From contig NZ_CP041186.1 in NCBI RefSeq assembly GCF_006517175.1, positions 4,057,074-4,121,073 of the forward strand: a stretch of DNA of 64,000 nucleotides, written 5' to 3'. Below are positions 1 to 64,000 of this stretch, piece after piece. This DNA is from Persicimonas caeni. GTDB lineage: Bacteria > Myxococcota_A > Bradymonadia > Bradymonadales > Bradymonadaceae. Position 1 is the first letter of the stretch. The number at the start of each line of letters is the position of its first letter. The translations under genes were made by a program, and so were the position numbers. The notes beneath the pieces are model-generated. The model had not been told where the DNA came from. It did not search any database and was given only the letters and a program-made list of their open reading frames with translations.

Positions 1-2
1 AG

Positions 3-1184
3 AGCTTCTCCAAGGCCGACAGCGTGCCCGCGCAGCTCAGAAACCGGCTGCGCATCGCCAAGTTGTTGCAGGAGCAGGGCCAGCACGCCCAGGCGGACAA
101 GTACCTCGAGGGGCTGGTCGGCAAGTTCAGCGCCATGAATAACCGGCCCGCGCTGGTCGACGCGCTGGTGCTCACCGCCCAGTCCGAGATGCACAAGGGC
201 AACGCGGCGGCCGCCCAGAAGCACTACGAGCGCGCATTGTCGGTGGCCAAGAAGACCAAGAGTCCGAATCTCATCGCCCGCAGCCAACTCGCCTTGTGCG
301 AGTTCGGCGTGAGCGCTGGCAAGGGGAGCCAATTCGAGGACAAGTGCACGGCGGCGGCCAAGACCTTCGACAAGCTCGGCATCCCCGACCTCGCCGCGCG
401 CTCGAACGCCCAGCTCGCCGGGCTGTACCACGCGCAGGGCCAGCTCAACAAAGCCAGCGCGATGTACTCCAAGGTGATCCAGCGCCTCGAGAAGACCGGC
501 GTGCCCGGCACCCACGACACCCCGGCGGTGGCCACCTATCGCGCCAACCTGTGCCAGGTCGAGATGAGCCTGCGCTCCAACGGCGCGCACTACCTGTGCA
601 AAAAGGCGCTCGAGGAGCTCGAGAAGCAGAAGTCGGCCAACCCGGCGATGCTCGCCGCGACCCACTACGGCGTGGGCGTCACCGCCGGACGCGACGGCTG
701 GGCGCCCGGGGGGCTCGACCACCTGAACAAGGCCGTCGAGCTGTCGCTCGAGCAGACGCCCCCCGACCGCGCGCTCGCCTCCGATGCGATGCTGCGCCGC
801 GGCATCATTTTGGGTCAGATGAAGAACAAAGAGGACGAGGCCGCTCACGCCTTCAAAAAGGGCATCGCCATCACCGAGCAGGACAAGTCCGACAGCCTGC
901 GCGCCACCCGCGTGCAACTGCGCACCCAACTCGCCCAACTCCAGCTCGAAGAGAGGGAGTGGAAGACCGCCAAAGGCTCGCTCGAAGCGCTCATCGAAGA
1001 CGCCAAGGGCGACCCCCAGTCGCAAGCGTGGGCCTACAGCGGCTTGGCCCGGGCCGAGTTGAAGCTCGGTGACAAGAAGGCAGCCAAGAAGGCGCTCCAA
1101 AAGGGCTTGCCGTTGGCCAAGAAGGCCGGCGACAAGGAGTTGGTGAGCAACTTCAAAGAGAATTTGGAGAAGTTCGAGGAGTAA
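3..1184 (+). CDS. TPR-repeat protein, 5' end outside the window
   Basis: The frame is open from the first base of the window to a TAA at 1182-1184, so the true start lies upstream; a GTG at 24 is possible but falls inside what already reads as TPR sequence. The visible part (about 393 residues) is a chain of helical hairpins with the TPR pattern of small residue, Tyr and Pro spacing, e.g. 'YLEGLVGKFSAMNNRPALVD', 'HYERALSVAKKTKSPNLIA' and 'ALQKGLPLAKKAGDKELVS'. TPR arrays are protein-protein interaction scaffolds; no enzymatic motif is visible. It may be the C-terminal part of a larger regulator, such as a kinase-TPR protein like others in this window, but that is inference. Confidence 0.75.
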   Translation, partial: SFSKADSVPAQLRNRLRIAKLLQEQGQHAQADKYLEGLVGKFSAMNNRPALVDALVLTAQSEMHKGNAAAAQKHYERALSVAKKTKSPNLIARSQLALCEFGVSAGKGSQFEDKCTAAAKTFDKLGIPDLAARSNAQLAGLYHAQGQLNKASAMYSKVIQRLEKTGVPGTHDTPAVATYRANLCQVEMSLRSNGAHYLCKKALEELEKQKSANPAMLAATHYGVGVTAGRDGWAPGGLDHLNKAVELSLEQTPPDRALASDAMLRRGIILGQMKNKEDEAAHAFKKGIAITEQDKSDSLRATRVQLRTQLAQLQLEEREWKTAKGSLEALIEDAKGDPQSQAWAYSGLARAELKLGDKKAAKKALQKGLPLAKKAGDKELVSNFKENLEKFEE

Positions 1185-1186
1185 GG

Positions 1187-1353
1187 GTTGAGTGGTTGAG
1201 TGGTTCAGTTGTTTAGTGGTTTCTTGGCTGCGGGATGTCGCCGGTTCGCGGCGTCTTTGCCCATCGGCTTCTACGCTAGAGCTTCTCGATTGCGCTTGCG
1301 AGCTCGATCACTCGACCACTGAACCACTGAACCACTGAACCACTGAACCACTC
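1187..1353. repeat. Octamer-period repeat arms in the TPR-mutM spacer
   Basis: The spacer after the TPR gene holds a left array from 1187 (units gttgagtg, gttgagtg, gttcagtt, gtttagtg) and a right array at 1314-1353 (gaccactg, then aaccactg three times, then aaccactc). Both have an exact 8-bp period and the units of one arm are the reverse complement of the other, so the transcript could fold into a long degenerate stem around a ~90-nt loop. There is no gene between the arms. The right array ends 7 bp before the mutM start codon. Confidence 0.8.
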
Positions 1354-1360
1354 AAACCCA

Positions 1361-2161
1361 GTGCCCGAATTACCCGAAGTAGAAATCACCCGCCGAAACC
1401 TCGTTCATTGGTGGGAGGGCCGCGCCGCCACTGAAGTCGTCGTGGTCGACGACAAACCGCTGCGCGACACCGACCCCGACGCGCTCGTCGAGGCTCTGAA
1501 GCAGCGTGCCGAGCGCATCGACCGGCACGGCAAATACACCGTGGTCCGTCTGGAGGATGGCTCGACGCTCATCGTTCATTTTCGGATGACTGGAAAGATC
1601 GTGCGCTGCGAGGAGCCCGAGCCCAAGTACGCGAGGCTGTCGTGGAAGGTAGACGACACCGGCTGGCTCGTCTTCAAGGACCAGCGCCGACTGGGCACCG
1701 TCCGGCTGCTCGCTCCGGACGAATTCGAGGAGTACGAGCCCATCCAAAAGATGGGGCCGGATGCCTTGGAGATCTCCGGCGAGCAGCTGCGCGAGCTGCT
1801 ACCCGAGCGGCGCATGCTCAAGACGGCGTTGATGGACCAAGAGGTCATCGCCGGGCTGGGCAATATTGCGGCGATCGAGATCATGTGGCGCATGCAACTC
1901 GGTCCGCGGGCCAAGTGCGGAGACCTGACTGACGAGCAATACGACGAACTTGCCGAGACCATCGTCGAGTTTCTCGAACACGTCATCGCCGTCGAACAAG
2001 CCGATGAGGTGGTCTACCTCGAGGAGAGCCGCGCCGACAATCCATTCGACGTGTACGGCCGCGAAGGCGAAGCGTGTCCGCGCTGCGGAACTGAGCTCGC
2101 GCGTACCAAGGTCGGTGGTCGGTCGAGCTATTACTGCCCGTCGTGCCAACCAACCACTTAA
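1361..2161 (+). CDS. mutM: Formamidopyrimidine-DNA glycosylase (Fpg/MutM)
   Basis: MutM removes oxidised purines such as 8-oxoguanine and nicks the abasic site. The protein is 266 residues, normal for the family. The N-terminus 'PELPEVE' gives the catalytic Pro and Glu after Met removal. 'HGKY' near residue 57 carries the conserved beta-hairpin Lys, and 'GLGNIAAIE' near residue 165 is the helix-two-turn-helix core, with Ala-Ala replacing the usual Tyr-Ala. The C-terminus has the four-Cys zinc finger 'CPRCGTEL...GGRSSYYCPSCQ'. The start is GTG at 1361, fixed by the obligatory N-terminal Pro. The last codons and the stop run into the octamer repeat downstream, so the C-terminal Pro-Thr-Thr is repeat-encoded. 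Confidence 0.96.
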   Translation: MPELPEVEITRRNLVHWWEGRAATEVVVVDDKPLRDTDPDALVEALKQRAERIDRHGKYTVVRLEDGSTLIVHFRMTGKIVRCEEPEPKYARLSWKVDDTGWLVFKDQRRLGTVRLLAPDEFEEYEPIQKMGPDALEISGEQLRELLPERRMLKTALMDQEVIAGLGNIAAIEIMWRMQLGPRAKCGDLTDEQYDELAETIVEFLEHVIAVEQADEVVYLEESRADNPFDVYGREGEACPRCGTELARTKVGGRSSYYCPSCQPTT

Positions 2162-2199
2162 CCACTCAACCACTCAACCACTCAACCACTCAACCACAC
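2153..2199. repeat. Octamer array overlapping the mutM stop codon
   Basis: Tandem units accactta then accactca four times, period 8 bp, starting inside the last codons of mutM and running to about 2199. It is the same octamer family as the arrays upstream of mutM, so the gene is bracketed by copies. The next gene is convergent and ends at 2221, so the array lies between two 3' ends. Confidence 0.8.
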
Positions 2200-2220
2200 G
2201 GGTCGAGAAGCTGCCCCAGA

Positions 2221-3198
2221 TCAGTCGACCTCAGTCAGCCAATTCGACATCGGTTCGAAGACCGTCTCCTGGGCCTTCTCGGAGATGAACAGGTCGGCAT
2301 GGGCGTACCAATTTTCGTCGTCGCCGACCACGAGCACATCCGAGCAGCTTCCGGTGGCGACCCTGCATACGCTGTTGGCCGCGCCGGCGGGCACGATGCC
2401 GTCGGAGTTGGCCAGCAGGCACAGGATCGACAGGTCTTCGACGTGGGCCAGAGCGTCGGTGACGTTGACCCCGTCGACGACGAGATCGCGGTTGTTGATC
2501 CACTTGGCGATCTGCACGTTCAGGTACGGGTTGGGGTTGTCGACCGTCTTGACCATCTCGTCGGCTTCGCTCAGGTCGATCTGGTCGGCGTTCATGTAGA
2601 TCGACAGCAGCCAGGGGACCTTCTTGAGCATCGGCAAGAAGGTCTTGGCGAGCAGGCGCGTGCCGCGAATCGGCACCAGAGCGGCGACCTTGGGCGACTG
2701 GAAGGCGAATTTGACCAGCGGGTGGACCTCGTCCCAGCGCAGCGGCCCGCCGATGGCGATGAGCGAGGCAAACCGGTGGTTCTTCTGGTGGTGGGCCAGG
2801 TACCCGTAGAGTACCGAGGCGCCCAGACTACAGCCGACGGCGTGGACGTTTTCGACGTCGGGCTCGGTCTGCGTCTCTTCGAGCACCAGGTCGAGCACGA
2901 CCGGAAAGTCGACCAACCCCAGCTCACGAAAACCGTACTTGAGCGTGCCGCCCACCTTTTGGGAGTCGCCTTGGCCGCGCAGGTTCGCCGCCCACACCTC
3001 GAAGCCCTTCGAGCACAGGTACTCGATCATCGAGGGGCCGGTGGGGTGGAAGTTCAAGATGAAGGTGTTCATCCCGTAACCCGGGATCATCACCACCGGC
3101 TTGCGAGACGGATCGAAGTATTCAGGATCGTGGTAGCGCGTGACGTCGAGGCGCCATCCGTCGAAATTGTTGGGGCGAAACGTATGGTCGATGAGCAT
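2221..3198 (-). CDS. Alpha/beta-hydrolase fold protein
   Basis: A 325-residue alpha/beta hydrolase. 'PVVMIPGYGMNTFILNFHP' near residue 35 is the oxyanion-hole strand-loop. 'AANLRGQGDS' follows, and the nucleophile elbow is 'VGCSLGAS' near residue 122 (Gly-x-Ser-x-Gly with Cys before Ser). A late Asp-Gly segment 'LANSDGIVP' and 'DENWYAHADLF' fit the acid and catalytic His. The layout resembles lipase or PHA-synthase-like lipid hydrolases, but the substrate cannot be read off. No signal peptide is visible, so it is probably cytoplasmic. It is convergent with mutM. Start ATG at 3196-3198. Confidence 0.85.
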   Translation of the reverse strand: MLIDHTFRPNNFDGWRLDVTRYHDPEYFDPSRKPVVMIPGYGMNTFILNFHPTGPSMIEYLCSKGFEVWAANLRGQGDSQKVGGTLKYGFRELGLVDFPVVLDLVLEETQTEPDVENVHAVGCSLGASVLYGYLAHHQKNHRFASLIAIGGPLRWDEVHPLVKFAFQSPKVAALVPIRGTRLLAKTFLPMLKKVPWLLSIYMNADQIDLSEADEMVKTVDNPNPYLNVQIAKWINNRDLVVDGVNVTDALAHVEDLSILCLLANSDGIVPAGAANSVCRVATGSCSDVLVVGDDENWYAHADLFISEKAQETVFEPMSNWLTEVD

Positions 3199-3291
3199 GG
3201 AGGCCTCGTCGTTACGAGGGGGAGCGCCGTGAGTGCGGTGGTAGGCAGCGTTGAAAACTCGTAGTATTCAGGATTTTCTGTGAAAAAAGAA

Positions 3292-3320
3292 TTGAAATAC
3301 TTGTCTATTGTCGCTTTTAA
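3292..3320 (+). promoter_or_regulatory. Possible sigma70-type promoter
   Basis: TTGAAA at 3292-3297, a 17-nt spacer, then TTTTAA at 3315-3320, in an AT-rich stretch of an otherwise GC-rich spacer, about 80 nt before the TPR membrane-protein gene. Position and spacing are good; there is no experimental support. Confidence 0.35.
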
Positions 3321-3402
3321 GCGTACCGTAGAGTCGACATTTGCCTCGAAGAGCGTGTTTTTTTGAGGCCTGATTCATCTTGCAGGTCGAGTTGTAGAGA
3401 CC

Positions 3403-4413
3403 GTGAAAGATTTTAAGCAGAACCCATCTGGCGTCGTTCGACATACCTTCCATAAATCGTGGGACGAGCCGCGGCAAGCGACCACGAGCCGTCGATGTAC
3501 CGATCCCTCCCGACGCGTCGCACTACTAAAAGCCCTTTGCCTTTCCACCGTCCTTGCATGGAGTCCGTCGATCTGGGCCCAAGACGCCGCTCCAGAGGCG
3601 TCCAGCACCGATCAGGCAGCTGACGAGCAGGCGGAGGCGGCCGAGGAAGGCTCGGCGTCGTTCGACGAGGACAAGTTCTTCGACCTGGTCAGCCAGGGTC
3701 AGACCAAATTCAAGGCTCAGGACTACGAAGCGGCCGCCGAGCTCTTCAAGCAGGCGTACGCGATGAAGCCCGACGCCACGCTGCTGTTCAATATCGGCAT
3801 CGCTTTCGAGAAGCACGGTAATCTCGAAGAAGCGCTGGCTTACTATGATCGGTTTGTCGACGCGCCAAACGTGGAATTAAAGGCGCGAAGCCACGCCAAT
3901 AAGCGCTCGAAACTCATCCGCGAGATCCTCGACGACCGTGCACAAGCCAAGAAAGCCGAAGAAGCTGAGAAAGCTGAGGCCGAAGCTCGCGCAGGTCGAG
4001 AGGCGGCCGCGTCGCGGGAGCAGGCCGAGTCCCAACCCGAGCAGCAACAGGCCGGCGTGGGCCAGCAGACGCAGGCTCTGCCCGAGCCGCAGTACGACTA
4101 CACGATGACCTGGATCACGCTCGGATCGGGGACTGTGGCGGCGATTGGCGGTGGGGTCTTCATGGCCATGGCTCATTCGTCCGGCGACGACGTGCTCGAC
4201 GGGGCGACGCCCGAGGCGCGTCGAGCCTCGCAAAGCGACGCCAATACCTACGCCATCATCTCGGACAGCCTCTTCATCACCGGCGGGCTTTTGGCTGCCA
4301 CCGGCGTGTACTTCTGGCTAACGGCCGAACCGATCGAGCAAGACACTCGAGCCACCATCGCTCCCCAACTCGGCCCCGACCGAGCCGGAGTGCAGATGCA
4401 ACTGAAGTTCTAA
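3403..4413 (+). CDS. Exported TPR protein with two C-terminal membrane segments
   Basis: 336 residues from a GTG start that is the only start codon before the hydrophobic segment, giving an unusually long N-terminal region before 'LLKALCLSTVLAWSPSIWAQ', a likely signal peptide cleaved at Ala-Gln. A TPR pair follows ('GQTKFKAQDYEAAAELFKQA', 'GNLEEALAYYDRF'), then a Lys/Glu/Ala-rich coiled-coil stretch, then hydrophobic segments near residues 235-255 ('ITLGSGTVAAIGGGVFMAMA') and 285-305. Proteins of this plan are common and uncharacterised in Myxococcota, often near Ser/Thr kinases, as here. The function is unknown; an envelope scaffold is the reasonable guess. Confidence 0.75.
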   Translation: MKDFKQNPSGVVRHTFHKSWDEPRQATTSRRCTDPSRRVALLKALCLSTVLAWSPSIWAQDAAPEASSTDQAADEQAEAAEEGSASFDEDKFFDLVSQGQTKFKAQDYEAAAELFKQAYAMKPDATLLFNIGIAFEKHGNLEEALAYYDRFVDAPNVELKARSHANKRSKLIREILDDRAQAKKAEEAEKAEAEARAGREAAASREQAESQPEQQQAGVGQQTQALPEPQYDYTMTWITLGSGTVAAIGGGVFMAMAHSSGDDVLDGATPEARRASQSDANTYAIISDSLFITGGLLAATGVYFWLTAEPIEQDTRATIAPQLGPDRAGVQMQLKF

Positions 4414-4612
4414 ACACCAAGTCGCGCCAGCGCGTGGCGGCAGGTTGATAATGGACCGACTTTCAATCCTCGACCGCACCGACTCGGGGCGGCCTACATA
4501 CTTAAAACACCCATTTAATCACGATAGGTGACGCAGCGCCGCCAGGCCGCCGTAACACCTCGACCTCACTGTCGAAGTGACTCTTCGGCTGACCAACAGC
4601 GGTAGTCAGACC

Positions 4613-6634
4613 ATGGCCAACAAGACACACCCAGAAGCTGACAGCGAGCAGGTTTCCACCCCGTCGGGTCCCGAGGGGGAGCAGGAGTTGGCGTCGGTCG
4701 AAGTCGAGCCGATCGAGTCGACGTCGTCTCAATCGCAGCACGCCGATATCGAGCAACTGATCGGCAGGAAGATCGCGGATCGCTATCTCGTCAAACGCTG
4801 CATCGGCGTCGGTGGCATGGGCGTGGTCTACTTGGCCGAGCACGAGCAGCTCAGCCGCAAAGTGGTCGTCAAGACCATTCGGCGCTCCGACCTCAACGAC
4901 GAATCCGACGCCAAGCGCTTCGAGCGCGAGGCGCTGGGTCTCAGCCAGCTCGACCACCCCAATATCGTGACCATCTACGACTTCGGCCACGAGGGGACGC
5001 TCTCCTACATCGTCATGGAGTTCGTCGACGGCGGCACGTTGCGTCAGGTGATGAAGAATACCGGGCCGATGGTGCTGGCCGACTTCGGTCTGGTCGCCAT
5101 TCAGATCCTCGACGCAGTCGGAGAAGCCCACCGCCGCGGTCTGATCCACCGCGATCTCAAGCCGTCGAACATCATGCTCTGTGAGAAGCAGGGCAAGCCG
5201 AACTTCGTCAAGGTCCTCGACTTCGGGTTGGCCAAACTGCTCCGCGACGGCGCGGAGTTGACCCAGAAAGACACCGTCATCGGCTCGGTCTCCTACATGG
5301 CGCCCGAGCAGATCTTGGGCATGGACGTCGACACCCGCGCCGATGTCTACGCCCTGGGCGTGCTCTTCTACCAGATGCTGTCGGGCGAAAAGCCGTTCAA
5401 AGGCGGTGAGATGGGCGTGCTGTACCAGCACGTGCACTCCGACCCGCCGCACCTGTCGGAGGTGCTGCCGGCCGACCACGATATCCCCAAGAACGTCATC
5501 GATCTGGTCCACGTGTGCCTGAGCAAGGATCCCGACGACCGTCCCCGCAACGCCAACATGGTCCAGGAGATGTTGCGCGGCGCCGTCGACGCCTCAGACA
5601 TCTTTGCCAGTCCTTGGTCGGGCGCTCGCCACCTGAGCCCGGGAAGCGGCGAGTTTTATATCCCCACCGAAGGCTCGTCTAGCCGCAGCAGGCAGGTGCC
5701 TCAGGCCGGCGAGTACAGCGGAGTCATCTCGAAGCCCCTGCTCCAAGAGAATGTCGAGCAGGCCACCGCCGACCCGTCGTCGAACAAGCTCAAGATCGCG
5801 TTGGCAGCCGTCGGCCTCGTCGCTCTGCTCGGCGTTGGCTTCGCTGCCATGAATATGGGCGCCGAGAACGACGGGGCCGACGAACAGGCCCAGGCCCAGC
5901 AGCAGGAGGACTCCGCTCGAAGCGCGCGCGAGGCGCTCGACCGCGTGGACGCCCTCATCAAAAAGGGCAGCTACGCCCAGGCCAAGATGATCCTCGACTC
6001 CACCAAAGACTCGCGCAAAGGCAACCCGGAGTTGCTCGAACAAGAGGCGCGTCTGCGCGTGGCGATCGACTTGCAACGTCTGATGCAGAAGGCCGCCGAG
6101 CAAAGCGAGCATGCTCAGTTCGACGAGGCGATGGCGACCTATCGCAAGGTGCTCGAGCAGGACGGCAACCACGCCGACGCCAAGAAGGCCCTGGCAGAAT
6201 TGGAGAGCTATCCCGTGGTGACCGTGACCTCGACGCCGGCCGCGTCGCTGTGGGTCGACGGGGAGCGGGTCGGTCAAACGCCCATCGATCACCGGCTCGC
6301 CCCCGGGGAGCACACCCTCGAGTTGAGCGTTGCCGACTACCAGAAGTGGACCGAGACCTACGAGCTGGCCGTCGGCGATCACGAGCGGATTCAGGCCAAG
6401 CTGCAGAAAGCCGGGGGCTCCGCAGGAGCTCGCCGAGACCGCCCAAAGGCCCGGCCCCGCCAAGTCGAGCGCTCGCAGGGACGCAAGCCGAAAGCCTCGG
6501 CCGGGGCGAAGCCTGCTACCAAGACCTCTGCTTCGACGAAGGAAACCAAAGAGCCAAAGCGCAAGATCGACTTGCTCATGCCGGCCGATGAAGATCTCGA
6601 GGACGATTCGGTGCCCATGATGGGCATCGAGTGA
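4613..6634 (+). CDS. Membrane Ser/Thr protein kinase with TPR and PEGA domains
   Basis: A Hanks-type (eukaryotic-like) kinase of about 673 residues. The ATP loop is 'GVGGMGVVY', the Lys is in 'KVVVKTI', the catalytic loop is 'HRDLKPSNI', the Mg loop 'DFGLAK', and the activation segment ends in 'YMAPEQ'. A linker leads to one transmembrane helix ('LAAVGLVALLGVGFAAMNMG'), then TPR-like helices and an extracytoplasmic PEGA domain ('VTVTSTPAASLWVDGERVGQ'), with a basic Lys/Ala tail. ATG at 4613 is preferred over GTG at 4577 because it begins a normal acidic N-terminus. This is a signalling receptor: the PEGA part faces the periplasm and the kinase the cytoplasm. Targets cannot be inferred. Confidence 0.93.
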   Translation: MANKTHPEADSEQVSTPSGPEGEQELASVEVEPIESTSSQSQHADIEQLIGRKIADRYLVKRCIGVGGMGVVYLAEHEQLSRKVVVKTIRRSDLNDESDAKRFEREALGLSQLDHPNIVTIYDFGHEGTLSYIVMEFVDGGTLRQVMKNTGPMVLADFGLVAIQILDAVGEAHRRGLIHRDLKPSNIMLCEKQGKPNFVKVLDFGLAKLLRDGAELTQKDTVIGSVSYMAPEQILGMDVDTRADVYALGVLFYQMLSGEKPFKGGEMGVLYQHVHSDPPHLSEVLPADHDIPKNVIDLVHVCLSKDPDDRPRNANMVQEMLRGAVDASDIFASPWSGARHLSPGSGEFYIPTEGSSSRSRQVPQAGEYSGVISKPLLQENVEQATADPSSNKLKIALAAVGLVALLGVGFAAMNMGAENDGADEQAQAQQQEDSARSAREALDRVDALIKKGSYAQAKMILDSTKDSRKGNPELLEQEARLRVAIDLQRLMQKAAEQSEHAQFDEAMATYRKVLEQDGNHADAKKALAELESYPVVTVTSTPAASLWVDGERVGQTPIDHRLAPGEHTLELSVADYQKWTETYELAVGDHERIQAKLQKAGGSAGARRDRPKARPRQVERSQGRKPKASAGAKPATKTSASTKETKEPKRKIDLLMPADEDLEDDSVPMMGIE

Positions 6635-6711
6635 ATGAAGTCACGCGATTGGGATCGATGTGACTGAGACGACGATTGAATGACGACGCACTCAAATGTG
6701 GACATGGCTCG

Positions 6712-7215
6712 ATGTATCAGCCCATGAGAAGGCCGCGAGGGATGGTAGCCGCGCTGGTCGCTGCAATGCTTGCCGGCGCGATCGGATGTAGCGACTCCGC
6801 CAACGACACGGACCCCTCGCCGGACGCCGGGGCAGACGCCTCGGGCGACGTGACGGTGCGTGACGTGCGCGACCCGCAACTGCCACCGACGTTCCCTAAC
6901 GTGGCCGACGTCATCCGCAGAAACTGCGCCTCCGGGGCCTGCCACGGTGGGCGCGGGGCGGGCAACTTCTACATCCCGCACAACGTCGATGCCACCAATG
7001 CAGAAGTGCGCTACGCCCTGCAAGACGTGACCAGCAGGAAATGGGAGATGCCTTTGATCGAGCCGGGAGTTCCCGCCGAGAGCGAGGTCTTCTTGCGTAT
7101 CACCTCCCAGACCGAGGGAGAGCGCATGCCTCAAGAGCCGCGAGACCGGCTGCTGAGCTGGGAAATCGAGATGATCGAGAACTGGATCGCAAACGGCGCG
7201 CTGTACGAGGAGTAG
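6712..7215 (+). CDS. Cytochrome c-like lipoprotein
   Basis: About 167 residues. A signal peptide with lipobox 'LAGAIGC' is followed by an Asp/Ala-rich linker, as in many lipoproteins of this window. The single haem-type motif reads 'CASGACH', i.e. CX4CH rather than the classical CX2CH; CX4CH is known in some multihaem cytochromes. Downstream 'MPLIEPGVPAESEVFLRI' and 'MPQEP...' resemble the planctomycete/myxobacterial cytochrome c-like domain, where the second Met is the likely axial ligand. Start choice: ATG 6712, with ATG 6724 nearly as good. The next gene encodes a superoxide-reductase-like lipoprotein, which suggests a shared redox role in the envelope. Confidence 0.75.
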   Translation: MYQPMRRPRGMVAALVAAMLAGAIGCSDSANDTDPSPDAGADASGDVTVRDVRDPQLPPTFPNVADVIRRNCASGACHGGRGAGNFYIPHNVDATNAEVRYALQDVTSRKWEMPLIEPGVPAESEVFLRITSQTEGERMPQEPRDRLLSWEIEMIENWIANGALYEE

Positions 7216-7408
7216 GCGCCTTCGAACCACGAGATGGAACGGTTTTTAAAGAATGGTTCGCTCCGGCGGATCAGGCCGGCTGCCAGCGGCGCCGGCGAGG
7301 AGGGGAGGGGCTCGACGCCGCTCCCCAAAGAGGACGCAGGACATCTTCCTGCGAATGTGTCGCACACATGATGTTTCACATGAGCTGCAACGAGAAAGGA
7401 GAGAGAGG

Positions 7409-7909
7409 ATGAGTGACTCGAAGAAATTGAACCGACGTGAAGCCATCAAGCGCATGGGCATTGTCAGTGCGCTCACGCTCAGCGTGCCCGCCACCCTCTG
7501 GGGCTGCGGCGACAGTGCGACCGACGACTCGAGCAACGGTGGAGTGGACGAATACGACAAGCAGCGCGTCAAGGCGCTCGAAGAGGCGAGTCGCAAGAAG
7601 TTCTACTCCGCCGCCGATCCCGACGTGTGGGAGGGCAAGGCCGGCTCGCACGTGCCCGCAGTGACCTTCGTCGGCGGCGGCATCGTCGAGGTGTTCACCA
7701 ACCACGAGATGACCGTCGAGCACCATATCAACGCGCACTACATCAAAGACGCCGACACCGGCGAGGTGCTCGGCCTGACCGAGTATAGCGGCCTCGATGC
7801 CGAGGCGCGCACCGAGTTCACCCTCCCGGCGGGCGTGCAACGGATCATCGTCCACTCGTGCTGCAACCAGCACGAAAACTGGGTGGCCGATGAAAAAGAC
7901 GTCTCGTAA
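7409..7909 (+). CDS. Tat-exported superoxide reductase-like (neelaredoxin-type) lipoprotein
   Basis: 166 residues from ATG 7409, which has a strong GGAGAGAGG ribosome site 1-9 nt upstream. The N-terminus 'NRREAIKRMG' is a twin-arginine motif, followed by a hydrophobic run and a lipobox Cys at residue 33. The rest matches the iron-binding fold of desulfoferrodoxin/neelaredoxin: 'HVPAV', then 'NHEMTVEHHI' carrying two His ligands, then 'CNQHENW' carrying the Cys and last His of the Fe(His)4Cys centre. The usual Glu-Lys before HVP is replaced by Gly-Ser; that Lys assists superoxide reduction in characterised enzymes, so activity may differ. Tat export fits a cofactor loaded in the cytoplasm. Product: periplasmic, lipid-anchored. 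Confidence 0.82.
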   Translation: MSDSKKLNRREAIKRMGIVSALTLSVPATLWGCGDSATDDSSNGGVDEYDKQRVKALEEASRKKFYSAADPDVWEGKAGSHVPAVTFVGGGIVEVFTNHEMTVEHHINAHYIKDADTGEVLGLTEYSGLDAEARTEFTLPAGVQRIIVHSCCNQHENWVADEKDVS

Positions 7910-8002
7910 TGACCACGCAGGCGGAGCGCGTCTGCTTGCAGGCGCGCTCCTCGCCGGCATCACCGACTAGCCTCGCAGATTTCTTTTATACGGGTTCACA
8001 GG

Positions 8003-9535
8003 ATGTTCAGGAACGACCCCTCCGCTGCCGTAGCGGCACGCACTGCACTCGTCATCGCCGGCTGCATGCTGTTGGCGGGCTGCACGAGTCTCGAAAACTT
8101 TACCGAGTGCGAAACGGACTCCGCGTGCAAGAGCAAATATGGATCGCTCTCCGTATGTGCCGACGACGGCATCTGTGAGCAGATGACTCGGGACATGCTC
8201 CAGGCCCCCTGTGACCGGACCTACGGCAACTTCGGCGCAGAAGACGTGGTGCCCGTGGGCGTGCTTCTGCCGAGCAGCGGCGCGCTGGGCGGTGTCGGCA
8301 CGCCGGTGCGTCAGGCGATCTACCTGGCCACCGACGACATCAACGCCATGGGCGGGCTCAACGGCCGAGAGATGGCCCTGGTCGTGTGTGATTCCGCCGG
8401 CGACCGCGATGTGGCGCGGCAAGCGGCGACTTACTTGATCGAAGACCTCGGGGTCGAGGCCATCCTCGGGCCGCTTACCGCCACCAGCGCCTTCGCGTTG
8501 GCCGACTTGGCCAAGCAGCACGAGGTGCCGATGATCTCGCCGTCGATCACCGACCCGAACCTGTCGGACATCGACGATGGCGGCTATATCTGGCGCACCG
8601 TCGCCACCGACGACAAGCAAGGCGAGGCCTTGGCCAAGCTCGTCCAGCACATCATGGACACCGTGCTCGACAAGCCGCACGAGGACGTCCGAGTCGCCAT
8701 GGTCGTCAACGACGACATCTACGGCGAGACCCTCAACCGCGCGTTTACCCAGCACATGATCGCGAGCGGTTACCTCGACTTCAACCCCAACCCCGGCGGC
8801 CCCGATCAGGTCGTGTCGATCTCGTACGAAAACGCGGTCAACATCGACCGGACCGTGCCCACCGACCTGGAGATGTTCAAAGAGCTGGAGAGCCTGTCGC
8901 CGGCGCCGGATATCGTGGTGTGGCTCGGACGCCCCGACCTTTGGGTGACCATGCTCTCCTACGACCAGCTGATGCGCTCACCGACCATCGGCCACACCGC
9001 CTATCACGTCATGCCCGACCTGGCGAAAGACATCGCGCGCGCCGAGATGGGCAGCGAAGAGGTCGCAGGGCGCATTTGGGGCACAGCCCTCAAGACCAAC
9101 GCCGACGCGAGCTACCCGCCGTTCCAGAGCTTTCGAACGATTTACCAAGACGCTTGGGTTTATGATCCGGTGCAGGTTCAATACGCCTCGAACGGCTGGG
9201 ACGCTACATACGCGCTGGCCATCGCCGCCAAGAACACCGACCTGAGCGGCGAGCAGATCAACAAGGGCCTCGAGCGTCTGACCGCCGATGGCACCGAAGT
9301 CGAGGCGGTCAAATCGGATCTCCAAAAGGCGTATAACGCCGTGAGCAACGGCCAATCGGTGGCGCTCCAGGGGGCTTCGGGCCCCATCGCCTTCGACCCG
9401 CAGACCGGCGACATCGAGAGCGACCGCGACATCATCTTGTGGTGCTACGCGCACCATACGCTGACCGAGGTCGGCAGCATCTTCGACGGTGAGACGTTCA
9501 CCGCGCGCAGCTGCATCGAGGCAGCGGCCGAATAG
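8003..9535 (+). CDS. Leu/Ile/Val-type (Peripla_BP_6) substrate-binding lipoprotein
   Basis: 510 residues. Lipoprotein signal 'CMLLAGC' near residue 27, a short Cys-rich segment ('CETDSACKSKYGSLSVC...CEQ'), then a type I periplasmic binding fold: 'VPVGVLLPSSGALGGVGTPV', 'AIYLATDDINAMGGLNGREM', 'AILGPLTATSAFALADLA', 'VPMISPSITDPNLSD' and 'VAMVVNDDIYG'. These are the hallmark segments of amino-acid receptor domains of LIV transporters and of signalling receptors. No permease or ATPase genes are adjacent and a kinase gene follows, so it may be an orphan sensor rather than a transporter component; that is inference. The Cys-rich insertion between lipobox and domain is unusual for the family. Confidence 0.88.
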   Translation: MFRNDPSAAVAARTALVIAGCMLLAGCTSLENFTECETDSACKSKYGSLSVCADDGICEQMTRDMLQAPCDRTYGNFGAEDVVPVGVLLPSSGALGGVGTPVRQAIYLATDDINAMGGLNGREMALVVCDSAGDRDVARQAATYLIEDLGVEAILGPLTATSAFALADLAKQHEVPMISPSITDPNLSDIDDGGYIWRTVATDDKQGEALAKLVQHIMDTVLDKPHEDVRVAMVVNDDIYGETLNRAFTQHMIASGYLDFNPNPGGPDQVVSISYENAVNIDRTVPTDLEMFKELESLSPAPDIVVWLGRPDLWVTMLSYDQLMRSPTIGHTAYHVMPDLAKDIARAEMGSEEVAGRIWGTALKTNADASYPPFQSFRTIYQDAWVYDPVQVQYASNGWDATYALAIAAKNTDLSGEQINKGLERLTADGTEVEAVKSDLQKAYNAVSNGQSVALQGASGPIAFDPQTGDIESDRDIILWCYAHHTLTEVGSIFDGETFTARSCIEAAAE

Positions 9536-9567
9536 GCCGGCGCCGCGTGCAGCGGTGCAAATTACGC

Positions 9568-9617
9568 AGTGGCCGGCGGCGGTGCGCAAAATATGCGCGC
9601 TGCCGCCGGCCACTTTT
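9568..9617 (+). terminator. Strong hairpin terminator after the binding-protein gene
   Basis: A perfect 13-bp stem (AGTGGCCGGCGGC at 9568-9580 pairing with 9602-9614) around a 21-nt loop that itself contains a short self-complementary GCGCA/TGCGC pair, followed by TTTTGCT. Confidence 0.75.
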
Positions 9618-9737
9618 GCTCTGTGCGTCACACTGCACCCTGATCGCGCGGTTGGCACGCACCTTGCTCTCCTTACGTGATATCTTGTTTACGAAGAGTA
9701 ACGTGAGGCGGCCGGGGAGGCCGCAACGAGGAGCAGC

Positions 9738-10940
9738 ATGTTCGGTCGAGTGCAGAAATCGGGGAGAATTAGGCGGGTGCTGTCGAAGACCTGCGTGGAG
9801 TGCAACACGGCGGTGGGGTACTCGGAGTCGGTATGCGGCCACTGTGGCACAGGACGCCCCGAAGCGGGCTGGGATGAGCTGGACGCGTTGGTCGACCCGT
9901 GGCTCGGACGGTTGATCCACGACCGTTATTTACTGCGCCGGCGTATCGGCCACGGCGCGTCGGGTCGGGTTTATTTGGCGTCGATGCATCCGACCGATCA
10001 CGCCGTGGCCATCAAGTTGATCAATCTGCGAAGCGAGCCCGCCGGCCAAGATGCAGGCGACGCCAAGCGCCGCTTCGAGCGTGAGATCGCCGCGCTGGCC
10101 CACCTGAACAGCCCGCACGTGCTCCAGTTGATCGACGTGGTCGAACTGGCCGAGGACTACGTAGGCTTGGTCACCGACTTCGTCGACGGCCACACGCTCG
10201 GCCAGGTTCTGGACCGAAGCGGGCGCCTCGAGATGGCGCGGGCGGTCGAGCTCGGCTCCCAGATCGCCGACGCGCTCGGCCAGGTGCACGCCGCGGGCGT
10301 GGCCCATCGGGATTTGAAGCCCGACAACATCATCGTCGAGCAGCTGCATCGCGACGACGAGATGATTCACCTGATCGACTTTGGTATCGCGCATATCTGC
10401 GGAGAGGTCTCCAAGACCCACGGGTTTGTCGGCACGCCGCTATACGCCAGCCCCGAGCAGAGCCGTGGCGACGAGATCGATGTTCGCACCGACGTCTATT
10501 CACTGGGCGCGGTCCTCTTCCACCTGCTGACCGGTCGGCCCCCGTTTACGGGCACAAACCCCTACCAACTGCTGCACAAGCACGTGACGCAAACGGCCCC
10601 CGCTCTGGCCGAGGTGGCCGGCGACCGCGACTTCCCCGAAGACCTCGAGAGGCTGGTCGCCGACATGCTGCGCAAAGCGCCCAGCCAGCGCCCGGCGTCG
10701 ATGCACGAGGTCGCCGAGCGGCTGCGCGGCATCGCCCCGCACCTCGGCGCGCGCGCCTCCGGGGACGGCCGTGGCCACGCTCCGTCGGCAGCCATCCTCG
10801 CCGGCAGCCGCGTCATTCCCTACGAGCGCTCCCCTCGGGTGGTCGCACCGATGCAGAACCACCCCGCCGATCCCCAGCGAACGCGCGACGACTCGTCTGC
10901 CCAAGATACGTGCATAAATTGGCGTGTGCGTCACAGCTGA
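9738..10940 (+). CDS. Soluble Ser/Thr protein kinase with N-terminal zinc ribbon
   Basis: 400 residues, with a good ribosome site (GAGGAG) before ATG 9738. An N-terminal CX2C...CX2C knuckle ('CVECNTAV...VCGHCG') precedes the kinase domain: glycine loop 'GHGASGRVY', Lys in 'AVAIKLI', catalytic 'HRDLKPDNI', Mg loop 'DFGIAH', 'GTPLYASPEQ' and a closing 'RPASMHEVAERLRG'. No transmembrane helix is visible and the tail is short, so it should be cytoplasmic. It lies in the same orientation downstream of the binding lipoprotein but behind a strong terminator, so it is probably transcribed separately. Confidence 0.92.
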   Translation: MFGRVQKSGRIRRVLSKTCVECNTAVGYSESVCGHCGTGRPEAGWDELDALVDPWLGRLIHDRYLLRRRIGHGASGRVYLASMHPTDHAVAIKLINLRSEPAGQDAGDAKRRFEREIAALAHLNSPHVLQLIDVVELAEDYVGLVTDFVDGHTLGQVLDRSGRLEMARAVELGSQIADALGQVHAAGVAHRDLKPDNIIVEQLHRDDEMIHLIDFGIAHICGEVSKTHGFVGTPLYASPEQSRGDEIDVRTDVYSLGAVLFHLLTGRPPFTGTNPYQLLHKHVTQTAPALAEVAGDRDFPEDLERLVADMLRKAPSQRPASMHEVAERLRGIAPHLGARASGDGRGHAPSAAILAGSRVIPYERSPRVVAPMQNHPADPQRTRDDSSAQDTCINWRVRHS

Positions 10941-11141
10941 GCCGCCGCTGCACAGGGCCGCCGGATGCCTGCTCGGCTGCGCCATCAGTTGCGCAAATCC
11001 GCCAGATTTCCTACAAACGACCCACCAAGCTGTATACCTAGGCCAAACCGCACGACCGCAAGCCGCCCGCCGGCTGTCGTGTGCGCGTGCCTGAATCCGG
11101 ACAGCCCTAATCGCTGACAAACCTAATCAAGGAGCCAGAAG

Positions 11142-13118
<1,977 letters not shown>

Positions 13119-13126
13119 GCATCGAC

Positions 13127-13144
13127 GGGGCCCTTCGGGGCCCC
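13127..13144 (+). terminator. Hairpin after acs
   Basis: Perfect 7-bp GGGGCCC / GGGCCCC stem closed by a TTCG tetraloop, 8 nt after the acs stop. No run of T follows immediately, so it may act as a 3'-end stabiliser or a weak terminator. Confidence 0.6.
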
Positions 13145-13267
13145 ACCATTGATTCCACACACGTCCGGATCTACACTTTTAGTGAGCCGTCTCCGTCCAT
13201 CGGAATGCCGCGCCCCGTTTGGCGCGTTTCATTTCTCGACGGACCTCTATTGCCGCGCGTGTGAGAG

Positions 13268-14521
13268 ATGACTTACGAGGAATTCGAGTGGAACATCCTG
13301 AAGTTGGCCTATGAAGACGGGTTGGAGCGCTTCCAGCCTTCTTACCTCGCCTACGCGCTCGGGCTTCCCCACGAGACCGTTTCGACTTACCTGGAGCAGG
13401 CCACTCACGCCGGCCTGATCGAGATGGATGTCACCGAAGACGGCCGCTTGGAGTATTTCGTGCCGGGCGTCGAGGGCAAAGCTGCGTTGCCCCAGCCGGT
13501 ATGGAAAGACCAACTCGACGCCGAAGCTGCCGCCGACGCCAACGCAGCCTCGCCGACCCAACAACCCGACGAGACGGTCTCTCTGGGACATGACGGCGCC
13601 GTCGCCGACTCCAAGCCACAGCAGGCCCTTTCGTCGGCAAATAAGCAGTCGGCAACGGACCCATCTGCAAACAAGCACGGCGACACCGAGCAGAACCTGC
13701 CGACCAATGGCTTGGTGCGCGCCGACAGTGGCGGACTCACAAAAAAGTCGACCGAAACCACCGACGGAAGCCTCGACGGGGTCGCCCGTGACCGCGCGCT
13801 CGTGCGGCGTCGGCCGCCCAAAGCCAATCGCGTCGGGCGAAGCCAGCTTCCACCCGCGCTCCGTGCTCACATTCAAGCACGCTACGGCGCCGAAGATGGG
13901 TCGGTGACCGACGGGCCTCCCGGGGCTTCGGTGGCCGTGCTCGACCGCGAAGCCACCGTCAACGACGCCGACAATCTCGTCGTCGAGGGCCAACTGGTCA
14001 AAGCCGACGAGCCGTCCCACTCGACGCACCGAAACCACAACCCCAACAACCTGCCGGCACGGGTCGACACCGATCTCGACACCTTCACCGACCCGTCGCA
14101 GACGATCTTCATGCGTCAACTGAAGGTCTACGGGGTCAAGTCCGAAAAGGCTTTGCGCGAGCACGTCGAGCGCCTCTTCGGCTCGTTTGGCTACAAGGCC
14201 GTGCACGTCGGCGGCCAACGCATGCGCTTCGAGCGGGGCAGCGTCACCTTCATCCTGGCGCTCGTCCCGCTGTTCGTGCTCGTCTTGCCCCTGTTCGTCT
14301 ACTTGTTCCTGTACTGCATGGGCCGCTCGACGATCCAGCAAGAGCCCATCGAGCTCGACGTCCAATTCCGCAAGCTCGGCGACGAGCAGGGCACCTACGA
14401 AATCGACCTCACCTTCATCGGCATGCACGGCGTCGTCCTGGGCGCCGCCGACCAGCGCGTGCTCAATCAAGAAGTCGACACCCTGCGCGACGAGTTGCAG
14501 TGGGCGCTTTCGACCGGTTGA
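13268..14521 (+). CDS. Winged-helix-like N-terminus joined to a membrane segment; unknown function
   Basis: 417 residues. Residues 1-75 ('FEWNILKLAYEDGLERFQPS', 'LGLPHETVSTYLEQATHAGL', then 'EDGRLEYFVPG') have the helix-turn-helix plus wing pattern of a DNA-binding domain. A long Ala/Asp/Ser/Gln-rich linker of about 200 residues follows. Near residue 325 there is one strongly hydrophobic segment ('LALVPLFVLVLPLFVYLFLY'), then a ~65-residue C-terminal domain with beta-strand pattern. It could be a membrane-tethered regulator, but the HTH call is by eye and no family is recognised. Start ATG 13268. Confidence 0.6.
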   Translation: MTYEEFEWNILKLAYEDGLERFQPSYLAYALGLPHETVSTYLEQATHAGLIEMDVTEDGRLEYFVPGVEGKAALPQPVWKDQLDAEAAADANAASPTQQPDETVSLGHDGAVADSKPQQALSSANKQSATDPSANKHGDTEQNLPTNGLVRADSGGLTKKSTETTDGSLDGVARDRALVRRRPPKANRVGRSQLPPALRAHIQARYGAEDGSVTDGPPGASVAVLDREATVNDADNLVVEGQLVKADEPSHSTHRNHNPNNLPARVDTDLDTFTDPSQTIFMRQLKVYGVKSEKALREHVERLFGSFGYKAVHVGGQRMRFERGSVTFILALVPLFVLVLPLFVYLFLYCMGRSTIQQEPIELDVQFRKLGDEQGTYEIDLTFIGMHGVVLGAADQRVLNQEVDTLRDELQWALSTG

Positions 14522-14661
14522 GCCGTCCCCTCACCGCGTATTCGGAGCAAATCTTCTCACCATCGCCGCGCTGGCCCGCATTCTACGCGGACCAGCGCGG
14601 TTTTGGTTTCCCCGCATCGTCCGACTTCGGCTTCGCAGATCGTCCTCGTCGATGATTTGAT

Positions 14662-14690
14662 TGTTTCCTGCCTGCGATTTCGTTATCCTC
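14662..14690 (+). promoter_or_regulatory. Possible sigma70-type promoter for the first MopE-like gene
   Basis: TTGTTT at 14662, 17-nt spacer, TATCCT at 14685, in an AT-richer spacer of about 296 bases (14522-14817) that otherwise shows no gene. Confidence 0.3.
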
Positions 14691-14817
14691 AACTCAGCAT
14701 ACTTTGCTACACAATCTGTATTCGAGTCGTAATGGCAGTTTAGTCCCACGTGCAGGGCGCTAAACGTGCCATTTTTCGCTTTTTGGGGACACTTTGGATC
14801 TTTTCGCGGGGAAGCAG

Positions 14818-16290
<1,473 letters not shown>

Positions 16291-16414
16291 TGCAGGTCGG
16301 TCGAACGATGGCGCGGCAACGAGCTTTGCCGCGCCATCGATCAATTGTACTGAAACGGATCTGAGTTCGATGGGCCTGAGGCTCGTCGAGTCAATGGATT
16401 GCTAGAGGACATTT

Positions 16415-19189
<2,775 letters not shown>

Positions 19190-19357
19190 GCAGACGGGCG
19201 CGCGATTTGCTTTTCGCGCGCCTATCTGCAACCCTACTGGACCCACCGGAAACGGTGCTTAGGTTAGTTTGCCACGGAAATCCGCCCGACGACCGGCGTC
19301 AGGCGGGTTTCGCGGTACGCAACAACGCGCCGTTTCCCGTTTGAATTTTGATTTGAT

Positions 19358-19379
19358 ACCGGCCGGTGGGCCCGCCGGT
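19358..19379. other. Hairpin before the unknown 19412 gene
   Basis: ACCGGC / GCCGGT stem with a 10-nt GC-rich loop, in the 222-nt spacer after the second MopE-like gene and 33 nt before the next start. It may terminate the MopE-like transcript. Confidence 0.4.
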
Positions 19380-19411
19380 TTGGTGTTGCATCCCTCCAGG
19401 AGGACAAGAAT

Positions 19412-19942
19412 ATGACCGACTACTCCTTTGACCGCGAAGACATGGCGGAGCCGATCGAGCGTATGTTCGACCGTGAAGTTGGCCGCGAACACGGCATGTT
19501 CGACGTCATCAAGGATGAAGAGACCGAAGGCGGCAAGGGAAATATCGACCTCGTCTACATCGGCGGAGATCGCCAGTCCCTGCACTCCATTCGCCTCGAA
19601 ACCAGCTTCGACAACTGCCTGTTCGACGTCAATCGCGGCATCCACAGCCTCAGCTCCGTGGAGGCCAACTACGTGTGGATCGCGCTGCCACTCGACGAGT
19701 TTCGCGACGGCGACGAGCAGTACAACGGCATCATGCTCGAGACGTGCAAAGAGCGCGGCATCGGCGTGATCACCGTCCAGCCCAAAGGCCGCGGTGTCTC
19801 CGCCAAGATCATCCTCGACGCCGAGCACAAAGAAGGCGACCACCTCGACAAATACGGCGAGTTGGAAAAGCGCTGGAAAGAAGAGACCAAAGACGTGTTG
19901 GTGGGTGACGACTACAAGGTGGTCAAGTACTACAACCGCTGA
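19412..19942 (+). CDS. Hypothetical protein, 176 aa, cytoplasmic
   Basis: ATG 19412 is preceded by AGGAGG, the best ribosome site in the region, so the gene is real. The protein is acidic, without signal peptide or membrane segment. The pattern 'GNIDLVYIGGDR...SIRLETSFDNCLFDV', with an Asp in one strand and a Glu in the next, recalls the core of PD-(D/E)xK nuclease-like folds, but the Lys of that motif is absent, so an enzymatic call is not justified. Later strands 'ANYVWIALPLDEF' and 'GIGVITVQPKGRGVSAKII' add to an alpha/beta look. No family recognised. Confidence 0.8.
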   Translation: MTDYSFDREDMAEPIERMFDREVGREHGMFDVIKDEETEGGKGNIDLVYIGGDRQSLHSIRLETSFDNCLFDVNRGIHSLSSVEANYVWIALPLDEFRDGDEQYNGIMLETCKERGIGVITVQPKGRGVSAKIILDAEHKEGDHLDKYGELEKRWKEETKDVLVGDDYKVVKYYNR

Positions 19943-19952
19943 CGCGGTTTGA

Positions 19953-20176
19953 TAGGAGTTTAGGGGTTTAGGGGGCTCGGGGTTTCGGAACAGCGTGGAA
20001 GCCAGGGGCTCGGAACAGTGTGGAAGCTGGGATCTCGGGGACCCGGAACGGCTGGAAGTGGCGGCCAATCGCGGTCGCCCCTGGCGTATCGGCATTCCCG
20101 TGCTAAACTGACCACGGATCCGCGCATCAGCGCCATCAGCGCCCGAGACCCCGAAACCCCTAGACCCCTCCCATAC
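19953..20176. repeat. Octamer-period repeat arms between the 19412 and 20181 genes
   Basis: The left arm (from about 19957) runs agtttagg, ggtttagg, gggctcgg, ggtttcgg. The right arm (about 20140-20176) runs gagacccc, gaaacccc, tagacccc, then a degraded unit. Both have period 8 and are mutually complementary. Between them are two copies of a cggaacag...gtggaag segment starting at 19986 and 20011. No gene in this spacer. Confidence 0.65.
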
Positions 20177-20180
20177 CCCC

Positions 20181-21662
20181 TTGCCCAACACACACGCACA
20201 ATTCCTCAGAGAATTACGGTCGCTCCTAAGAGCCCCATACGCCCTCATCCACCTCGAGACTTTCGAGGAGGAGCGGGCTCTTTCGATCGTGCGTCGCCTC
20301 GCCGAGGCCGACGGTCGGCCCCTGTTGACCTGGAGCCCGGTCACCGACTTCGACGGCAAGCCCTCCGAGGCCGACTTTTCGGGCGCGCTCGACCGCATCG
20401 AGCGCACCGCGGAGCCGGCCGTTTTCGTGCTCAAGGACGTCCACGACTTGGTGACCGGCTCGACGGTGCGCCGTCGGCTGCGCGAGATGGAGGGCACCTG
20501 CGCGGCCGCCCACAAGACGATCGTGTTGCTCGGGCCCAAGCGCCTCGAGCTCGACGAGCTCCAAAAAGACCTCGCCCACCTGACCGTGCCGCTTCCCGGC
20601 CGGGAGGTCATTGGTCGCGAGTGCCACATCGTCTTCCCCGACGACGAATTTCCCTACCTCGACAAAGACGCGCTGGTCAGCGGCGCCATGGGCTTGACCT
20701 CGCGCCAGGCGTTCCGTGCGTTCCACCGCGTGCGCCAACAATACGAGGAGGCCCTCGAGCGCAACCAGCCCTTCGATCTCGAGCAGTCGATCCTGCGCGA
20801 GAAGCAGCGCCTCATCGGCGCCAGCGAGATCTTGGAGTTCTTTCCGCTCGACCAGGGCTTGGCCGACGTCGGCGGCCTGGACGCGCTCAAGCGCTGGCTC
20901 GCCGAGCGTAAGCGCGCCTTCAGCGAAGACGCCAAGGCCTTCGGTCTTCCGTCGCCCAAGGGGCTTTTGCTCATCGGCGTGCAGGGCTGCGGCAAGAGCC
21001 TGACTGCAAAGGCTGTGGCCCGCCACTGGGGCCTGCCGCTGTTGCGCCTCGACCTGGGCGTCATCTTCGACGGCAAGCGCTCGCCTGAAGACGCGCTGCG
21101 CCAGGCCATTCGCACCTCGGAGGCGATCGCGCCGTGCGTGTTGTGGATGGACGAGATCGAAAAGGGCTTCGGCTCCGACAGCGAGGGGCGCGCGCAGCGG
21201 GTGCTGGGCTCGCTTCTGACCTGGCAACAGGAGAAGACCGCGCCGGTCTTTTTGGTCGCCACGGCCAACGACGTCACCTCGCTGCCGCCCGAGATGCTGC
21301 GAAAGGGCCGCTTCGACGAGATCTTCTTCGTCGACCTGCCCGACATCCACGAGCGCAAAGAGATCTTGCAGATCCATCTGACCCGTCGCGGCCGCGCCTT
21401 CGGCGACGAGGTGCTCGACGACCTCGCCGCGCGCACCGAGCACTACTCGGGCGCCGAGCTCGAGCAGGTCGTCGTCAGCGCCATGTACACCGCGTTCGCC
21501 GACGACCGTGACATCGGCGTCGAGGACCTCGAGTACGCCGTCAAAGAGACGATCCCGCTGTACCGAACCTACGAAGACGAGATCAAAGCGCTGCGCGAGT
21601 GGGCCCACGGCCGCGCCCGCGCCGCCTCCCACGAGCGCAAAGTCCTCGACTTCTTTGAATGA
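20181..21662 (+). CDS. AAA+ ATPase of the Ycf46 type
   Basis: 493 residues. An N-terminal ~220-residue alpha/beta region ('ALIHLETFEEERALSIVRRL', 'VFVLKDVHDL') precedes the AAA+ module: Walker A 'GVQGCGKSLTAKA', Walker B 'VLWMDEIEKG', sensor 1 'VATAND', arginine finger region 'MLRKGRFDEIFF', sensor 2 'SGAELEQVVVSAM'. This is the layout of Ycf46 of cyanobacteria and plastids, an ATPase whose precise role is not settled (a link to CO2 use has been proposed in cyanobacteria). The start is TTG 20181 because no ATG or GTG precedes the conserved region; there is no clear ribosome site, so it is uncertain by a few codons. Confidence 0.88.
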   Translation: MPNTHAQFLRELRSLLRAPYALIHLETFEEERALSIVRRLAEADGRPLLTWSPVTDFDGKPSEADFSGALDRIERTAEPAVFVLKDVHDLVTGSTVRRRLREMEGTCAAAHKTIVLLGPKRLELDELQKDLAHLTVPLPGREVIGRECHIVFPDDEFPYLDKDALVSGAMGLTSRQAFRAFHRVRQQYEEALERNQPFDLEQSILREKQRLIGASEILEFFPLDQGLADVGGLDALKRWLAERKRAFSEDAKAFGLPSPKGLLLIGVQGCGKSLTAKAVARHWGLPLLRLDLGVIFDGKRSPEDALRQAIRTSEAIAPCVLWMDEIEKGFGSDSEGRAQRVLGSLLTWQQEKTAPVFLVATANDVTSLPPEMLRKGRFDEIFFVDLPDIHERKEILQIHLTRRGRAFGDEVLDDLAARTEHYSGAELEQVVVSAMYTAFADDRDIGVEDLEYAVKETIPLYRTYEDEIKALREWAHGRARAASHERKVLDFFE

Positions 21663-21694
21663 AGTAGCCTCGGCCAGCGTTCAAGCCAGTACCT

Positions 21695-21778
21695 CCTCCC
21701 CGGCCGAAGGCAAGGGGAGGACCGAGGAGGGGCCTCCTCACCCGCGCGAAGCGAAGGGGGAGGACCGAGGAGGGGCCT
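21695..21778. repeat. GC-rich repeat with hairpin before the PEGA gene
   Basis: The 22-mer beginning ggggaggaccgagg occurs at 21714-21735 and again at 21757-21778. The first copy also pairs with CCTCCCC at 21695-21701 to form a 7-bp stem. It looks like a REP-type intergenic element and may double as a terminator for the AAA+ gene. Confidence 0.6.
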
Positions 21779-21815
21779 GTTGTCCCGAACCAAACTGGCT
21801 GATATGTAGAAACTC

Positions 21816-22466
21816 ATGAGGCACCTACGCACATCGTTATTCGTCGCTCTCTCCGCGCTGGTTCTGGTTGCCGGCGGCCTTTCGGCCCCCCAGACGGCCA
21901 ACGGCCAATCGTCGACACAGAAGCGCGAGCAGTGGAAGCCGGCGGTTCTCGAGGTCGTCACCAACTTCGAAAAGGCCGACGTCAAGGTCAACGGGTTGCC
22001 GTACCCCGAGTACGGCGACAACGGCGAGCCAAAGGGGATGGTGCTGCCTGCCGGTGGCCCGCATATCGTCGAGGTGACCTACGACGGCAAGACCAAGACC
22101 TACCGCATCAACCTGCGCCCCCACGAGACGCGCTTGCTGATGGTCGAGTTGACCGGTTTTCAGGGGGGCGCCCCCCGCTCCCGCGTCAGCCCGCCCAAGG
22201 CCACCCGCCGTCCCGAGCCTCGCAGTGAGGAGAACGAGGACGACGAGAAGGACGGCCAGGGCCGCGTCACCGTCTACTCGAAGCCCAAGGGCGACATCCT
22301 CATCGACGGCAACGGCACCGGCGAGCGCACCCCCGGCACCGTCGAGGTTGAGCCCGGACGCCACGAAGTCCAAGTCCGCTTCGAGGGCGGCGAGGAATCC
22401 GAGAAAAAGATCATCCGCGTCCGCAAAGGCTCGCGCATCAAGCTATTTTTTCGGGAGAAAAAATAG
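21816..22466 (+). CDS. Exported PEGA-domain protein
   Basis: 216 residues. Signal peptide 'LFVALSALVLVAGGLSAPQTANGQ', probably cleaved near residue 30. Two PEGA-like beta domains follow: residues 40-110 ('LEVVTNFEKADVKVNGLPY') and 140-212 ('VTVYSKPKGDILIDGNGTGE', 'GRHEVQVRFEGGEE'), separated by a charged Pro/Arg/Glu linker. PEGA domains are small beta modules thought to act in envelope assembly or surface binding, and one also occurs in the kinase at 4.6-6.6 kb. No lipobox. It is convergent with hutF. Confidence 0.8.
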   Translation: MRHLRTSLFVALSALVLVAGGLSAPQTANGQSSTQKREQWKPAVLEVVTNFEKADVKVNGLPYPEYGDNGEPKGMVLPAGGPHIVEVTYDGKTKTYRINLRPHETRLLMVELTGFQGGAPRSRVSPPKATRRPEPRSEENEDDEKDGQGRVTVYSKPKGDILIDGNGTGERTPGTVEVEPGRHEVQVRFEGGEESEKKIIRVRKGSRIKLFFREKK

Positions 22467-22470
22467 CTGA

Positions 22471-22579
22471 GCGAAAGAGCGAAAGAGTAAAAGAGCGAAA
22501 AAGCAAAAGCGTACGACACCGGGTGTTACTCTTTTGCTTTTTCGCTTTTTCGCTTTTTCGCTTTTTCGCTTTTTCGCTC
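22471..22579. terminator. Bidirectional octamer-array hairpin between PEGA gene and hutF
   Basis: Left arm 22471-22509: gcgaaaga twice, gtaaaaga, gcgaaaaa, gcaaaag. Right arm 22531-22579: cttttgc followed by five tttttcgc units. Period 8 in both, arms complementary, loop of 21 nt. It lies between two convergent 3' ends and gives a U-rich tail on both strands, so terminator function is likely. Confidence 0.75.
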
Positions 22580-22580
22580 T

Positions 22581-23951
22581 TCACTCGAGCTCCAACTCCT
22601 CCCCACCCACAAACACACCCTTCACCGCCCCGGGAGTCATCGACAACGTGATGTCGGCCAACAGGCTGTCCCGCGTGGTGCCCCGAAGCGTGATGTGATT
22701 CAGGTCGATCGTCACGAAGTCGGCCAAGCAGCCCGGCTCGAGGCAGCCGGCCGACAGCCCGAGTGAGCGCGCCCCGTTGAGCGTGCCCATCGGCCACAGC
22801 GCGTTCGCCGTGGGCAGGCGGTCGCCGGCTTGCTTGCCGAGCATATGCTCGCGGATTTCGGTGGCGAGCACGTTTCGGCGCTCGTAGCGAAGCCGCTCGT
22901 GATACTCCACAAGGCGCATCTCTTCCCACAGATCGATATTGGTGTGGCTGTCACTGCCCAAGCTGATGGGCACGTCGCGCTTGGCGAGTTCCAGGGCTGG
23001 CAGGAAGCCGTCGCCCAAGTTGCGCTCGGTCGTCGGGCAGGCGCACACCGTGGGGCGGTGCATCTCGAGCAGGCCGAGCTCCTCGTCGGTCAGGTGCGTG
23101 CCGTGTACGAGCGTCATGCGCTCGCTCAAGATGCCCATGTCGGCGAAGGCTGCCACCGGCGGCTTGCCATACTCCTCGCGGCTCTCTTCGATCTCGCGGC
23201 GCTGCTCGCAGGCGTGCGTGTGGAACGCGAGGTCGTGCTCGTCGGCATAATCGGACGCGGCGACGAGCCACTCGCGCGGCACCGCGCGGATGCTATGCGG
23301 CGCCAGGCCCACGGTGACGTGTTCGTCGTCGGCCCACGCGCCGCGCAAGTCGTCGGCGCGCGTCAGGTAGGTGTCGACGTCGGGCTCGACGAAGCGTCGC
23401 TGACCCTCTTCGGCGGGCCGGCCGTGCCCGGCGCGGTGGTAGCCCACCCGCAGCAAGGTGATACGAATACCGACGTCGCGCGCCGCCCGAATCACCCGGT
23501 GGGCAAGCTCGTTGGGGTCGGCGTAGGGCGTGCCGTCGGGCTGGTGGTGCAGGTAGTGAAATTCGCCCACGCTCGTAATCCCGCTCATCGCCATCTCGAG
23601 GAAGGCGAGCCGACTGACCTCTTCGACCTTGTCGGCGTCGTAGCCGAGCGCCGCGCGGTACATTTCGTCTCGCCAGGTCCAGAAATCCTCCTCCTCGCGA
23701 CCGGCGATCAGGTACTCGGTCTTGCCGCGAATGCCGCGCTGGAAGGCGTGGCTGTGCGCGTTGACCAACCCCGGCACCACGGCCACCTCGCCCAGATCGA
23801 CGGCATCTTCGGGCGCGTGTTGTTCGGGCAGGTCGTTTTCCGTACCGTAGATTCTGCCGACGCGTCCGTTCTCGACTTCCAGGTAGCCGTCTTCGACCCA
23901 ATCGAAGCCGTCGAGGATATAGCGTGCGCGAAAATAGGTCTTGTCGTTCAT
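22581..23951 (-). CDS. hutF: Formimidoylglutamate deiminase
   Basis: 456 residues from ATG 23951. HutF hydrolyses N-formimidoyl-glutamate to N-formyl-glutamate and ammonia in one branch of histidine degradation. Amidohydrolase metal motifs are in order: 'NAHSHAFQR' (HxH), 'FHTHACEQ' (His), 'HGTHL' and 'GSDSHTN' (Asp). 'HSHAFQRG', 'EFHYLHHQPDG' and the Glu-Gln after the third His are typical of HutF rather than generic deaminases. No other hut gene is in the window. The start region overlaps or abuts that of the divergent nuclease-like gene (ATG 23962), so the promoters must lie inside each other's coding sequence; an ATG at 23963 is the alternative start. Confidence 0.9.
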   Translation of the reverse strand: MNDKTYFRARYILDGFDWVEDGYLEVENGRVGRIYGTENDLPEQHAPEDAVDLGEVAVVPGLVNAHSHAFQRGIRGKTEYLIAGREEEDFWTWRDEMYRAALGYDADKVEEVSRLAFLEMAMSGITSVGEFHYLHHQPDGTPYADPNELAHRVIRAARDVGIRITLLRVGYHRAGHGRPAEEGQRRFVEPDVDTYLTRADDLRGAWADDEHVTVGLAPHSIRAVPREWLVAASDYADEHDLAFHTHACEQRREIEESREEYGKPPVAAFADMGILSERMTLVHGTHLTDEELGLLEMHRPTVCACPTTERNLGDGFLPALELAKRDVPISLGSDSHTNIDLWEEMRLVEYHERLRYERRNVLATEIREHMLGKQAGDRLPTANALWPMGTLNGARSLGLSAGCLEPGCLADFVTIDLNHITLRGTTRDSLLADITLSMTPGAVKGVFVGGEELELE

Positions 23952-23961
23952 CGAGGTTTGC

Positions 23962-25119
23962 ATGTCCCGAAAGTGGTGCTGGCTGGCGATTTGTCTGGTG
24001 ATTTTGACTACCTCAACAGGCTGCGATTCGTCCAATGGCGACGATCCTGGCGAGCCGGATGCCGGCGATCTGACCGACGCTGCAGACTCGGCCGACGTCG
24101 TCGAGGATACGGACGCGGCCGACGCAGGCCAGCAGTGGCCCGAGCAGGATCAGCGCGGCGAAGACGCCCTCGGCCTCGAGTGGCAGATGCCCGAGGCCGG
24201 CGACGACAGCTTCTCGGCGCTGGTAGCCAATGTCGGCAATATCGACTTTCGGCGCTGCAACGACGTCGCCTTCAACCTGTGCTGGACCGAGATGGAGCAG
24301 ACCATCGCCGGGCGCATCGCCGAGCTCGCTCCCGACGTCGTCTTGCTTCAAGAGGTGCTCGATCCCCAGCAGTGTGCGGCGGTGCAAAACCCGCCGGCCG
24401 ACCACGCGTGTCATCCCGACCACACCGCCAACGAGCCCTCCCAGGCGCGCCGGCTGCTGGGAGCGGACTACACGATCGTGTGCGACGACCGTAACGGCTA
24501 CGAGTGCGTCGGCGTGCGCACCGACGTTGGCAGCATCGACGGCTGTGAGCCGGGCGTGCTGTGCGAGCGCAGCGCGCGCACCGCGCCGCCGGTCGAGGGC
24601 TGCGACGAGGGCTTCACCCTCTCGGCGGTCACTGTGCATACCGACGCGGCCAGCTTCGACATCGTCAACGGCCACCCGCCCAGCGACGCCGGCGGCGCGA
24701 CCGAAGGCCGCGAGTGCCGAAAGGGCTACTTCGAGCATGTGTTCGGCCCGGACGCCTCGCTCGTAACCTCCGACAAGGTGCTCGTGGGCGGCGACCTCAA
24801 CTTCGATCCGTTTCGCCAGAGCGAAGATTACCCCGACGTGGCTCTTTGGAGTGCGCATGTCGGCCTCGACGGGCCCGCGCAGGCTGGAGACAGCCCGTCT
24901 TTTGCTTATCATTCAGGTATCGTCGAGCACGATCCGCCCTACTGGACATCGCCCATCTCGAAGACGACGCTCGACCACGTGGTATCCCGCGGGCTGATCG
25001 GCCGGTGCAAAACGATGGGCGCCCATCCGGGCCTCGCCCCGCTCGACATGGCCGTCGGCGAGCAACTCGAGCGCCTCGACCACCTGGCGCTCTGGTGCCA
25101 GTTGAGCTTTGAGCCATAA
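23962..25119 (+). CDS. Endonuclease/exonuclease/phosphatase-fold lipoprotein
   Basis: 385 residues from ATG 23962 with GAGG five nt upstream. Lipobox 'TTSTGC' at residue 21, an Asp/Ala-rich linker, then an EEP (DNase I-like) fold: 'ALVANVGNIDF' (Asn-like first motif), 'DVVLLQEVLD' with the metal-binding Glu, 'VNGHPPSDAG', 'VLVGGDLNFDP' (GDxN) and the final Asp-His pairs 'TTLDHVVS' and 'ERLDHLALWCQL'. These are the catalytic residues of Mg-dependent phosphodiesterases. As a lipid-anchored enzyme it could hydrolyse DNA, phosphoinositides or sphingomyelin outside the cell; the substrate is unknown. Five Cys pairs are probably disulfides. Confidence 0.85.
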   Translation: MSRKWCWLAICLVILTTSTGCDSSNGDDPGEPDAGDLTDAADSADVVEDTDAADAGQQWPEQDQRGEDALGLEWQMPEAGDDSFSALVANVGNIDFRRCNDVAFNLCWTEMEQTIAGRIAELAPDVVLLQEVLDPQQCAAVQNPPADHACHPDHTANEPSQARRLLGADYTIVCDDRNGYECVGVRTDVGSIDGCEPGVLCERSARTAPPVEGCDEGFTLSAVTVHTDAASFDIVNGHPPSDAGGATEGRECRKGYFEHVFGPDASLVTSDKVLVGGDLNFDPFRQSEDYPDVALWSAHVGLDGPAQAGDSPSFAYHSGIVEHDPPYWTSPISKTTLDHVVSRGLIGRCKTMGAHPGLAPLDMAVGEQLERLDHLALWCQLSFEP

Positions 25120-25128
25120 GGGAACCGT

Positions 25129-25821
25129 ATGAGACGTCCGATGCACATCTCGAAGACGCTCGCCGCGGCGCTCGTCTCGCTGGCGTTTGCCGCCGGTTGT
25201 GACGACTGCGACAGGCAGCCCAACGTGCCCGATCCCAATGTGGGTACCAACCCGGTGAACAAAACCAACCCGGTGCACAAGTCGGCCGGCATCGGGAAGT
25301 TGGCCAAAGGCGGCGAGACGGAGGAGCACGTCGAACTCGACGAGGCGCCCGCCGACGACGGCGCCAAAATGCAGCGCACCCCGCCGCTGGCCGAAGCGTT
25401 CGACGCCCCCGAAGACGCGGTCACCAGCGAGGGCCGGTTCGCCGCCCTCATGGAAGAGGGGATGGCCGACTACCTGCCCGAGAAGGGGCTCGTCTTCGCC
25501 ATGGGCGGCGTCAAAGTGCCCACGGTGCGCATCGTCGTCGACGACCACGGCGAGGTGCGCTGGGCGCGCGGCGAGGGCACCTACTGGGACGAACTCTCCG
25601 AGACGGGCACCGCTACCCTCGACGAAGCGCAGCGAAAGAAGCTCGCCGACATCGTCCAGAACCTGTGGGGCGACGAAGAGCTCGACTACCCGCCCTCGAC
25701 ACCCAACCGCGGCGAACTGTTGGTGATTCGCGACGGCGCCGTGGCGCGTGTGGCCGAAGGTTCGTACTCGCCCAAAGAGGTGCGCCCCTTGCGCGAGATG
25801 CTCGTGCAGTTACTTAGATAG
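25129..25821 (+). CDS. Putative lipoprotein, unknown function
   Basis: 230 residues, starting 9 nt after the nuclease-like gene and likely co-transcribed with it (AAGGGAA upstream of ATG 25129). N-terminal signal 'LVSLAFAAGC' with lipobox, then a short duplicated Asn-Pro-Val segment ('GTNPVNKTNPVHK'). The rest is a soluble domain with strands such as 'VRIVVDDHGEVRWARG' and 'GELLVIRDGAVARV'. No family recognised; the last 90 residues resemble small beta-rich domains of unknown type. Confidence 0.75.
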   Translation: MRRPMHISKTLAAALVSLAFAAGCDDCDRQPNVPDPNVGTNPVNKTNPVHKSAGIGKLAKGGETEEHVELDEAPADDGAKMQRTPPLAEAFDAPEDAVTSEGRFAALMEEGMADYLPEKGLVFAMGGVKVPTVRIVVDDHGEVRWARGEGTYWDELSETGTATLDEAQRKKLADIVQNLWGDEELDYPPSTPNRGELLVIRDGAVARVAEGSYSPKEVRPLREMLVQLLR

Positions 25822-25958
25822 GCAACTAAGGACATAGGGCTTGCGAGTTGCGACGGCGTTCAGGGGCCCAGATTCCGAATTGCGACGGCGTCCAGATTTG
25901 CCGATTGCAACTCTGAACCACGTCTCGATACGCAACCCTTATGTCCTTAATTGCTTAT
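25818..25958. repeat. ~140-bp imperfect palindromic element
   Basis: Outer arms 25818-25847 and 25929-25958 are complementary with few mismatches (core ggacata / tatgtcc). Inside are two copies of ttgcgacggcg at 25848 and 25880, spaced 32 bp (four octamers), and a ttgcaactctgaac segment that pairs with the first copy. It starts at the stop of the lipoprotein gene. It fills most of the 267-nt spacer before the next gene. Confidence 0.65.
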
Positions 25959-26014
25959 GTAGAGAGCGCCTCTGCTCCGCAAGGCAAACTCTAACTCAAT
26001 CCCACCCCCAACGA

Positions 26015-26043
26015 TTGCGTCAGCCTAGTCCTCACTGTATGCT
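26015..26043 (+). promoter_or_regulatory. Possible sigma70-type promoter
   Basis: TTGCGT at 26015, 17-nt spacer, TATGCT at 26038, 46 nt before the ATG at 26089. Confidence 0.35.
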
Positions 26044-26088
26044 AGACATGTTTGAATCGATATTTTGTCTGCCCCGTGAGGATGTCTG

Positions 26089-27360
26089 ATGCGCCGTACG
26101 CTCGAGCTTTCCGTTCGTTATCTCGCCATTGCCACAGTCGCGTCGTTGGGATTCGTCGCCTGCTCCGATGACGACACCGGCGGCACCGACCCCCAGGACA
26201 CGGGCACGGTGGCAGACGCTGCTGATGCAGCCGTCGATTCCGAATCGGACACCACAGACGACGAAGATACCGGTCAGGATACGGGCGCCGAGGACACGGG
26301 CTCCGACGCGACGGATGCCACGGACGCGACCGATGCCACGGACGCCACCGACACGACCGATGCCACGGACGCTACCGACGACGCCGACTCGGGTTCGACG
26401 CAGGTCGACGCCGGCCACTCCGGCTGCTCGTTCCCGGCCGATCTCGACGCCGGCTGCGACCCGGAGGCCTACGGCGACTACGGCCCCGCCTCCTTCCTCA
26501 ACGAGTTCGTCGTCAAAAAGAGCGGCGAGTGCTGCACCGACTTCGACGGTGACGGCGCCACCGACAGCGCGTTGGGCGACTTGGCCGGCCAGATCGAAGG
26601 CATCTTGGGGATTCCGTTCAATGACATCATCGACATCCAGATCCAAAACGGCGTGCTCGTCTACCTGTTCGAGTACGGTTTCTGGAGTGACTCGGTCAAT
26701 GACCCGACGGTCGACTTCGCGATGCTCTTCGGCCAAGACACCGACAGCGATTTCGCCCCCAACCTGGCGGGCAACGGCGATTTCAACATCGATCCGGCGA
26801 GCCTCGACGCCAACAACGACCCGAAGTCGACCTTCGCCTCGGCGAGCGTGACCAACGGTCGGCTCGTGGCCACCGGCGGCACCACGCCGCTGGTGTTGCC
26901 GGTGGGCACCGACCTGATCGAGACGGTCGTCGACGAGGTGCGCGTCGAAGCCGACGTCCTTCAGGGCGCCGACCTTCAGGCCGGTGGGCGAGTGGCACTG
27001 AGCAACGGCGAGATTTCGGGGTTGGTCACCCTGCAGGAGTTGTACGGCAGCCTCAACTCGGTCGCCCAGGCCTGCTCGTGCATCACCACCGACCCCATCT
27101 TCGTGGAGAGCTCTCCGGATAACTGGGAGTGCGTGTCGACCCACGCCGACCAGGCCGCCTGCGAGGGCGACGCCACCGCCAGCCAGATGTGTCAGGTGCT
27201 GGCCACGCCCTCGGGCACCGAGAGTTGCTTCTCGATCGAATTCTTCATCAACAACTCGGCCGACATCAGCACCGACGCCGATGCGGCCAAAGAGGCGTTG
27301 AGCCTCGGGGCGACCTTCGAGGCGGTCGGCGCGCACATCGACGGCGTCGCCGCACCCTGA
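26089..27360 (+). CDS. Lipoprotein with Asp-Ala-Thr repeat linker
   Basis: 423 residues. Lipobox 'LGFVAC' at residue 25, then a 70-residue low-complexity linker built on Asp-Ala-Thr triplets (DNA 26310-26390), an extreme form of the acidic linkers in this window. The globular part begins with Cys-rich 'CSFPADLDAGC' and contains 'DFDGDGATDSALGDLAGQIE', a calcium-type DxDGD loop, followed by beta-rich sequence ('VTNGRLVATGGTTPLVLPVG', 'GGRVALSNGEISGLVTLQEL') and paired Cys near the end. No family recognised. A hairpin terminator follows. Confidence 0.8.
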   Translation: MRRTLELSVRYLAIATVASLGFVACSDDDTGGTDPQDTGTVADAADAAVDSESDTTDDEDTGQDTGAEDTGSDATDATDATDATDATDTTDATDATDDADSGSTQVDAGHSGCSFPADLDAGCDPEAYGDYGPASFLNEFVVKKSGECCTDFDGDGATDSALGDLAGQIEGILGIPFNDIIDIQIQNGVLVYLFEYGFWSDSVNDPTVDFAMLFGQDTDSDFAPNLAGNGDFNIDPASLDANNDPKSTFASASVTNGRLVATGGTTPLVLPVGTDLIETVVDEVRVEADVLQGADLQAGGRVALSNGEISGLVTLQELYGSLNSVAQACSCITTDPIFVESSPDNWECVSTHADQAACEGDATASQMCQVLATPSGTESCFSIEFFINNSADISTDADAAKEALSLGATFEAVGAHIDGVAAP

Positions 27361-27414
27361 CCTCTGGCAATGCCTCCTCGATTGTGGCATTATCCTCCAT
27401 AGTTAGGCGGTACA

Positions 27415-27452
27415 CAGGCCTCTCCACCTTCGGAGGGGCCTGCTTCCTTTTC
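27415..27452 (+). terminator. Terminator after the 26089 lipoprotein gene
   Basis: CAGGCC-T-CTCC (27415-27425) pairs with GGAG-G-GGCCTG (27432-27442), 6-nt loop, followed by CTTCCTTTTC. Confidence 0.75.
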
Positions 27453-27510
27453 GGCCCTCCCGAAAGTGATTACGTTGTACCTGTTGCTCCACCAGTATAG
27501 CACTGACATC

Positions 27511-27545
27511 GACGCCGGCTTGGGGGCGTCCTTGTTTCTTTTCTA
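27511..27545 (+). terminator. Second terminator-like hairpin in the glmS leader
   Basis: GACGCC (27511-27516) pairs with GGCGTC (27525-27530) and is followed by the T-rich CTTGTTTCTTTTCT, ending 20 nt before the glmS ATG at 27566. A TATAGC box lies just upstream at 27497. Either a second terminator for the preceding gene or a leader attenuator for glmS. Confidence 0.5.
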
Positions 27546-27565
27546 GATCCAATACGAGGCATCGT

Positions 27566-29401
<1,836 letters not shown>

Positions 29402-29514
29402 GAGAGCGACAGAGTAAAAAAGTGAAAAAGCAAAAAGCCCGTGGGGATCAACCTCACGGGCTTTTTTGCTTCTTGCTCTTTTGCTCTTTCGCTCTTGTGC
29501 TTTTTCGCTCCAGA
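29402..29514. repeat. Octamer-period arms around the glmS/HU terminator
   Basis: Left: agagcgac, agagtaaa, aaagtgaa, aaagcaaa. Right: cttttgct, ctttcgct, cttgtgct, ttttcgct. Both run with period 8, complementary, on either side of a perfect terminator hairpin, between two convergent genes. It closely resembles the array at 22.5 kb. Confidence 0.75.
29432..29467. terminator. Bidirectional terminator between glmS and the HU gene
   Basis: Perfect 12-bp stem AAAAAGCCCGTG / CACGGGCTTTTT with an 11-nt loop. The A and T tails make it a terminator on both strands. Confidence 0.9.
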
Positions 29515-29802
29515 TCAGTTGATCTGGTCTTTCAACGTCGGCGCCGGCTTGAAGCCCACTGTGTTCGAAGCCGGAATCTGGATCGGCTCGCCGGTACGCG
29601 GGTTGCGTCCCTCGCGGGCTTTGCGGTGCTTGACGTTGAAGGTGCCGAAGTTCGGGTAGGAGAAGCGCTGCTCGTCTTCGATAGAGCCCGCCACCGTCTC
29701 GAAGACGATGTCGACGAGAGAGCGGGTGTCTTTCTTGGTCAGGTCGATGCCTTCGTCGGATGCGCGCTGGTTGATTGCGTCGATCAGTTCTGCTTTCGTC
29801 AT
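29515..29802 (-). CDS. HU/IHF-family DNA-binding protein
   Basis: 95 residues from ATG 29802 ('MTKAELIDAINQ'), with AGGA upstream; the longer reading to 29847 is not needed. It has the typical HU/IHF arm 'FGTFNVKHRKAREGRNPRTG', where the Arg-Asn-Pro inserts into the minor groove, followed by 'IPASNTVGFKPAPTLKDQIN'. It is a nucleoid protein that bends DNA. Length and the N-terminal 'TKAELIDAI' fit HU or IHF-alpha; the two cannot be told apart safely here. Convergent with glmS. Confidence 0.93.
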   Translation of the reverse strand: MTKAELIDAINQRASDEGIDLTKKDTRSLVDIVFETVAGSIEDEQRFSYPNFGTFNVKHRKAREGRNPRTGEPIQIPASNTVGFKPAPTLKDQIN

Positions 29803-29954
29803 GGTCGTTCCTCGTTGAGAAGATAGTCCAGAATACAGAGACGCCACGCAACGACACCGACACGCGCTTACCCCAAGGGCGCGATACGTCGGAAAATCAA
29901 CGGTCTCCGGGCGTCGAAAGAGGCCGCGATGCTACATGTGTGAGAACTGCTTGA

Positions 29955-29983
29955 AGTCTAGAAAGCCGTAGATCCGGTGTCAA
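29955..29983 (-). promoter_or_regulatory. Sigma70-type promoter for the HU gene
   Basis: On the minus strand TTGACA (29978-29983), 17-nt spacer, TAGACT (29955-29960): a full -35 match and 4 of 6 at -10. It lies about 150 nt upstream of the HU start in the 328-base gene-free spacer 29803-30130. The rest of that spacer is AT-richer sequence with no gene. Confidence 0.6.
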
Positions 29984-30130
29984 GCATCAAAGAAATGATA
30001 AAAACGGCCGCGGACCGGCATGACTACTAGCCGATCCGGGATCTACCCTTCAGAGATAAGCAAACCCGCCCTTTTTTCAATGGTTTGGCGCCGAAATGAC
30101 GCGGGCCCAGTGTTCATGCGGCAGAGCGAA

Positions 30131-31735
30131 TCAGCCGAACTTCTGGAGCACTCGCTTCAAGACGACTTCGACTTCGGGCGGGCGTAAGAATACGGTGAGG
30201 AGGGCGCCGGCGCCGAAGAAGGCGACGGCCATCGCGCCCAACAGCCCGATATTTTCGAGCGTGTTCGCGATGTCGAGGTAAGGGGTGAGCAGGCGTCGAA
30301 CGCCCCACGCCGCTCCGCCGCACGCCACCGCGTACAGCAGACCGCGCGACAGGCCGGCGGCCACCGACTTGAGCGGCAGCGCGCCGGTGCGCAAGCGATA
30401 CACAATCACGGTCGTCAGCGCGTTGAGCGAGATGCCGATGGAGGTCGCCAGGGCCAGCCCCTCGACGTTATGCTCGCGGTACAGCCACCAGTAGATGGGC
30501 AGCGAGACGGCGACCACGGCCGTGCCGATGAACATCGGCGTGAGCGTATTTTTGCGCGCGTAAAAGCCACGCACCACCAGCGCCTGCGACGCCCAGGCAA
30601 AGAGACCGAAGGCGAAGAAGACGAGCAGGTTGGCCGTCTGAGTGGCGTCGGCCGGGGTAAACTCGCCGCGCTGGAACACCAGCCAGATGAGCGGCTCGGC
30701 CGTCACGATGAGCCCTGCAGCAGCCACCAGCGACAAAAAGCCCACCCGTTGCAGGCTCGTGGCGAGCATCTGGCCCATCTCGGCCTCTTTGCCCTCGTGG
30801 TACAGCCTCGTCAGGTAGGGCAGGGCTGCCTGGCCGGCCGCCTGGCCGATGATGGCAAAGAGCACGAGCATCATCTTGCGTGCGTTGTTCAGCCACGTGA
30901 TCGCCCCGTCGGCCGACATCGAGCCGAAGTAGCGCAGCAGCCACTCGTCGACGGTAACCAAGCTCACCCCAATCATCAGCGGCAGGGACAACAGCACGAA
31001 GGCCTTGAAGTCTTCGTCGTTCGGGGCAAACCGAAAGCGGAACTTCACGCGGCTTCTAGCTGCCCACAGCGGCAGGAGAAGCGGCCCGAGCATCGCACCC
31101 ACCACCACACCCACTGAGAAGCCTTTGATGCCGATGAACGGCTCGAGGAGTACGCCTCCCAAAATAATGCAAATATTGTAGATGAGCGGGGCGAGCGCGG
31201 AGGGCCAGAAGACCTCGCGCACAAAGAGCGTCGCCTGGATGAGCCCGCCGATATAAAAGCAGATCTGGGCGGGGATCACGATGCGGGTCATTTCGATGGC
31301 CAACGCGAGCTGGCGCGGGTCGTCGGCAAAGCCCGGGTTGAGCTTGGGCACCACGTACGGCGCCAGCAACTCGAGGGCGACGACGAAGACGAGCAAGAAC
31401 GCTCCCATCGTGGTCGCCACGGTCGAGAAGAGCTCCCACGCACCCTCCTCGTCGTCTTTGGCGATGTACGACGAGAAGAGCGGGATGAACGTGATCGACA
31501 GCGTGCCGCCCGCCAGAAAATAGCTCATCAGGTCGGGCAGGGTGAACGCGGCGTAGTACGCATCGGTCGCGTAGCTCGCCCCGTGAGTGTAGGCGATGAC
31601 CGCCTCGCGCAAAAAGCCCAAGATGCGGCTCAAGAAGATGCTCGCCGACAAGATCAGCGCCGCGATACCCATGCGGCTTCCCATCGAGCGTTCGGGCTTT
31701 TTGTTCTTTTCGTTCTTGGTATCGGTGTCGGTCAT
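30131..31735 (-). CDS. murJ: Lipid II flippase MurJ
   Basis: 534 residues with about 14 hydrophobic segments. MurJ moves lipid II to the outer face of the inner membrane for peptidoglycan synthesis. The N-terminal signature 'SRILGFLREAVIAYTHGAS', 'ATDAYYAAFTLPDLM' and 'GGTLSITFIPLFSSY' holds the Arg and Asp residues lining the cavity in MOP-family flippases. The C-terminal segment '...LLGAMAVAFFGAGALLTVFL' is followed by a short basic tail. ATG 31735 begins a charged cytosolic N-terminus rich in Lys and Asn. Confidence 0.95.
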   Translation of the reverse strand: MTDTDTKNEKNKKPERSMGSRMGIAALILSASIFLSRILGFLREAVIAYTHGASYATDAYYAAFTLPDLMSYFLAGGTLSITFIPLFSSYIAKDDEEGAWELFSTVATTMGAFLLVFVVALELLAPYVVPKLNPGFADDPRQLALAIEMTRIVIPAQICFYIGGLIQATLFVREVFWPSALAPLIYNICIILGGVLLEPFIGIKGFSVGVVVGAMLGPLLLPLWAARSRVKFRFRFAPNDEDFKAFVLLSLPLMIGVSLVTVDEWLLRYFGSMSADGAITWLNNARKMMLVLFAIIGQAAGQAALPYLTRLYHEGKEAEMGQMLATSLQRVGFLSLVAAAGLIVTAEPLIWLVFQRGEFTPADATQTANLLVFFAFGLFAWASQALVVRGFYARKNTLTPMFIGTAVVAVSLPIYWWLYREHNVEGLALATSIGISLNALTTVIVYRLRTGALPLKSVAAGLSRGLLYAVACGGAAWGVRRLLTPYLDIANTLENIGLLGAMAVAFFGAGALLTVFLRPPEVEVVLKRVLQKFG

Positions 31736-31846
31736 CGCTGGTTGGCGGCGGGAGGTAGCTACGCGGACAGGGTGTGACTAAAACGGCACGATGTCGAGTT
31801 TTAATTCGGCGCAGTTGTTGATAAGCGTAGCCGAAGGCGGAGCGCC

Positions 31847-31903
31847 GCCCGGCGTTTTTCAGCCGGGCCTCTGTAGCCGGGTGTGACCGAAGGGAACGCC
31901 CGG
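31847..31903. repeat. GC-rich double hairpin between murJ and thiS
   Basis: A perfect 7-bp stem GCCCGGC / GCCGGGC with loop GTTTTTCA (31847-31868), followed by a second, weaker stem with arms CCGGGTG and CGCCCGG (31877-31903). Both halves start from a gtagcc word (31828 and 31873). Located between divergent genes, so not a terminator by position. Possibly a repeat element or a structured thiS leader; no TPP-riboswitch consensus is present. Confidence 0.55.
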
Positions 31904-31944
31904 AGGCGAGGTGTGCGCCGAGACAAACGGACAAAAGAACAACC

Positions 31945-32151
31945 ATGAAACTGCAACTCAACGGCGAACCCAAAACGCTCGACTCCGACACGCTGACCGT
32001 CGCAGAGCTCCTCGCGCACCTCGACATCACCCAGCGGCGAGGCGTGGCGATCGCGGTCAACAACTCGGTCGTGCCCAAGAGCGAGTGGGATGACCACCAG
32101 CTCGATGACGACGACGCCGTCGAGATCATCCGAGCAACACAAGGCGGATAA
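31945..32151 (+). CDS. thiS: Sulfur carrier protein ThiS
   Basis: 68 residues with a beta-grasp pattern ('MKLQLNGEP', 'LTVAELLAHLDI') and the obligatory C-terminal Gly-Gly ('RATQGG'), which is thiocarboxylated and donates sulfur to the thiazole ring. The next gene, thiG, begins at the base after this stop, so the two are translationally linked. No thiF gene is in the window. Confidence 0.95.
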   Translation: MKLQLNGEPKTLDSDTLTVAELLAHLDITQRRGVAIAVNNSVVPKSEWDDHQLDDDDAVEIIRATQGG

Positions 32152-32952
32152 GTGACTGACTCGACCGAAAAGACGGACACTCTCAAAGTTGGCCCCTACG
32201 AGCTGAAAAGCCGGCTGATCGTGGGCACGGCTCGCTTCCCCAACTACCAGGTGATGCTCGACGCAGTGCGCGCGAGCGGCGCCGAGATGGTGACTGTGGC
32301 GATCCGGCGCATCGATCTGCAGGCGTCGCAGGAAGCCGGCGTGCTCGATCTGCTCGGCGGCGACTACCAGATTTTGCCCAACACCGCCGGCTGCTTCACC
32401 GCCCGCGACGCCGTGCTCACCGCCCAGCTCGCCCGCGAAGCGCTCGAGACCGACCTCATCAAGCTCGAGGTGATCGGCGACGACGAGACGCTCTTGCCCG
32501 ATGGCGAAGAGCTGCTCAAGGCCGCCCGCGAGCTCGTCGACGACGGCTTTGTGGTCATGGCCTACAGCAACGATGACCCGATCCTGTGCAAAAAGCTGCA
32601 GGACGCCGGCTGCGCCGCGGTCATGCCGCTCGGCTCGCCCATCGGAAGCGGCATGGGCATTCGCAACCCGTACAACTTCCAGATCATCCGCGAAGAGCTC
32701 GAAGTGCCGATGTTCGTCGACGCCGGCATCGGCACCGCCTCGGACGCCGCGCTCGCCATGGAACTCGGCTGCGACGGCGTGCTCTTGAACAGCGCGATCT
32801 CCGGGGCCAAGAAGCCGGTCGTCATGGCCGACGCCTTTCGAAAGGCCGTCGAAGCCGGCCGCGCCGCCTACACCGCCGGGCGCATCCCACGCCGCTTCTA
32901 CGCCCGCGCCTCGTCACCGACCGAAGGCATCGTGCAGTACCACGAAGACTGA
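32152..32952 (+). CDS. thiG: Thiazole synthase ThiG
   Basis: 266 residues, TIM-barrel. It forms the thiazole phosphate of thiamine from DXP, dehydroglycine and ThiS-thiocarboxylate. Recognisable segments: '[19 protein letters not shown]', '[10 protein letters not shown]', '[14 protein letters not shown]', '[10 protein letters not shown]' with the Lys that forms the imine with DXP, '[15 protein letters not shown]' and '[20 protein letters not shown]'. GTG start directly after the thiS stop; its TGA overlaps the thiE ATG (TGATG). Confidence 0.97.
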
Positions 32953-33659
32953 TGCTCTCCAGGCTCTACCTCATTACAAACAGCCGTCAGGCGAGCGCCC
33001 CGTTGCCCACGGTCCTGCGCGCCTGCTTCGACGCAGGCGCAACATTCGTCCAACTGCGCGAAAAGCACCTCTCGCATCGCGAAATCTCCGTGCTCGCCGA
33101 GCATCTGGTGCCCCTCGCACACGACCACGGTGCCCAGATTCTCGTCAACACCTACGCCGACATCGCCCACAAGACAGGCGCCGACGGCGTTCACTTGCCC
33201 ACCGACCGCGTTCAACCAGACCTAGAAGGTCTGCCTCCAAAGGAGCGTCGAGCCATCATTGGAGGCAGCGCTTCCAGCGCTGGTAGGCTGCCTCCGAAGG
33301 AGCGTCGAGCCATCATTGGAGGCAGCGCTTCCAGCGCTGGTCACATAATCGGCGTCTCGACCCACTCGCTTGCCGAGGCCAAAGCCGCCGAGCAAAGCGG
33401 CGCCGACTTCGTCACCTTGAGCCCCATCTTCGAGACGGCCTCCAAGCCCGGCTACGGGCCGGCGCTGGGGCTGGACGAGCTCGCCCGTGTCTGCAAGGCG
33501 ATCGATATCCCGGTTTATGCATTGGCGGGCATCACGCCCGAGCGCGTCGAGGCGTGCCTCGACGCCGGGGCGTACGGTGTGGCGGTGATGGGAGGTGTGA
33601 TGCGGGCCGAGGATGTCGGTGGGGCGGTGGGGGCGTATCTAGAAGCGCTTCGTTTTTAG
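32952..33659 (+). CDS. thiE: Thiamine-phosphate synthase ThiE with an in-frame repeat insertion
   Basis: 235 residues, ATG overlapping the thiG stop. ThiE joins HMP-PP to thiazole phosphate. Family motifs: 'LYLITN', 'FVQLREKHLSHRE', 'ILVNTYADIAHKTGADGVHL', 'IIGVSTHS', 'FVTLSPIFETASKPGYGPAL', 'VYALAGITPE' and 'GVAVMGGVM'. Between 'GVHLP' and 'IIGVSTHS', where the family usually has a short helix-loop, the protein carries two nearly identical 19-residue copies of 'LPPKERRAIIGGSASSAG' (residues 94-131), encoded by a tandem DNA repeat. All conserved motifs are intact on both sides and the frame is kept, so the protein may still be active; the loop lies at the surface between a strand and the phosphate-binding region. 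Confidence 0.93.
   Translation: MLSRLYLITNSRQASAPLPTVLRACFDAGATFVQLREKHLSHREISVLAEHLVPLAHDHGAQILVNTYADIAHKTGADGVHLPTDRVQPDLEGLPPKERRAIIGGSASSAGRLPPKERRAIIGGSASSAGHIIGVSTHSLAEAKAAEQSGADFVTLSPIFETASKPGYGPALGLDELARVCKAIDIPVYALAGITPERVEACLDAGAYGVAVMGGVMRAEDVGGAVGAYLEALRF
33231..33344 (+). repeat. Two 57-bp tandem palindromic units inside thiE
   Basis: Units 33231-33287 and 33288-33344 differ only at one wobble base and in the last codon. Each unit contains inverted words ctgcctcc / ggaggcag and agcgctt / a near-complement cagcgct, like a mobile REP-type element. At 57 bp (19 codons) each copy preserves the reading frame. Confidence 0.9.
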
Positions 33660-33666
33660 CTTCCTG

Positions 33667-34482
33667 TCACCCCACTCCCAAAATCTCCTTCGCCACCTCT
33701 GGCGTGGCAATCTCGCGCCCTTGCTCTTCGGCATACTCGACCACCTTCTCGACGAGCTCCCAGCTCCCCTTCGCCAGCACGCCCTTCTCGACGAAGATAT
33801 TGTCCTCGAGGCCCACACGCACGTGGCCGCCCATGTCGATGGCCTTGTAGGCCAGCGGCAGCTCGTGGCGCCCGATGCCCGCGACCGACCAGGTGCTCCC
33901 CTCGGGGATCATGTCGACCAAGAACTCGAGGTTCTCGGGGCGTCCGCCCATGCCACCGGGCACGCCGAGCACGAAGTCGAAGTGCAGCGGCTCTTCGAGC
34001 AGACCCTCTTTGACTAGGCGCATCGCCGTGTCGACCATGCCCGTGTCGAAGATCTCGATCTCGGGGGTGATGTCGAACTCCTGCAGGCGTTCGGCGATCT
34101 GGCGAATCATCGGCAGAGAGTTCATGAAGACGTCCTCGCCGAAGTTGACCGTGCCGGTGGTCAGCGTGGCCATGTCGGGGCGCAAGTCGAGCGCCTCGAT
34201 GCGCTCTTCGACCGACATCCACACCGCGCCGCCGGTCGAAAACTGCACCAGGATATCGCTGCGCTCGCGGATCTTGTTCAGAATCTGCTCGAACACGTCG
34301 CGCGCCTGGGTCGGCGTGCCGTCGTCCTCGCGGCCGTGCACGTGCACCATACTCGCGCCGGCCTCACGGCAGCGCACCGCCTCTTGGGCGATCTCTTCGG
34401 GCGTGTAGGGCACGTTCGGGTTGTGCTCGCGCATCGTCTCGGCGCCGTCGACGGCGGCGGTGATGATCAAAGGGGTCATCAT
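33667..34482 (-). CDS. kce: 3-keto-5-aminohexanoate cleavage enzyme (BKACE family)
   Basis: 271 residues, a BKACE TIM-barrel. It condenses 3-keto-5-aminohexanoate with acetyl-CoA to give acetoacetate and 3-aminobutyryl-CoA in lysine breakdown. '[14 protein letters not shown]', the Zn-binding 'MVHVHGRE' (His-x-His), '[17 protein letters not shown]', '[11 protein letters not shown]' and '[14 protein letters not shown]' are family signatures. The BKACE family has many substrates; the specific call rests on the overlapping partner gene, which looks like 3-aminobutyryl-CoA ammonia lyase. ATG 34482 overlaps the upstream gene's stop by 4 nt. Confidence 0.85.
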
Positions 34483-34865
34483 TTCTGAAACTCCTTGGGC
34501 ACCACGCAGGTTCCGGTGGCCCGCACGACGACGATGGGCTCGTCGAGCACCTCGGCCTCCGACGGCTGGTCTGGGTTGTTGGTCAGCTGGATGACCTTGC
34601 GCGCCTCGAACTTCATGCGCCGGCTGGTGTTGCCCGCGTCGGTGATCTCGCCGACCACCTCCAGGTAATCACCCGCTTTGACCGGCGCCAGAAACTCGAC
34701 GTCGTCGTAGGCCCGAAAGAGCCCTTCGTCGCCGTCGTGGCGGATCAACAGCTCGGTCGCGACGTCGCCAAATAGCTTGAGCACCCACGCGCCGTCGACG
34801 AGATCGCCGGCGTAGTGTGCCTGCTCCATTCCAACACGCAGTCGAATCATTACTTCGTCGCTCAT
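34479..34865 (-). CDS. kal: 3-aminobutyryl-CoA ammonia lyase (hot-dog fold)
   Basis: 128 residues, single hot-dog domain. '[31 protein letters not shown]', here shortened, plus '[20 protein letters not shown]' and '[15 protein letters not shown]' match 3-aminobutyryl-CoA / beta-alanyl-CoA ammonia lyases, which release ammonia to give crotonyl-CoA. It is translationally coupled to kce, consistent with the lysine to 3,5-diaminohexanoate pathway. The other genes of that route (kamA, kamDE, kdd) are not in the window. Confidence 0.85.
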
Positions 34866-34979
34866 CTTTCACTCCGGGTCTTGGTTCTCGGTTGTTGGCT
34901 TGGATTTGTAGTAGCGCACCGGCGATTCGGCAAGGGCCTACATTTGGCGCAAGCCTCCCAAGCACGCAATCACCTTCAA

Positions 34980-35022
34980 CCTCCCAAGACCCCAAAACCC
35001 CAAACTCCCAAACCCAAGAACA
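34980..35022. repeat. Octamer-period array (cccaa type)
   Basis: Units cctcccaa, gaccccaa, aaccccaa, actcccaa, acccaaga, period 8. A weak complementary counterpart (gggtcttggttctcgg) lies at 34876-34891 near the kal start. The spacer holds no gene. Confidence 0.6.
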
Positions 35023-35025
35023 ACA

Positions 35026-35051
35026 AAAGGGCGCCTCCAATGGCGCCCTTT
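35026..35051 (-). terminator. Terminator of the anchor-D lipoprotein gene
   Basis: Perfect 10-bp stem AAAGGGCGCC / GGCGCCCTTT, 6-nt loop. On the minus strand it is followed by TTTTGTTGTTCTT. Confidence 0.85.
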
Positions 35052-35100
35052 CGTCTACGTGTCAGCGACTATGACGGCCGCTTGATTCCCCCACTCACCC

Positions 35101-37092
35101 TTACGGGCTTCCCGGGAATCCTTGGTACATGCGGCTGATATTCGTCACGTTAGCGCTAGGCCATGTGATGATCGCTGCGTCCCAGAAGCTGCCGGTACGC
35201 GGCATGTACTTGTTCTCGATTTCCAGCTCGAGCTGGCCACGCACGTAGACTCGAAGCGTGGCGTAGCTCGCGCCCAGCGTGTTGTCGCTGTAGTAGTAGA
35301 CACCGGTCTTGTAGGTCAGGTTTTCCAGCCCACTGTGGTTGATGTTCTCGGGGCCGGCACCGTCGGTGTCGTCGATGTCGAGGCTCGGGTCGTCCGCGCC
35401 GCTTCCCTGCGTGCCCCAGTCGGCCTGCGGGTTGCGCCAGAAGATATCCCAGGGCGGATCGTCCCAGCGGCCGTTCGGGTGCAGGTAGTGCAGGTCGAGG
35501 TCGGTGCCGAACGTGTCGGTCTGGTCCGGGTCACTCGGGGTATCCCACACAAGCTGGACGTGCACGTCGTCCTCGGGCACGGCGATGATGGTGATGATGG
35601 CCGGGTCGCCGCAGCTGGCAGCGCCTTGGTCGTCGTAGACCTTCAGCTCGATTTCGTACTCGCCAGCCAGGTCGAGGAACAGACGCGGCTGCTCGATGTT
35701 GTTGGCCGGGAGCAGACGCTGCGTCGAGCCCTGCGGACGCGACAGGATGGTCCACTCGTAGCGCTCCACCGTGCCGTTCTGGTCGGTCGACTGCGAGCCG
35801 TCGAACTGAATGGTGTTCAGCGGAATCGTCTCGATGGTGGTCTGCTGACGGTTCGTGCCCTGAATCCAGGCGCGCGCTTTGGCCGTCGGGCAGGCGTTGT
35901 CCGAGCCCTCGCCGACGATCGGCAGCTTCAGGATGCCGGTGGCCGGGTCGTTGCTGTTGATGGTGATCTCACCGTTGTAGTTCGTCTCGGTGGCCGGCTC
36001 GAAGGTGACCACGAAGTTGGCCCGCTCCTGCGGCTCGATGGTCGCGATGTCACCGGGGAGGTTGCCCGGCAGGCTGCCATCTTGGATGGCGTAGGCGCCG
36101 CCACCGTCGTCGGTGATGTCGATGCTGCTGATCTCGAGCTGCGAGCTGCGGCTGCAGTTCTCGATGGTCACTGTCTTCTGCGAGGTCTGACCCAGCGAAG
36201 CTTGGCCGAAGTTGACCTCGTCACCCGGGCTGACCTGGATGCAGGCCGCGCCACTGTTGCCGTTGAGCGTGACGATGTGCTGCTCGTTGTCCGGATCGTT
36301 GCTCTCGAAGACCAACTCGCCGGTCTCGGGCAGGTTGTCGTCCGGCTTGAACCACACGCGCACGTCGAACGTATCGTCGGGAGCCAGCGTCTGCGGCCAC
36401 TGGTCGGTGTCGCTGCCAGTATCGCCGACTTCGGCGTCGGGCGCCGGGAAGGTCACGCGGAAGTTGTTGCTTCCGTTGACGTAGATATCGTCGATCTTGA
36501 GGGGAGCAGCACCGAGGTTTTGCACGGTGGTACGCTTCCACGCACCTTCCCAGTTCGGATCGTCCGTATTCGGCGGAACGCGCTCGAAGTTGACGGTGCG
36601 CTCGGTGGCAATTTCAGGGGCCAGACCCGAGGTCGTGATGGGGACTCGGAACTCCGGAGCGTCCGGATCGTTGCTCTCGATGACCAGGTCACCACTGTCG
36701 GTGATCTGGTTTTCGGGAGCGTACTTGAGGTTCAGACTGTGCGAGTCACCCGGCGCGATCTCGAACGACTCGTTGTCCCAGCCGGTATCGCCCCGCCAGA
36801 ACTCACGCTCGCCGTCGTACTGGTCGCCGTCACTCGAGTTATTCTCGTCGATCGAGATCTTCTTGATGCGCAACGTGCCTGTGCCGTCGTTACGGATCAA
36901 AATGCTCTCGAGCGCTTCCCCATTCAGAGGAACCTCGCGGAAGTTGATCGGCGAACCGACCACGTTGATATTTCCGGCTGCGCCAGTATCGATATCTCCG
37001 TTGCCTTCGTCGTCACTACAACCGGTCACGCCGGCGGTCATAACGGCGAGCGCCAACGCAAGGGTCAGTCCCTTTCGCTCCCATCGAGCCAT
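35101..37092 (-). CDS. Choice-of-anchor D / PKD domain lipoprotein
   Basis: 663 residues from ATG 37092, with GGGAG upstream; longer starts add only a basic extension. Lipobox 'TAGVTGC', acidic linker, then three immunoglobulin-like anchor-D (ASH-type) domains with recurring 'VNFERVPPN', 'LVIESNDPDAPEFRVPI', 'LVFESNDPDNEQHIVTL' and 'ITINSNDPATGILKLPI'. A PKD-like domain follows ('FDGSQSTDQNGTVERYEW'). The C-terminal ~160 residues ('DDVHVQLVWDTPS...TDLDLHYLHPNG') resemble a YfaP/DUF2135-type domain. Probably a surface or periplasmic adhesion or scaffold protein. Confidence 0.85.
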   Translation of the reverse strand: MARWERKGLTLALALAVMTAGVTGCSDDEGNGDIDTGAAGNINVVGSPINFREVPLNGEALESILIRNDGTGTLRIKKISIDENNSSDGDQYDGEREFWRGDTGWDNESFEIAPGDSHSLNLKYAPENQITDSGDLVIESNDPDAPEFRVPITTSGLAPEIATERTVNFERVPPNTDDPNWEGAWKRTTVQNLGAAPLKIDDIYVNGSNNFRVTFPAPDAEVGDTGSDTDQWPQTLAPDDTFDVRVWFKPDDNLPETGELVFESNDPDNEQHIVTLNGNSGAACIQVSPGDEVNFGQASLGQTSQKTVTIENCSRSSQLEISSIDITDDGGGAYAIQDGSLPGNLPGDIATIEPQERANFVVTFEPATETNYNGEITINSNDPATGILKLPIVGEGSDNACPTAKARAWIQGTNRQQTTIETIPLNTIQFDGSQSTDQNGTVERYEWTILSRPQGSTQRLLPANNIEQPRLFLDLAGEYEIELKVYDDQGAASCGDPAIITIIAVPEDDVHVQLVWDTPSDPDQTDTFGTDLDLHYLHPNGRWDDPPWDIFWRNPQADWGTQGSGADDPSLDIDDTDGAGPENINHSGLENLTYKTGVYYYSDNTLGASYATLRVYVRGQLELEIENKYMPRTGSFWDAAIITWPSANVTNISRMYQGFPGSP

Positions 37093-37193
37093 TTTATTTC
37101 TCCCTGTTCTCATTTTGCCCCTTCGAAGTCCCAGCGTGCCGGTCATTGTTACTGACAGGCGACACTTGTCTAACCCATCTCAAGAGATTGCGA

Positions 37194-37222
37194 ACTATAG
37201 ATAGCGCGGCCTTCTGAGTCAA
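37194..37222 (-). promoter_or_regulatory. Sigma70-type promoter for the anchor-D lipoprotein gene
   Basis: Minus strand: TTGACT (37217-37222), 17-nt spacer, TATAGT (37194-37199). About 100 nt upstream of the ATG at 37092. One of the best promoter matches in the window. Confidence 0.65.
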
Positions 37223-37384
37223 CTTGCGCCGATTTGAGCACATTTTCGCACATTTATGTGGTTGATCCTGTGCACGTCTTCGGCCTGCTCTGCGACCGTC
37301 GAGATTGATTTACGGATGCCGGTAAACTTTTGGTAAATTTTTTTCGAGTTATTCTGCCCACGCGGCGATTTGGCGCCGCAAACC

Positions 37385-37530
37385 CGTGATCGTCGTCGTG
37401 ATCGTGATCGTGATCGAACAGAAAAGAGCCCATCGCATCTTAGCCGCTGCAGCCTTGCTGTGCATGCTGGCGAGCTGTGCGATACCGCAGAAGACGGCCG
37501 ACGACGATCACGATCACGACGACGATCACG
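37385..37530. repeat. 27-bp perfect inverted repeat spanning the CHAT start codon
   Basis: Arm 1 at 37385-37411 and arm 2 at 37504-37530 are exact reverse complements made of gatcgt / gatcgtcgt words, separated by 92 nt. The spacer codes for the lipoprotein signal peptide of the CHAT gene; arm 1 contains four in-frame GTG codons and arm 2 codes for an Asp/His run. The same word family forms a 28-bp inverted repeat at 41943-42025. Confidence 0.9.
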
Positions 37531-40013
37531 CGGCCGCCTCGCCAGACTTGGAGCTTCGCGACGCGATCGACCACCGTGGCACGGCCGCCGATTGTGCACG
37601 CTACACCGATGCCACCGGCTCGGAGGCTTGGCTCGGCGCCTGGTGCGGCCTGCGCACCCACGATTGGCCGCTGGCTCGCCGGTCGGCGATGGTCGCCCGC
37701 ACCCACTTCGAGGCCGCCGGCGAGCGCCGCCGCCACGTCGAGATGTCGCTCGTCGAGGCGATCGCGGCGCGAGAGGCGGGCGAGGGCGACGCACGGAAGG
37801 CCGCCGAGCGCGCGCATCGATGGTGGCGCGAGGCGAAGATGCCCCTGCACGGCGACCTCAGTGATCGCCACGCCGGTGACCTGCCGTATCTGTTTGCCGC
37901 TGCGCTCGAGCGCGGCTTGCTGCGCGACGAAACGCTATCGCGGCGCATGCTCCTCGACATCGCCTGGGGCGAGTACCGAAGTTTTCGACGGCGCGAGGCT
38001 CTGCCTTATGTCTTGCGCGCGAGGGCGCAGGTCGCCCTCGACGCCGGTTCGATCGGCGAGGCGATCGACCACCTCGAGGAGGCCACCCGTCTCGATCGCC
38101 GCGCCGAGCGCGCAGGGGGGCTTCGCCAGGACCTCGCGCTCTTCGCGCAACTCGCCGACTTGCTCGGTCTGGGAATCAACGCCGGTGGCGTGGTCGACGA
38201 CGCCACGGACGCCGCCGGTCCGAGCCTGTCCGAACTCGACGAAAAACACATCACGCGCCTGCTCCAGACCCCCGCCGGCCGCCGCGCTCTCGCCGACACG
38301 ATCGCCACCCTGCGAAGCGCGCCAAACCTGGCCATCCAGCCGCCGCCGGTGCTCGTGCGCACGCTTCGCGCCCACACCGATTTTGCCGGCTGGGGCGGCG
38401 ATAGCTGGCGGCTGGGCTACCAGGGCGGCCAACTTCTGGTCGAGCGAGGCCACACCGAAGACGCCCGGCGCTACCTCGACGCGGCGGTGCGCACGATCGA
38501 AAGGACCCGCACGAGCCTACCCACTCCCACGCTTCGCCAGCACTTCTTCGCCGACAAGCGAAAGGTGTACATGGCCCTCGTCGACACCCACGTCGGCCTC
38601 GACACTGCCAATCGCGTCCAGGCCGACTACCGCGCCGGCCTGCGGCTCGCCAACGGCTTGAAGGCACGTGGGCTGCTCGATCTGCTAGACGGGCGCATCG
38701 ACGCCACCCTCGCCGCCGAGCGCGAAATGGACGTCGCGCTCGATGCCGACTCGCTCGAGGCCGGCTCACTCAACGGCGCGGCCGACGCGGCGCTCTCCCG
38801 CCTCACACGCTGGCAGAAGGCCGCCGAGAAGACGAGCCCCAGCGCTACGCCCTTTGGCAGTCTGCCCTCCGCGGTGACGTCCAAGCTCGACCGGAAGACC
38901 GCGGTCCTCGAGTATCTGATCATGCCGCGGCGAAGCTATGTGTGGGTGCTGACCGACGACGGTATCGACATGCGTCGCATCGCCGGGCGCGAAGAGATCG
39001 AGCCGCTCGTCGACGCCTTCTTGGGCACCTTCGCCCACAGCGACGATCCCGAGGCCCAAAAGCGCCACCGCAAACTCGCCGAGCGCCTGTACGTGGAGCT
39101 TGTCGGCCCGGTTGAAGACGTCATCAAGGATGTCGATCGATTGGTCATCGCGCCCGACGAAAAGCTCTACGAGTTGCCCTTCGAGGCGCTCGCCAAGCCT
39201 ACGTCGAAGGCGAAGCCGCGCTATGTGGTGCTCGATCGAACCGTCTCGTACACCCCTTCGGCCGCAGTGCTCGCCCGGTTGATCGAGCGCGAGGCCCCGC
39301 CGGCGTCCCAGCGCGCCCTCGTGCTCGGCGCGCCCGACCTCGACCGGCCCGCGATCGACCTGCTCGCGCTCGCCAAAGACCTGCCGGCGTCCGGGATGTT
39401 CACGCTCAGCCACATGTTCCCGGCGCTCCCGGGCGCACGAGCCGAGCTCGACTCCGTCAAGAAGCGCCTCGGGGCGCAATCACTCGACGTCGACACGCTC
39501 ACCGGCAACAAGGCTGCCGAGAGCTGGCTGCGCCAGACCGACCTCGCTCGCTACGGCCTCATTCACTTGGCCACCCACGGGGTGAGCGATGCCCGCCCTC
39601 TGCATATCAACCAGGCAGCCACCCTCGAGTTCCGCCAGCCGGCGCTCTTGCTCAGCCGCACCGACGACGCTCCCGACGACGGCGTGCTCACCCTCGCCGA
39701 ACTCCTCGCGCGCAAAACCTCCGCCCACCTGGTCGTGTTGTCGGGCTGCACGACCGGCCGCGGCTGGCGCACGCTCGGCGAAGGCGCCTACGGGCTGGCC
39801 GGCGCCATCCTCTATACGGGCAGCCACAACGTCATCGCGAGCACGTGGAGCGTGACCGACGACGGCACCACTCGCCTGATGTCCGGGATGTACAAAGCAA
39901 TCGCCGCCGGGGAGGACCCCGCGGCAGCGCTCAGGAAGAGTCAAATCGAGATGGTCCAACGAGGAACGCCGCCCTCGAATTGGGCGGCGTTCCGGTTGGT
40001 CGGAGGCGTTTAG
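37386..40013 (+). CDS. CHAT-domain (caspase-like) protease lipoprotein
   Basis: 875 residues if the first GTG is used; GTG codons at 37398, 37404 and 37410 are also in frame within the repeat and give a more usual basic N-terminus ('EQKRAHRILAAAALLCMLASC', lipobox Cys31). The Asp/His stretch after the Cys is repeat-encoded. The middle is helical, TPR-like ('ARRYLDAAVRTIERTRTSLP'). The C-terminal ~330 residues form a CHAT domain with the catalytic His731 in 'HLATHGVSD' and Cys788 in 'VVLSGCTTGRG', plus 'LYELPFEAL' and 'VIASTWSVTDDGTTRLM'. CHAT proteases are separase/caspase relatives often activated by a partner; the lipid anchor puts this one in the envelope. Substrate unknown. Confidence 0.9.
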   Translation: MIVVVIVIVIEQKRAHRILAAAALLCMLASCAIPQKTADDDHDHDDDHAAASPDLELRDAIDHRGTAADCARYTDATGSEAWLGAWCGLRTHDWPLARRSAMVARTHFEAAGERRRHVEMSLVEAIAAREAGEGDARKAAERAHRWWREAKMPLHGDLSDRHAGDLPYLFAAALERGLLRDETLSRRMLLDIAWGEYRSFRRREALPYVLRARAQVALDAGSIGEAIDHLEEATRLDRRAERAGGLRQDLALFAQLADLLGLGINAGGVVDDATDAAGPSLSELDEKHITRLLQTPAGRRALADTIATLRSAPNLAIQPPPVLVRTLRAHTDFAGWGGDSWRLGYQGGQLLVERGHTEDARRYLDAAVRTIERTRTSLPTPTLRQHFFADKRKVYMALVDTHVGLDTANRVQADYRAGLRLANGLKARGLLDLLDGRIDATLAAEREMDVALDADSLEAGSLNGAADAALSRLTRWQKAAEKTSPSATPFGSLPSAVTSKLDRKTAVLEYLIMPRRSYVWVLTDDGIDMRRIAGREEIEPLVDAFLGTFAHSDDPEAQKRHRKLAERLYVELVGPVEDVIKDVDRLVIAPDEKLYELPFEALAKPTSKAKPRYVVLDRTVSYTPSAAVLARLIEREAPPASQRALVLGAPDLDRPAIDLLALAKDLPASGMFTLSHMFPALPGARAELDSVKKRLGAQSLDVDTLTGNKAAESWLRQTDLARYGLIHLATHGVSDARPLHINQAATLEFRQPALLLSRTDDAPDDGVLTLAELLARKTSAHLVVLSGCTTGRGWRTLGEGAYGLAGAILYTGSHNVIASTWSVTDDGTTRLMSGMYKAIAAGEDPAAALRKSQIEMVQRGTPPSNWAAFRLVGGV

Positions 40014-40029
40014 GGCGCCTTCGCCTGGC

Positions 40030-41301
40030 TCAGCCAGCCACGCACTCGCCTGCATCGCTGCACTGCTGACCGCTCGGGCAATCGCAGCTCGTCTCGCAGC
40101 TCGTCGGGGTGTCGCCGCCGTCGTCGACGCAGGTGTTGGTGCCGGTGTCGCAGATGGTGCCCTCGGCGCAGTCCTGGTTGCAGGTGCACGCGGCGCGGCA
40201 CTCGCCCTCCTGGCAGACTTCGTCACGCGAGCACTCGGCGTTGGTGCGGCAGTCGACGTTCGGGTCGCGGTCGCAGTAGCCGTGCTGGGTGCATACGTAG
40301 CCCGGCTCGCACGAGTCGGTCCCGGCGTCGGACGAGCAGGCCGGACGGCAGGTCGCGTCGACGCAGATCTCGTCGCCGGCGCAGTCGGAGGTGCCGCGGC
40401 ACTCGGTCGGACGGCACACGCCCTGGCGGCAGTGCTCCAGGCGACCACACTCGTCGTCACTCGAGCACGCCGAGTAGCAGGTGCCGTTGACGCACAGCCC
40501 GTCTTCGGAGCACTCGTTGTTGAACACGCAGCTCTCGGTGCCCCCGTCACACACGCCGTCGACGCAGACCTCGCCGGTGGCGCAGTCGCTTCGCGTCTCG
40601 CACTCGGGGCCGGTCTCCGGCACACACTCCTGACGGTCGCAGACCTCGCCGGCGGCGCAGTCGCTGTCGGCGGAACACTCGGCGGTGTCGGGCGCCTCAC
40701 ACTTGTTGTTGACGCAGCTCTCGCCCTGGGCGCAGTCGCTGGCCGTCACACACTCGAGGTTCGGCGCGTCGGCACAGGTGCGAATATTCTCGGAGTTCGG
40801 CTGCGGCAGGCACTGGCGTGCGCCGTTGATGTTGACGCACTCGAAGCCGTCCGCACAGCTCGCCCCGCTGCCGCAAGGCGCCGCGCAGACCCGCTCGGCC
40901 GCTCCGCCGGCGTCGTTTCGAAGCTGGACGCACAGCGCATTCTCGTCGGCGCAATCCGAGTTCGTCTCGCACGCCTGACACAACCCGGCGGTGCCGCGCT
41001 CCTCGGTGTCGCGACTCGCACACGCGTTGTTCACGCAGATCTGGCCGTCGGCGCAGTCGACGTCGCTGTAGCAAAACCCGCCGTCGTCGGGCTGGCTATC
41101 GGTCTCACACGTCGACGGGCAACTCTCCTGGAACCAGCACTCGCGCTCGCAGTTTCCGTACGGGTCGCAATACGTCTCGCAGACCTCGTACTGATAACAG
41201 CAATCGCCGCTGCCACCGTTTCCGTCGGTGATCAAACAGCCCGATCCCAGACCCAGCGCCATCAGGGCTGCGGTCATCAATGTCCAGGCAAGGCGCTTCA
41301 T
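40030..41301 (-). CDS. Cys-rich Dickkopf-like repeat lipoprotein
   Basis: 423 residues, ATG 41301 with GGAGG upstream. Signal with lipobox 'LGSGC', a Cys/Tyr-rich start ('CCYQYEVCETYC'), then about ten repeats of the form C-x-x-x-S-D-C-A-x-G-E-x-C-V-x-x-x-C ('ECSADSDCAAGEVCDRQEC'). These disulfide modules are common in Myxococcota surface proteins. No catalytic site is visible. Convergent with the CHAT gene, only 16 nt between stops. A shorter module of the same type occurs in the third part of the giant 50-59 kb frame. Confidence 0.85.
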   Translation of the reverse strand: MKRLAWTLMTAALMALGLGSGCLITDGNGGSGDCCYQYEVCETYCDPYGNCERECWFQESCPSTCETDSQPDDGGFCYSDVDCADGQICVNNACASRDTEERGTAGLCQACETNSDCADENALCVQLRNDAGGAAERVCAAPCGSGASCADGFECVNINGARQCLPQPNSENIRTCADAPNLECVTASDCAQGESCVNNKCEAPDTAECSADSDCAAGEVCDRQECVPETGPECETRSDCATGEVCVDGVCDGGTESCVFNNECSEDGLCVNGTCYSACSSDDECGRLEHCRQGVCRPTECRGTSDCAGDEICVDATCRPACSSDAGTDSCEPGYVCTQHGYCDRDPNVDCRTNAECSRDEVCQEGECRAACTCNQDCAEGTICDTGTNTCVDDGGDTPTSCETSCDCPSGQQCSDAGECVAG

Positions 41302-41442
41302 GACATTCCTCCAGAGGGATTCTCAGATCTATCTATGTGCATTGTGGCGCATTTCGCGCGCAATTTCATCTTTGTCATGGGGTGAGACGAGCAGAGGCAG
41401 AAGATATTCAAAAAGATTAGAAACTTCATCATGGGCCCTCGA

Positions 41443-41546
41443 ACGTGCACGTGCACCTGAACGCAAACGGCAGTTCACCCTGCAGTGAGCTCGACGACGG
41501 CCACGAACCCCCGAGCAAGCTCACTCGCTCACTTCGAAAGTCGTTG
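41443..41546 (+). repeat. Long direct repeat, left copy
   Basis: About 104 nt beginning gaacgtgcacgtgcacctg. It is nearly identical (a few mismatches and one base of length) to 42990-43092. An inverted fragment (acgttcaggtgcacgt) lies at 41584-41599. The spacer 41302-42627 contains no credible gene; short frames across it are repeat-encoded. Confidence 0.9.
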
Positions 41547-41642
41547 CTAGGCCGGCCTCCAAGCAGAAACAAAGACCGTTCACGTTCAGGTGCACGTCTC
41601 ACCATCCAACACAAATGGCGGAGGCGAACAACCGGGTCGGGG

Positions 41643-41776
41643 CGCGCGGCGTCCTCGCCCGCCCTGGGGCGCCCCCGCCCCAGCCGGGCCGCGCGGCGTC
41701 CTCGCCCGCCCTGGGGCGTCACCGCCCCAGCCGGGCCGCGCGGCGTCCTCGCCCGCCCTGGGGCGTCACCGCCCCA
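41643..41776. repeat. Three 47-bp tandem units, each a stem-loop
   Basis: Units begin at 41643, 41690 and 41737. Each holds a perfect CTGGGGCG / CGCCCCAG stem with a 4-nt loop, except that the first unit has CCCC in the loop position where the others have TCAC. Confidence 0.9.
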
Positions 41777-41793
41777 GCTTGCGTGTCTTTTGC

Positions 41794-42217
41794 AAGGCAC
41801 ACGCCTTGCCCAAACACGTGCGGGGCCCGAGACGGACCCCGCGACGACGAGGTGCCAGACACCGTATTGTGGTCGGCGAACCCGTCCATCGAGACCCACG
41901 AAGTGGGTTAACGGTGAGGTGTCAGGCACCGTGTTGTGCGGCCGTGATCGTGATCGTCGTCGTGATCGGCCGTTTGTCTCGCCGCGAACGACCACCGCCG
42001 ATCACGACGACGATCACGATCACGATCACGGAGCCGTCGACGCGGTGTCAGGCTCCGTGTTGTCGCGTGTCTGAGGCAAGGCACACGCCTTGCCCGAACA
42101 CGTGCGGGGCCCGAGACGGACCCCGGCGGCCGGGGACGACCGCGCCCCGACCGTCAACGCAGCGCATCAACAAAGATATGCGGGATGGCGTCGACGAGGT
42201 GTCAGGCACCGTGTTGC
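41794..42217. repeat. Cluster of REP-like palindromes and direct repeats
   Basis: Four copies of a ggtgtcaggcaccgtgttg-type word at 41851, 41919, 42044 and 42199; each is a short palindrome (GGTG...CACC, or CTCC in the third). A 47-nt segment beginning aaggcacacgccttgccc is present twice (41794-41840 and 42078-42124) with one mismatch. Such words typically accompany REP elements moved by RAYT transposases; no transposase is present here. Confidence 0.8.
41943..42025. repeat. 28-bp perfect inverted repeat (gatcgt family)
   Basis: Arms 41943-41970 and 41998-42025 are exact reverse complements with a 27-nt loop. Built from the same gatcgt/gatcgtcgt words as the palindrome at the CHAT gene start. 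Confidence 0.9.
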
Positions 42218-42627
42218 GGCACGCGGAGCGGCTGCTTGCTGCCCGCGGAGCCCTCGCCGGTGCAGCCCCAAGGCTCGCCTTGGGATCGGGCGTGCGATTC
42301 CTGAACGCCGACCAACCCCTGCTTAGCAAAACAAGTGGGCAAGCCCCGGCTCCGCATCGGCAAATGAGATGTGTGGGATGATCAGAGGTGCACGTGCACG
42401 CTTTGGCCTTCTTGCTATGCGATCGCAAACAGAAATGGACACGTTGGGCGTATTTTTCTTTGGGTTTGGAAGTTGCTGAAATGATTGTTGTATTCACGTT
42501 TTTCGTTCGGCCTCTCCAATGAAGAATCAATTCTACACGCAACAAATTAGGCGGTTCTGCCGAAAACCTAGTACGAGGGGGCAATCCCCCTCATGACAAT
42601 CGCACCCAATGAATGCAGAGGCCATAA

Positions 42628-42972
42628 ATGCTCAGTCACGAAAAATTCGATGTTTATGATGTTGCACTCGATTTCGTCGCCATTACGTCGGTCATTCTCG
42701 AACGGCTGCCGCGCGGAACCGGCAATCTGAAGAGTCAGCTCAACCGCGCATCCACGTCGATCCTGCTCAATATTGCGGAGGGCGCCGGGAAGGTTCGACC
42801 GAAGGACAAGGCGAGCTTTTACACGATTGCTCGCGGTTCCACGTTCGAGTGCGGCGCAATCTACGATGTTCTGAATGCTCGCCACCTCATTAAGCCGACC
42901 GAGCATGAGCGCGGCAAATCCCAACTCGTGCGCATCGCGTCGATGCTCACAAAGTTGATTAACTTGGAGTAG
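42628..42972 (+). CDS. Four-helix-bundle protein (S23 / 23S-IVS-encoded type)
   Basis: 114 residues, ATG 42628 with AGAGG upstream. Family features: 'KFDVYDVALDFVAITSVIL' helix 1, 'LPRGTGNLKSQLNRASTSILLNIAEGAG' (split here) with the conserved Asn-x-Ala-Glu-Gly-Ala core, 'KASFYTIARGSTFECGAIYDVL', and a last helix. These proteins are encoded in 23S rRNA intervening sequences or as orphans in genomes, and resemble the Avd protein of diversity-generating retroelements. Here no rRNA, reverse transcriptase or template repeat is present; instead the gene sits between gtgcac-rich direct repeats. GC content is lower than in neighbours. Function unknown. Confidence 0.88.
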   Translation: MLSHEKFDVYDVALDFVAITSVILERLPRGTGNLKSQLNRASTSILLNIAEGAGKVRPKDKASFYTIARGSTFECGAIYDVLNARHLIKPTEHERGKSQLVRIASMLTKLINLE

Positions 42973-42989
42973 GCCCTCACCTCCGTCGT

Positions 42990-43108
42990 GAACGTGCACG
43001 TGCACCTGAACGTAAACGGCAGTTCACCCTGCAGTGAGCTCGACGACGGCCACGAACCCCGAGCAAGCTCACTCGCTCACTTCGAACGTCGTGAACGTGC
43101 GCGTGCAC
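42990..43108 (+). repeat. Long direct repeat, right copy, with extra gtgcac words
   Basis: 42990-43092 matches 41443-41546. A further gaacgtgcgcgtgcacctt follows at 43093-43111. A shorter gtgcacgtgcac word also stands at 42388, upstream of the four-helix-bundle gene, so that gene is bracketed by these words on both sides. Confidence 0.88.
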
Positions 43109-43147
43109 CTTACACGCCTTTGTCAATCGCCACCCGCAATCCACAAA

Positions 43148-43176
43148 TTGAACCCGCCCCCACCATATGATATCCC
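43148..43176 (+). promoter_or_regulatory. Possible promoter of the glycosyltransferase gene
   Basis: TTGAAC at 43148, 17-nt spacer, TATCCC at 43171, 40 nt before the ATG at 43217. Confidence 0.3.
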
Positions 43177-43216
43177 CTCCTACACGGAATCGCCCGAACG
43201 ATCATGCTGTTAAGGC

Positions 43217-46195
43217 ATGTCGCACGGGCGATTCGAGTTTGATCCAACCCACAAAGTACGGGATTCCGTGAACGACTCATCCAAAACGACCGAGATCCAG
43301 CCCGCCGAGGCGGTCGAGCGCCAGGGGTGGTACTCCTGGTGGTCTTCGAAGACCGGCACGATGGTGGCTGTGGGGCTTCTCGTGGTGGTCGCCGGCACGC
43401 TGTTGTTCGGCCAGTTGTCGAGCTTGGGTATCTGGGAGCCGTGGGAGGCCGACGAGATCTTGGCGGCGCGCGAGTACGCCGAGCGCGGCGACGAGAAAGC
43501 CGCCGAGGCCCCCAAAGACGGCGAGGACGGCAAAAGCAAGTTGGAGCACGCCCGGGTCCAGCCCGAGCAGCTGCGCGATGGCGCCGACGCGCCCGAACCC
43601 AACTGGGCCACGCCGACCATCGACGGCCGCCGCGTGACGCGTCCGTTGCTCAAGACCTGGCTCATCTCGTGGTCGATCGGCAAATCCGACGACTCCTCCC
43701 GCTTCGAGGTCGGCAAGCTCGAGCGCTCGGCGCGCCTGCCCATCGCGGTGAGCGTCTTTTTGCTCGTGCTTCTCGTCTTCTTCTGGATCAAGAGCCACTT
43801 CGACACCTGGTCGGCGCTGCTCGCTTCGGTCGTGCTGGTCAGCGCACCGGCCGTCTTTTTCGGCGCGCACACGCTGAGCACGGGCATGCTCTTCGTGGTC
43901 GTCAGCTCTCTGGCGGTCATGGCCTATTTCCAGCTCGCCCACGCCTGCGATCCCAAGGAGCGCTGGCTGTGGGGCGCGCTTCTGGGCGTGGCTCTGTCGC
44001 TCAGCTTTTTGGAGCTTCGCTTCTGGGGGTTGGTCACGCCGCTGGCGGTCATCGTCGGCTACGCGGTCACCCAACTCCCCTTCGAGCAGGTCGCTCGCGC
44101 TCGCGCGAACCCCTCGGGCGTCGCCGTGATGGTCGAACGCCTCGACGTCGGCCTTGCCGTCGCCTCGCTTCTAGGCGCCGGCGGCGTGCTCCTTTGGGGC
44201 CTGCAACGAAGCGCCGACGCCACCAACGACGTCTACTTTCTGCCGCATGTTCTGCAGTGGATCGCCATCTTGGTGCCGTCGTTCATCCTGCTCGCCGGCT
44301 TGTTCCTGGCCAGAAGGACTCGCGCGGTCCGCTCGCTCATCGGCGGGCCGGGCGCGCTCGCCGTGGTGATGACGGCCATCGTCGTGGCGCTCGTCACGAT
44401 GGCCTACGGCGACGCCAACCCGCTTCGACGCATCGACGGCGAGATCGCCGGTAAGATCCCGCTTCTGACCTTCTTGCTCGAAAATCACCTCACCGGCTCG
44501 AGCCTGGCAAAAGACCACCTGCACTTTGCCATGTGGGTGCGCCAGCTCGGCTTCTCGTTGCTCCCCTGGGTCGCCCTCGTGCCGCTGGGCGTGGGTTACT
44601 GCGCGCGCGCCGCTCGCCTCGAAGACGACGACGGAAAACCGCTGACCGACCTGATGTCGGCGCAGTCCTCCTTCAAGCGCTTGCTGTTGGTGTGGGGCTT
44701 TATGACCGCGGTCGTGGTCGCCGCCTCGTCGGGCTTCGACCACTACTACTACGCGGGCTATTTGCCCCTGTTGGTGGGCGTGGGCCTGATGCTGGGCGAC
44801 GTCGCGTTCTGGAAGCGCGCACGCCTGCACTCGCTGGTCGTCTACGCCATGGGCTTTGTGGCCGTGGCCACGATCATGATGCTCGGCAAAGACCTCGAGC
44901 GCTTCCCCGATCGTTTCATGGAAGCCTACCTGGTCTTTCAGGAAGACCTCGAGCTTCCCGACGACTTTAGCTTTGGCAAGACGCTCAAGGCCATCAAATA
45001 TGGCTGGGCGATCATGCTGGCGACCTTCTTCTTCGGGCTCGCCTCCTGGGCGGGGCTCACCCTTCGAACCCTGCGCGAGCTTCCCGGGCGCTTCCGCGCC
45101 TGGCGGGCGCGCCGCAAAGCCAAGGGCGACGAGACCGCCGAAGACGGCGGCGAGTTCATCGAAACGCCCCAGCATATCGAAAAGACCCAGGACGAGGTCT
45201 CTCCGCTGCGCAAGCGCGCCTGGCAAAAGGAAGCCTACCGCGCCGAAGAGGGCCTCATCCCCGCACTGGCTCGCCTGGTCGAACTCCCCAGCACCTGGGG
45301 GGCCATCGTGGCGATCGCCGGGGTGGCCACCGCCGGGATCTTCTTGTTCTCCTTTGCTCCCAAGCTGTCGGCGCACCTGTCGCAGCAGGGCATCTTCCAG
45401 ACCTATACCGAGGTCGCCGCCGACGACGAGCCGCTGTACCGCCACAACGTGTCGGTGGGCGACAGCTCGGTCTACCTGGGCGAAGTGCCCCAGATCTCGC
45501 GCACCGAGGCGTTCGTCGACCGGTTCGACGACGAGGAGCGCTTCTTCGTCGTCATCCCCCGCGACCGCCTCGCCGCCATCAACTACGATATCCGCAAGCG
45601 CTTCGGGCGCGACCTGCCCGTGCTCGACGACAGCTCCAGCCGGCTCTTGCTGGCCAGCAACAAGCTCGAAGACGGCGAAGAGCAGAAAAACTTCATCTCG
45701 AAGGCCATCGTCGACAACCCCAAAGAATTCGAGCCCGAGATTCCGCTGCGCTTTGCCAAAAACGGCCGGATCATGCCGGCGACCTACGATGACCGACTCG
45801 AACTCATCGGTTGGAACATCGACCGGAAGCCCGAAGACGGCACCTTCCCGACCTACAAGTGGGGCGAGAAGGCCAAGCTGACTTTCTACTTCCGGGTCAA
45901 AAAGCGCATCAGCGGACAGCAAAAGATCTTTATGCACGTCGACTACCCGGGAAGCCGCATCCACGGCGATCACGAGCCCGCCAACGGCGATTTCCCGACC
46001 AACTACTGGCTACCCGGCGACATCGTCAAAGACGAGTACGAACTCAACATCGACTCGTACTCCTCGCCGGGCATCTACACCATCTGGATGGGCTTCTACC
46101 GCGGCAGCCGCCGCATGCAGGTCGAGCCCAAGCAGGCCCACGACGGCGATAACCGCGTGCTGGTCGGTAAGATCGAGGTCGAAGGCATGCTGTAA
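43217..46195 (+). CDS. GT39/ArnT-like membrane glycosyltransferase
   Basis: 992 residues. After one N-terminal helix ('GTMVAVGLLVVVAGTLLF') comes 'LGIWEPWEADEILAAREYAE', with the Asp-Glu of the first periplasmic loop found in GT-C enzymes (ArnT, PMT), although here it is followed by a long hydrophilic insertion of ~90 residues. About 11-12 membrane segments follow to residue ~620, then a charged loop, another helix near residue 700, and a soluble C-terminal domain ('IRKRFGRDLPVLDDSS', 'YNFDY'-like strands, 'GIYTIWMGFYRGSRRMQVEP'). Such enzymes move a sugar from a polyprenyl-phosphate donor to lipid A or protein. Donor and acceptor unknown. A GTG at 43268 is the alternative start. Confidence 0.82.
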   Translation: MSHGRFEFDPTHKVRDSVNDSSKTTEIQPAEAVERQGWYSWWSSKTGTMVAVGLLVVVAGTLLFGQLSSLGIWEPWEADEILAAREYAERGDEKAAEAPKDGEDGKSKLEHARVQPEQLRDGADAPEPNWATPTIDGRRVTRPLLKTWLISWSIGKSDDSSRFEVGKLERSARLPIAVSVFLLVLLVFFWIKSHFDTWSALLASVVLVSAPAVFFGAHTLSTGMLFVVVSSLAVMAYFQLAHACDPKERWLWGALLGVALSLSFLELRFWGLVTPLAVIVGYAVTQLPFEQVARARANPSGVAVMVERLDVGLAVASLLGAGGVLLWGLQRSADATNDVYFLPHVLQWIAILVPSFILLAGLFLARRTRAVRSLIGGPGALAVVMTAIVVALVTMAYGDANPLRRIDGEIAGKIPLLTFLLENHLTGSSLAKDHLHFAMWVRQLGFSLLPWVALVPLGVGYCARAARLEDDDGKPLTDLMSAQSSFKRLLLVWGFMTAVVVAASSGFDHYYYAGYLPLLVGVGLMLGDVAFWKRARLHSLVVYAMGFVAVATIMMLGKDLERFPDRFMEAYLVFQEDLELPDDFSFGKTLKAIKYGWAIMLATFFFGLASWAGLTLRTLRELPGRFRAWRARRKAKGDETAEDGGEFIETPQHIEKTQDEVSPLRKRAWQKEAYRAEEGLIPALARLVELPSTWGAIVAIAGVATAGIFLFSFAPKLSAHLSQQGIFQTYTEVAADDEPLYRHNVSVGDSSVYLGEVPQISRTEAFVDRFDDEERFFVVIPRDRLAAINYDIRKRFGRDLPVLDDSSSRLLLASNKLEDGEEQKNFISKAIVDNPKEFEPEIPLRFAKNGRIMPATYDDRLELIGWNIDRKPEDGTFPTYKWGEKAKLTFYFRVKKRISGQQKIFMHVDYPGSRIHGDHEPANGDFPTNYWLPGDIVKDEYELNIDSYSSPGIYTIWMGFYRGSRRMQVEPKQAHDGDNRVLVGKIEVEGML

Positions 46196-46261
46196 GCTTG
46201 ACCAATTCGCCCTTTTATAAGAAAACCAATACGGTACTGCTCGGCACCGTACGGAGGACGC

Positions 46262-46618
46262 ATGTTCAGACAGAAGTTGACGAGGGTCGTCAAAAACGTC
46301 GATGGATCCCTCGGCTGCATGTTGATCGGGTTCGACGGCATTCCTATCGACAGCGTCTTTAGCGGCGAGGAACTCGTCCAGATGAACGCAGTCGCCGTCG
46401 AATTGAGCAACCTGCTGGACAAATTTCGTCGTCTGCAGATTTACGAGGTCGGGGAAGTTAACGAGGTGAGCATTACGCTGGGGGAGGTGACCGCGCTCGC
46501 ACGTGTGGTCGCCAGTGAGTACCTGCTGATCTTGGCGCTCGACACCGACGCCGACGTCAATCGCGGCCAGACCATGCTGCGACTGATCGCGCCGTACGTC
46601 GAACGCGAGATGGTCTGA
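46262..46618 (+). CDS. Roadblock/LC7-domain protein (MglB-like)
   Basis: 118 residues, ATG 46262 preceded by CGGAGG. A single alpha/beta roadblock fold: 'VVKNVDGSLGCMLIGFDGIPIDSVF' (split), 'LSNLLDKFRRLQIYEVGEV', 'NEVSITLGEVTALARVV', 'YLLILALDTDADVNRGQTML'. In Myxococcus MglB is such a protein and acts as GAP for the small GTPase MglA in polarity and motility. No mglA is in the window, so it may serve another GTPase. Confidence 0.88.
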   Translation: MFRQKLTRVVKNVDGSLGCMLIGFDGIPIDSVFSGEELVQMNAVAVELSNLLDKFRRLQIYEVGEVNEVSITLGEVTALARVVASEYLLILALDTDADVNRGQTMLRLIAPYVEREMV

Positions 46619-46683
46619 CTCGCCCCCGCCGACGTGATTGCCCCCCGTGGCCCCCAATTTATTAGAAATTCAGAAGTCCGCGC

Positions 46684-46721
46684 GTTCGTTTGACTCACGG
46701 TCAAGCGAACGGCTCTATTTT
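46684..46721 (+). terminator. Terminator after the roadblock gene
   Basis: 11-bp stem GTTCGTTTGAC / GTCAAGCGAAC (one G-T pair), 5-nt loop, then GGCTCTATTTTT. It ends 14 nt before the efp start, so it could also influence efp expression. Confidence 0.7.
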
Positions 46722-46735
46722 TGGAGATTCACTCG

Positions 46736-47305
46736 ATGACGATCGATACCACCCAATTCCGTAAAAACCTCAAGATCGAGATCGACGGCGAGCCCTTCAT
46801 CATTCTGGAGGCCAAGCACGTCAAGCCGGGTAAAGGCGTCGCGTTCGTCAAAACGCGCTACAAGAGCCTGGAGACCGGACGCGTCTTCAACGAGAACTTC
46901 CGCTCGGGCGACACGGTCGACACGCCGAATATCGAGTCGCGCGAGATGCAGTATCTCTACCAGGACGAGACCGGCCACTACGTATTCATGGACGAGGACA
47001 CCTACGAGCAAATCCGGGTGTCGGCCGAGGCCATGGAGCCGGTGCTCGACTATCTGAAGGACAATATGACTATCGACATTCTGTTCCACAACGGCAAAGC
47101 TATCAGTGTCGAGCCGCCGACGTTCGTGGAGCTGAAAGTCACCAAGACCGATCCCGGCGTCAAAGGCAACACCGCGCAGGGTGGCACCAAACCGGCCACG
47201 GTCGAAACCGGCGCCACGGTCATCGTCCCGCTCTACTTGGAGCAGGGTGAGATCATCAAAGTGGACACCCGCAACGGCGAGTTCGTCGAGCGGGTCAATA
47301 AATAA
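46736..47305 (+). CDS. efp: Translation elongation factor P
   Basis: 189 residues, the normal length. EF-P relieves ribosome stalling at polyproline stretches. The tip loop 'HVKPGKGVAFV' carries Lys33, the residue beta-lysylated in enterobacteria; the modification route here is not visible. The OB domains follow ('TYEQIRVSAEAMEPVLDYL', 'PPTFVELKVTKTDPGVKG') and the end is '...NGEFVERVNK'. ATG 46736 with GGAG upstream is preferred to the longer reading. Confidence 0.97.
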   Translation: MTIDTTQFRKNLKIEIDGEPFIILEAKHVKPGKGVAFVKTRYKSLETGRVFNENFRSGDTVDTPNIESREMQYLYQDETGHYVFMDEDTYEQIRVSAEAMEPVLDYLKDNMTIDILFHNGKAISVEPPTFVELKVTKTDPGVKGNTAQGGTKPATVETGATVIVPLYLEQGEIIKVDTRNGEFVERVNK

Positions 47306-47311
47306 AAGAGC

Positions 47312-47353
47312 GAACGGGCGAAGACGCACGCTTGACGCCGTATTCGCCCGTTC
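47312..47353 (+). terminator. Hairpin after efp
   Basis: Perfect 11-bp stem GAACGGGCGAA / TTCGCCCGTTC around a 20-nt loop, 6 nt after the efp stop. The gcgaacgg / gcgaagac words echo the 8-bp arrays elsewhere. Confidence 0.7.
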
Positions 47354-47410
47354 CTAACATCGGGTCTCCAAAGCTACACAGCTTCACGGGCCAGTTTACT
47401 TGCTAGAAAG

Positions 47411-47439
47411 TTGCGACGTTGCGTCGGGCGTCGTATCGT
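47411..47439 (+). promoter_or_regulatory. Possible promoter of the large TPR gene
   Basis: TTGCGA at 47411, 17-nt spacer, TATCGT at 47434, 47 nt before the GTG start. Confidence 0.35.
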
Positions 47440-47486
47440 AGACTGGACACTCGAGACCAACGAGCAAACTGGGCTAGGTCCTCTCT

Positions 47487-50120
47487 GTGGGAATCAACCG
47501 CAACAAAGTTCTGAACGCCGCGCGCAAGCAGGTGCGCAAGGGCAACTGGGAAAAAGCGATCAGCAAGTATCAGCAGCTGGTCGACGACGACCCGTCCGAC
47601 GCACGCAGCCAGCTCAAGATCGCGGACCTGTACAGCAAGCTCGATCGCACCGAAGAGGCGCTCGACGCCTACGGGGCCGTCGCCAAGCACTACGCCGCCG
47701 ACGACATCTACGAAAAGGCGGTCGCCGTCTACAAGCAGGCGCTTCGCCTCGCCCCCGACGAGCCCACACTGCACCGCGACCTGGGCGACGCTTACCATCG
47801 CTTGGGCCGCCTCAAAGACGCGGTGCGCTCGTACCACAAAGCCCAAAAGATCTATAAGCAGGTCGGCGACGCCGCCTCCCAGCGTGAGTTGCTCGAGCGC
47901 ATGATCCGCCTCGACCCCGACGACGTGGGCATGCGGATCCAACTCGCCGAGCGCTACGCCAAGGACAACCTGCACGATCAGGCCCTCGAGCTGTTCGAAC
48001 ACGCCGCCGAGAAGCTCGACGACGAAGGGCGCATCGACGAGTACGTCCAGGTCGCCGAGCGCATCATCTTTTTACGCGACGACGCGCTGCACCTTCGCCG
48101 CCGCGTCATCGACATCTACCTGCAGCGCAACGACAACAAGCACGCGCTCAAGCACCTGCAGGTCTGCTTCAAGCAGCACCCGCAAAACGTGGGCATCCTC
48201 GAGCTGCTCGTCGAGACGTTTCGCCGGCTCGACCGCCACGACAAGGCTGTGTTGGTGATGCACGAGCTCGCCAACCTGTACAGCAAGCAGTCGCGCCAGG
48301 AGGACGTCGCGCAGGTCTACTCGGACATCCTCGAGCTCGCCCCGAACGACAAGCGCGCCAAAAAGGAGCTGCAGAAGCTTCGCCAACTCGACGACTCGGG
48401 CGTGATGACCGGCCGGCGCGACACCGGCCCGCTGCACCCGCAGCGAAACCACACCCCCACCGAGCCGCCCAGCGTCGACGCCCTCGACGGCATCGAGTTT
48501 TTGGACGAGGAGTCCGAGGGCGAAAGCGAGGTCGTCGAGATCCAGGCGCCGGCCGCTCGATCCCACTCGGCCTCCCAGCATGCTTCGCGACAAGACGCGC
48601 CCCGACAAGACACGTCCCAGCCGCAGACTCCGCCGCCTGCGGCCCAGGACGACGTGCCCCAGACCCTCGACGAGGACCAGCTCGTCGACGTCAGCGCCGA
48701 AATCGAGGTCATCGAGGCGGTCGAGCCGACCATCGAGCATAGTGGCCCGAAGACGACCGAAGAGGAGATCGCCAAGGAGCTCAAAGAGACCGACGTCTTC
48801 ATCAAGTACGGCCTGCACGACAAGGCCTACGAGACGATCGTCGGCGTGATCGCCAAGCACCCCGACAGCCTGCAGGCCCGCGAGCAGATGAAGAAGCTGC
48901 AGCAGGCCCGCAACAACCCCGAAGGCGCGGTCGACGAGCTCCTGGAGATGGCCCGCATCACCCGCACCACCCCGGGGCGCGCCCAGAAGTTCATCTCCGA
49001 GGCGCTCGAGCTCACCGGTGACATCGCCCGCGTGCACGAGGCCGCCGAAAAGTACGGCCTGACCGCCGGCGACCTCGACGCCGAGGTCCTCGACGAGATT
49101 GCGCTCGTCGAGCTCGACAACCTCGAGATCGCCGAGCCCTCCGACGCCGGCGGCGAACCTGCCGACGATCTGCTCGAGCTCGACATGGGCGACCTCGAAT
49201 TCGTCGACGCCGAGCCCGAAGAGGTCAACCCCGCCGAGCTCGAAGCCGGCTTCCACGAGATTGAAGAGTCGGTCGTCGAGATGAGCGAAATCGAGCTCGA
49301 CGTCGACGACCTCGAAGGCCTCGAACTCGTCGAAGACACCGACGCCGAGATGATCGAGGTCACCGACGACGACCTCGACTTCGACGAGTCCGCCTTCGAC
49401 GACGCCGACGTCGTCGACATGGACGTCGACCTCGACGGCCTGGGCGAGCTGAGCGACGACCAGATGGTCGCCCTTGACGACGCCGACGACAGCGCCGACG
49501 GCGGCGGCTTCGGCTTTGACATCAGCGAAGAAGAGGCCGACTCGATGTTCGACGACCTGTTTGGCGACTTCGACGGCCCCAGCGAAGCGGTCAACCTGGG
49601 CGGCGACGACCCCCTGGGCGAACTCGCCGAGGTCGACTTCTTCCTGCAGCAGGGCCTGGTCAGCGAGGCCGAAGAGACCCTCGACCGCGTCCAAGACGAA
49701 AACCCCCAACACCGCGGCATCGAAAAGCGCGCTCGCCAGATCCAGCAGGCCCGCCAGGGCATCGAGCCCGAAGCCAACCCCTTCGGCGCCCGCAGCCTCT
49801 CCCAAAAATTCGTCCCCGGCGCCGAGCACGAGTCCACCGGCTCGCTCAACCTGGGCGAAGCCGCCTTCAACAACACCAGCATCGAGCTCGGCACCGCCTA
49901 CCGCGACATGGGCCTGTACGACGAAGCCATCGACGAGCTCACCCAGGCCCTCGACGACCCCCAGGCCGCCGACGCCGCCCACTTCCACATCGCCCTGTGC
50001 GAAATCGAAAAGGGCGACCACGCCGCCGCCACCGAGCGCCTCCAAAACCTGGCCCAGGCCGCCAACGCCAACGGCATCCGCCGCGCCGCCCAACAAAAGC
50101 TCCAAGAGCTGGGCGCCTAA
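47487..50120 (+). CDS. Large cytoplasmic TPR protein with acidic middle
   Basis: 877 residues from GTG 47487. Residues 1-300 hold about seven TPRs ('GNWEKAISKYQQLVDDDPSD', 'KLDRTEEALDAYGAVAKHYA', 'RLGRLKDAVRSYHKAQKIYK'). A Gln/Pro/Asp linker follows, then a second short TPR set near 420-480, then a very acidic segment near 540-720 ('EIELDVDDLEGLELVEDTDA'), and C-terminal TPRs ('SIELGTAYRDMGLYDEAIDE'). No signal peptide or membrane segment. Myxobacterial gliding and polarity machinery uses proteins of this build, and a roadblock gene is two genes upstream, but a direct link is inference. Confidence 0.85.
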   Translation: MGINRNKVLNAARKQVRKGNWEKAISKYQQLVDDDPSDARSQLKIADLYSKLDRTEEALDAYGAVAKHYAADDIYEKAVAVYKQALRLAPDEPTLHRDLGDAYHRLGRLKDAVRSYHKAQKIYKQVGDAASQRELLERMIRLDPDDVGMRIQLAERYAKDNLHDQALELFEHAAEKLDDEGRIDEYVQVAERIIFLRDDALHLRRRVIDIYLQRNDNKHALKHLQVCFKQHPQNVGILELLVETFRRLDRHDKAVLVMHELANLYSKQSRQEDVAQVYSDILELAPNDKRAKKELQKLRQLDDSGVMTGRRDTGPLHPQRNHTPTEPPSVDALDGIEFLDEESEGESEVVEIQAPAARSHSASQHASRQDAPRQDTSQPQTPPPAAQDDVPQTLDEDQLVDVSAEIEVIEAVEPTIEHSGPKTTEEEIAKELKETDVFIKYGLHDKAYETIVGVIAKHPDSLQAREQMKKLQQARNNPEGAVDELLEMARITRTTPGRAQKFISEALELTGDIARVHEAAEKYGLTAGDLDAEVLDEIALVELDNLEIAEPSDAGGEPADDLLELDMGDLEFVDAEPEEVNPAELEAGFHEIEESVVEMSEIELDVDDLEGLELVEDTDAEMIEVTDDDLDFDESAFDDADVVDMDVDLDGLGELSDDQMVALDDADDSADGGGFGFDISEEEADSMFDDLFGDFDGPSEAVNLGGDDPLGELAEVDFFLQQGLVSEAEETLDRVQDENPQHRGIEKRARQIQQARQGIEPEANPFGARSLSQKFVPGAEHESTGSLNLGEAAFNNTSIELGTAYRDMGLYDEAIDELTQALDDPQAADAAHFHIALCEIEKGDHAAATERLQNLAQAANANGIRRAAQQKLQELGA

Positions 50121-50277
50121 GGCTGCCGGACGCTCCATCCGTTTCAGTCCACCTTCGTAAACATTTCAGTCCTCCGTCGTAAAATGGGAAGGAATTGGCG
50201 CGTCATGTAAATGCGCCGAATGAGCCCTCTTTGTATTCTCTCCCCGTCTACTCAGTTTGATGACGAGGGAGTGAATC

Positions 50278-53200
50278 ATGTTGTTGGAGCGCACACATTT
50301 TCTTGCCGCCATACCTGTCGCCCTGATGCTCGCCGGCTCCGCTGCTGGCTGCTCGGATGGGGCCATGTCCGAGGAGTCTCAGGCAGTCGACGAACGGAGA
50401 GGTGACGAGCGAGACTATCCCTCGACCTTCGAGTTCCAGTCGTTCGATGGCCCCTGGACATGGAGCGAGCAGCAAAAGCTCGTCGCGGCGAATCGCTCCG
50501 ACACCGACGAATTCGGCGAGGTGATGGCGCTGAGCGCAGACGTGGTGCTGGTGGGCGCTCCCCGCGATAACACGAGGGCAAACGGAAGCGGCGCGGCAGT
50601 GATCTTTGCCCGCGATGAGGGTGGGGAGGACAACTGGGGACGCGTCACCGAGCTCTTCGCCTCCGACGCCACTTGGGACGCCGAGTTCGGCTCCGCGGTG
50701 TCGGTGAGCAGCGAGGTCGCCTTGGTCGGCGCTCCCTTCGCCCGTTACGACGGCGCGCGCAAGGGAAGCGCGTATCTCTTCGGGCGCAACGTCGAAGGGC
50801 CGGACGCCTGGGGAAGGATCACCCGGCTGAACGCCGCCGACGCCGCCGATGGCGACCGCTTCGGCGCCGCTGTGGCAGTCAGCGACGAGTTGGCGGTGGT
50901 CGGCGCGCACGCCAAGAACGTCAGCGGGAGCTGGTCTGGGGCGGCGTACGTCTTCGCTCGAGATGAAGGTGGCGGCGACAACTGGGGACAGGTCGCCAAG
51001 CTGACCGCTCCCGACGGCGCCGCCGACGACACCTTCGGCCGCGCCGTTGCCGTGAGCGGCGACGTGGTCGCCGTCGGCGCCCACGGCCATGACGAGCGGG
51101 GGAGCGACGCGGGTGCCGCGTATGTATTCTCCAGAGACCACGGCGGCCCGAACAACTGGGGACTGGTCACCAAGCTCGTTCCCTCCGAGCTCGAGGCCGA
51201 CGACGACTTCGCAACCGCGGTCGCGCTGAGCGGCGATCTGCTCGTGGTGGGCGCCCGTGGAGACGACGACCGGGCCAGTGGGGCGGGGGCGGCGTACGTC
51301 TTCGCCCGAAACGAAGGCGGTACCGACAACTGGGGGCAGGTCGTCAAGCTGACCGCGTCCGACGGCGAGGCGTTCGATTGGCTCGGCCAAACGGTGGCCG
51401 TGAGCAATACGGTCGCCTGGATAGGCGCCATGCGTGATGACGAGGCGCTGGCGTATGCCTTCGCCCAGAACCAAGGCGGCCCAGGCAACTGGGGCGAGGT
51501 TGAGGTCGTCAGCGCTGTCGATCAGCAGCCCGGCCTCGGGGCCGAAGGCGCCGTGGCGGTCAGCGGAGAGTTCGGGGCGATCAGCAACAGCGGCTCGGAC
51601 GGCCAGTTGGGCGCGGCCTACGTATTCGGCGTGCCCAACGCCCCGCCGGAGGCCGCCGACGACGCGCTCAGCGTTGACGAAGATACACCGACCGCCATCG
51701 ACGTGCTCGCCAACGACGTCGACTCCAACGGTGACCCGCTCGTCATAGAACAGATCACCGAGCCCTCCCACGGCACGGTGGTCGACGACGAGGGGGAAAT
51801 TACCTACACCCCCGAGCCGGAATATAACGGCGACGACTCCTTCGATTACACCATTTCAGATGGTCGCGGAGAGACCTCCACGGCGACGGTGTCGGTCACC
51901 GTCGTCGCGGTCAACGACCCGCCCGTTGCTGCCGACGACACCGCCACGCTCGACCAGGGCACCGCCTTGTCGATCCGTGTGCTCGCCAACGACACCGACA
52001 TCGACAGCGACTCGCTGGTCGTCGACAGCGTCGCCTCGCCGACGCACGGCACGGCGAGCCACGACGGAGACTCCGTGCTCTACACACCGGAGGCCGATTA
52101 TGCCGGCGACGACTCCTTCGACTACACCGTGGCCGACGCCGACGGCGCGACCGCCACCGCGACGGTGCACGTGACCGTCATGGCCGTCGAGGATGGTCCG
52201 CACGACGGGGACGCCGACGCCGGCGCAGATACCGGCGCCGACGCCGATGCCGGCGGCGCCAACCAATCGAGCGGGCAGTCCAACGCCGGCAAAGGCGGCT
52301 GCTCGACGGTGCACGCCCCCGCCAACCTCGCCGCCGTGCTCCTGGTGTTGCTAGGCGTATGGGGACTGCGCCGCCGGCGAAGCCTCGTCGCCGTGTTGCT
52401 TGTGGCCGTGGGACTGGCTGCTTCCGGTTGCTCGGACGCCTCGGCGCCCGACGATTCGCCCGAACCCACCACCGTCCAGGCGCAACGCCTCGACGGACGT
52501 TGGGCGGACCCCACCGAACTCGCCGCTGGGGGTGTCGTGGCGATGAGCGGTGGCGTGGCGATTGTGGGAGATCGGGGGGCGGCGCCCAACGGCGTGAATT
52601 CGGGCGCGGCCTATGTCTTCGCCAGGGACGAGGGCGGGGAGGGGAACTGGGGGCAGGTGAAAACGCTCCTGCCCAACGACCCCGAGGACTACGACGAATT
52701 CGGGCACTCGGTCGCGATGGGCGGCGACGTCGCGTTGATCACGGCGCGCCACGATGACGACGGCACCGGCGCCGCCTATCTGTTCGCCAAAGACGAGGGC
52801 GGGCCGAATAACTGGGGGCTCGTCGACAAATTGAGCGCGCCGGACGCGAGCTACTGGAGGTTTGCACGACATGTGGCGGTCAATGCAGACACAGCCATCC
52901 TCACCGCTATGAAAATGGATAACTCGAAAGTCGCACTCATCTTCGCGAAGGATCCGAGCGGCGCGAACGCTTGGAGGTATGTCAAAGACCTCGACCTGGG
53001 CGGTGTTGCTCAATTCTACATGCTGACGATGAGTGAGGACAACGCCGTCGCCATTATCGACCCGCCGGGGATCGCGGACGACCATGTCCACCTCTTCGGC
53101 CGGGCTCAGGGCGGTCCGGACAACTGGGGCCGTATCAAGCAATTAGACGTGCAATACGGCGATTCGGCAGCGGTGAGCGGAGACGTGGTGGCTGTAGGTA

Positions 53201-56200
53201 GCTCCAGCAGCCCGACACCCAACGGCAACGGCTCGGGAACCGGCCAGGTCTACCTCTTCGCCAAAGACCACGGCGGGCCGGATCAGTGGCGCCAGTTCAA
53301 GACGCTCTTCGCCAAGGACGCTGTTCGGTTGGATGCGTTCGGGGCCTCGGTCGCTCTCCGCGGCGACATGCTCGTGGTCGGCGCTCCGGGAGACGATGTG
53401 CACACCGACCAAATCTACGAGAACTCTGGGTCGGCCTACGTCTTTGTCCGCGACCATGGAGGGGCGGACAACTGGGGGCAGGTCGCCAAGCTCGGCGCGG
53501 CCGAGCGTGCGACCGGAGCCGGGTTCGGTTCAGATATAACGCTCGACGACCACTCTATCGTTGTGGGAGGCACCCCGGCGCACGCTTTCGATATCCCGAA
53601 CTCCTCGCCCGAGGCCGCCGCCGACGCCGCGAGCACCGCCGAAGATACGCCGGTGACGATCGACGTGCTGGCAAACGACACCGACGTCGACCTCGACGCG
53701 CTCAGCGTTCACGCGGTCACCCAACCGGCCCACGGCTCTGCGGTCAGCAACGGCGCGGACCTCACCTACACCCCGGGCGCCGACTTCAACGGCGAGGATA
53801 CCTTCGAGTACACCGTCTCCGACGGAAGCGGCGGACACGCGACGGCCACGGTGACGGTGACCGTCTCGCCGGTCAACGACGCCCCGGTGGCCGCCGACGA
53901 CACGGCGCAGACCGACGTGGACACCCCGGTGACGATCGAGGTGCTGGTCAACGACGCCACCGTCGACGGCGACACGCTCACCATCGAGAGCACCACCCGA
54001 CCGACCCACGGCCAGATAGGCCACGACGGCTACGCCATCACCTATAATCCCGCAGGAGACCACATAGGCGAGGACTCCTTCGCGTACACGATCACCGACG
54101 GCCAGGGGCAGACCGCCACCGCCACGGTGCGCGTGATCGTCCTGCCGGTCGAAGAACTCACCGGCACCCCCGGCGCTGACGCCGGCACGGACTCGGGCCA
54201 GCCGGACAACTCGTCGAGCGAGGGCAAAGCGGCCAACGGAGGCTGCTCGTCGGTCGACGCCCCGGCGAACGCCGCCGTCGCGTTGGTCGTCTTGCTGGGC
54301 CTGCTCGGGTTTCGCCTGCGCCGCCGAGCCCTGACGATGGCGCTCGGTGTGATCGCGCTGGTCACCATCGGCTGCGGGGGCGGCGGCGAATCTCCTTCGC
54401 AAGCAGTCGTGCAATGCGAGCCCGATCCTGCGCGGATCGCCGAGCGCGACCGCTGCCAGACCGACGAGACCTGCCCCTGCGGCACCTTCTGCGACCTGGG
54501 GCGCTGCGAGGCCGAGTGCACCAGCGACGCCGATTGCGCCGACGGCGAGGTTTGCAGCACCTACGGGCAATGCCGCTCGCCCGACCAGGTCGACCAGTGG
54601 CGCCTGCCGGCCACCCAGGGCGGCGGCTCGCTCAGCTTCGTCGCCTCCTCTCGCACCTTGCCCGACGGCCAGGCGCTGCGCGTGGAGCTGCGCGCCGGCG
54701 AGGAGCCGGTCTCTCGAGCCCGGGTAGAAGGCGTCGACGGAGCGCTCGTTTTGTGCCCCGACGCCCAGGTGTGGACAGCCGAATGCATGCTCACCGAGAT
54801 CGACGCGCAGGCGATCGTCGAGCTGTACGTCAAGCGGCGCACGGCTGGCGACGGCGACCAGGAGGTCGACCCCGACGCGATCGCCACCCTCGAAGCCCAT
54901 ACGTCCGAGGGGACCGACCGCTTGAGCCTGTTTCGGCCCCAGCAACGCCTGGCTCCCATGCCCGACGTCGCTCCCGCGCCCGACGCGCCCATTGCAGGGC
55001 GCTACGAGGGGCAGATGCGTCTGTCCGGCGTCGGCAGTGACCGCGACCTCGACGCGCTCTCCGCGCCTTCGGAGCGGCTCGATCAGCCTGTCACGGCGAC
55101 GGTGTGGTCGGTCGACGACCGCTTCGTCATCTCCATCGCCGACGAGCTGAACGCGCTGACCAGCCGCCCGGCTTTCGTGGGAGAGGCGACCTTGGGCGAA
55201 GCCGACGCCGACACCGGCGTGCGCGCAGGCCAGGTCGCATTCCCCATGCATCCCTTCATCGAGACCACCGTCGCCGGGCGCACCACCGCCTGGTTGACCT
55301 CGACGGTAGACGCCCGGGTGCACGTGACCAGCCGCCCGCGCACCGTGGAGCTCGAGTTGACCCAGTCCTTCCTCGGAAGCGGAGCTGATGTGGCCCCCAC
55401 GGTGCGCTGGCGGGTCGACCTGGAGCGGGTCGCCGACGCCGACCAGGCGGCGCCCTCCGTGCCCGCCGACGCCACCTTCGGCGACGATCCCGCCGCGCAG
55501 CTCGCCGCGGCGAGCCCCTGGGAGGCCGCGTTCGGCCAGACCGTCAACGCGACGATCGACCCCGACGCGGCGCTTCGCTGGTACAACGGCGGCCCGGCGT
55601 CGCTGGCGATGTGTGGCAGCCAAGAAGGCAGCAACGCCGTCGCCGAGGCCCTCTTTGCCAAGTGGTTGAGCCTCGATGGGCGCAATTTGACCGAGCCGAT
55701 CCGCGAAGATACGCCGTTTTACGCCTTGATCGACAACGTCTACTGGGGCACCAGCGCGCCGAGCTTCGACGACGCATCCTTCGAGCCAGAACTGTCGGAC
55801 GCCCGGCTCCCCTGCGAGCTGACCGACCTGAATCTGCAGGTGTCCACCCAAAACGATGGCGGCGGGGCCGCCAGTTTCTCGCACATCGACTTCTGCGAGG
55901 AGGTCGCCGCCAAGACGGGCTGCGTGCTCGAAGACGCCTCCAGTGAGACGCTCGAGGTCACCGCCGACGGGACCTTCTTGAGATCTGGGGAAGAGAAGAC
56001 GATCACGGCGGACTATTCGATGAAGGTCGTCCGCACGTGCCGTCTGCCGGCGGTCGGCTCGTCGTGCTCCGAGGGGATCTTCTGCATGGACCCGGCACCC
56101 GATGCCGGCGACGCAGACTACGTGGCCGGCGAGTTCGACCTCGACCCGCAGGCCCTGGCGGAATCGGGCGACTTTAGCTGTGCCTCGGGCAGGCGTACGG

Positions 56201-59200
56201 CGACTATCGCCCTAGACGCCGTCGATCCCGGCGAGCGCACCGTGGGCGAGGCGATCAACGGATGCCTCGACGAGGTGCTCACCTTGGCCGATGCGCCGCC
56301 GACGATGTCGCCCGAGCCGTACGGCGCCGGCTTCGACGCGCTGTACGACGACCCGGCGTGCGTCGGCGTCGGCCGGTTGCTGACCGCCGTGGCCGCGCAG
56401 TCGCGCTCGCTGCGCGCAGACGTGCCCATGCCCGAGTCCGACAGGCACGCCGCCGGCGTCGCCTACACCCACCGCCTGCTGAGCCGCTGGCTGCAGGTGC
56501 ACTCGTTCATCGCCACCGAGTCCGACCAACTGGCGGACATGAAGAATGTCTTCAGCACTGACGAGGACGACGGGGGCGAGGATGTCGAGAGTCAACGATT
56601 CGTCGACGGCGCCCAGGCGCGCCAGGCGATGGTGCAGGGCTGGGATTTGATCTTGTCGCCGCACATCACCCACGCGGTGTTGAACACGCCCCGGGCGGTG
56701 CTGGAGAGCCCCGACTACCGCGCGCACAAGTCGGGCTACGAGACCGCAGAGCACGAAGAGCAGAAGCAGCCCCTATCGGCGGTGATGCTCGAGACGCTGG
56801 CCCGCCAGTCGATCTATCTGAACAAAGAAGTGCGAACCTCGCTGAGCGTGACCGACGAGGAGCGCGTGGCGCTGCTTCGCGGGTTCACCCCCCGCAGCAT
56901 CATGGTGCAGGCGCTGGCCGCCGACATGCACGCCCGCGCCGGCGCCGGCCAGCCCCAGCCGCAGGTCGAGAGCGACTACGACCGGGCCTGGCGCCGGCTG
57001 CTCGCCACCAGCACGACCACCGCGCAGACCCTCGCCGGCTTCGCCTCGGGCTTGGACCCGTTGGGGATCGCCGACCGCAACCTGCCGCTGTACTTCCACA
57101 CCTCCACCATCACCGGGGCGATCGGCCGGTTCACCGCGGTCAGCGACTTCATCGCCGGCTCCGGGCCGGGGGACGACGCTGCTTGGGCGCCGGCGATGGT
57201 CGACGACGCCAAGGCGTCCTTGGAGGCGGCGCGCCAGGCCTTCTTGGACCAGGCCGACCGCGACCTGCAGGCCGAGCGCTACGAGCGCGACGTGCAGGTG
57301 TGGGCCTCCCAGATCCGGCGCGAGTACAACGCCAAGCTGCGTGACTACTGTGGGCCGCTGGACGATTCGCCGGTCGACGACCCCGACTTCGACGCGTCGA
57401 CCTGCTCGATCGACCAACAGAACCCCGACTGCCAGTTCGACGTCAAGGGCTGGTACGAACGGTGGACCGACGAAGACGTCATGGCCCGATTCTGCATGCA
57501 TCACAAGATCGACCAGTCGTCGCTGGACGACTCCCTGGGCTTCGCCAGCCAGAAGCTGCGCGACTTCGCCCGCAGGTGCCCGCGCACTGACTCGGCGAAC
57601 GCGCAGGCAGTCTCTATCGGCGCGTGCGCCGGGGACCCGCAGACTCCCTGTTTGAAATGCACGGCCAACCCGGCGCTCGACGAGGTTCCCCTGGATGGGA
57701 CCAGCCTGCAGTTGCGCGGCCGCAACGGCGGCAACGGCGAGACCGGCTACTTCGGCGCCTGGAACACCTACTGGAGCGAGTGCGAAGCGCGCTTCTCCGG
57801 CGCGCGGCGAAACATCCTGCTGCCAAAGAGCCCCATCGAGCGGCCCGAGTGCGTCAGCGGCGCGCTGGGCGAGGCCTTCCTGGGGGTGGCGTCGGCGAAC
57901 TTCGACGTCCAGCAGGCCAACCAGCAGATGGCCGATCATATCGAGGCCTACGACATCGCCATGCAATCGTGCTGGACGCTCGCCGAGAGCAATCAGCGGC
58001 TCAAAAACGTGCGTGACGCCCACCGCACCACGATGCGCAACCTGAACATCCTGCGGTCGACCGCCGACAGCACCGCCTCGGCGCTCGGGGCGACCAAAGA
58101 CTGTCTGGGCGCGGCGGCGAGCGCCGACAAGGACGATCCCCTCAGCGCGGTGGTCAACGGCGGGATCGTCTCCGGTCTCTGTGTCACCGCCGGCTTCGAG
58201 TCGGCGGCCGAGATCATTAGCATCAACCTGCAGTCCGAGATGGAGCGCAACCAGATGCGACACGACGACACCGTCGCCAACCTGGAGGCCGAGGCCGAAG
58301 AGAAGATCTGCTTCAACGAGGCTCGCCTCAAGCTGGTCGGCGCAAAGACCGCCGCCATCGACCTGGAGCGCGCCGCCTTCGACCTGGAGGGCGCCCAGGG
58401 CTCGTACGCCACGATGGTCGCCGAGGCCCAGTCGGCGCACGCCCGCGGACACGCGTTCTTGGAGGAGTCGGACCTGTTCGACACCCCGGCGCCGGTAGGC
58501 ACCCCCTGGTTCGACGAGTTGGTCTCCACCTACACCCGCGACTTCAAGCTCGCCCGCCGCGCGACCTACCTGGCGGTGCGCGCAGTGGAGTACGAATTCC
58601 AGCAGTCCATCGGCCTGCGCCAGCAGGTGCTCCAGGCCCAGGTCCCCACCGACCTGGAGGCCGTGCTGCAGGAGCTGTGGCAAGACTCGGGCACCCGCTC
58701 CATCCAGGGCAGTCGGCCCACCGAGCTGAGCACCGTGCTCAGCCTGCGCGACGACATCCTGCAGCTGGGCGACAAGAGCCAGTGGCCGGCCGAGATGCGC
58801 CCGATGACCCCGCAGCAGCGCTTCCAGGTGCTGCTGACCTCCGAGCGCTACGCCGCCTACGACGAGCGCGGCCAGTACACCGGCCAGCGCATCCCCTTCT
58901 CGCTCGCCCCGCTGGCCGCCCTGGGCATGGACGCCAAGGGCGTGCCCATCTACTCGCAGAACGACTGCGCCGAGCGGCTCTGGTCGGTCAACGCCTCGAT
59001 GGTCGGCGACGACTTGTTCCGCGGCTCGGACACCTCGTTCGTGCGCATCGACCTGCTCAAGCGCAACACCTTCTACAGCCAGTGGTGCGGCGACGCCCCC
59101 GAAGGCCAGCCCTTCCAGCTGGCCACGGTGCGGCCGACCCAAAACCTGTTCCGCGAGCCCGGCGTCGGCGAGGAGTACGGCACCGACCAGGGCGTCGAGC

Positions 59201-59445
59201 AGAGCGCCGAGCGCTTCTCACGCGCCCGCATCCAGGCCTTCTTCGGCGTCGACCGCGCCGCCCTCGAGGATACCCAATACGCCAACGGCGAGACCAGCGA
59301 ACTGGCCGCTCGCGGCCTATACGGCGACTACGCGCTCTTCATCCCCGCCAGCCTCATCGCCCGCGACGACGAAGACGGTCTGGTGCTCGAAAACGTCGAC
59401 GACATCCTGCTGCGCCTCGACTACCTCTCGGTCGCCAAACCCTGA
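50278..59445 (+). CDS. 3055-codon frame: three lipoprotein-like modules fused in frame
   Basis: ATG 50278 has a GAGGGAG ribosome site and lipobox 'LAGSAAGC' (Cys25). Module A (residues 1-701): about six FG-GAP/integrin-like repeats ('GDVVAVGAHGHDERGSDAGA'), two tandem-95/cadherin-like Ig domains from residue 454 ('VDEDTPTAIDVLANDVDSNG'), an Asp/Gly linker and a MYXO-CTERM-like tail with Cys675, hydrophobic run and Arg698-701. Without a stop, module B (702-1350) starts with its own signal and lipobox Cys718, repeats the FG-GAP plus Ig plan, and ends in a second such tail (Cys1323, Arg1346, Arg1348-1350). Module C (1351-3055) starts with a third lipobox (Cys1366), a Dickkopf-like Cys module, beta-rich and then long helical regions; it matches no family I recognise. 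The frame is intact throughout, so either a polyprotein or a recent fusion of three tandem genes. Confidence 0.8.
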   Translation: MLLERTHFLAAIPVALMLAGSAAGCSDGAMSEESQAVDERRGDERDYPSTFEFQSFDGPWTWSEQQKLVAANRSDTDEFGEVMALSADVVLVGAPRDNTRANGSGAAVIFARDEGGEDNWGRVTELFASDATWDAEFGSAVSVSSEVALVGAPFARYDGARKGSAYLFGRNVEGPDAWGRITRLNAADAADGDRFGAAVAVSDELAVVGAHAKNVSGSWSGAAYVFARDEGGGDNWGQVAKLTAPDGAADDTFGRAVAVSGDVVAVGAHGHDERGSDAGAAYVFSRDHGGPNNWGLVTKLVPSELEADDDFATAVALSGDLLVVGARGDDDRASGAGAAYVFARNEGGTDNWGQVVKLTASDGEAFDWLGQTVAVSNTVAWIGAMRDDEALAYAFAQNQGGPGNWGEVEVVSAVDQQPGLGAEGAVAVSGEFGAISNSGSDGQLGAAYVFGVPNAPPEAADDALSVDEDTPTAIDVLANDVDSNGDPLVIEQITEPSHGTVVDDEGEITYTPEPEYNGDDSFDYTISDGRGETSTATVSVTVVAVNDPPVAADDTATLDQGTALSIRVLANDTDIDSDSLVVDSVASPTHGTASHDGDSVLYTPEADYAGDDSFDYTVADADGATATATVHVTVMAVEDGPHDGDADAGADTGADADAGGANQSSGQSNAGKGGCSTVHAPANLAAVLLVLLGVWGLRRRRSLVAVLLVAVGLAASGCSDASAPDDSPEPTTVQAQRLDGRWADPTELAAGGVVAMSGGVAIVGDRGAAPNGVNSGAAYVFARDEGGEGNWGQVKTLLPNDPEDYDEFGHSVAMGGDVALITARHDDDGTGAAYLFAKDEGGPNNWGLVDKLSAPDASYWRFARHVAVNADTAILTAMKMDNSKVALIFAKDPSGANAWRYVKDLDLGGVAQFYMLTMSEDNAVAIIDPPGIADDHVHLFGRAQGGPDNWGRIKQLDVQYGDSAAVSGDVVAVGSSSSPTPNGNGSGTGQVYLFAKDHGGPDQWRQFKTLFAKDAVRLDAFGASVALRGDMLVVGAPGDDVHTDQIYENSGSAYVFVRDHGGADNWGQVAKLGAAERATGAGFGSDITLDDHSIVVGGTPAHAFDIPNSSPEAAADAASTAEDTPVTIDVLANDTDVDLDALSVHAVTQPAHGSAVSNGADLTYTPGADFNGEDTFEYTVSDGSGGHATATVTVTVSPVNDAPVAADDTAQTDVDTPVTIEVLVNDATVDGDTLTIESTTRPTHGQIGHDGYAITYNPAGDHIGEDSFAYTITDGQGQTATATVRVIVLPVEELTGTPGADAGTDSGQPDNSSSEGKAANGGCSSVDAPANAAVALVVLLGLLGFRLRRRALTMALGVIALVTIGCGGGGESPSQAVVQCEPDPARIAERDRCQTDETCPCGTFCDLGRCEAECTSDADCADGEVCSTYGQCRSPDQVDQWRLPATQGGGSLSFVASSRTLPDGQALRVELRAGEEPVSRARVEGVDGALVLCPDAQVWTAECMLTEIDAQAIVELYVKRRTAGDGDQEVDPDAIATLEAHTSEGTDRLSLFRPQQRLAPMPDVAPAPDAPIAGRYEGQMRLSGVGSDRDLDALSAPSERLDQPVTATVWSVDDRFVISIADELNALTSRPAFVGEATLGEADADTGVRAGQVAFPMHPFIETTVAGRTTAWLTSTVDARVHVTSRPRTVELELTQSFLGSGADVAPTVRWRVDLERVADADQAAPSVPADATFGDDPAAQLAAASPWEAAFGQTVNATIDPDAALRWYNGGPASLAMCGSQEGSNAVAEALFAKWLSLDGRNLTEPIREDTPFYALIDNVYWGTSAPSFDDASFEPELSDARLPCELTDLNLQVSTQNDGGGAASFSHIDFCEEVAAKTGCVLEDASSETLEVTADGTFLRSGEEKTITADYSMKVVRTCRLPAVGSSCSEGIFCMDPAPDAGDADYVAGEFDLDPQALAESGDFSCASGRRTATIALDAVDPGERTVGEAINGCLDEVLTLADAPPTMSPEPYGAGFDALYDDPACVGVGRLLTAVAAQSRSLRADVPMPESDRHAAGVAYTHRLLSRWLQVHSFIATESDQLADMKNVFSTDEDDGGEDVESQRFVDGAQARQAMVQGWDLILSPHITHAVLNTPRAVLESPDYRAHKSGYETAEHEEQKQPLSAVMLETLARQSIYLNKEVRTSLSVTDEERVALLRGFTPRSIMVQALAADMHARAGAGQPQPQVESDYDRAWRRLLATSTTTAQTLAGFASGLDPLGIADRNLPLYFHTSTITGAIGRFTAVSDFIAGSGPGDDAAWAPAMVDDAKASLEAARQAFLDQADRDLQAERYERDVQVWASQIRREYNAKLRDYCGPLDDSPVDDPDFDASTCSIDQQNPDCQFDVKGWYERWTDEDVMARFCMHHKIDQSSLDDSLGFASQKLRDFARRCPRTDSANAQAVSIGACAGDPQTPCLKCTANPALDEVPLDGTSLQLRGRNGGNGETGYFGAWNTYWSECEARFSGARRNILLPKSPIERPECVSGALGEAFLGVASANFDVQQANQQMADHIEAYDIAMQSCWTLAESNQRLKNVRDAHRTTMRNLNILRSTADSTASALGATKDCLGAAASADKDDPLSAVVNGGIVSGLCVTAGFESAAEIISINLQSEMERNQMRHDDTVANLEAEAEEKICFNEARLKLVGAKTAAIDLERAAFDLEGAQGSYATMVAEAQSAHARGHAFLEESDLFDTPAPVGTPWFDELVSTYTRDFKLARRATYLAVRAVEYEFQQSIGLRQQVLQAQVPTDLEAVLQELWQDSGTRSIQGSRPTELSTVLSLRDDILQLGDKSQWPAEMRPMTPQQRFQVLLTSERYAAYDERGQYTGQRIPFSLAPLAALGMDAKGVPIYSQNDCAERLWSVNASMVGDDLFRGSDTSFVRIDLLKRNTFYSQWCGDAPEGQPFQLATVRPTQNLFREPGVGEEYGTDQGVEQSAERFSRARIQAFFGVDRAALEDTQYANGETSELAARGLYGDYALFIPASLIARDDEDGLVLENVDDILLRLDYLSVAKP
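52297..52431 (+). other. Internal sorting tail followed by lipobox signal (junction 1)
   Basis: Residues 674-718: Gly-Cys675, a hydrophobic stretch, four Arg (698-701), then directly 'SLVAVLLVAVGLAASGC' ending in lipobox Cys718. The Arg cluster would be both the stop-transfer end of a MYXO-CTERM tail and the basic n-region of a new signal peptide. No stop codon lies nearby in this frame, and GTG 52393 is the only plausible internal start. Confidence 0.8.
54241..54375 (+). other. Internal sorting tail followed by lipobox signal (junction 2)
   Basis: Residues 1322-1366: Gly-Cys1323, hydrophobic stretch, 'FRLRRR', then 'ALTMALGVIALVTIGC' ending in Cys1366. An in-frame ATG at 54337 could start module C on its own. 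A TGA lies 4 nt before that ATG, but in another frame, so it does not stop module B. Confidence 0.8.
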
Positions 59446-59516
59446 GGCCGGCGCCGGCGCAGAATGCTCTTGACCCCACCAAGGAAGAGAGTAGAGTTTG
59501 GGAGTGTCGAACCGAC

Positions 59517-59588
59517 GCGGGCGTAGCTCAGTGGTAGAGTCCTAGCTTCCCAAGCTAGTTGTCGCGAGTTCAAATCTCGTCGCCCGCT
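59517..59588 (+). tRNA. tRNA-Gly (anticodon CCC)
   Basis: Cloverleaf with a perfect 7-bp acceptor GCGGGCG / CGCCCGC, D-arm GCTC-AGTGGTA-GAGT, anticodon arm CTAGC-TTCCCAA-GCTAG giving CCC, variable loop TTGTC, and T-arm GCGAG-TTCAAAT-CTCGT. The discriminator is T and CCA is not encoded. It marks the border to a lower-GC accessory segment on its 3' side, a common place for island insertion. Confidence 0.95.
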
Positions 59589-59826
59589 TTGCCAAGAAAA
59601 GGCAGTGAACACAACAGGATGCGGGTCGTCGACATGGCGGCCCGCTTTCTGCTTCTTGAGGGCCCATGGCCCACCTGTGGCCCACCTGGTGTGGCTGATC
59701 GCTGTTTGGCGGGTCGGTTCCGAGGGGGACTTTGGGGGACTTCTGGGGAAGTTTGTCGGGTGGTTTTACTTATTCGCTTTCTCGCTGCCTGATGTCGTCC
59801 GTATTTGATTCTTGGCGGGAGTAGGA

Positions 59827-60330
59827 TCAGTAAGGGGCGCTCTCGATGCGCACAGTCTGCTCTTCAACTGAGAAGTTATCTCTTACCTTATCTCCCGGTT
59901 TCAGATTGTTGAAGACGGAGATGTTCCGATCCAATTTGATGTCATCTGCGTCGAATTCAGCGAACACGAATGGAAAGTGCTTTATCGCCACTTTCGCCTT
60001 GGCGACGAAAATGCACTGCGAGTCGTCCGGCTTGAATTCAATTTTCACAAGGTCAAGAATCTTGGCGTGCTTGGGAGCGAGCTTCATATTCACGCACGCT
60101 TTCTTCAGGCGTTGTGACTCGTCGGAGCTACTCAACGAATCAGAGTCTGAACTCTTATGGTTTTGCTTACGGCACTGGGCGAGCTCTGTTTTCAGCCGTT
60201 CAACCTCCGCCTGGAGCTCTTTGATCTTGGAAGGTTCTTCGGCTCTCGCCGGAGTGACGCTGGCCGCAACCACTAAAGTAGCCACAGTCACAAACAGCAC
60301 TGAACACAGATACAGACGGACGTTTCTCAT
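59827..60330 (-). CDS. Exported coiled-coil protein, unknown function
   Basis: 167 residues from ATG 60330 (a longer reading starts with TTG and is unlikely). Signal peptide 'YLCSVLFVTVATLVVAASVTPARA', probably cut after Ala-Arg-Ala, then a coiled-coil 'KIKELQAEVERLKTELAQCRK', a Ser/Asp linker and a C-terminal beta-rich domain ('ILDLVKIEFKPDDSQCIFVA', 'NNLKPGDKVRDNFSVEEQTV'). GC content is visibly lower than in the genes before the tRNA. No family recognised. The 238-nt spacer between tRNA and this gene shows only gcccac repeats. Confidence 0.75.
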   Translation of the reverse strand: MRNVRLYLCSVLFVTVATLVVAASVTPARAEEPSKIKELQAEVERLKTELAQCRKQNHKSSDSDSLSSSDESQRLKKACVNMKLAPKHAKILDLVKIEFKPDDSQCIFVAKAKVAIKHFPFVFAEFDADDIKLDRNISVFNNLKPGDKVRDNFSVEEQTVRIESAPY

Positions 60331-60506
60331 TGCTCGCTTCCCCTTCAACCAATGCAAGTTTGCACCTCAAAGTCGAACATACGTCAAGAGCACACGTCAA
60401 GCAGAGCCATGCACCTTTGAATAACCCGCCTACCTTCCTACACCTACATCAGGAAAAGCAAAGCTGTGAGGCACGGCACCTATGCCCGGTTGGTTCGGCG
60501 GATTCT

Positions 60507-60932
60507 GTGGATGACATCTTGCCCGACGACCTGCCACACCGACAGGTCGAGCGGTGGTGGCGCTCCTTGGTGACCGTTGAACGCTTCGCTTCCCGCGAGC
60601 TGCTCCTGCACCCAACCCTCGAGTTCGAGGGCACCCACACACGATGGGCGTTCGAGTGCAGCTCAGGAGAAGGCGGTACCTTGGATTGTGATGTTCCGTT
60701 TCCGTCCGGCCAACCAGATAGCACTTACGAGGTGGCGGTCGAATTCGCTTTGCGGTCGCCGGTAGCCACTCGGTTTCCTCATTCAAGACGCCCGGGCCCA
60801 CTTCATAGCAAGGCTGTACCTTTCCGACCTCGTAATCGACCATGGCAGGTGCCGCTCGATTCTCCTCCGAGCGCCGCTTATCCTGACGCTGCTGGATCCT
60901 GCCGAGGTTGTATGACTCGCTACTCGGACTGA
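60507..60932 (+). pseudogene. Possible gene remnant
   Basis: In the otherwise gene-free stretch 60331-60975, the plus-strand frame from GTG 60507 reads protein-like for about 80 codons ('DDLPHRQVERWWRSLVTVER', 'LHPTLEFEGTHTRWAFECSS') and then turns Pro/Arg-rich. There is no ribosome site. It may be a decayed gene, or a real small protein with a misplaced end. A minus-strand frame over the same bases looks less natural. Confidence 0.3.
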
Positions 60933-60975
60933 GGAGCTGGAAGAATCATCGACGTTACTTCAGACGGAGCCGAGA

Positions 60976-61395
60976 ATGACTGACCACAAACGCTGGGAAA
61001 ATACCCGTGATGCATGGGTTTGGGCTGAAAACGATGACCTGCCGGGGCGTGACGACAAGCGTGCCGACTTCCTGAGTTTTAAGCCTGAGGAGTGGATGGG
61101 CGATGCTTTCGACCAGATTGAAGCTGCTGTGATCTCCATATCGTCACGGGTGGACCGGCATGGGGACACGTTGTCCTGCTGGACGGATCGTGGCGAGAAC
61201 CTCTCGGTGCGGATCTGGCAAGCACCTTTCCCGTCACCTCCAGGTATCGAAGCGCGCATCGCGTGGTCGGTCGATGAAGATGGCCGCTGCGAGTCTGGCG
61301 AAACCGATGTCCAGCCTGACGACCCGTTTTCTCGGATTCGTGAGCATGTGATGGAGGAGATCGCCAGCGGCCTCGCCCGACTACGTGACAGGTGA
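60976..61395 (+). CDS. Hypothetical protein, 139 aa
   Basis: ATG 60976. Acidic, Trp-rich soluble protein ('DHKRWENTRDAWVWAENDDL', 'FLSFKPEEWMGDAFDQIEAA', 'IEARIAWSVDEDGRCESGET'). No signal peptide and no family recognised. It is convergent with the helicase-HNH gene and the two coding ends overlap by 15 bp, which suggests a tight, possibly functional pairing in the accessory segment. Confidence 0.65.
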   Translation: MTDHKRWENTRDAWVWAENDDLPGRDDKRADFLSFKPEEWMGDAFDQIEAAVISISSRVDRHGDTLSCWTDRGENLSVRIWQAPFPSPPGIEARIAWSVDEDGRCESGETDVQPDDPFSRIREHVMEEIASGLARLRDR

Positions 61396-63966
61396 CGCCA
61401 CTGTCTCGCCCGCGTCGCTGCTCGCGCTGACCACCCTTTCACCCTGCACGTAGACTTCGATGCGCTTCGGAGCGGCCTTCAATTTGTGGTCGGCCCGGAT
61501 CTGGCGGGCCTTTTCGACCAACTTCGGGAGTCGCGGCTCCAGCCATTCGGAAGGATTGTTTGAGAATAGGTGGATCTTCCAGACCCGCAGCGCCTCGCCT
61601 CGCTGGCCAACTTCGACTCGGTCCACCGCATCGCTCTCGTAGAAGAAATTGATGACCCGAGCGAAGTAGCAGGACCACCACTTCGGATCCATCGCGTGGT
61701 CACGAATGTTTGGCGGGTATGCGTCCAGGCGCAATTCCGAAGTTGGAGCTTCGTTCCACGGGGTGGCGTGGACGCGAAAGTTGATGAAGTCGGTTCCCTT
61801 TACTTGGTTGCAGCGTTTGCACAGCGTCTGCGAGTTCTGGCGCGACGTGCTGCCGCCGTCGGAGTACGGGCGGATGTGGTCGATTTCCAATGAAGGGCGG
61901 TAGTCCCAGTCACAGCACAGGCATCGGCCCCGAGCCCGATTGATGATTTCGTCTTTCTCTTCCTCGGTTAGTTCAGGCGGCGGCGGTGCGACGACGGTCT
62001 TGTTGATCTCCGTTGGTGGTGTGTCGCTTCGCAGGCGTCGGTACGAAGCGTCGAAGGCGCTGCAGAAGTGCTCGAACGACGGGTAGAATCGTTTCCAGTA
62101 GCGATCGGCCTGGCCGTATTCTCGCCGAAGCAGGTCTTCCTCTTCGATTCGGTCGAGACGTTCCTGATAGACGTGCTGCGCGAGGACGTCGAGGTCGTGT
62201 TGGTCCCGGGCCTCGAAGGGAAAGAACTCGGGCCGGCGCCCGTCGCCCTGTGCCATGTGACGAGCCAGCGCCCTCAGGTTCGGTCGGATATTCGACATCA
62301 ACTCCTCGGGCGCATCTCCAAACCGCTCAGCCCACTGGTCGACATGCGAGGCGATGCGCTCCTCGACCCGGTCGACGTCTTCGGAGAGCAGCTCGTCGAC
62401 AAATACCTGCGGAAGATCCCGTGTCCATTCTTCGAGCAGGCCGTCGAATATTTCCTTTTGGTCCTCGTAGACGAGCAGCATTCGTCGGACCTGCTCGATG
62501 TTGTCGTGGTCGGCCCGCACCTCGTACTCGACACGGTACCAGCCTACGGGCAGCAACTCCGTGTACGGCACAGGGTTGATATTGATGCCGGTGTCCATCT
62601 GACGAGCGAGCCGTCGCACCAGCGCCACCGAAATCTGCTCGATAGGCGTACGTTCGGCGGGATCCCCGCCGGTTTCCAATCCACCGAAGATGTCTTCGAC
62701 GTCGGCCCAGTGGATGAGTTGGCGCCAGTCGTCGATGAACGAGACGATGTGAGCTTCGTCGGTACCGCCAAATCTCGGGCCACGCAGCGCCCGTCCGACC
62801 ATTTGGGTGAGCAGGATCGAACTCGTGGTCTTCCTGGTCAGGAACACAGTCTTCGCGTCCGGGACGTCCGTGCCCTCTGTCAGGATCCCGATGTTGACGA
62901 CAACATCGAGCTCGCCGTTCTTGAACGCCTCGATGACCTGGTCGTTGCTGTGGCGAGTCTTGTTCCGCTCCTCGGCCGTTCGCCCTCGCGGGTCGGTATG
63001 GGAAAAGACCGAGCCGGCCCGCACGCCGCGATCCTCGAGCATCTCCTCGAGCATGATGCACTGCGGCCAACGGTCGGCGAAGATGATGGTCTGCCCGTAC
63101 AGTGCCCGGTTCTGAGCGTAGTGGTCCGCGATGTGGGCGTTGCGCTCCCGGTTTTCCGCGAGCTGGGTGATGATCGACTCGGGCAGGTCTCGATTGGTGC
63201 GTGACCATCGCTCGTAGTCGGTGGCGTCGAAGGTGGGCGTGAAGTCGAGCGGGATGTCGTGGATCTTAGGCTGCGCGAGGACCCGGGCCGCCATCAGATC
63301 GTCGGCGGTGACCCGATAGATGATGCCCTGCGGAAACAACTCTCCTAGCCACCCACGCTTGCCCTCGTCGGTGTACGTGGGAGTTGCAGACATACCGAGA
63401 AGCTGCATGCGCGGGATCCGGTCACGCAGGGCGAGCAGCAGCCGGCGGTACGTGTTGGCCGGGGTGTGGTGGGCTTCATCGAAGACCACGAAGAGATCGT
63501 CGCCTGCGGCATCGATGAACTCTTCCAAGGCGTCCACGCCTCGTTTGTACGCACCTGTGATCGTCTGAATCGTCGCGATGACGACATCATCTCCCGGTTC
63601 GACGTGCCCGATGCGAAAGTGTCCAGGTGCCCCAGAAACCGTCCGCACGCTCACCTGCCGCTCCTCTCCGATCGCTTGCACGCCTTCCCCGAAGGCTTCG
63701 AACGCCTGCTCGAGAAGGTGGTGGGTATGAGCCAACCACAGCACTTTGCGACCCTCTCGAAGAGCGGTTCTTGCCAGGAACCGCGTGGCGATGAACGTCT
63801 TTCCTCCGCCCGTGGGGATGGAGAGCAGGGCGCCGGCTGCGTCGTCACGTTTGCCGTCGTACCACCGTTGTAGCGCGTCGAGCGCCTCTCGCTGGTGCTC
63901 GACCGGATGCTTGGTCGGGGAAACGCTCTTGGTGAGGTCGTATCGGGCGTACGCGTCGGTCATCAT
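61381..63966 (-). CDS. SF2 (DEAH) helicase with C-terminal HNH nuclease domain
   Basis: 861 residues; two ATG codons in tandem at 63966/63963, with the window ending 34 nt upstream. Helicase part (1-430): Walker A 'PTGGGKT' at 51-57, 'VVFDEAHH', motif III 'LGMSATPT', 'VVNIGILTEGTDVPDAKT' and motif VI 'QMVGRALRGPRFGG'. A ~250-residue helical middle follows. Residues ~670-720 form an HNH module: 'CLCCDWDYRPSLEIDHIRPYSDGG' (split here), 'CKRCNQVKGT', with zinc Cys pairs and the catalytic His. Helicase-nuclease fusions of this kind (type I restriction-like or stand-alone) are typical of anti-phage islands. Partner genes may lie beyond the window. Confidence 0.9.
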   Translation of the reverse strand: MMTDAYARYDLTKSVSPTKHPVEHQREALDALQRWYDGKRDDAAGALLSIPTGGGKTFIATRFLARTALREGRKVLWLAHTHHLLEQAFEAFGEGVQAIGEERQVSVRTVSGAPGHFRIGHVEPGDDVVIATIQTITGAYKRGVDALEEFIDAAGDDLFVVFDEAHHTPANTYRRLLLALRDRIPRMQLLGMSATPTYTDEGKRGWLGELFPQGIIYRVTADDLMAARVLAQPKIHDIPLDFTPTFDATDYERWSRTNRDLPESIITQLAENRERNAHIADHYAQNRALYGQTIIFADRWPQCIMLEEMLEDRGVRAGSVFSHTDPRGRTAEERNKTRHSNDQVIEAFKNGELDVVVNIGILTEGTDVPDAKTVFLTRKTTSSILLTQMVGRALRGPRFGGTDEAHIVSFIDDWRQLIHWADVEDIFGGLETGGDPAERTPIEQISVALVRRLARQMDTGININPVPYTELLPVGWYRVEYEVRADHDNIEQVRRMLLVYEDQKEIFDGLLEEWTRDLPQVFVDELLSEDVDRVEERIASHVDQWAERFGDAPEELMSNIRPNLRALARHMAQGDGRRPEFFPFEARDQHDLDVLAQHVYQERLDRIEEEDLLRREYGQADRYWKRFYPSFEHFCSAFDASYRRLRSDTPPTEINKTVVAPPPPELTEEEKDEIINRARGRCLCCDWDYRPSLEIDHIRPYSDGGSTSRQNSQTLCKRCNQVKGTDFINFRVHATPWNEAPTSELRLDAYPPNIRDHAMDPKWWSCYFARVINFFYESDAVDRVEVGQRGEALRVWKIHLFSNNPSEWLEPRLPKLVEKARQIRADHKLKAAPKRIEVYVQGERVVSASSDAGETVASPVT

Positions 63967-64000
63967 CCCATCCCAGAAGTCGGTGCGGTTTCAGCAAGCG

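Follow-up and report, generated by a model that had tools for sequence, protein, structure and literature searches.

The frame and its two junctions

The window, i.e. the whole stretch of 64,000 nucleotides that was analysed, belongs to the genome of Persicimonas caeni, a single contig of 8,047,206 bases (8.05 Mb), and carries on its forward strand an uninterrupted frame of 3055 codons, from an ATG at 50278 to a stop ending at 59445 (Table 1). The initial annotation had divided this frame into three modules, A, B and C, with two internal junctions where a tail of MYXO-CTERM type runs straight into a new lipoprotein signal, and this description holds, the frame having no internal stop and both tails exceeding the cut-off of TIGR03901 (MYXO-CTERM). 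The four junction cysteines (Cys675, Cys718, Cys1323 and Cys1366) all lie at the positions given there. Modules A and B had likewise been recognized as paralogues, in agreement with their 37% identity over 623 aa and with the FG-GAP_2 and Big_9/cadherin domains found in each (Pfam), and C is, as stated there, unrelated to both; searches of module C against Pfam and NCBIfam gave no family match. On the opposite strand, the frame is adjoined by a gene for an 861-aa protein with ResIII/DEAD helicase and HNH endonuclease domains.

Table 1. Positions of the frame, its parts and the other loci discussed in the text (window numbering unless a locus or the contig is named).
Feature	Position	Strand	Basis
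Whole frame, three modules, presumptive single precursor	50278..59445	+	no internal stop
N-terminal lipoprotein signal of A, lipobox Cys25 at 50350-50352	50278..50352	+	sequence
Module A: six FG-GAP_2 repeats, two Big_9/cadherin-like domains, Asp-rich linker	50353..52293	+	Pfam
Internal MYXO-CTERM tail 1 (GGCSTVHAPANLAAVLLVLLGVWGLRRRR), Cys675 at 52300	52294..52380	+	TIGR03901, 25.3 bits
Lipoprotein signal of B (SLVAVLLVAVGLAASGC), directly after the Arg cluster, Cys718 at 52429	52381..52431	+	sequence
Module B, paralogue of A: four FG-GAP_2, two Big_9	52432..54237	+	Pfam
Internal MYXO-CTERM tail 2 (GGCSSVDAPANAAVALVVLLGLLGFRLRRR), Cys1323 at 54244	54238..54327	+	TIGR03901, 26.2 bits
Lipoprotein signal of C (ALTMALGVIALVTIGC), Cys1366 at 54373	54328..54375	+	sequence
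TGA out of frame, followed after two nt by the in-frame ATG (CCC TGA CG ATG), junction 2	54332..54339	+	sequence
Module C: Cys-rich lipoprotein family of ~1700 aa	54376..59442	+	paralogues in genome
C-terminal 545 aa of module C: predicted long helical hairpin and beta domain	57808..59442	+	AF2 prediction
Weak promoter-like site upstream of frame	50158..50185	+	consensus match only
Terminator-like hairpin downstream of frame	59621..59645	+	consensus match only
Helicase/HNH endonuclease gene	61384..63966	-	
Myxosortase MrtP gene	L112:4642-5823	-	NF040674, 392 bits
AxA-type frame with OmpA domain	L041:7584-12575	-	Pfam
AxA-type frame	L041:2852-7432	-	
AxA-type frame with OmpA domain	L042:2286-7649	+	Pfam
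AxA-type frame with OmpA domain	L033:6673-14340	-	Pfam
AxA-type frame	L111, about 6292-8235	+	
Family I, own copy (~4.82 Mb)	L110:6565-10893	-	
Family I loci	L110, L169-L196, L221-L270		
Family II loci	L107 (position 8042791 of contig), L172, L174, L180, L199, L202, L271		
Frame of ~2700 aa with TcA_TcB_BD domain	L281, contig 4239228-4240055	-	PF18276
Frame of ~2700 aa with TcA_TcB_BD domain	L282, contig 4319637-4320512	-	PF18276

The curated cut-off of TIGR03901 is 20 bits, and it is exceeded by both tails in the genome search, the score being lower (17 bits) when the whole 3055-aa protein is searched. The tails share with myxosortase-sorted proteins (TIGR03901; MrtX, MrtC, MrtP) the Cys signature, the helix, the Arg cluster and the presence of MrtP in the genome, but the family is defined as C-terminal, whereas here about 1700-2350 residues follow the tail (2383 and 1735 residues from tail start to stop). 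After each tail, a hydrophobic core ends in a lipobox-like x-x-[AGS]-C (AASGC for B, VTIGC for C), with a less canonical residue at position -3 (A and T, respectively). Both signals are internal rather than N-terminal, and the sole charge available to them comes from the Arg cluster of the tail before them. The lipo-invert family (NF058595) was considered as the identity of the joints and rejected, its score in the window frame (24.6 bits) lying under the curated cut-off of 37 bits and none of the matches in 29 genomes exceeding it.

Internal tails in this genome and across the phylum

Reading of the MYXO-CTERM tails of this genome gave 61 in total, 51 of them terminal and 10 internal, the internal ones being distributed over nine frames. 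A new export signal follows within about 15 residues after all ten internal tails, five times with a lipobox and five times of AxA-like type. Since random positions in long frames have a hydrophobic core in the next 15 aa in 16% of cases, the joints occur more than chance would allow. The lipobox type includes, besides the window frame, a second frame (L029) carrying a paralogue of module C and two others that belong to the pairs described below as Family I and Family II. For the AxA type (Table 1), an OmpA domain was found in three frames and was absent from one further frame tested, and a fourth frame resembles one of the three OmpA frames by sequence. Two of the AxA-type frames adjoin each other in L041.

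A joint profile (A2) was then used to search 57 related genomes, with full-length stop-free matches in many, and stop-free joints were read in 26 of the 57. The 34 profile-matched loci read in the 25 genomes besides P. caeni all have the tail, the Arg cluster and the immediate signal. In a wider scan of all collected loci, a hydrophobic segment follows every internal tail and the window frame is the only one with two internal tails. The order A-B or A-B-C was not found in other genomes, where the A-B orthologue search gave FG-GAP/Big_9 cross-hits only. Because A-B-C has no orthologue elsewhere, the case for this frame itself rests on the class of joints to which it belongs.

Family I consists of a lipoprotein of about 830 aa, an internal tail, a lipobox and a Cys-rich protein of about 600 aa. 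It was matched in 68 of 191 genomes of the phylum, with no stop in any among the matches listed; as one frame it spans the Myxococcota, and in some lineages it is split with a 4-nt overlap and without tail. Between families, identity has fallen to about 25-30% in the halves before and after the joint, yet 14 aligned members share without exception the tail Cys, an Arg and the lipobox Cys, while the length and sequence of the linker vary. The tail is present at the joint of all fused frames collected (45/45). At the seven loci read where Family I is split into two genes, real stop codons are found; five of the upstream genes are tailless and share 4 nt (ATGA or GTGA) between their stop and the next start, and the other two close with a terminal tail and a stop. 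The association of tail and fusion is significant (Fisher p = 8e-6, not corrected for kinship). Among the loci read, the joined Family I frame thus occurs only where a tail separates the two proteins, as a polyprotein with a built-in separator predicts. The comparison of stop codons in orthologues, proposed in the initial annotation, found no orthologues for A-B-C itself; in Family I, the split lineages have real stops and an upstream gene usually lacking the tail.

Family II is a second fused tail-lipobox pair (about 690 + 340 aa) with a motif like DVLAIHG or LLAVYGDW, present in several genera; the copy of P. caeni has FG-GAP and Peptidase_M23 domains upstream of the tail. Among the other loci collected, L178 (G024:C220) holds two adjoining Family I-like fused frames on the same strand, each with its own internal tail, and L181:2263-17703 (reverse strand, G005) is a frame of 5146 codons in which about 3090 residues precede an internal tail and lipobox.

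History and predicted fold of module C

The module C family has five paralogues in this genome, four of them besides the window copy, and its relatives outside the genome (26 named loci and several family genomes) stand alone wherever the N-terminus is readable. In the tree, module C of the window clusters (support 100/100) with stand-alone copies from its own genome and from two family members, and that of L029 branches elsewhere, from which it follows that fusion of C to a protein with a tail took place at least twice, independently, in this genome. The out-of-frame TGA at junction 2 looks like a possible relic of an earlier close gene pair; lying beside a CCC run and an ATG, it may alternatively mark a one-base error.

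For the C-terminal 545 aa of C, the AF2 model has a pLDDT of 76 and a pTM of 0.48. Foldseek matches to this part reached a probability of 1.00 and E values of 4e-9 to 1e-5, but TM scores of 0.2-0.3, and all 19 PDB matches at E <= 0.001 were A subunits of Tc toxins. Sequence homology of C to Tc toxins was rejected, no sequence comparison supporting it: module C has no Pfam match to the TcA sequence families (PF18276 and related) and hhalign gave no match with a true TcA of this genome. As a lead only, the predicted C-terminal fold of C may be said to resemble the C-terminal part of TcA subunits. Two frames of about 2700 aa with the true TcA_TcB_BD domain lie elsewhere on the contig (L281 and L282, Table 1).

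Probable processing of the joints and its alternatives

The enzyme expected to act on such tails is encoded in this genome: a predicted myxosortase, MrtP, with an Rce1-like Pfam domain was found with a score well over the cut-off of its family (NF040674, 392 bits against 250). Cleavage of MYXO-CTERM tails has been shown for MrtX, where it depends on the tail cysteines and also takes place in E. coli, and processing of internal tails has already been proposed (PMC11980579).

One precursor processed by two cuts per joint into three lipid-anchored proteins is considered the probable product of the frame. A single mRNA would be translated straight through both joints, and the lipoprotein signal of module A would direct its export. 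The MYXO-CTERM helix of each junction would then stop the transfer, its Arg cluster staying in the cytoplasm, and the next hydrophobic segment would restart it as a new signal with the same Arg cluster as its n-region. Cuts by signal peptidase II before Cys718 and Cys1366 would release B and C with lipidated N-termini, and MrtP would trim the tails after Cys675 and Cys1323, so that A and B would be lipidated at their C-terminal ends too. The predicted end state is three separate lipid-anchored envelope proteins in equal numbers, with lipids at both ends of A and B and at the N-terminus of C. The envelope polyprotein put forward in the initial annotation thus fits better than the lost stops or internal starts that it had offered as alternatives, in view of the nine frames, the 26 of 57 genomes and the invariant Family I cysteines.

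Internal initiation would have B and C made from their own start codons, besides or instead of cleavage of a precursor, and an in-frame GTG (52393) and ATG (54337) are indeed present at the junctions; where the genes are split, the downstream proteins begin at starts of their own. Both codons, however, are located within the hydrophobic core, which no K/R precedes, and each lacks a charged n-region as well as a Shine-Dalgarno match. When an internal start was defined as a start codon followed by charge and preceded by a Shine-Dalgarno match of at least 4 nt, it was found at 5 of 45 joints compared with 25 of 35 true N-termini of the same frames (p = 3e-8), and at neither joint of the window. 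In 22 of these 45 joints, i.e. about half, the stretch from the Arg cluster to the next core contains no in-frame start codon (ATG, GTG or TTG) at all, and the upstream protein would still be without its own stop. Internal initiation is therefore held to be distinctly unlikely; most simply, the signal after each tail would borrow the tail's Arg cluster as its n-region. Even less credit is given to a recent stop loss or sequencing indel by which two or three ordinary genes became one frame. Such an event would above all concern junction 2, with its out-of-frame TGA-CG-ATG after a CCC run, and would be consistent with the stand-alone relatives of module C and with the absence of the A-B-C order from the other genomes searched; junction 1, on the other hand, has no comparable relic beside its signal. 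Neither sequencing error nor a lone stop loss can be the general cause, given ten joints in nine frames of one genome, the conservation of the joints and a pair fused phylum-wide. The published assembly of P. caeni YN101 is moreover Illumina-based with 144-fold coverage (PMC7188933), and if the strain is YN101, homopolymer indels would be uncommon.

The remaining alternatives concern the fate of the precursor. Cleavage by signal peptidase (II here) would alone suffice to separate the modules, A and B then retaining an inner-membrane hairpin of two helices, the uncut tail and the used-up signal, and it is an assumption of the two-cut model that the myxosortase accepts a tail with a second helix behind it. 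Still, the tail Cys, helix and Arg cluster are kept in the fused proteins, and the tails score above the threshold for a family in which the member tested undergoes cleavage (PMC11980579), which makes the single cut an unlikely, though not negligible, outcome. We infer cleavage from the joints, and the polypeptide might instead remain uncut and work as one multi-domain protein threading the membrane. This has very little to recommend it, with two separate cleavage signals at each junction and the same kind of partners made as two proteins in lineages with split Family I genes; because the partners are separate proteins there, joined function is not required in Family I.

Among known systems, the two-cut polyprotein resembles MXAN_5598 of Myxococcus xanthus, which has an internal MYXO-CTERM and whose N-terminal half was proposed to be processed and surface-anchored (Guo, Haft and Wall 2025, PMC11980579). 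Both combine a large adhesin-like half, an internal MYXO-CTERM and a second exported half in one frame, but the second half of MXAN_5598 is an outer-membrane barrel with OmpA, while the window frame joins lipoproteins via lipobox signals at two joints; no OmpA domain was found in it, which sets it apart from this adhesin-barrel type. The three frames of P. caeni with an AxA-type signal after the tail and OmpA are, on the contrary, MXAN_5598-like. TraA/TraB of M. xanthus is similar in having a MYXO-CTERM surface protein followed by an exported partner, and the two ORFs overlap (PMC11980579) as do those of split Family I pairs, but they are two genes rather than one frame and TraB is described as an outer-membrane partner, not as a lipoprotein of the C type. 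Viral polyproteins, in which a stop-transfer is followed by an internal signal and the products are released by host signal peptidase, offer an analogy and not a homology; the present case is bacterial, uses lipoprotein signals and would have a sorting tail for its second cut site.

The principle of an internal, likely processed tail is already published for MXAN_5598, and internal motifs were called rare (PMC11980579), as opposed to 10 of 61 tails here. What appears to be new, as far as the literature covered goes, are the lipoprotein-to-lipoprotein joints, the frame with two joints, the scale (a high share of internal tails and a family fused across the phylum) and the split relatives without tail; a search of the literature on bacterial polyproteins and lipo-invert returned nothing relevant.

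Cellular polyproteins are unusual in bacteria, and that such joints are common in this phylum suggests that sets of surface proteins are made as self-dividing polyproteins. The chances seem to us about even that this is a general envelope strategy of the Myxococcota, in which a tail and a new signal would form a two-cut separator delivering two to three partners in fixed ratio to the same membrane site, arising repeatedly from close or overlapping gene pairs and conserved phylum-wide in some families; the window frame would then be its first example with three proteins, namely two adhesin-like ones lipidated at both ends and a lipoprotein whose C-terminal region is possibly Tc-like. Since a phylum-wide pair exists both fused and split, the idea can be put to a direct test, and the joints would provide natural two-cut substrates for testing myxosortase and acyltransferase. 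If they work as they look, surface partners would be co-exported from one chain, and many Myxococcota proteins annotated as 'large multidomain' would really be two or three proteins.
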